Source: a virus. From it: 21,546 nucleotides of DNA. Below, in pieces: positions 1 to 21,546 of the stretch. The DNA lies in the IMG/VR virus record IMGVR_UViG_3300027833_000245, positions 1-21,546 of that record; one strand, written 5' to 3'. The notes under the pieces are model-generated. The model ran no database searches. It was not told where the DNA came from and worked only from the letters and a program-made list of their open reading frames with translations. The translations under genes and the position numbers were made by a program. Position 1 is the stretch's first letter, and every line of letters begins with the position of its first letter.

Positions 1-473
1 GTACAGATAAAGAAAAAGGTCAAGAAACTCTTGACGCAATTATTGCTGGAACAAAAGAACAAGTTGAAGACTATAAGGCTGATTTAACCGCATTTAGTGT
101 AGATAATGATGACGATGATACAGATAAAACTAAATCAGCTGAAGACGTAGCTAAAGCAGAATTAGCAGATATAGCTGAATATACTAAAGTTACTCAGGAC
201 AACTTAGATAATGATAAGATCACAGTTCCACCAACTGAAGAAGGCGGTGAACCGACTGAAAAGCCAAAATGGATTGATGTTAAGACATATAAAGGTAAAG
301 ACAAAGAAGGTAAAGACACTGAAGAAACAGTAATGTATGCTAAAGAAGATGGTAACGAATCTGCTGCAACAGTAGACGGTGAAGATCTTTCAGAAGCAAA
401 AGTAGAATTACCTAAAAAGGTTAAACTTTATGAAGGTATGTCAATTGCTGATAAATTTAAAGCGTTAATGTAA
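1..473 (+). CDS. C-terminal part of an unidentified acidic phage protein (5' truncated)
   Basis: The reading frame is open from base 3 to the TAA at 471-473 and gives about 156 residues; the N-terminus lies outside the window. The fragment is hydrophilic and rich in Asp, Glu, Lys and Thr. It has an Asp run (DNDDDDTD) near residue 40 and lysine/glutamate-rich low-complexity stretches in the middle, and ends in a more ordered segment (LYEGMSIADKFKALM). I do not recognise the family. The strong charge bias would fit a scaffold, a decoration protein or the linker-rich tail of a virion protein, but this is only inference. It is followed at once by a hairpin and T-run, so it is the last gene of its transcript and converges on the minus-strand gene 476-964. 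Confidence 0.75.
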   Translation, partial: TDKEKGQETLDAIIAGTKEQVEDYKADLTAFSVDNDDDDTDKTKSAEDVAKAELADIAEYTKVTQDNLDNDKITVPPTEEGGEPTEKPKWIDVKTYKGKDKEGKDTEETVMYAKEDGNESAATVDGEDLSEAKVELPKKVKLYEGMSIADKFKALM

Positions 474-475
474 TA

Positions 476-964
476 TTAAAGAGAGCGTTTAGCGTTCTTT
501 TTTGCAAGTTTAAGAAACTCCTCTCGTTCTGCGAGCAGGAGTTTTTTGCATTTCTTACGAAACTCAACCGAGGATTTAAGTATACGACTATCAACCATAG
601 GAGCCTCTAATACATCATAATATTCTGAGTGTATAAAATTCTTAAGATCAAAGTTCATAAACTTAGCCTTGATAGGTTTAAGTGAAATAGCACAATACCA
701 TTCAACAGTATTATATGAACGTTCTAATCCCTTTTCAGATAAGGCAGTATCGGTTCTCATATCCCAATAAATTTTAGTAGAAGTAGTAGACCTAGGTCTT
801 TGCATTTTTAAGACACATTCCATGAATTGGTCATCATCGGACCACTTAGCAAGATTCCTATGGGTTATTAGAAACTTTCTTAAGAATCGTGGTAAGTACT
901 TTAAGATGATACCATATCTGTTTGCGGGCCAAGGACCACCAGTCTTTTCAATACGTATACTCAT
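476..964 (-). CDS. Unidentified 162-aa basic protein, only minus-strand gene
   Basis: A 162-residue ORF starts at ATG 962-964 on the minus strand and stops at 476-478. The protein is basic, with no signal peptide or membrane segment. The C-terminal third is a likely long helix rich in Lys, Arg, Glu and Leu (KKCKKLLLAEREEFLKLAKK). The middle has aromatic residues (VEWYCAIS) suggesting a small globular fold. I do not recognise it. It converges with the gene ending at 473 and diverges from the clamp-loader gene at 1028, with 63 bases between the two starts. No competing long ORF occupies this stretch, and the convergent terminator supports a real gene here. Function unknown. Confidence 0.65.
   Translation of the reverse strand: MSIRIEKTGGPWPANRYGIILKYLPRFLRKFLITHRNLAKWSDDDQFMECVLKMQRPRSTTSTKIYWDMRTDTALSEKGLERSYNTVEWYCAISLKPIKAKFMNFDLKNFIHSEYYDVLEAPMVDSRILKSSVEFRKKCKKLLLAEREEFLKLAKKNAKRSL
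482..503 (+). terminator. Rho-independent terminator between convergent genes
   Basis: The stem AGAGCG (482-487) pairs with CGTTCT (493-498) around a 5-base loop, with one G-T wobble, and a T-run follows to 503. It starts 8 bases after the stop codon of the gene ending at 473. It lies inside the last codons of the minus-strand gene, so that gene's 3' end is constrained by the hairpin. On the minus strand the hairpin is also followed by some A/T-rich sequence, so two-way termination is possible. Confidence 0.7.
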
Positions 965-1027
965 ATACTATATTTATCTATGAAACATTTTAGGCATTTT
1001 ACGCTATAACAATTAAACATATACTGC
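965..1027. promoter_or_regulatory. Divergent intergenic region with presumed promoters in both directions
   Basis: These 63 bases separate the starts of the minus-strand gene (964) and the clamp-loader gene (1028) and are very AT-rich. On the minus strand ATAAATA lies a few bases upstream of the ATG and resembles the T4 late element TATAAATA, but it is very close to the start codon. On the plus strand TATAAC occurs about 15 bases before the ATG. Both genes need a promoter here, but I cannot fix either box with certainty. Confidence 0.3.
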
Positions 1028-1987
1028 ATGCAATCAATCAACCAATTATTTACAGAGAAGTATAGACCTTCTACATTAGAACAACTAATCTTACCAGATG
1101 CGGTAATGAATAAGTTTAAAGATGGACTAGTCCAGAATATGTTGTTTACGGGCTCACCAGGGACAGGTAAGACTTCTTGTGCAAAAGCCATAGTAAATCA
1201 GTTTAAACTCCCTTATCTGTACATCAACGCGTCCACAGACACTTCTGTTGAGGTGATTAGGACTAGAATTATAGACTTCTGTTCAACAGTGTCTATTATG
1301 GATGCGCCTGGTATGTTTAAGGTAGTAATTCTAGATGAGGTTGATGGTGTATCAGATCAATTCTTTAAAGCACTTCGTGCTACAATGGAGCAATTTGCAT
1401 CCAATTCAAGATTTATCGCAACATGTAATTATATTAATAAACTACCAGATCCTATCCTATCAAGATTTGAAGTTATTAATTTTGACTTTGATAAAGAAGA
1501 GGAAACAGAATTAACAAAGAAGTATATCCGTAGAGTATATGATATTTGTAAAGAAGAAGAAATGACTATTGAGAAAGATGCTCTTGTAGAGTTTGTTAGA
1601 CGTAACTTCCCAGATTTAAGAAGTACTCTAAATAAACTACAAGGATTTAAAACTCAAGGAACTACTGCGATCACAGTTGATAATGTAAAGAAATTTAATT
1701 CAGTCTATAAAGACGTATTTGAATTAGTCTTTAAAGAAACGGATCCAGCAAAGAATTACCAGATGTTAGTAAGTAATTATTCTAATAGAGTAGATGATAT
1801 TTTACAAACATTAGGTGAAGAATTTATAGAATATATACAACAAGAACAATTGCAATCAGTTAAGCATATCCCACAGATCATTATTTCTGTAGCTAAACAT
1901 CAATCGCAGAGAGTTCATGTAATAGATCCTGTAATCACAATGTTAAGTTGCGTTTACGAGATACAAGGAATAATTAAAAGCAATTAA
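1028..1987 (+). CDS. 44: Sliding-clamp loader large subunit, T4 gp44-like AAA+ ATPase
   Basis: Predicted ATPase subunit of the clamp loader that opens the gp45-type sliding clamp and places it on primed DNA for the phage replisome. The AAA+ motifs are in order: Walker A GSPGTGKTS at residues 42-50 (K48), Walker B VILDEVDG around 100-107 (D103, E104), and an SRF box with Arg146 matching the clamp-loader arginine finger. The N-terminal EKYRPSTLEQL is also typical of replication-factor-C/gp44 proteins. The length, 319 aa, equals T4 gp44. The C-terminal half is helical and would form the oligomerisation collar. The T4 partners gp45 and gp62 are adjacent to gene 44; here the next gene is a 5' nuclease, and a possible gp62-like ORF is at 3522. 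The ATG at 1028 is the first in frame after the divergent intergenic region. Confidence 0.93.
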   Translation: MQSINQLFTEKYRPSTLEQLILPDAVMNKFKDGLVQNMLFTGSPGTGKTSCAKAIVNQFKLPYLYINASTDTSVEVIRTRIIDFCSTVSIMDAPGMFKVVILDEVDGVSDQFFKALRATMEQFASNSRFIATCNYINKLPDPILSRFEVINFDFDKEEETELTKKYIRRVYDICKEEEMTIEKDALVEFVRRNFPDLRSTLNKLQGFKTQGTTAITVDNVKKFNSVYKDVFELVFKETDPAKNYQMLVSNYSNRVDDILQTLGEEFIEYIQQEQLQSVKHIPQIIISVAKHQSQRVHVIDPVITMLSCVYEIQGIIKSN

Positions 1988-2066
1988 AAGCAAAATAAGT
2001 GGCAAATAATTTTTTTATGTCAAATATAATTCGTATATTAGCACATAGATAATAAATAACAAAAAT
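1988..2066 (+). promoter_or_regulatory. AT-rich gap upstream of the 5' nuclease gene, possible promoter
   Basis: This 79-base gap is larger than most in the window. It holds a T-run (2009-2017), then AAATATAATTCGTATATTAG, which contains a TATAAT-like box, and an AATAAATAAC stretch 15 bases before the next ATG. A promoter is plausible because the gap separates two replication genes in an otherwise tight layout. No matching -35 element is clear, so this is weak. Confidence 0.25.
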
Positions 2067-3329
2067 ATGAAAGTGGGAAAACATACATTACTAATCGACG
2101 GAAACTATTTTGTTTTCAGTAGATTATTTGTCTTACCAAAACCAAAGAATGGTAAGCTACTAGGAGATGATAAACAGAAATCTCAATTCATGAGAAAACT
2201 AGCAATTGACTTTGCATCTGAAATGCGTAAGCTAAAGATGTTTGTCGATGATGTAGTATTAACTGTAGATTCAAAATCATGGCGTAAAGATTTATTTCCA
2301 TCTGCTGAATACAAAGGCACTAGGAAACAAAACAGCAGCGTAGATTGGCCTGCAGTCTATGAAGTCTATGAGGCATTTCAAGATATTGTAGCTACTAAAG
2401 GTGTTACCGTACACCAAATACAAGGTGCTGAAGCAGATGATGTTATCTTCGGATGGTCAGCTGCTCTAAATGCTAGAGGTAAATCATGTATCGTATGGTC
2501 AGGTGATAGAGATCTAATTCAATTAGTTAACTATTCAGAAACCAACGACGCACATACATTATGGTATTACAATACTAAAAAGACACTTTATAGTTACGAA
2601 GGTTTCAATAAAGACATGGAGACATCAGCCGCTAAAGAACTAACAAGCGACGATATGTTATTCAACATGGGTGGACAACACATGTTGCGTGATGATTATC
2701 AAAGAGATATTCTAGACTGGATTAAAGCTAATAAGATTTCTATTAAAGAAGTTGATTGCGACAAATTCATATTTCAGAAGATACTTACCGGTGACAAATC
2801 AGATAATATTGCATCAGTTGTTACATGGCAAAAAGAAATGAAGAACGGCAAGTTGCGTAACTATTCTATTACTGACAAAACAGCAGATCTTATATGGGAT
2901 CAATATGTTAAAGAATATAATAAAGATTTTACTATTGATTTTCTATTCTCATCAGAAGCAAAAGACATCTTAGTAGATATTATCTATAGAGTTGTTGGCC
3001 ATAGTTCTCAAACGCTAATCAAAACAAATCTTACGCAGAATATAGCTCTAATGTTATTACATAACAAGACTATTCCAGATCCAATTCAAAAGGCTATTTA
3101 TGCTGCCATTGAAAAAGATTGGGAAGGTGCTATCGAGAATAAGAATTCTATTATGGAAATGGATAAAATCCTAGAAGGAACTGATTGGCTAGAAGGAGCT
3201 AAAAAGAATACGTTCGCACCAGATCCTTTTGCAGGAATGGATATTCCAAAAGAAGAATCTCCAATGAAACTTGTAGGTAAGAAAACTACAAAGACAATTA
3301 AAAAGGATCCAAGTAAAAAGTTATTTTAA
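2067..3329 (+). CDS. rnh: 5'-3' exonuclease / RNase H, T4 rnh (FEN) family
   Basis: Predicted metal-dependent 5' nuclease that removes RNA primers and nearby DNA from lagging-strand fragments. Conserved acidic residues of the FEN/5'-exonuclease fold are visible in order: D11 in LLIDGNYF, D68 in LTVDSKSWR, E122/D124/D125 in GAEADDVI, D147/D149 in SGDRDLIQL, and D243/D246 in TGDKSDNI, the helix-hairpin-helix side of the active site. YKGTRK (about residues 80-85) fits the basic segment seen in this family. The protein is 420 aa, about 115 residues longer than T4 RNase H (305 aa). The extra length includes a segment between the two metal-site halves (about 160-225) and a basic C-terminal tail rich in Lys and Pro that could bind the single-strand binding protein or DNA (inference). 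It follows the clamp loader, consistent with a replication operon. Confidence 0.88.
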   Translation: MKVGKHTLLIDGNYFVFSRLFVLPKPKNGKLLGDDKQKSQFMRKLAIDFASEMRKLKMFVDDVVLTVDSKSWRKDLFPSAEYKGTRKQNSSVDWPAVYEVYEAFQDIVATKGVTVHQIQGAEADDVIFGWSAALNARGKSCIVWSGDRDLIQLVNYSETNDAHTLWYYNTKKTLYSYEGFNKDMETSAAKELTSDDMLFNMGGQHMLRDDYQRDILDWIKANKISIKEVDCDKFIFQKILTGDKSDNIASVVTWQKEMKNGKLRNYSITDKTADLIWDQYVKEYNKDFTIDFLFSSEAKDILVDIIYRVVGHSSQTLIKTNLTQNIALMLLHNKTIPDPIQKAIYAAIEKDWEGAIENKNSIMEMDKILEGTDWLEGAKKNTFAPDPFAGMDIPKEESPMKLVGKKTTKTIKKDPSKKLF

Positions 3330-3330
3330 T

Positions 3331-3492
3331 ATGACGCTAACTGACTATATTCACATAGAAGAAATATTAGCAGAGGCTAATGCACATGGCCTTAAGGCTG
3401 AAGTTGCAGACCGAGCGATTAAGATAGAACTGCTCCATAATATGTCAAAGCTAGATGCACATCAAGAGGCATATAACGCAATCATAGGGTAA
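3331..3492 (+). CDS. Unidentified 53-aa small protein
   Basis: An ATG one base after the 5'-nuclease stop codon opens a 53-codon frame ending at TAA 3490-3492. The product (MTLTDYIHIEEILAEANAHG at its start) is mostly predicted helix, mildly acidic, with no Cys and no membrane segment. The tight spacing (TAA-T-ATG) suggests translational coupling to the nuclease gene. It fills a gap that would otherwise be about 190 bases, which supports it. No family is recognised. The helical, Glu/Ala/Leu-rich composition would fit a small accessory or regulatory factor, but that is not shown by the sequence. Confidence 0.6.
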   Translation: MTLTDYIHIEEILAEANAHGLKAEVADRAIKIELLHNMSKLDAHQEAYNAIIG

Positions 3493-3521
3493 ACTTTGCC
3501 CAAGAAGAACATATAACTAAT

Positions 3522-3956
3522 ATGCTAGACGATACAAAACTATTTGACTTTGTGAAGATTATGTTCACGAAGCCACAAGACTATAAGAAAATAAAACAAC
3601 ACACTAAAAAGCGACATCATTTCATGATTAATCGTTTCATGTCTATTAAATATCCTGCTAATGCAATGATGTTTAATATTAATGGGATTAATGGTGGTAA
3701 TGTAGTAGAATGTTGGTCCGTTGTCGCCTCTAGATTCCAATCGGTGCCCCGATGGTTTTATACTAAAACCAAAAAAGCAAAGAAAAATACGCCTGATAAA
3801 TATAATCCCAGCGAGAAAGCTGTATCTATTTATATGGACAAAAACGAGATTGGTAATAGAGAATTTAGCGAACTAAAAGAATTTGCTAAGGAAGCTCTGT
3901 TTTCTGATTTAAAAAAAATTGAAGAACAAATAGAGGTTTATGCAAAAGATAAATGA
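3522..3956 (+). CDS. Possible clamp-loader small subunit, gp62-like (tentative)
   Basis: The protein is 144 aa, basic, with no membrane segment. The layout recalls the short gp62 form of marine T4-like phages. An N-terminal LFDFVKIMF segment is followed by a helix leading to MINRFMSIKYPANAMMFN, then a basic VPRWFYTKTKK stretch, then an acidic helical C-terminus. In marine gp62 proteins the same order occurs: FDF-I-K, then a VNR-LS-F-D-V-ANEMN stretch, then a basic segment ending in FSKW. The position, one or two genes downstream of the gp44-like gene, also fits T4 order 44-62. Direct identity to T4 gp62 (187 aa) is not evident to me, so the call rests on a weak pattern plus context. The last 17 bases overlap the next gene. 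Confidence 0.45.
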   Translation: MLDDTKLFDFVKIMFTKPQDYKKIKQHTKKRHHFMINRFMSIKYPANAMMFNINGINGGNVVECWSVVASRFQSVPRWFYTKTKKAKKNTPDKYNPSEKAVSIYMDKNEIGNREFSELKEFAKEALFSDLKKIEEQIEVYAKDK

Positions 3957-4590
3957 TCATTTTACTGAAATAATAGATATTACTTTATACCGATATAACT
4001 CAATAGATTTAAAACTATGGGGTATTATTAATAGAGATACTAAATCTAGGCCTATGACTCCTAACAGTATGTTAGTAGCCAAAGAGCGTATGGAAACTTA
4101 TTTAAATCATAAGTTCTCTCATGATGTTAATAGATTTCGTACAGTCAGTGATGTCAATATACATAGGGAGGCAACATCAGTATATTTTATATGGAAGATA
4201 TTTCAATCAATGCCAAACTTATCTTACATTAGAGTTAATCTTAATTCTAATTCTAGTTACAATAGAATTGTAAATGTAGATCAAGTAAAGACTATAAAGT
4301 ACGATATTAAAACACTAAGAGGTTCTATGAGGATGTTTGATATGTTCCAAGAAGAACATGAACTTAAACGAGCTAATCATATTTTAGTAAAAGCAGGTCT
4401 ATTCAAAGAACAAGAGAATTTTAAAATATTTAAATTAAGAGACTTTTTGAGTGCCTTGGATTTATTTCAAGCTGAGAATAATACAGCAGAAGTATTAGGA
4501 GTAACTAATGCATTTATACACGCATTAGAACATCATGAGGGTGATAATCCTGAAATGCTTTTAATCACTGATTGGGAGTCAGATATATAA
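3940..4590 (+). CDS. Unidentified 216-aa protein between replication and neck genes
   Basis: A 216-residue ORF whose ATG lies inside the end of the preceding gene (17-base overlap), so the two are probably translated together. The N-terminal half has scattered basic residues and short beta-like stretches (ATSVYFIWKIF, SYIRVNLNSNSSYN). The C-terminal half is helical and ends acidic (EGDNPEMLLITDWESDI). No membrane segment, signal or known catalytic motif is seen. It sits just before a neck-like protein, where T4-type phages have neck or tail-completion genes, but I see no resemblance to T4 gp13, gp3 or gp15. Its stop codon overlaps the late-promoter-like motif of the next gene. Function unknown. 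Confidence 0.7.
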   Translation: MQKINDHFTEIIDITLYRYNSIDLKLWGIINRDTKSRPMTPNSMLVAKERMETYLNHKFSHDVNRFRTVSDVNIHREATSVYFIWKIFQSMPNLSYIRVNLNSNSSYNRIVNVDQVKTIKYDIKTLRGSMRMFDMFQEEHELKRANHILVKAGLFKEQENFKIFKLRDFLSALDLFQAENNTAEVLGVTNAFIHALEHHEGDNPEMLLITDWESDI

Positions 4591-4593
4591 TAA
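4582..4593 (+). promoter_or_regulatory. Late-promoter-like motif before the neck-like gene
   Basis: GATATATAATAA spans the stop codon of the previous gene and lies 39 bases before ATG 4621. It belongs to a set of five near-identical intergenic motifs (also 6603, 9144, 12029, 14183) that resemble the T4 late promoter TATAAATA. Promoter function is inferred from recurrence and position. Confidence 0.5.
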
Positions 4594-4598
4594 AAAAT

Positions 4599-4613
4599 AG
4601 AAGTATAACTTCT
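4599..4613 (+). other. Small hairpin in the leader of the neck-like gene
   Basis: AGAAGT (4599-4604) and ACTTCT (4608-4613) are perfect inverted repeats with a 3-base loop, ending 8 bases before ATG 4621. If transcription starts just after the motif at 4582, the hairpin would lie close to the 5' end of the mRNA. It could protect that end or affect ribosome access. It is short and may be chance. Confidence 0.25.
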
Positions 4614-4620
4614 TTATCAA

Positions 4621-6567
4621 ATGGCAGTAACAAATTTTACAGCAGACACAATCGGAGACTATTTCTTCGCTAAATTGAAAGAACCTTACGTAGACGTAAA
4701 AAAGGTTCTGAATTGGTCTATCCTATATGGTGTTAATTCACCAACTAGTATTGGAACAGTACAATTAACAGCTGGTTCTAAAACTATTATTGGCTCTGGA
4801 ATTGCATGGACACTTGCACCAGGTGATAAATTTATTGTAGGTTCTCAAACTTTCACTGTAGATGCTATTGTAGCAAATACTATTACTGCTAAAGAAGATG
4901 CTACATTTACTGCAACAGCAGCTAAATGGTATGAATTTCCAGATGCTGATAACAACTTTGCTTTTGACTATAGATGGTCTCAGAATAATATAGATAGTGA
5001 TGGAGGCGAAATGTCACCATTAAAACCTTTAAATGTTAGTATTACTAATTTAGAATTTGATGCAACTAAACCATTATGGATAGATGTTAAAGCGGAAGTA
5101 CATAGATTGTCTTCATTGCATACATTAAGCCTTTTATCAGTTACATTTGAATTAGAAACAGAAGCAGGTACTATTCAATCATGTCCACAATTATGTATGG
5201 ATTGTGATGATCCTTATGTTGCAGGATGTACTAATATTGTAATCGATTGTTCAGACCCAATATTCGATCCATATAATTTAAGTAAACCAACTGCAATTTA
5301 TGGTGAAATAAGTGAGTTGGCTTCAGAAATGTGGGGACATAACACAAAGTATTTTAGAGTAGAACCTGATAAGAGATCTAAGGACGTTGTATTAATGGAA
5401 TATTCTTTGTATAATGTAAAGGATATGTCAGATCTAAAGATTGTAGTTCCAGATAATGCAATGCCAACTAGAGAGTTTACATACGATATTTTTGGTATGG
5501 GCTTTGAAGACTTTGAAATCCATATTACAAAAGGTCAAATGGAAAAAGCATTCGGTACTAATATTGCACCGAGACCGAGAGATTATATGTATATTCCAAT
5601 AATGAATAGAATGTATGAGGTAAGTTCAGTTAGCTTTGCTGATGAATTTAATCAGTCTATGACTTACTGGAGAGTGATGTTAAAGAAATACGAAGAAAGA
5701 ACTTCTACAATAGTAGGAGACGATGCAGCTGGAGTTGCAATAGATCAAACATTAGACGATCTTTATACTGGAGTTGAAGAAGTATTTGGAGAAGAAATTC
5801 AAGATGAGTACAGACAATCAACTAAACCAGAACAATACCAAACAATGTTTTCAGAAGTTGGTGATGGTACTAGAGAAAGAATTCATAACTCATTAGTTAT
5901 TAGCGATGACGAGTTAAGAAATAAATGGACTATTATTACTAAGAATCATTATGATCTAGAGTCTGTAAAAGATTTAGGTATCGAATGTTTAGTATATAAG
6001 AAAATATCTCAATTAGCAATTGATAAGAATATGGCATTTTCTGCCTGGTTTAAACCTAACTTTACAAATCCAACAGCAGAGCAAACTTTATTTGATGGAA
6101 GAGTAGGACAGAAAGGACTTAAATTAACAGTTAATAAAACACATGTTAAAGCATATATAAATGATCTTACATTAACATATCCATTTGCAGTACAGCCTAT
6201 AAATGGACAATGGTATGGTTTAGTCTATAACTTAAATAATACATATAGTAATACATCTGCTAATGTGTATCAGTTAAACCCAAAGAGCAATACATTGACA
6301 AGCATGTCTGTTTCAGATACTTTAATTAATGTAATGGATCAAAACTTTGAACTAGGTGCTGCCCAAGGATGGGTTACATCACAAAAATGGGCTTTAATGC
6401 CAGGTAAATTAGCAATGACTAACATTAGGTTATATACTAAGATTATCGGTAAAGACCAACATACGAACATGTTACAACAATATATTGTTAGAGATAATAG
6501 ACTAACACATATTATTGATAACGCAATTCCTTCTATACAGTTAAGAAAGTACAATCAAAACAAGTAA
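4621..6567 (+). CDS. Composite virion protein with gp14-like neck region (tentative)
   Basis: Predicted structural protein of 648 aa. Several parts can be read. Residues about 44-104 (GTVQLTAGSKTIIGSG then GDKFIVGSQTFTVDAI) match a small beta-barrel pattern common in phage virion proteins. Residues 188-210 hold five Cys. Residues about 235-370 resemble T4 gp14 (neck) in order: a YF-V-P segment, then DFEIHITKGQMEKAFG, then a P-RDYMYIPIMNRMYEVSSV segment that parallels the gp14 stretch D-x-V-T-L-S-I-N...G-D-L-I-Y-F-P-M...F-E-I. Residues about 455-625 (AFSAWFKP, then regular beta strands) look like a LamG/concanavalin-type domain. T4 gp14 is only 256 aa. The position before gp16/gp17 fits T4 order 13-14-15-16-17. 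I see no separate gp13 or gp15 here. The gp14 relation is by eye and needs a profile search. Confidence 0.5.
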   Translation: MAVTNFTADTIGDYFFAKLKEPYVDVKKVLNWSILYGVNSPTSIGTVQLTAGSKTIIGSGIAWTLAPGDKFIVGSQTFTVDAIVANTITAKEDATFTATAAKWYEFPDADNNFAFDYRWSQNNIDSDGGEMSPLKPLNVSITNLEFDATKPLWIDVKAEVHRLSSLHTLSLLSVTFELETEAGTIQSCPQLCMDCDDPYVAGCTNIVIDCSDPIFDPYNLSKPTAIYGEISELASEMWGHNTKYFRVEPDKRSKDVVLMEYSLYNVKDMSDLKIVVPDNAMPTREFTYDIFGMGFEDFEIHITKGQMEKAFGTNIAPRPRDYMYIPIMNRMYEVSSVSFADEFNQSMTYWRVMLKKYEERTSTIVGDDAAGVAIDQTLDDLYTGVEEVFGEEIQDEYRQSTKPEQYQTMFSEVGDGTRERIHNSLVISDDELRNKWTIITKNHYDLESVKDLGIECLVYKKISQLAIDKNMAFSAWFKPNFTNPTAEQTLFDGRVGQKGLKLTVNKTHVKAYINDLTLTYPFAVQPINGQWYGLVYNLNNTYSNTSANVYQLNPKSNTLTSMSVSDTLINVMDQNFELGAAQGWVTSQKWALMPGKLAMTNIRLYTKIIGKDQHTNMLQQYIVRDNRLTHIIDNAIPSIQLRKYNQNK

Positions 6568-6591
6568 CAAACCTAAACTAAATTTGTTACT
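6563..6591 (+). other. Inverted repeat after the neck-like gene
   Basis: AGTAACAAA (6563-6571) and TTTGTTACT (6583-6591) form a perfect 9-bp stem with an 11-base loop; the stop codon at 6565-6567 lies in the left arm. No T-run follows, so it is not a standard terminator. It may stabilise the 3' end of the upstream mRNA or limit read-through into the terminase genes. A promoter-like motif follows at 6603. Confidence 0.45.
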
Positions 6592-6602
6592 AGTATAAGC
6601 TA

Positions 6603-6614
6603 GATATATACAAT
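6603..6614 (+). promoter_or_regulatory. Late-promoter-like motif before the small terminase gene
   Basis: GATATATACAAT lies 25 bases before ATG 6628. It shares GATATATA with the four other motifs of the set but lacks the following AA. Directly downstream, AATATAATATCA (6612-6623) is repeated exactly at 12682-12693 before another gene, which suggests a shared transcription or translation element. Confidence 0.45.
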
Positions 6615-6627
6615 ATAATATCATAAT

Positions 6628-7290
6628 ATGAGCGAGAGCGAAAAGAAGAAAACAATAGCAGAACAAGCAGACGACATTAGGTTAGAATTAGATGCATTAA
6701 TTGGAGATAGTCCATTAGATGTTGAAAACGATCCTAAAGATCTTCCTATTCAGGCTAAGCCAACTTCGATGGTACCATCAATAAATTATACTGAATTAAA
6801 GTCAAGTGCAACTAAAAAAGCACAAAAGACTATTACAGCCTTAATGAAATTTTATCTTGATGCTGATATTATCGAAAAGGATGAGTATATAGCTGCAAAA
6901 AAACAAATGGATGAGATGACAATGTCCTCTCTGATCTATCAATTAAATGCAGGTGAAAAAGCCCTAACAACTCTATTAGAAACAATTGACTCCGGAGAAT
7001 TAGCACCTAGAATGTTTGAGGTTCTTGCAACTCTACAAAAATCAATGTTAGATATTATTAAGTCACAAACCATGTATTTAATGGCAGCGGAAGAGGGTAC
7101 AAAAAGAATTGCAAGGGATTTAGAAATTTACCAGAAGAGAGTAAATCAAACTGAAATTGAAGGTGCTGGAGGAGATACTGGTAATAAGAATATTCAAAGA
7201 GGTACAAAAGACCTAATGGCTGCAATTCAAGCAGGTATTCACGGAGCGTCAGAAGAAGATATTGAAGACGTAGAACCAACAGAAGAATAA
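6628..7290 (+). CDS. 16: Terminase small subunit, T4 gp16-like
   Basis: Predicted DNA-recognition and ATPase-regulating subunit of the packaging motor. The protein is 220 aa (T4 gp16: 164 aa). It has an acidic disordered N-terminus with a Pro-rich stretch, a central long-helix region (about 55-165) likely to form the coiled-coil oligomer core, and an acidic C-terminus. The core segment APRMFEVLATLQKSMLDIIK parallels the T4 gp16 segment in which PRHMEVFATL is followed by more helix. The next gene is a clear gp17 large terminase, starting after TAATAA with only 3 bases between stop and ATG. That spacing, as in T4 16-17, strongly supports the call. A late-promoter-like motif lies upstream. Confidence 0.8.
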   Translation: MSESEKKKTIAEQADDIRLELDALIGDSPLDVENDPKDLPIQAKPTSMVPSINYTELKSSATKKAQKTITALMKFYLDADIIEKDEYIAAKKQMDEMTMSSLIYQLNAGEKALTTLLETIDSGELAPRMFEVLATLQKSMLDIIKSQTMYLMAAEEGTKRIARDLEIYQKRVNQTEIEGAGGDTGNKNIQRGTKDLMAAIQAGIHGASEEDIEDVEPTEE

Positions 7291-7293
7291 TAA

Positions 7294-9126
7294 ATGTCAG
7301 ACGGAATAGGAGATAATAAATGGATCCCAAAAGAGGAGGGTAATACAGATGCAGCTGACAGGATCGTTTGGTCGACCAAGCAGATTGATGATCTGTTAGT
7401 GGCCTTGGATCAGGGTTATCGTCCTAAGATTAAGTTACCATTCTACGAGGGTAGACAATTTCTAAAGAAGGGTAATATTGTATTTGAATATACTGATGAG
7501 GAAATTAGTGAGTTAGCCAGATGTGCCAAGGACATTGTCTATTTTGCAGAGAAGTATGCGGTAGTAATGACAGATGAGGGTATTCAACAGGTAACTCTAA
7601 GAGATTATCAAAAGGAAATGTTGAGAAATTTTCAGAATGATAGATTTAATATTGTTCTTGCTGCTCGACAAATGGGTAAAACCGTAACTGCATCTATTTT
7701 TAATGCATGGTATGTTACCTTTAATATGGATAAGAATACTTTGCTACTTGCAAATAAATCTGATTCAACAAAAGAAATTATTGATAAAGCCAAAACAGTA
7801 ATCGAGAACTTACCGTTCTTTATGAAACCTGGTATTATTAAATATGATGTAATGAATGTAAGGTGTGATAATGGTTGTCGTCTTATTGGACAATCAACCA
7901 CAGCAAAATCAGGTATTGGATTTACAATTCATAATCTATATCTAGATGAGTTTGCCCACGTCCATCCATCGATTGCAGATGCCTTTTATGAGAATGTATA
8001 TCCTACATTATCCTCATCGAAAGTATCAAGAATTACAATTACATCTACGCCAAACGGATTTAATAAGTTTTATCAAATATATTCAGCGGCAGATCGTAAG
8101 GAGAATGAATACCGACCAACAAGAATTGATTGGTGGCAACACCCTGATAGAGACGAGGCATGGTATGAAAGAGAGCTTGCTAACCTAGGTTCGATCGAGG
8201 CCTTTAATAAACAATATGGAAATGAATTCGTTAGCTCATCTAATCTACTATTAGACCCAGTGGATATGAAGAAGATGAGAAAGAGAATGAAGCCTTATGT
8301 TTATCATGAATTCGACGAATTTGATTATATTGCAGTTGATGCAAAGGGATTCTTAGCATGGGATCCTGCTTTTGATATTGATACATGTAAAGATAAAGAA
8401 AACTTTTGGCTATTTTCAGTAGATATTGCAGAGGGTAATGGTGGTGATGCATCGGTAATTAATATTTTTAAAATTGCTCCGATGAATGCTGACGAAATTA
8501 AAAACGTTATTAATCCAGGTGCAATGTATGATTTTTTTAAATTAGAGCAAGTAGCTAGATTTAAATCAAACGAACACGTCATCGAAGATTTTGCAAAGAT
8601 ATTATATACATTAGGTGTAGAAATATTTAATAGTGAGAACGTGAAAATGATTGTAGAATATAATACTTACGGTACAGTACTATTCCAATACCTAAGAAGT
8701 ATATTTCCACAAAGAAATGATTTTGACGATGAGATGATAGTAAAATTCAGACATAGGCACGACGCAAAGACAATAAAACCAGGAATAAAACTAAAATCTG
8801 ACAATAAAGCTATCTTTTGTCAGAATTTTGCAAAATTGTATAAGATAAATAGATTAGATTTAACTGATGAAGTTACAGTGACTGAGGCATCCTTATTTGG
8901 TACTTTACCAAACGGTAGTTATGGCGCTCAAATGGGGAACGATGATGTTATTATGACATGTATTACTGCGACTGAATTTTTTAACACAACGGATTATGCA
9001 GATTTCATTGAGGAGATCTTAGATTTCATAGATCCTGCGGTTCACGACGAGATGGAAAGCATCTTATATAAGGATAGTGATCAGCAAGGAGATTTACAAT
9101 ATGACATTTATGACCTACTCAAATAA
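7294..9126 (+). CDS. 17: Terminase large subunit, T4 gp17-like packaging ATPase-nuclease
   Basis: Predicted motor that drives DNA into the prohead and cuts the concatemer. The length, 610 aa, equals T4 gp17. ATPase domain: Walker A ARQMGKTV at residues 124-131 (K129), Walker B LYLDEF at 215-220 (D218, E219), and a coupling motif TSTPNG at 250-255. An adenine-binding type QVTLRDYQKEML precedes Walker A, as in other gp17 proteins. RNase-H-fold nuclease domain: D377 in FSVDIAEG, E455 in MIVEYNTYG, and D550/D551 in GNDDVIM, matching the T4 triad D401, E458 and D542. All catalytic groups are present, so the enzyme should be active in both functions. The start after the gp16 stop is the only ATG that keeps the acidic N-terminus. 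No inserted intein or homing endonuclease is seen, although gp17 genes are frequent targets. Confidence 0.95.
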   Translation: MSDGIGDNKWIPKEEGNTDAADRIVWSTKQIDDLLVALDQGYRPKIKLPFYEGRQFLKKGNIVFEYTDEEISELARCAKDIVYFAEKYAVVMTDEGIQQVTLRDYQKEMLRNFQNDRFNIVLAARQMGKTVTASIFNAWYVTFNMDKNTLLLANKSDSTKEIIDKAKTVIENLPFFMKPGIIKYDVMNVRCDNGCRLIGQSTTAKSGIGFTIHNLYLDEFAHVHPSIADAFYENVYPTLSSSKVSRITITSTPNGFNKFYQIYSAADRKENEYRPTRIDWWQHPDRDEAWYERELANLGSIEAFNKQYGNEFVSSSNLLLDPVDMKKMRKRMKPYVYHEFDEFDYIAVDAKGFLAWDPAFDIDTCKDKENFWLFSVDIAEGNGGDASVINIFKIAPMNADEIKNVINPGAMYDFFKLEQVARFKSNEHVIEDFAKILYTLGVEIFNSENVKMIVEYNTYGTVLFQYLRSIFPQRNDFDDEMIVKFRHRHDAKTIKPGIKLKSDNKAIFCQNFAKLYKINRLDLTDEVTVTEASLFGTLPNGSYGAQMGNDDVIMTCITATEFFNTTDYADFIEEILDFIDPAVHDEMESILYKDSDQQGDLQYDIYDLLK

Positions 9127-9143
9127 ATTTGCAAAAAGACAAG

Positions 9144-9155
9144 GATATATAATAA
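9144..9155 (+). promoter_or_regulatory. Late-promoter-like motif before the sheath gene
   Basis: GATATATAATAA lies 41 bases before ATG 9185 in the 58-base gap after the terminase. It is identical over 12 bases to the motifs at 4582 and 14183. Sheath protein is needed in high amounts late in infection, which fits a strong late promoter here (inference). Confidence 0.55.
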
Positions 9156-9184
9156 AAGAATTAAAAAATAACAACTAAACGATT

Positions 9185-12019
9185 ATGGCATTAAGTCCTC
9201 AATTACTACAGTTCAAAAGCTCAGGCGTATATCGCTTAGAGTTCGACAAATCACAAACCGTGAACATCCCTGCTGAAACTATTAGATTAGTTGTAGGTAG
9301 ATCTAACAAAGGTCCTTACAATACTCCAGTATTAGTAGAAGATGTTGAACAGTTTAAAAATGTATTCGGTGGCGTTGATAAGTCACTAGAAAAGAAAAAT
9401 ATGTTCTTCCACAGATCAGCTATCGAAGCTTTATCTAGAGGACCAATCTTAGCGTTAAACTTAACTGCTGATGATTCTGACGATCAAGTATCGATATTAT
9501 CTCCAGCAACTAACTCTTCTTCGGAAGGTTTATCTGCTAACACTATTCAATCATCTGCAGTTGCTGGTAAGAAATTCAGCGATGTATTTGATATTGATAA
9601 GTTTTGGAATCCTTCAGACGAGAAGTTATTAACTGCTGCTGCTGAAGATACAAACCACGCAATCTCTTTTGTAAATATCAAACAAGACCCAATCACAATT
9701 ATCATTAGACAAGCTGCTGATACTAGAGGTTTTGAATTAACTGCAAGAGAATGGTACGGAGAATCTAACATTCCAGAAGGCGTTGATGCTGATGAATACG
9801 TATCAGACTACTTAGTAGATGTATTTGTATTCAAAGGAAAATTCGATTCTGCTGAATTAAACAATGATCCTAACTACGGTACTTACTTTGATGCTAATGG
9901 TTTATACAAATCAGAATTCGCTAAATTTGCTGGATTAAGAGAAGTAACTCTTTTAGCACAATATAACGGATTATCTTTAATACCTGAATTTATTGATGCT
10001 GAAGGTAATCAAATGTACATCGAAACTCTAATTAATATGGAGGCTAGAAGAACAGGTTTATTCTGTGCTGTACAAGAAGATGCTCTTCCACAAATCGATT
10101 TAATCGGTAATGGATTTGACATCTACCAAGATTACGAAGTATTATCACATAAAGTAGAACAAGAAAAAACTAGTACTATAGTAGATATTAGTGGTTTCGG
10201 TGACAATTCAGTAGATGGAGCAACTTTAACAATCTTAGGAGCTACACCAGTTGGACTTGCTACTGCAGGAATTAACGATACTAAATATTTAAAAGCTGCA
10301 GTTGGCGTAGAGTATGTTAAGATTAATACAATAGAAGCAACTGCAGGCGGTTCAATTATTACTGCATCAGGTGATATTTCTAAATCTTATGAGAAATTCG
10401 CAGCTGGAACATCAGCAACGTGGAATAACAATGCTGTTATTACAGTAGATGGAAATGGAAACTTATTATTAAGTGCTGCGCCATTTGCGTATGGAGACTT
10501 ATTAGTAGGTGGAAACGCATTCTTATTATCTGAAAACGCAGGTGAATATGTTGCAATCAATACAATTGATATAGATAACGTAACAGGAGTTGTAACTGTA
10601 TCTCCAGCAGGTAATGTTGGATTCAGTACAGGTTACACTGATGCTAACGCAGGTGAATTAGTAGTATATAAAAGAGCATTAAATACTGCATTTGATATAT
10701 GGACATTATCTCCAAACGACAGAACAGAGATGTTCCCTACACTAGCAGGTGGTTGGGACTGGACTGATAATACCGCTGGAGTATTTACTTACTCTTACAC
10801 AGGTGTTGGTGTATTAAACGCTAATATTAAAGTAGGAATGTATATCCCAGGTGATGGTGGTAAACTATCTAGAGTTAAGAAAATCGTAAAAACTTTCGAA
10901 GATGGTATAACTAAATATAGATTTGAAACTCACAGAGTAGTTTCTTCTAGACCAGCTTATGCACTTAAGAGATACGAAGATGCTTCTGGATTATATAAAA
11001 CGTTCCCATTAGAAGGAGCAACACAAACTGAAAAGAGTATTGCAGAATTACTAACAGCAATTAAGCCAGGAACTGGTTTAGGTAACGCTTTAGTAGATAA
11101 AGACAATATTACATTCAGATATGTAGTTGATACATTTGGTTCTTTAGAGAACGGATCAATCTTAAATAAGGAAGAATTATCATTCTTATGTAAAGAAAGA
11201 CAAAATGCAGCAGCAATTCTTAACGCACCAATGGTGAAAGAACTTAAAGCAGCAACTAACCCAACGTTTAAAGACTCATTTGCTCCTTATGGATTTAATG
11301 TAAGTCACGTTGCAACAGGAGGTAACTTAGATACTAATCCAACATCTCTTTACACATTACCATCGATCAACGAAGGTGCATCTTACGCATTCTACTACGG
11401 TCCTGGTCTTAATGTAATTGAGAATGGAAGAACTAAAGTAATTCCACCAGCAGCATACGTATCTAACAACTATATCGATAAATATTTAGATGCTTTACCA
11501 TGGTCAATCATCGCAGGTCCTAGAAGAGGAGTTGTAGGTGGAACTGGAGTACAGTCATTAGAATTTTCATTCGATAAAAATGATAGAGATGTTCTTGAGC
11601 CATTTGGTTACAACCCAATCGTATTCGAAAGAGGCGTAGGTTTAACTATTAAAGGTAACAAGACTGCACAACAAGGAGTTCAATCAGCACTTTCTTCAGC
11701 TCACGTAAGAGAAGTATTAATTTACATTGAAGATGGTCTTGCAGAAATTCTTAAGAATTACCTATTTGAATTCAATAGTGCTCAAACTAGATTAGAGATT
11801 AAAACTCTAGCTGATAACTTTATGGAATCAGTGAAGAAAGATGGTGGTGTATACGACTATAAGAATATCATGGACTCTTCAAACAATACGTCTGAAGTAA
11901 TAGATAACAACATGGGAATCTTAGATACGTTTGTAGAACCAGTTAAAGGTCTTGAAATCTTAGTATCGAGAGTAACAGTATTAAATACAGGTGAAATCGC
12001 AACGGGTAACTTTGCATAA
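9185..12019 (+). CDS. 18: Contractile tail sheath protein, T4 gp18-like, enlarged
   Basis: Predicted sheath subunit that surrounds the tail tube and contracts on infection. The N-terminus (LLQFKSSGVYRLEF, then RLVVGRSNKGPYNTPVLV and VEQFKNVFGG) follows the standard sheath pattern of a tail-facing strand, a GPxxxPV loop and a domain ending in FG. The C-terminal 150 residues (PIVFERGVGLTIKGNKTA, then VREVLIYIEDGLAEILKNYL, RLEIKTLADNFMESV and a beta end) match the conserved sheath core that binds the tube and neighbouring subunits. At 944 aa it is about 285 longer than T4 gp18 (659 aa). The extra sequence is mainly a Gly/Ala/Thr-rich beta stretch at about 330-560, likely an outward-facing domain. 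It is directly followed by the tube gene, as in T4 18-19. Confidence 0.93.
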   Translation: MALSPQLLQFKSSGVYRLEFDKSQTVNIPAETIRLVVGRSNKGPYNTPVLVEDVEQFKNVFGGVDKSLEKKNMFFHRSAIEALSRGPILALNLTADDSDDQVSILSPATNSSSEGLSANTIQSSAVAGKKFSDVFDIDKFWNPSDEKLLTAAAEDTNHAISFVNIKQDPITIIIRQAADTRGFELTAREWYGESNIPEGVDADEYVSDYLVDVFVFKGKFDSAELNNDPNYGTYFDANGLYKSEFAKFAGLREVTLLAQYNGLSLIPEFIDAEGNQMYIETLINMEARRTGLFCAVQEDALPQIDLIGNGFDIYQDYEVLSHKVEQEKTSTIVDISGFGDNSVDGATLTILGATPVGLATAGINDTKYLKAAVGVEYVKINTIEATAGGSIITASGDISKSYEKFAAGTSATWNNNAVITVDGNGNLLLSAAPFAYGDLLVGGNAFLLSENAGEYVAINTIDIDNVTGVVTVSPAGNVGFSTGYTDANAGELVVYKRALNTAFDIWTLSPNDRTEMFPTLAGGWDWTDNTAGVFTYSYTGVGVLNANIKVGMYIPGDGGKLSRVKKIVKTFEDGITKYRFETHRVVSSRPAYALKRYEDASGLYKTFPLEGATQTEKSIAELLTAIKPGTGLGNALVDKDNITFRYVVDTFGSLENGSILNKEELSFLCKERQNAAAILNAPMVKELKAATNPTFKDSFAPYGFNVSHVATGGNLDTNPTSLYTLPSINEGASYAFYYGPGLNVIENGRTKVIPPAAYVSNNYIDKYLDALPWSIIAGPRRGVVGGTGVQSLEFSFDKNDRDVLEPFGYNPIVFERGVGLTIKGNKTAQQGVQSALSSAHVREVLIYIEDGLAEILKNYLFEFNSAQTRLEIKTLADNFMESVKKDGGVYDYKNIMDSSNNTSEVIDNNMGILDTFVEPVKGLEILVSRVTVLNTGEIATGNFA

Positions 12020-12028
12020 GAAAACAAC

Positions 12029-12040
12029 GATATATAAATA
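12029..12040 (+). promoter_or_regulatory. Late-promoter-like motif before the tail tube gene
   Basis: GATATATAAATA contains an exact copy of the T4 late promoter core TATAAATA and lies 30 bases before ATG 12059. Together with the terminator after the tube gene it would allow a one-gene transcript for this abundant protein. Confidence 0.6.
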
Positions 12041-12058
12041 AAATAAGAAATTAAAGAT

Positions 12059-12616
12059 ATGGCTTTACCACATTATTCAGAGGACCAAACTAGCAAGAAG
12101 GGAAGAAACTTCGAGCCCGTTCAAGCTAACTTATTCGAGGTAACAATTTTACCACCGGACGGAGTTGCTGGACAAGAGTTCCTTTTACAACACGTTAATT
12201 CAATCAGTGGATTAGATACTATGGCTCCTGCAGTAGATGCAATCGGACAAAAATATAAGTTTTCCGATAGATCTTACGCTGGTATGCCTGGTGCAACTTC
12301 AATTGATATTACAGTTAGCTTCTCGCTTAACTTAAATGATTCTAACCAAGCTTACTTGTATAAAACATTAAGACAATGGTATAGAGCTCAATATAATCCA
12401 GAAACTGGAGAAATGGGTCTTAAAAAGAATTATGTTGGTACAATAGTTGTTGTACAATTTAACAGAGAAGGTGATATTTACAGAAAAATTACTTTAGATG
12501 ATTGTTTCATCACTTCAGGTGTAAACCTTGTTGGTGAACTTAACTACGAGTCAGCTGACGCAGTAGCATTAGAAGTAGGTTGGAAGTGTGATACTTTCTC
12601 AGAAGAGTTGAACTAA
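12059..12616 (+). CDS. 19: Tail tube protein, T4 gp19-like
   Basis: Predicted subunit of the hexameric-ring inner tube through which DNA passes. It has 185 aa (T4 gp19: 163 aa). The fold pattern is clear: an N-terminal strand with NLFEVTILPP, a loop and LLQHVNSISGLDT, the SIDITVSFSLN strand, a helix with LYKTLRQWYRAQYNP, and a final beta hairpin (YRKITLDDCFITSGV and AVALEVGWKCDTF) that forms the ring beta barrel. The order sheath-tube matches T4 and most myoviruses. It is bracketed by its own promoter-like motif and a strong terminator, so its expression can be set separately from the genes that follow. Confidence 0.92.
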   Translation: MALPHYSEDQTSKKGRNFEPVQANLFEVTILPPDGVAGQEFLLQHVNSISGLDTMAPAVDAIGQKYKFSDRSYAGMPGATSIDITVSFSLNLNDSNQAYLYKTLRQWYRAQYNPETGEMGLKKNYVGTIVVVQFNREGDIYRKITLDDCFITSGVNLVGELNYESADAVALEVGWKCDTFSEELN

Positions 12617-12635
12617 TTTAATAAATTAAGTATAA

Positions 12636-12666
12636 AGAACGTGTCTAAACAACACGTTCTTTTTTT
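12636..12666 (+). terminator. Rho-independent terminator after the tail tube gene
   Basis: AGAACGTGT (12636-12644) and ACACGTTCT (12652-12660) form a perfect 9-bp stem with a 7-base loop, followed by a T-run to 12666. It is 20 bases after the tube stop codon and is the strongest terminator in the window. Confidence 0.9.
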
Positions 12667-12680
12667 AACTTTAAAAAACA

Positions 12681-12708
12681 TAATATAATATCAAGATAAT
12701 AAAAGATT
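12681..12708 (+). promoter_or_regulatory. AT-rich leader with repeated AATATAATATCA element
   Basis: The leader of the small gene at 12709 contains AATATAATATCA (12682-12693), also present exactly at 12 bases upstream of the gp16-like gene (6612-6623). Since a terminator ends the upstream transcript at 12666, a promoter is expected here; this element is the best candidate. The match could also reflect general AT bias. Confidence 0.35.
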
Positions 12709-12927
12709 ATGAGTGATAAACTAACAAAAAAATTACAAGTCCTTTTGACTGAGGGAGAAGTTCGTGAAGTAAACCGAATTATCTTGAATGATGCTTTGGA
12801 TAATGAGACTCGTCCCATATCTGTAAGTGGATTCATAAGAAATCTAATAAAGTCAGAATTAAGTGTAAGAACTGTAGAACAGAGATCCTACATAAAGCAA
12901 AATCTCAAAAACTTAAAAAGTAAATAA
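12709..12927 (+). CDS. Small ribbon-helix-helix-like DNA-binding protein (tentative)
   Basis: A 72-aa protein with an N-terminal beta-like stretch (KKLQVLLTEGE), a first helix (EVREVNRIILNDALDN), then PISVSGFIRNLIKSEL, which looks like the second helix of Arc/MetJ-type ribbon-helix-helix proteins, and a basic C-terminal tail. Proteins of that class bind DNA as dimers and usually act as repressors. It lies after a strong terminator and 2 bases before the gp26-like gene, so the two are likely co-transcribed. A regulator in a tail operon is unusual. It could instead be a small structural or assembly factor with a similar helix pattern. Confidence 0.6.
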   Translation: MSDKLTKKLQVLLTEGEVREVNRIILNDALDNETRPISVSGFIRNLIKSELSVRTVEQRSYIKQNLKNLKSK

Positions 12928-12929
12928 CA

Positions 12930-13934
12930 ATGAGCGAAAAGAAAAACAAAATGAGTTCCGAAGAAGCTAAAATGGCGAGAGCCTTAGAAGCTAAAGACGC
13001 TATTAACAACCCAACTCCTGATTCAAATGAAGTAGCAGCTTCAGATATGGAATCTGTTGTTGACAAAGGTGGGCTTGGTAGAGTTAATATGTCGAATTTT
13101 ACACCAGATAAAGCACAATCTTCTGATAGTGCATTAGGATGGCATGTATTAGATCAAGTAACATTACCGTCAATGGGTAAATTTTATCCAGCTGATAGTG
13201 TAATTAAAATTAGATCTGCAAGAGCTGCAGAGATTAGACATTTTTCTACTATGGATGAGAATAATTACATCGATATGGAAGAAAAGTTAAACTCAGTAGT
13301 AGAATCATGTACTCAAATGTCATCTGGTAGTAAAAGATTATCTTACAAGGATATTCTAGAAGAAGATAGAATAGTTCTATTACTTTCTATTAGAGACCTT
13401 ACTTTTCCAGAACCAGAAAACAAATTAATGTTAAATGGTAAAGCTGAAAAGTCTAAAAAGAAAGTAGACCTTGAATTATCAGTTAAAAATCTAATACCTT
13501 CTATTATCGATGAAGAAATAGAAAGATATTATGATGATAAAAAAAGAACGTATGTTATTAAAACTCGTTCTGCTGGCGAAATCGTAATGCGTCCACCGAC
13601 AATTGGTGTTATGCAAGAGGTTACTCAATACTTGAAAGATCGTAATGAGAAGGAAATAGAATTTGATAAAGCATTTATCCAAGTATTACCTTATATACAA
13701 GGTGATTGGAGAACCCTAAGTCTAACAAAGATATTTCAATTAGAAGTAGACTATAAGGCATGGGATCAAAAAAAGTTTATGATTGTATATAGACTTGCTG
13801 AAAGAATGAGAATTGGTGTTCAAGCAACACTAGAATCTACCGTAGACGGAGAGTTGGTGAAAGCCCCTCTTGAGTTCCCAGGTGGCATCAAAAGTCTTTT
13901 CATTATTTCAGATCTCGCTGGAGAATTACTTTAA
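12930..13934 (+). CDS. 26: T4 gp26-like baseplate / tail-assembly chaperone protein
   Basis: A 334-aa protein. Residues 1-65 are hydrophilic and probably disordered. The domain then starts with VTLPSMGKFYPADSVIKIRSA (79 onward), a pattern of the T4 baseplate family that includes gp26: a Leu-Pro-Ser, a Gly, Tyr-Pro, then a beta strand and an acidic helix segment with NSVVESCTQM. Later parts alternate Lys-rich loops and helices (IDEEIERYYDD, MRPPTIGVMQEVTQYL). T4 gp26 is 208 aa, so this is longer. In T4 the order is 25-26-51-27-28-29. Here the frame overlaps the next ORF by about 74 bases in the +1 frame and is followed by a tape measure. That is the position and architecture of the tail-assembly chaperone pair of other tailed phages. 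Its last codons are CTT TAA (13929-13934). Confidence 0.65.
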   Translation: MSEKKNKMSSEEAKMARALEAKDAINNPTPDSNEVAASDMESVVDKGGLGRVNMSNFTPDKAQSSDSALGWHVLDQVTLPSMGKFYPADSVIKIRSARAAEIRHFSTMDENNYIDMEEKLNSVVESCTQMSSGSKRLSYKDILEEDRIVLLLSIRDLTFPEPENKLMLNGKAEKSKKKVDLELSVKNLIPSIIDEEIERYYDDKKRTYVIKTRSAGEIVMRPPTIGVMQEVTQYLKDRNEKEIEFDKAFIQVLPYIQGDWRTLSLTKIFQLEVDYKAWDQKKFMIVYRLAERMRIGVQATLESTVDGELVKAPLEFPGGIKSLFIISDLAGELL

Positions 13935-14181
13935 GACAAAGTTCTACCTGGGTATACATCTTAGGATGCAGCCTTCAGAGATCGAAAACATGTACTACTA
14001 CGAATATTGGTATTATGTCAAGAATCTGTCGGAGTACATCAAGAATAAGAATAAGCAACAATCGGATCAACAAGAACAGGCTAACGATCAACAGAGCTCA
14101 ATGAGCTCTAAGTATAAAACGCCTTCGATGCCCAAGATCCCCTCTATGAAGACGCCATCGTTTAAGATGCCGAAAATGTAG
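13870..14181 (+). CDS. Downstream frame of chaperone pair, gp51-like position
   Basis: This frame, open from 13861 to TAG 14179-14181, lacks any ATG in its first 105 bases. The earliest starts are TTG 13870 and GTG 13882, both inside the upstream gene; the first ATG is 13966. Yet the sequence before that ATG looks coding: FSLFQISLENYF, then a helix and a Pro-Ser-Glu-Ile-Glu turn followed by YYYEYWYYVKNL. The pattern of one helix, then Pro-Ser-x-Ile/Val, then an aromatic-rich helix is common in the second half of tail-assembly chaperones. The C-terminus is Gln-rich, then basic with repeated Pro-Ser-Met-Lys units. It is probably made as a fusion to the 12930 gene by +1 frameshift, or by internal start. 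In T4 the gene after 26 is 51 (hub assembly). I cannot show homology to gp51. Confidence 0.6.
   Translation: MSSQVASKVFSLFQISLENYFKTKFYLGIHLRMQPSEIENMYYYEYWYYVKNLSEYIKNKNKQQSDQQEQANDQQSSMSSKYKTPSMPKIPSMKTPSFKMPKM
13921..13935 (+). other. Candidate +1 programmed frameshift site at CTT_TAA_G
   Basis: The gp26-like frame ends CTT TAA. A +1 slip of the CTT-decoding tRNA onto TTT would continue as AAG ACA AAG into the downstream frame, which is open from 13861 to 14181. The motif has the shape of the CUU-stop site of the release-factor-2 gene prfB. A purine-rich GGAGA lies 6 bases upstream of CTT (13919-13923), a possible stimulator. The product would be 334 + 82 = 416 aa. A second candidate within the overlap is CTT TTC at 13896-13901. 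Confidence 0.45.
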
Positions 14182-14182
14182 A

Positions 14183-14194
14183 GATATATAATAA
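14183..14194 (+). promoter_or_regulatory. Late-promoter-like motif directly before a terminator
   Basis: GATATATAATAA matches the 4582 and 9144 copies over 12 bases and begins one base after the stop codon of the previous gene. It is 74 bases before the tape-measure ATG, with a terminator hairpin between. Transcription from it would start close to the left arm of that hairpin. Confidence 0.5.
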
Positions 14195-14200
14195 GAGTGA

Positions 14201-14230
14201 GGGGTATGTTTTCCTAAGCATACCCTTTTT
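14201..14230 (+). terminator. Rho-independent terminator before the tape-measure gene
   Basis: GGGTATG (14202-14208) and CATACCC (14219-14225) form a perfect 7-bp stem with a 10-base loop, followed by a T-run, a C and a second T-run. It would end the transcript of the chaperone pair. For RNA starting at the motif just upstream it would instead be the very 5' end. Confidence 0.8.
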
Positions 14231-14256
14231 CTTTTTAAAAATATTAAGTCAGTTAC

Positions 14257-17200
14257 ATGCCAAAGAAGAATCCATTAGCTACTGCATTCGATAAGTTTAG
14301 CTCTAAAGATGGAGTATTAGGCGAAATTAGTGCAAACACACTTCTTGTCGCAGAAACATTTGATGAAGGTGGAGAGATATTTGATAGAATAGACCGAATG
14401 GTCGAAGCTATAGAAACTATCGTTGAATCTACTCAATCTGGTAGTGGCGGGCTTCAAGAGGCTATTGTATTAAATTTAGTAGCACCAACACTTAAACCTA
14501 TTGGTTTAGGTATGGGCTTTATTATTGATGCGTTAAATCAGGCCGAGAGTGCTGAAGATTTAACGTCAAAATTCGGCGCACTTAATGCTGGATTAGTAGT
14601 ATTAGGAGATATAGGTAAATCTATATTAATGTTTGCAGCAACGATGGTAATAGGAATACCAATCTTAATGATTGCTGCAGTTACTGCCCCAGTCTGGGTT
14701 GGTGGTATTTATGTTATTATACAGGGTATTAAAATGGCAACTCAAGGCCTAGAAGAAGGCGAGTTGGATAAATTAATAATACTCCACGCAATCGGGGCAT
14801 CAATTGTGAAATTTGGATTATTGATGGCAGCAATGGTATTAATAGCACCAGTTGCACTTGTAGGTATGTTATTTACAGTACCTTTACTTCTAGGTGTTGT
14901 TGCAATAGCAAAGTATATAGGTGAGCACTTTACTGAAGAAGCTCTAGATAAATTTATGACTTTTAATAAAGCAATGGTCATATTAGGATTAGGTATCTTA
15001 TCGATTGGTTTATCATTAGCTTTAGTGGCAGTACTTGCAAAGCATATTATTATGGGACTTTTCGTCTTCGGTGTGGTTGCACTTGGATTAGGTGCTATAT
15101 TTATGTTATGGGAGAAGTTATTTCAAATAGATGAAACGAAAGCAGAGGCTTATGCAAAATCATTAGCTTTCTTAGGAATTGGTATTATTACTATTGGTTT
15201 AGGCTTGATGTTAATGAACGCATTTGCTGGAGCAATCATAAAAGGTTTAATGGTAGCAGCATTAGTATTAATAGTAATAGGTGGTGTATTCTTCCTATTC
15301 CAGAAAATGGGAATTAATAAAACTATTAAGAAAACAGCAAGCGGCTTAATCTTAGCCGCTGGTGCAATTTTAGCACTATCTGTCGCATTAGCACTTTCTA
15401 ATTTAATTATGCCAGGATTTTTAGATACAATGGGTATTTTAATGATTATTGGAGCTGTGGCATTAACCATGTTCTTTATAGGAAAGCAAATAGGTAATAT
15501 CGTAAAAGGTGCGCTTGCATTAATTGTAATGGGAATAGGTTTGTTTGCATTATCAGTTGGTATTGGATTTATGAGATTAGCAATTCCTAGTGTTGAAGTT
15601 GGAATAGGCATGATAGCCTTAATCGGTGGAATAGGTCTTGTATTTGGAGTAATAGGTATGGCATTCGCCAACGTAGCTTTAGGTGGCGCCGCAATGATAA
15701 TTGCAGGAGTTGCATTAATAGTCTTAGGGCTTGGTGTAATGGCAATGATGCATTCATTACCTACTGTTGAAGAGGGTATTGGTATGTTATTATTAATAGG
15801 TGGTTTAGGCCTGGTATTTGGAGTTGCTGGTTTAGCGGCTGCATTTATAGCATTAGGTGCAGCATCTATGATTGTTGCTGGTGTAGCGTTAATCGTTATA
15901 GGAGCCGGCGTAGCAATCATGGCAGCAGCTACTAAAGATGTTACAATGGATCAAGTTCTTGTAATGGGAGCAATTATAGGTGGTATCGGAGTTGCAATGG
16001 CAGCTGCTGGTTTAGCATCACCTTTAATCTTATTAGGTTCTGTCGCAATGACTGCAGCAGGAATTGCAGTGTTAGCAATCTCTGTAGGTATGGCAGCTCT
16101 AGCAGCAATTGACTTTAATAAATTAGGTACTATTTCTGAAAAAGGTAATAAAGCATTTAACTGGTCTGGTGAAAAAGGATTCTTCGGTGGTAAGAAATCT
16201 AACTTTGAAACAGCAATGGATGCCATTGCAGATGGTATGTCATTAGGACCATTATCAATATTAGGTATTATGACCGGCGCGCCAGTTATGATTTTAGCAG
16301 GAGCTGCATTAACAAGTATTGCATTAGGACTTAGGGTATTTACATCAGCTATAGGAGATACTGATTTACCTAGACTAAGCGATAATGTACAAATGATCGT
16401 TTCAGGTTTATCTGAAACTTTTGCTGAAGTCGGCGCATCAATGGGAGGACCTTTTTGGTTCACTAGTGATGTATATAAAGGTATTCAGGCTACTCGAGGT
16501 ATGGGCACATCATTAACAGGTATTGCTAAAGGTGTTCAAGCTATGGCAATGCTTAGATTCCCAACAGGATTTGATAAAGAGGGTAATCCAACAGGATATG
16601 AAACTATAGATTTAGGAACCGCAGTACCAAACTTAGTTGCTAATACTAAATTAATAATCACAGGTTTAAGTTCTGCATTTGCAGAGGTTGGAGAATCTAA
16701 AGCAGCTCAAGGCAGTTCATGGTTTAGTTCTTCTTCTTATGAAAAGGGTATTGATGTTGTTCAGAAAATGGGTACACCGCTATTTAATTTAGCAAAAGGT
16801 GTACAGTCTATGGCAATGCTTAAATTTCCAACTGGATTTGATAAGGACGGTAACGCAACAGGATATAAATCAATTGGAGACGTAGATACTTTAGTTGCTA
16901 AGCTTGCTAAGAACACAAAAGCACTTATTATAGGTTTAGCTGGAGTATTTGAAGAAGTTGGAGCATCTGGTGTCGGCAGCGGCGGAGGATGGTTCTCTTC
17001 ATCTAATTTTGAAAAGGGTGCTGAAATAGCATTACAATTAGCAGATCCTTATTCTTCATTAGCAGATGCAGTTGAATCTGTCGCAACACTTACAGAAGGT
17101 ATTACAGACCCAGTATTACTTAGAGAGAAAGTTACATCTTTAGTAGAAACTATTTCAGTAATAGGTGGTTTCTGGGTACAATCATTTTTTGATGGTGTTA

Positions 17201-18300
17201 ATGCTGCACGTAATGTTAAAGAACCTTATAGCATTTTAGCCTCAGCAGTTACTGATGTTACTACAATTACAAGTGCAATTTCAGACGGAGCTGAAGTTAG
17301 AGAAAAAGTATCAGCTATGATCGAGTCTATTGTTGGAACCAATGATGATGGCGTAGATATGGGCGCTAAGACCTCATTAATTCATGCAATTGGATGGACT
17401 TATGGAAAATTAGGAGTTGCAATACCTTTAATTGTTAATGCAATTACTCAATTTACTGTTGAAAAAGGTAAAGCTTTCGCATCAATTTTTGGTGGTGAGA
17501 CTCCAGCTGAAATGTATGAAGCAAAAAACAAAATGCTTAAAACATTAGCAACGTCTTATATGAGAATGGCGGTTGCTATTCCAATGATTGTAGCATCAGT
17601 TAATAGTTTAGCTGCAGAACCAATGAATGAGTTTACTAAACTCTATGGAGGTGTAACTAACGATATTGAAGTTTTAGCAGCTAAAAGTACTTTATTTGAA
17701 GCAGTCGGTTCATCTTATCAAAAAATAGGTGCTGCAGCCCCTCAAATTGCTAGTGCTATAAACGGTACTAGTCTAGAACAGATGCAAGGATGGACTGGCA
17801 TGTTTGTCGGTGATGTTGGATTCTTAAGACCTATTGCAGGTTACAACGCACAAACAGAACTTTGGAGTACAATCGGAAACTCTCTTACAATGGGAGCCAC
17901 TGCATTCCCTCAGATCTCTGCCGGGATAAATGCAGTAGACTATAATAAATTAGTAGAGTCTAGAAGAATGTTTGAAGCATTAGGAGTTCTTGCTGAAGGT
18001 GGTGAACCTTCAGATATACTTGCAGCAATGGGAGAGTCTTTAGAAGTTGCAATGCAACGTTTAGCAGATATTCTAATGGAATTCCAAACATCAGTTGGAG
18101 AGTCTCAAGATGCTCAAGGAGGTTTCTTATCAGAATTAGCTAGCCTACCAGGTAAATTAGTTGGTGGTGTTGCAGACGGCATACGCGGAGATAGTGGCGG
18201 TGGTAATAATGCAGAAGTAGTAAGAGCTGTTAAGCAACTACAAAACGCACTTACTAAAACCGGAATTAAAATTAGTAATAACGGTCGTCTTTCTAATTAA
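14257..18300 (+). CDS. Tape-measure-like tail protein, large and repeat-built
   Basis: The longest gene (1347 aa), directly after the chaperone pair, is the expected place for the tail tape measure, which sets tail length and is ejected on infection (T4 gp29: 590 aa). Residues 1-110 are mixed helices. Residues about 115-620 are a nearly continuous series of hydrophobic Gly/Ala/Ile/Leu/Met helices built from repeats of about 58-60 residues (for example starting GIGMIAL at 449 and GIGMLLL at 507). Residues about 705-1010 contain three full and one partial copy of a second repeat, 86-90 residues. The C-terminus is Ser/Gly-rich, then a short amphipathic helix (AEVVRAVKQLQNAL). At about 0.15 nm per residue of a helical tape measure the tail would be near 200 nm. 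Function is from size, position and hydrophobicity, not sequence identity to gp29. Confidence 0.75.
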   Translation: MPKKNPLATAFDKFSSKDGVLGEISANTLLVAETFDEGGEIFDRIDRMVEAIETIVESTQSGSGGLQEAIVLNLVAPTLKPIGLGMGFIIDALNQAESAEDLTSKFGALNAGLVVLGDIGKSILMFAATMVIGIPILMIAAVTAPVWVGGIYVIIQGIKMATQGLEEGELDKLIILHAIGASIVKFGLLMAAMVLIAPVALVGMLFTVPLLLGVVAIAKYIGEHFTEEALDKFMTFNKAMVILGLGILSIGLSLALVAVLAKHIIMGLFVFGVVALGLGAIFMLWEKLFQIDETKAEAYAKSLAFLGIGIITIGLGLMLMNAFAGAIIKGLMVAALVLIVIGGVFFLFQKMGINKTIKKTASGLILAAGAILALSVALALSNLIMPGFLDTMGILMIIGAVALTMFFIGKQIGNIVKGALALIVMGIGLFALSVGIGFMRLAIPSVEVGIGMIALIGGIGLVFGVIGMAFANVALGGAAMIIAGVALIVLGLGVMAMMHSLPTVEEGIGMLLLIGGLGLVFGVAGLAAAFIALGAASMIVAGVALIVIGAGVAIMAAATKDVTMDQVLVMGAIIGGIGVAMAAAGLASPLILLGSVAMTAAGIAVLAISVGMAALAAIDFNKLGTISEKGNKAFNWSGEKGFFGGKKSNFETAMDAIADGMSLGPLSILGIMTGAPVMILAGAALTSIALGLRVFTSAIGDTDLPRLSDNVQMIVSGLSETFAEVGASMGGPFWFTSDVYKGIQATRGMGTSLTGIAKGVQAMAMLRFPTGFDKEGNPTGYETIDLGTAVPNLVANTKLIITGLSSAFAEVGESKAAQGSSWFSSSSYEKGIDVVQKMGTPLFNLAKGVQSMAMLKFPTGFDKDGNATGYKSIGDVDTLVAKLAKNTKALIIGLAGVFEEVGASGVGSGGGWFSSSNFEKGAEIALQLADPYSSLADAVESVATLTEGITDPVLLREKVTSLVETISVIGGFWVQSFFDGVNAARNVKEPYSILASAVTDVTTITSAISDGAEVREKVSAMIESIVGTNDDGVDMGAKTSLIHAIGWTYGKLGVAIPLIVNAITQFTVEKGKAFASIFGGETPAEMYEAKNKMLKTLATSYMRMAVAIPMIVASVNSLAAEPMNEFTKLYGGVTNDIEVLAAKSTLFEAVGSSYQKIGAAAPQIASAINGTSLEQMQGWTGMFVGDVGFLRPIAGYNAQTELWSTIGNSLTMGATAFPQISAGINAVDYNKLVESRRMFEALGVLAEGGEPSDILAAMGESLEVAMQRLADILMEFQTSVGESQDAQGGFLSELASLPGKLVGGVADGIRGDSGGGNNAEVVRAVKQLQNALTKTGIKISNNGRLSN
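15400..16125 (+). repeat. Degenerate hydrophobic protein repeats of about 58-62 residues
   Basis: Within the tape measure, units begin near residues 388, 449, 507 and 568 with (G)IGM-x-L-IGG-x-GLVFG-like stretches, a Gly/Ala helix, then MIIAGVALIVLGLGV-like stretches. The middle two (449-506 and 507-567) are the most alike. They are inside a single open frame and so are gene-internal duplications. Confidence 0.7.
16369..17275 (+). repeat. Three and a half tandem repeats of 86-90 residues in the tape measure
   Basis: Copies begin near residues 705, 791 and 881. Each has an N-x(2-6)-I-GL-x-x-x-F-x-EVG-x-S stretch, then WF-(S/T)S, a Lys-Gly-x-x pattern, and, in copies 1 and 2, AMAMLRFPTGFDKEGNPTGY or its near twin AMAMLKFPTGFDKDGNATGY. 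A fourth, shortened copy with NAARNVKEPYSILASAV follows to about residue 1006. Confidence 0.85.
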
Positions 18301-18343
18301 ACTTTTTCTAAAAACTTGATATAAGTACTAAACAGATTAATTT

Positions 18344-18673
18344 ATGATAACAAGTACTACATCACATTACAAGAGTTCAACTATTAATTCAGCAACATAC
18401 GACGTTACTGATCAAACGCTAACAGTAGTTTTTAAATGGGCAACTTATGTCTATGAAGCAGTTGACGTAGAAACTTGGAACAAATTTAATTTAGCAGATT
18501 CTCAAGGCAAAGCACTTAATGAACATATTAAAGGTAGTTTTGAATACGCTAAATACAAGGATCAAATTCCTACTGGCATTAAATTTGAACAATCTGGAAT
18601 GGTTAAAAACATTACAGCACCCGGTAGTCTATTAAATGAGTTACCTCCTTCTGATTATCAAATGGGAAATTAA
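18344..18673 (+). CDS. KTSC-domain protein
   Basis: A 109-aa protein whose residues about 8-72 follow the KTSC domain pattern: Ser-x-x-Ile-x-x-Ala-x-Tyr-Asp, then TLTVVFKWATYVYEAVD, then a helix with (W/Y)-x-x-F-x-x-ADSQGKALNEHIKG-x-F-x-Y. KTSC domains were named from the C-terminus of some lysyl-tRNA synthetases and occur as free small proteins in bacteria and phages; the biochemical role is not settled. The C-terminal 35 residues look flexible (Pro/Leu). It starts 44 bases after the tape-measure stop, and its stop is one base from the next small ORF, so it probably belongs with the small-protein cluster that follows. Confidence 0.75.
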   Translation: MITSTTSHYKSSTINSATYDVTDQTLTVVFKWATYVYEAVDVETWNKFNLADSQGKALNEHIKGSFEYAKYKDQIPTGIKFEQSGMVKNITAPGSLLNELPPSDYQMGN

Positions 18674-18674
18674 T

Positions 18675-18773
18675 ATGAAAAGAATTAAAAGATTTTGGAA
18701 ATACCTACAGTGGCTAGAAGAACAGAGAATGAAAGCTGCGATTCATAGTTGTAGTGCAGGACCATTAATGTAA
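18675..18773 (+). CDS. Very small basic ORF (32 aa)
   Basis: ATG one base after the KTSC-protein stop (TAA-T-ATG) opens 32 codons to TAA 18771-18773. The N-terminal half is a strongly basic, aromatic helix (MKRIKRFWKYLQWLEEQRM), the rest is short with one Cys. The same coupled spacing occurs elsewhere in this genome (3329/3331), which supports translation. The peptide could be membrane-surface or nucleic-acid binding; this is speculation from composition. Confidence 0.5.
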   Translation: MKRIKRFWKYLQWLEEQRMKAAIHSCSAGPLM

Positions 18774-18781
18774 TATTTATT

Positions 18782-19033
18782 ATGACAAAAGCAAGCATCG
18801 TACAAAGACTATTAGATAAAAAACAAATCACAGCTGAAGAAGCAGTGGTTTTACTTAAAGAAGAGACATACAACCCACCTTCTTATCCAATATATACTCC
18901 GAATCCATATTACGATACTCCGAACACAACACCACCTCCAGTATGGTGTTCAACAGATACTCTTAGTACTCCAGCAGCAGGTGACAGCTGGGAATACAGA
19001 GATACTAAGTTTACTCCTCCAACAGAAAACTAA
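18782..19033 (+). CDS. Unidentified 83-aa protein with Pro-rich C-terminal half
   Basis: The N-terminal 28 residues form two short helices (SIVQRLLDKKQITAEEAVVLLKEE). The pattern, a helix with LLDK, a turn with IT and a second helix, is like short oligomerisation domains such as SHOCT. The rest is rich in Pro, Thr and Tyr (many Pro-Tyr and Tyr-x-x-Pro steps) and is probably disordered, with one Cys. No family is recognised. Its start lies 8 bases after the preceding small ORF. Confidence 0.65.
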   Translation: MTKASIVQRLLDKKQITAEEAVVLLKEETYNPPSYPIYTPNPYYDTPNTTPPPVWCSTDTLSTPAAGDSWEYRDTKFTPPTEN

Positions 19034-19050
19034 TTTAAAATCAATTTCTA

Positions 19051-19218
19051 ATGAAAAAGTCTAGGCAGCCGGTGGTGGCTAATGACTCCGACGAAAGTCG
19101 TAAAAAAGCTCTACAGTTCAAGAAGCGTAAACAACGCAACAAAGAACCTAAAATTAATTTTAAAAATATTAGATCAATGGATGATCTAGAAGATTATGAA
19201 GATGAATATAATTTCTGA
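19051..19218 (+). CDS. Unidentified 55-aa protein, basic core and acidic tail
   Basis: ATG 19051, 17 bases after the previous stop, gives 55 codons to TGA 19216-19218. The centre is very basic (SRKKALQFKKRKQRNKEPK) and the end very acidic (DDLEDYEDEYNF). This arrangement suggests an intrinsically charged, nucleic-acid or protein-binding peptide. The end overlaps the next gene by 23 bases. No family recognised. Confidence 0.55.
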   Translation: MKKSRQPVVANDSDESRKKALQFKKRKQRNKEPKINFKNIRSMDDLEDYEDEYNF

Positions 19219-19450
19219 TAAACCATTAATATTAGATTATTCTAATTTAAGTGAAATAGGCTTTATACACATGCATGTTTCGGCCATTTTAAGGAATCCT
19301 AATGACATTACTGAAGGAGTTAACGGATTATGCAGGGCAGGCGCGTTTGGTCGACTGGCACACATCCTACAGCTAGCTGGAGCACCTGAACCTATTATCC
19401 TCAATGTTATTAATGACCCGGAAGCTGAATTGACCTATGAGCTTGCATAA
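19196..19450 (+). CDS. Unidentified 84-aa protein
   Basis: The frame starts at ATG 19196 or, two codons later, at ATG 19202; both lie inside the previous ORF (overlap 23 or 17 bases), consistent with coupled translation. The protein has a short N-terminal part with SDKPLILDYSN, then a helix pair with HVSAILRNPNDI and GLCRAGAFGRLAHILQLAG, and an acidic end. One Cys. No signal peptide or membrane segment. No family recognised. The next ORF starts within its last codons. Confidence 0.6.
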   Translation: MKMNIISDKPLILDYSNLSEIGFIHMHVSAILRNPNDITEGVNGLCRAGAFGRLAHILQLAGAPEPIILNVINDPEAELTYELA

Positions 19451-19544
19451 ACCAGAATACATCTATTGGGAAGACTCTTGGAATTATACTCCAAAAGATG
19501 TACCTGACGCGAATAGTGAAACAATTACACCTGATAAGATATAA
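19437..19544 (+). CDS. Very small ORF (35 aa), overlapping
   Basis: ATG 19437 lies inside the end of the preceding gene (14-base overlap); 35 codons run to TAA 19542-19544. The peptide is Trp/Tyr-rich and acidic (YIYWEDSWNYTPKDVPD) with no helix or membrane segment. It fills the gap to the DNA-glycosylase gene. The case rests on spacing and on lack of another explanation for the gap, so it is uncertain. Confidence 0.4.
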   Translation: MSLHKPEYIYWEDSWNYTPKDVPDANSETITPDKI

Positions 19545-19562
19545 CTATTAAATCACACTATT

Positions 19563-20408
19563 ATGCCAGAGTTAGCGGAACTCAAGTTCACATCAGACTA
19601 CGTAAATCAAGTTTCAGAAGGAGCAACTTATCTTAGAGTAGAAAAGAATCCAGTACATAAATGTGAAGACTTAGATATTCCATTTAAATCATTTAAAATC
19701 AAGGCTAAATCAAAAGGTAAAGAAATGGTACTTTACTTTTTAGATGATTATTCAGATCAATTTATTACAGTTAGAATTACGATGGGAATGTCTGGTCATT
19801 TTAAACTTACTAATTCAGGTGATGAAGCAAAACATGCACACCTTAAATTTTATCGTAAAGATGGAACTACATTATCATTTGTAGATGTTAGGCGCTTTGG
19901 TAAATGGAAACAAGGTCTAGTTTGGTCAGAAGGTAGAGGTCCGGATCCAACGACAGAATATGATGAGTTCTGGAAAAATGTAATGACTAACTTGACTAAA
20001 CTCAAGAAGCCTCTTTATGAAATGTTAATGGATCAAAAATACTTTAATGGTATTGGTAATTACCTAAGAGCAGAAATTATTTATAGAGCCGAAGATGTAG
20101 ATCCATTCTTACCAGCAGGTATGCAATTCGCAAGATACCCCAAGCTACTAGATTTATGCCGTGATATACCACTTCTAGCGTATGCTAAAGGTGGCGGAAG
20201 CATTAAGGATTGGGATAATCCATTTGGAGATGAGTCTATCCAGGAACGCTTTATGTTATGTTATGGCAATGCCGAAATGTCAAAGAGAAAGGATAGAAAT
20301 GGTAGAACATTTTGGTATGATAAGAAATGGGATAATGTACCAACAAGCAGAGATGATTTAGGAGAGTATTTAAGTAACACCAAGAGTTCTCAATATGCAA
20401 GCAACTAG
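19563..20408 (+). CDS. Fpg/Nei-family DNA glycosylase, zincless
   Basis: Predicted base-excision enzyme removing oxidised bases and cutting the AP site. The N-terminus MPELAELKF has the catalytic Pro2 and Glu3. Then come KSKGKEMVLYF (Lys of the beta-clamp), MGMSGHF, DVRRFGKW, GPDP, and the helix-two-turn-helix segment MDQKYFNGIGNYLRAEIIYRA, which are the Fpg/Nei hallmarks. The C-terminal finger, FMLCYGNAEMSKRKDRNGRT followed by FWYDKKW, has the fold and the conserved Arg but only one Cys (C233). The four-Cys zinc site is therefore absent, as in NEIL1-type and some plant Fpg proteins. At 281 aa it is about normal. The family subclass (Fpg or Nei) is not clear from sequence. It could protect phage DNA from host- or light-induced oxidation, or be repurposed. 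Its 3' end overlaps the next ORF. Confidence 0.88.
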   Translation: MPELAELKFTSDYVNQVSEGATYLRVEKNPVHKCEDLDIPFKSFKIKAKSKGKEMVLYFLDDYSDQFITVRITMGMSGHFKLTNSGDEAKHAHLKFYRKDGTTLSFVDVRRFGKWKQGLVWSEGRGPDPTTEYDEFWKNVMTNLTKLKKPLYEMLMDQKYFNGIGNYLRAEIIYRAEDVDPFLPAGMQFARYPKLLDLCRDIPLLAYAKGGGSIKDWDNPFGDESIQERFMLCYGNAEMSKRKDRNGRTFWYDKKWDNVPTSRDDLGEYLSNTKSSQYASN

Positions 20409-20574
20409 TTGGTTAGATAAAAATGAGTGGCCGGATCTGGCTGTAGATAGCGATGCATTTTCACATTACACAAAAATGAGTAAAATCATGGAACAATATG
20501 CTAAAGAGTACCATGCACGAAAACTAGAAGAAGCAAGAGAGAAAGAATTAACTAAATATACTAAATTTTTATGA
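20395..20574 (+). CDS. Unidentified 59-aa small protein
   Basis: ATG 20395 lies inside the last codons of the glycosylase (14-base overlap); 59 codons run to TGA 20572-20574, and the next ATG overlaps its stop in ATGA. Double coupling supports a real gene. The first 25 residues include WLDKNEWPDLAVDSDAFS; the second half is a charged helix (EQYAKEYHARKLEEAREKEL) that could form a coiled coil. No family recognised. Confidence 0.6.
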   Translation: MQATSWLDKNEWPDLAVDSDAFSHYTKMSKIMEQYAKEYHARKLEEAREKELTKYTKFL

Positions 20575-20792
20575 CCGGCAGACCACAGACAAAAGAAGAA
20601 GCATACGAAAAATTACACTTAGAAGATGTACTATCAGCAGTACGTTGGATTAAGTTTGGGATGGAACCAGGCACTAGAAAAAAACCAGCAATTGAATATG
20701 TCAATCACTGGAAAGCCTGGACTAAACTAAATGATATAGAATCATATAACAAAATATTAGAAATAGAAAATATTTCAGAAACTACTCCATAA
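20571..20792 (+). CDS. Unidentified 73-aa protein
   Basis: The start overlaps the previous stop (ATGA) and the stop overlaps the next start (TAATG), so it is the middle of a coupled run. The protein begins MTGRPQTKEEAYEKLHLED, with a helix carrying VLSAVRWIKFG and a second basic/aromatic helix (VNHWKAWTKLND). No Cys, no membrane segment. No family recognised; the fold could be a small helical adaptor. Confidence 0.65.
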   Translation: MTGRPQTKEEAYEKLHLEDVLSAVRWIKFGMEPGTRKKPAIEYVNHWKAWTKLNDIESYNKILEIENISETTP

Positions 20793-21424
20793 TGAAAAAG
20801 AAGGAAAGAATGCAGAACTTGATTATCGTCGGCCATCCCGACGAGAAATCATTCTGTTACAATGGTATTTTTAAAACTATCAAGAAAACATTATTAGAGT
20901 CAGATTATCTAAATGAGATTGAAGTTATCGATTTATATAGAGATAGTTTTCAAAGACCTAGAACAGATCTTATTGAAAAATATAAAGAGTTAGTTAAATG
21001 GGCAGATCGAATTTACTTCGTCTCACCTGTTTGGTGGTTTAGATTAACACCAAGAATGGAAATCTTTTTTGATGAGGTATTAACTCCAGGGTATGCATAT
21101 AAATTTGTACCAGTGGTAGGCCCGTATGCTTATCCTAAGCCATTCTTAGGAGACAAGAAGATAAGAACATATATCACACATGGCGCGCCGGCATTGCCAG
21201 TTAAAACACTTTATTTAAATTCACCTAAACTAAGATTAGTGATGGGAGTATTTACATTTGTCTTTGGATGGAGACTTTCGTTATGGTTAAAAACCAAACA
21301 ATTCTGGTCAGTACCATTTGTATCTACAGCAAAAAGAAAACAATATTTAGAAACAGTTCGTAAAGACGTCATAAAAGACTTAAGAACGCATCAAATTAAA
21401 ACAAAAACCAAAAAACCAGTATAA
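20792..21424 (+). CDS. Flavodoxin-fold NAD(P)H oxidoreductase (quinone reductase-like)
   Basis: Predicted FMN/FAD-dependent oxidoreductase of the NAD(P)H dehydrogenase (quinone)/flavodoxin-2 family. The 210-aa protein has a beta-alpha-beta start, NLIIVGHPDEKSFCYNGI, with the Gly-His-Pro and Ser-Phe flavin-phosphate loop, then a helix and VIDLYRDSF, then WADRIYFVSPVWWFRLTPRM and FFDEVLTPGYAYKF, which form the isoalloxazine side and the conserved FD-x-V-x-x-x-G-x-A-Y segment. A central PYAYPKPFLGDKKIRTYITHGAPA fits the later strand and loop. The C-terminus is basic. The ATG at 20792 overlaps the preceding stop; an internal ATG at 20810 (residue 7) is another start. Such enzymes are uncommon in T4-like phages; it could alter host redox state. 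Confidence 0.85.
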   Translation: MKKKERMQNLIIVGHPDEKSFCYNGIFKTIKKTLLESDYLNEIEVIDLYRDSFQRPRTDLIEKYKELVKWADRIYFVSPVWWFRLTPRMEIFFDEVLTPGYAYKFVPVVGPYAYPKPFLGDKKIRTYITHGAPALPVKTLYLNSPKLRLVMGVFTFVFGWRLSLWLKTKQFWSVPFVSTAKRKQYLETVRKDVIKDLRTHQIKTKTKKPV

Positions 21425-21429
21425 TAACT

Positions 21430-21546
21430 ATGAAATTAATCCTAGTAGGAAAAGCAGCAGCAGGAAAAGACCATTTAAAGACAAGGTTATCTAAAGGCGG
21501 TTTCGTCTCTGGCGTTAGTCATACTACTAGACCTCCGAGGGATAAA
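21430..21546 (+). CDS. gmk: Guanylate-kinase-like nucleotide kinase (3' truncated by window)
   Basis: Only 39 codons are in the window. MKLILVGKAAAGKDHLKTRL is a P-loop (G-K-A-A-A-G-K-D) in which Asp occupies the position usually taken by Ser/Thr, as in some phage nucleotide monophosphate kinases. SGVSHTTRPPRDK matches the guanylate-kinase GMP-binding motif (S-x-T-T-R-x-P-R). It would make GDP/dGDP for phage DNA synthesis. Start: 5 bases after the upstream stop. Assignment to GMP kinase rather than another NMP kinase rests on the SHTTRPPR motif. Confidence 0.8.
   Translation, partial: MKLILVGKAAAGKDHLKTRLSKGGFVSGVSHTTRPPRDK

Follow-up and report, generated by a model that had tools for sequence, protein, structure and literature searches.

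The window analyzed here, a 21.5-kb virus record, derives from a marine T4-like large (jumbo) phage and carries genes for a terminase of the T4 type (PF03237) and for the tail sheath (9185-12019, plus strand; PF17482, E = 1.5e-7) 5' of a pair of overlapping open reading frames. The first of these, ORF1 (12930-13934, plus strand; 334 aa), is assigned from phrog matches and an AF2 model as a gp26-like short tail-assembly chaperone, the analogue of TAC-N or gpG, and it ends with CTT TAA at 13929-13934. The second, ORF2, is open from 13861 to 14181 on the same strand, in the +1 frame relative to ORF1, and its match to phrog_634 and a tblastn match to cyanophage gp51 suggest that it encodes a C-terminal extension analogous to the T-domain or the gp51 C-terminus. 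The only ATG, GTG or TTG codons in this frame before 13968 are TTG 13870, GTG 13882 and ATG 13966, and GGAGA lies at 13920-13924; all of these features had been listed in the initial annotation, and all are present. A probable tape measure gene follows (14257-18300, plus strand; 1347 aa), assigned from its position, size and hydrophobic repeats, with no family match. The position of the pair within a tail cluster is thus marked upstream by the PF17482 match to the sheath, with the tube and tape measure placed by position and size only. A 72-aa ORF without a convincing family match (12709-12927) separates the tail tube candidate from ORF1, and a KTSC-domain protein (PF13619, E = 2e-13) is encoded at 18344-18673, directly 3' of the probable tape measure gene.

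Several lines of evidence relate ORF1 to known tail-assembly chaperones. ORF1 matches phrog_36717, the family of PAU gp93 (E = 1.9e-25), and phrog_150, the T4-like "baseplate hub" gp26 family (E = 2.9e-4). Its AlphaFold2 model (mean pLDDT 78, below 50 for the last six residues) finds T4-like gp26/gp51 among viral models, and the best of the solved structures is the HK97 tail assembly chaperone 2ob9, with a moderate Z of 5.6 over 88 residues at an rmsd of 4.4 Å, the next entry having a Z of 2.2. Because a Foldseek search of the PDB alone with the same model gave no significant match, ranking the HK97 chaperone at E = 4.2, we take this likeness in fold as support rather than proof. ORF2 matches phrog_634, the "baseplate hub assembly catalyst" gp51 family (E = 7.9e-8), and this match begins inside the overlap, where residue 13 of the open frame lies; the tblastn match of ORF2 to cyanophage gp51 has an E value that is weak taken alone. 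Both parts, and the fused form, thus belong to the gp26/gp51 family. A nucleotide search in phages gave no match, no relative was found in bacterial and archaeal genome contigs, and in a profile search with all ORF1s the sequences were too diverged.

The relationship between gp26 and gp51 in T4 itself gives this assignment its context. T4 gp51 matches phrog_150 over its whole length (E = 2.6e-84) and phrog_634 at its C-terminus (E = 1.2e-23), whereas of these two families T4 gp26 matches only phrog_150. An HMM built solely from predicted non-T4 fusions also finds both T4 gp26 (E = 1e-24) and gp51 (E = 4e-11), with the gp51 alignment spanning the junction and gp26 matching the short part. These profile and HMM matches indicate that gp26 and gp51 are paralogous short and long forms, that gp51 is a natural fusion of the two parts, and that T4 keeps one short and one fused copy. 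The initial annotation had noted that T4 genes 26 and 51 are treated as separate, which is true of T4, although the two proteins are related as short and long forms. Since hhalign of the window's fusion against the single T4 gp51 sequence gave no signal, the link from the window to T4 gp51 runs through the T4-like fusions. The TAC-N/TAC-NC short/long pair of T4-like phages has already been published (Vladimirov, Gautam and Davidson 2022, Virology 566:9, as described in PMC10885494), and PMC12846349 cites that study on poly-T signals for -1 shifts in the TAC-N genes of T4-like phages; T4 is listed as the exception to G-T frameshifting in a review (PMC5009743).

To place the overlap in an evolutionary frame, we compared 80 IMG/VR relatives, 12 distant phage records, a second family of 80 loci (family 2) and the L081/L101 clade. 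Cultured relatives include Tenacibaculum phages pT24 and PTm1, Chryseobacterium phage MA9V and Sphingomonas phage PAU. Although ORF1 identity falls to about 21-29% across diverged lineages, all of the roughly 12 such lineages have an ORF2 that overlaps ORF1 and is read in the +1 frame, wherever the sequence reaches far enough. Lak phages read through TAG, and with read-through their loci also fit a +1-frame overlap. Within the window's family, variable +1 codons between the ORF1 stop and ATG 13966 change synonymously (ACA/ACT, TAC/TAT, GGT/GGC, CAT/CAC, CTT/CTC, AGG/AGA/CGA), and an Ile codon in this stretch encodes Ile in 33 of 35 sequences, with two exceptions. From nt +3 to +59 after the stop, an interval that takes in codons after ATG 13966, changes silent only in the +1 frame occur at 18 of 31 possible places and changes silent only in the 0 frame at none of 36. 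In L081 and L101, ATG, GTG and TTG are all absent from the +1 frame between the point where it opens and nt +28, so that, at least there, translation must enter this frame from ORF1; among cyanophages, the -1 frame of 83 of 85 loci lacks these codons up to nt +10. ORF2 is thus an overlapping frame under protein selection that does not depend on a start codon of its own, being start-free, though only in some relatives, with TTG and GTG present in the window. In the window's family the -1 frame is also open, but how far it extends downstream is not conserved, and we rejected a product from it.

Taken together, a programmed frameshift that joins ORF1 and ORF2 is well supported by the presence and extent of +1-frame coding, the retained frame and overlap, the two start-free relatives, the homology to a natural fusion and the nucleotide-level element described below. 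The initial annotation had proposed a frameshift into the +1 frame that, if conserved, would make the pair a gpG/gpGT-like system, and both parts of this proposal are supported, the frameshift through the constancy of frame and overlap in about 12 lineages and the system as a TAC-N/TAC-NC pair in which ORF1 is kin to chaperones and ORF2 is under protein selection. It had further suggested that homologues be aligned for conservation of the overlap and of CTT_TAA and for the absence of a start in ORF2. The overlap is conserved and ORF2 is start-free in L081/L101, but CTT_TAA is not conserved beyond the close family and the L081/L101 clade, and the window does have TTG and GTG.

The second type of evidence is at the nucleotide level. 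CTT_TAA is common to the window and its IMG/VR family, and 13863-13934 is nearly invariant at synonymous sites, so the pattern at the end of ORF1 is more than chance. The choice of codons freezes at 13863 and stays frozen as far as the ORF1 stop, and at several codons beyond it up to 13952, whereas elsewhere mean codon entropy is 0.92 bit and 3% of codons are invariant. The onset of this constraint coincides with GCC_CCT_CTT (13863-13871, plus strand; site 1), which is present in all 40 distinct elements of the family. In the cyanophage control, freezing begins at the slip heptamer itself, which argues that GCC_CCT_CTT is the slip site in the window, and we lean, with modest confidence, towards a shift there. 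Site 1 is followed by a 5-nt spacer, GANTT (13872-13876, plus strand; 13874 is G, C or T in the alignment of distinct elements), and then by a conserved 76-nt stem-loop at 13877-13952.

In this stem-loop, as defined by RNAalifold and pair counts on the plus strand, the outer arms CCCAGGTGG (13877-13885) and CTACCTGGG (13944-13952) are 100% paired across the family. An inner stem joins GTCTT (13894-13898) to AAGAC (13933-13937), and an apical hairpin, TTTCAG...CTGGAGA (13906-13924), pairs 13906-13911 with 13918-13920 and 13922-13924. Nucleotide constraint ends at the outer 3' arm, which holds an invariant rare CTG codon, found in 35 of 35 sequences although CTG makes up only 6 of 508 Leu codons. 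Variation within 13877-13952 falls in ten columns, nine of them unpaired; in the tenth, G-C becomes G-U (P = 0.0014, the structure having been predicted on the same alignment). Pair counts on the family alignment gave this kind of support in one consistent change and no compensatory double changes, and single-sequence RNA folds around the overlap were not significant (z about +0.2 to -1.1). We make no claim for hairpins in family 2, where several members break pairs. The stem-loop may nonetheless aid a shift at site 1.

How tRNAs would move at site 1 admits two answers, both possible: CCT could slip -2 onto CCC, or CTT could slip +1 onto TTG. GCC_CCT_CTT is not, to our knowledge, a textbook +1 site; the re-pairing of CTT with TTG is imperfect, whereas that of CCT with CCC by a -2 movement is good, although -2 slips have, as far as we know, rarely been described. 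Diverged relatives point to the same region, though with different letters. TTT_CCC occurs at F-P codons one to four codons 3' of the homologous place in family 2, PAU, pT24 and LR756501, and TAC_CCC in LR756504; CCC accounts for about 2-5% of Pro codons in the loci of these relatives. By established decoding rules, a +1 move re-pairs well both from TTT to TTC and from CCC to CCN. In the L101 clade the F-P codons read TTT_CCT. In L083 and L105-L184 (family 2), GAG GAG GTC CAC, which contains the perfect Shine-Dalgarno-like AGGAGGT, lies about 75-90 nt before the ORF1 stop; in family 2 it shows almost no codon variation, although the usual Glu codon is GAA, and it falls about 16 nt before TTT_CCC. 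LR756501 (L089, a 735-kb phage) seemingly has an insertion in ORF2 before the SVFSVFTVSWENL motif, which would make its overlap anatomy unlike all others.

The same fusion could arise by a shift further downstream, at CTT_TTC (13896-13901, plus strand; site 2), through tRNA-Leu moving from CTT to TTT (+1) or tRNA-Phe from TTC to TTT (-2). Site 2 is homologous in position to the -1 heptamer T_TTT_TTC of T4-like cyanophages, is CTT_TTC in all 40 distinct elements of the window's family, and reads (C/A)TT_TTC in eight lineages (ATT_TTT in L082). Cross-lineage conservation is mainly in the 0 frame 5' of this codon and in the +1 frame 3' of it, and in family 2 some +1 residues 5' of it vary freely. 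Against this stand the differing letters in the L101 clade (TTA_TTC or CTA_TTC), pT24 (ATT_GTC) and Lak (ATA_TTC), those of the L101 clade in particular disfavoring site 2 as a common site. A slip here would also fall inside the stem, and it would account neither for the upstream stem arm nor for the invariance of GCCCCTCTTGA. We regard site 2 as unlikely, and a shift at the ORF1 stop itself as far less likely still. The initial annotation had placed a prfB-like +1 shift at CTT_TAA (13929-13934, plus strand; site 3), with GGAGA just upstream, which in this model would act as stimulator. CTT_TAA is indeed found in all 40 distinct elements and in the L081/L101 clade, but dual coding explains this, since TTT AAG (F K) is required in the +1 frame at the very place of the 0-frame stop and CTT_TAA is thereby forced. 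In other lineages the stop follows ATT, GAA, TCT, TTT, GAG or TTA, none of them slippery. Moreover, +1-frame homology to T4-like second ORFs begins 5' of CTT_TAA, where the peptide SLFQISLENYFKTKF is homologous to cyanophage ALFHNTLEGYYKTNF (SLFQISLENYF before the stop against ALFHNTLEGYY of cyanophage ORF2), and in hhalign against T4-like cyanophages a fusion made upstream reaches E = 1.2e-9, better than the 7.5e-6 of a fusion at CTT_TAA. GGAGA is not fixed either, 13921 being C in 3 of 40 distinct elements, so that a prfB-type combination of a conserved CUU_stop with a Shine-Dalgarno sequence 3 nt upstream was not found; the constraint at 13863-13900 would likewise go unexplained. CTT_TAA is thus probably not the shift site.

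Independent translation of ORF2, starting at TTG 13870, GTG 13882 or ATG 13966 through internal or coupled initiation, would dispense with a frameshift altogether. All three codons are invariant in the family, and an ATG lies within the overlap in some relatives, including family 2 and PAU, where it is at nt -71 after GGGAGG. The coding constraint ahead of ATG 13966, however, led us to reject it as the main ORF2 start; neither 13870 nor 13882 has a Shine-Dalgarno sequence or an A-rich leader, and 13882 lies inside the stem. A candidate start is lacking in L081 and L101, and the position and type of such starts vary by lineage while frame and overlap are constant. On these grounds we consider separate initiation quite improbable.

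The reading we prefer, and hold to be highly probable from the comparative data, is that ORF1 and ORF2 form one tail-assembly-chaperone gene expressed in a short and a long form through a +1 (or -2) shift 5' of the ORF1 stop, most likely at site 1. Most ribosomes would terminate at 13934 and yield the short chaperone, with the predicted C-terminal end SLFIISDLAGELL. A minority would change frame by +1, or by -2 into the same frame, 5' of CTT_TAA and before the stem at 13877-13952, most likely at GCC_CCT_CTT with help from the stem-loop, as tRNA-Pro moves from CCU to CCC (-2) or tRNA-Leu from CUU to UUG (+1). The product of these ribosomes would be a longer chaperone that carries the C-terminal domain from ORF2, as in lambda gpG/gpGT and the T4-like TAC-N/TAC-NC; by analogy with gpGT (PMC5009743), the extra domain presumably contacts the tail tube. 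What we infer from these alignments is that slippage occurs, at which codon, in which direction (+1 or -2) and how often, and what part the stem plays in it. The alternatives predict different tryptic peptides: APLSSQVASK (+1) or APLLSSQVASK (-2) for site 1, both with VFSLFQISLENYFK; SLSLFQISLENYFK (+1) or SLFSLFQISLENYFK (-2) for site 2; SLFIISDLAGELLK for site 3; and an N-terminal (fMet)SSQVASK for initiation at TTG.

Short and long chaperones made by frameshifting are known in phages, but the direction here (+1 or -2) is unusual. Lambda gpG/gpGT has the same arrangement, with low-level frameshifting linking a pair of ORFs that sits between the tail tube and the tape measure (PMC5009743), and it is in arrangement that we liken the two, as lambda shifts -1 and the window has no lambda-type heptamer. 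The T4-like TAC-N/TAC-NC pair shares with the window a homologous short protein and C-terminal domain, a short/long chaperone and a position 5' of the tape measure gene. T4, however, uses two genes and the other T4-likes compared here a -1 shift at T_TTT_TTY: in cyanophages T_TTT_TTC is followed by one codon and then the stop, with ORF2 in -1, in 63 of 63 distinct sequences, and T_TTT_TTY with ORF2 in -1 also occurs in Ochrobactrum phage OC, Cronobacter phage LPCS28, Stenotrophomonas phage Mendera, Aeromonas phage PX29 and Vibrio phage XZ1. The window has no canonical -1 heptamer, with CTT_TTC in place of TTT_TTC, and its clade instead shows a conserved stem-loop and ORF2 in the +1 frame, which can be reached only by a +1 or -2 shift. 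Forward shifts are described on CCC in the capsid and tail-shaft genes of Listeria phage PSA and inferred for a tail gene of HSTV-2 (PMC5009743). The window shares with these the forward direction, and its relatives a rare CCC codon in the site 1 region, whereas in the window's GCC_CCT_CTT, in contrast to PSA, CCC is not in frame. The prfB site CUU_UGA resembles the CTT and stop at the end of ORF1, but the latter is not conserved outside the close family, its Shine-Dalgarno-like element is not fixed and +1 homology begins upstream.

We hold as a tentative idea, somewhat short of probable, that direction has switched within one chaperone family, from or to -1 at T_TTT_TTY in T4-likes of Proteobacteria and cyanobacteria and +1 or -2 here, with the marine branch having its own GCC_CCT_CTT and 76-nt stem-loop and with tRNA-Pro possibly slipping by -2 from CCU to CCC. 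The short/long chaperone pair is needed for tail length control. If this idea is right, three routes (a -1 shift, a +1 or -2 shift and gene duplication in T4) have led to that pair within a single protein family, and evolutionary change in recoding direction could be studied directly. Two phages with a homologous ORF2 in -1 lack the heptamer, Vibrio phage K469 (L271; TAATG overlap, CTT_TTT) and Salmonella phage S8 (L270; ATT_TTC), and these possibly represent other ways of expressing the long form. The comparison also corrects annotation, since many records, among them PAU and several cyanophages, omit ORF2 or give it a wrong start: ACG-2014h/S-MbCM7 (L097), S-CAM4 (L099), PAU gp94 (L084) and S-RSM4 (L096) either leave the gp51 C-terminal domain unannotated or begin it at a late internal ATG.
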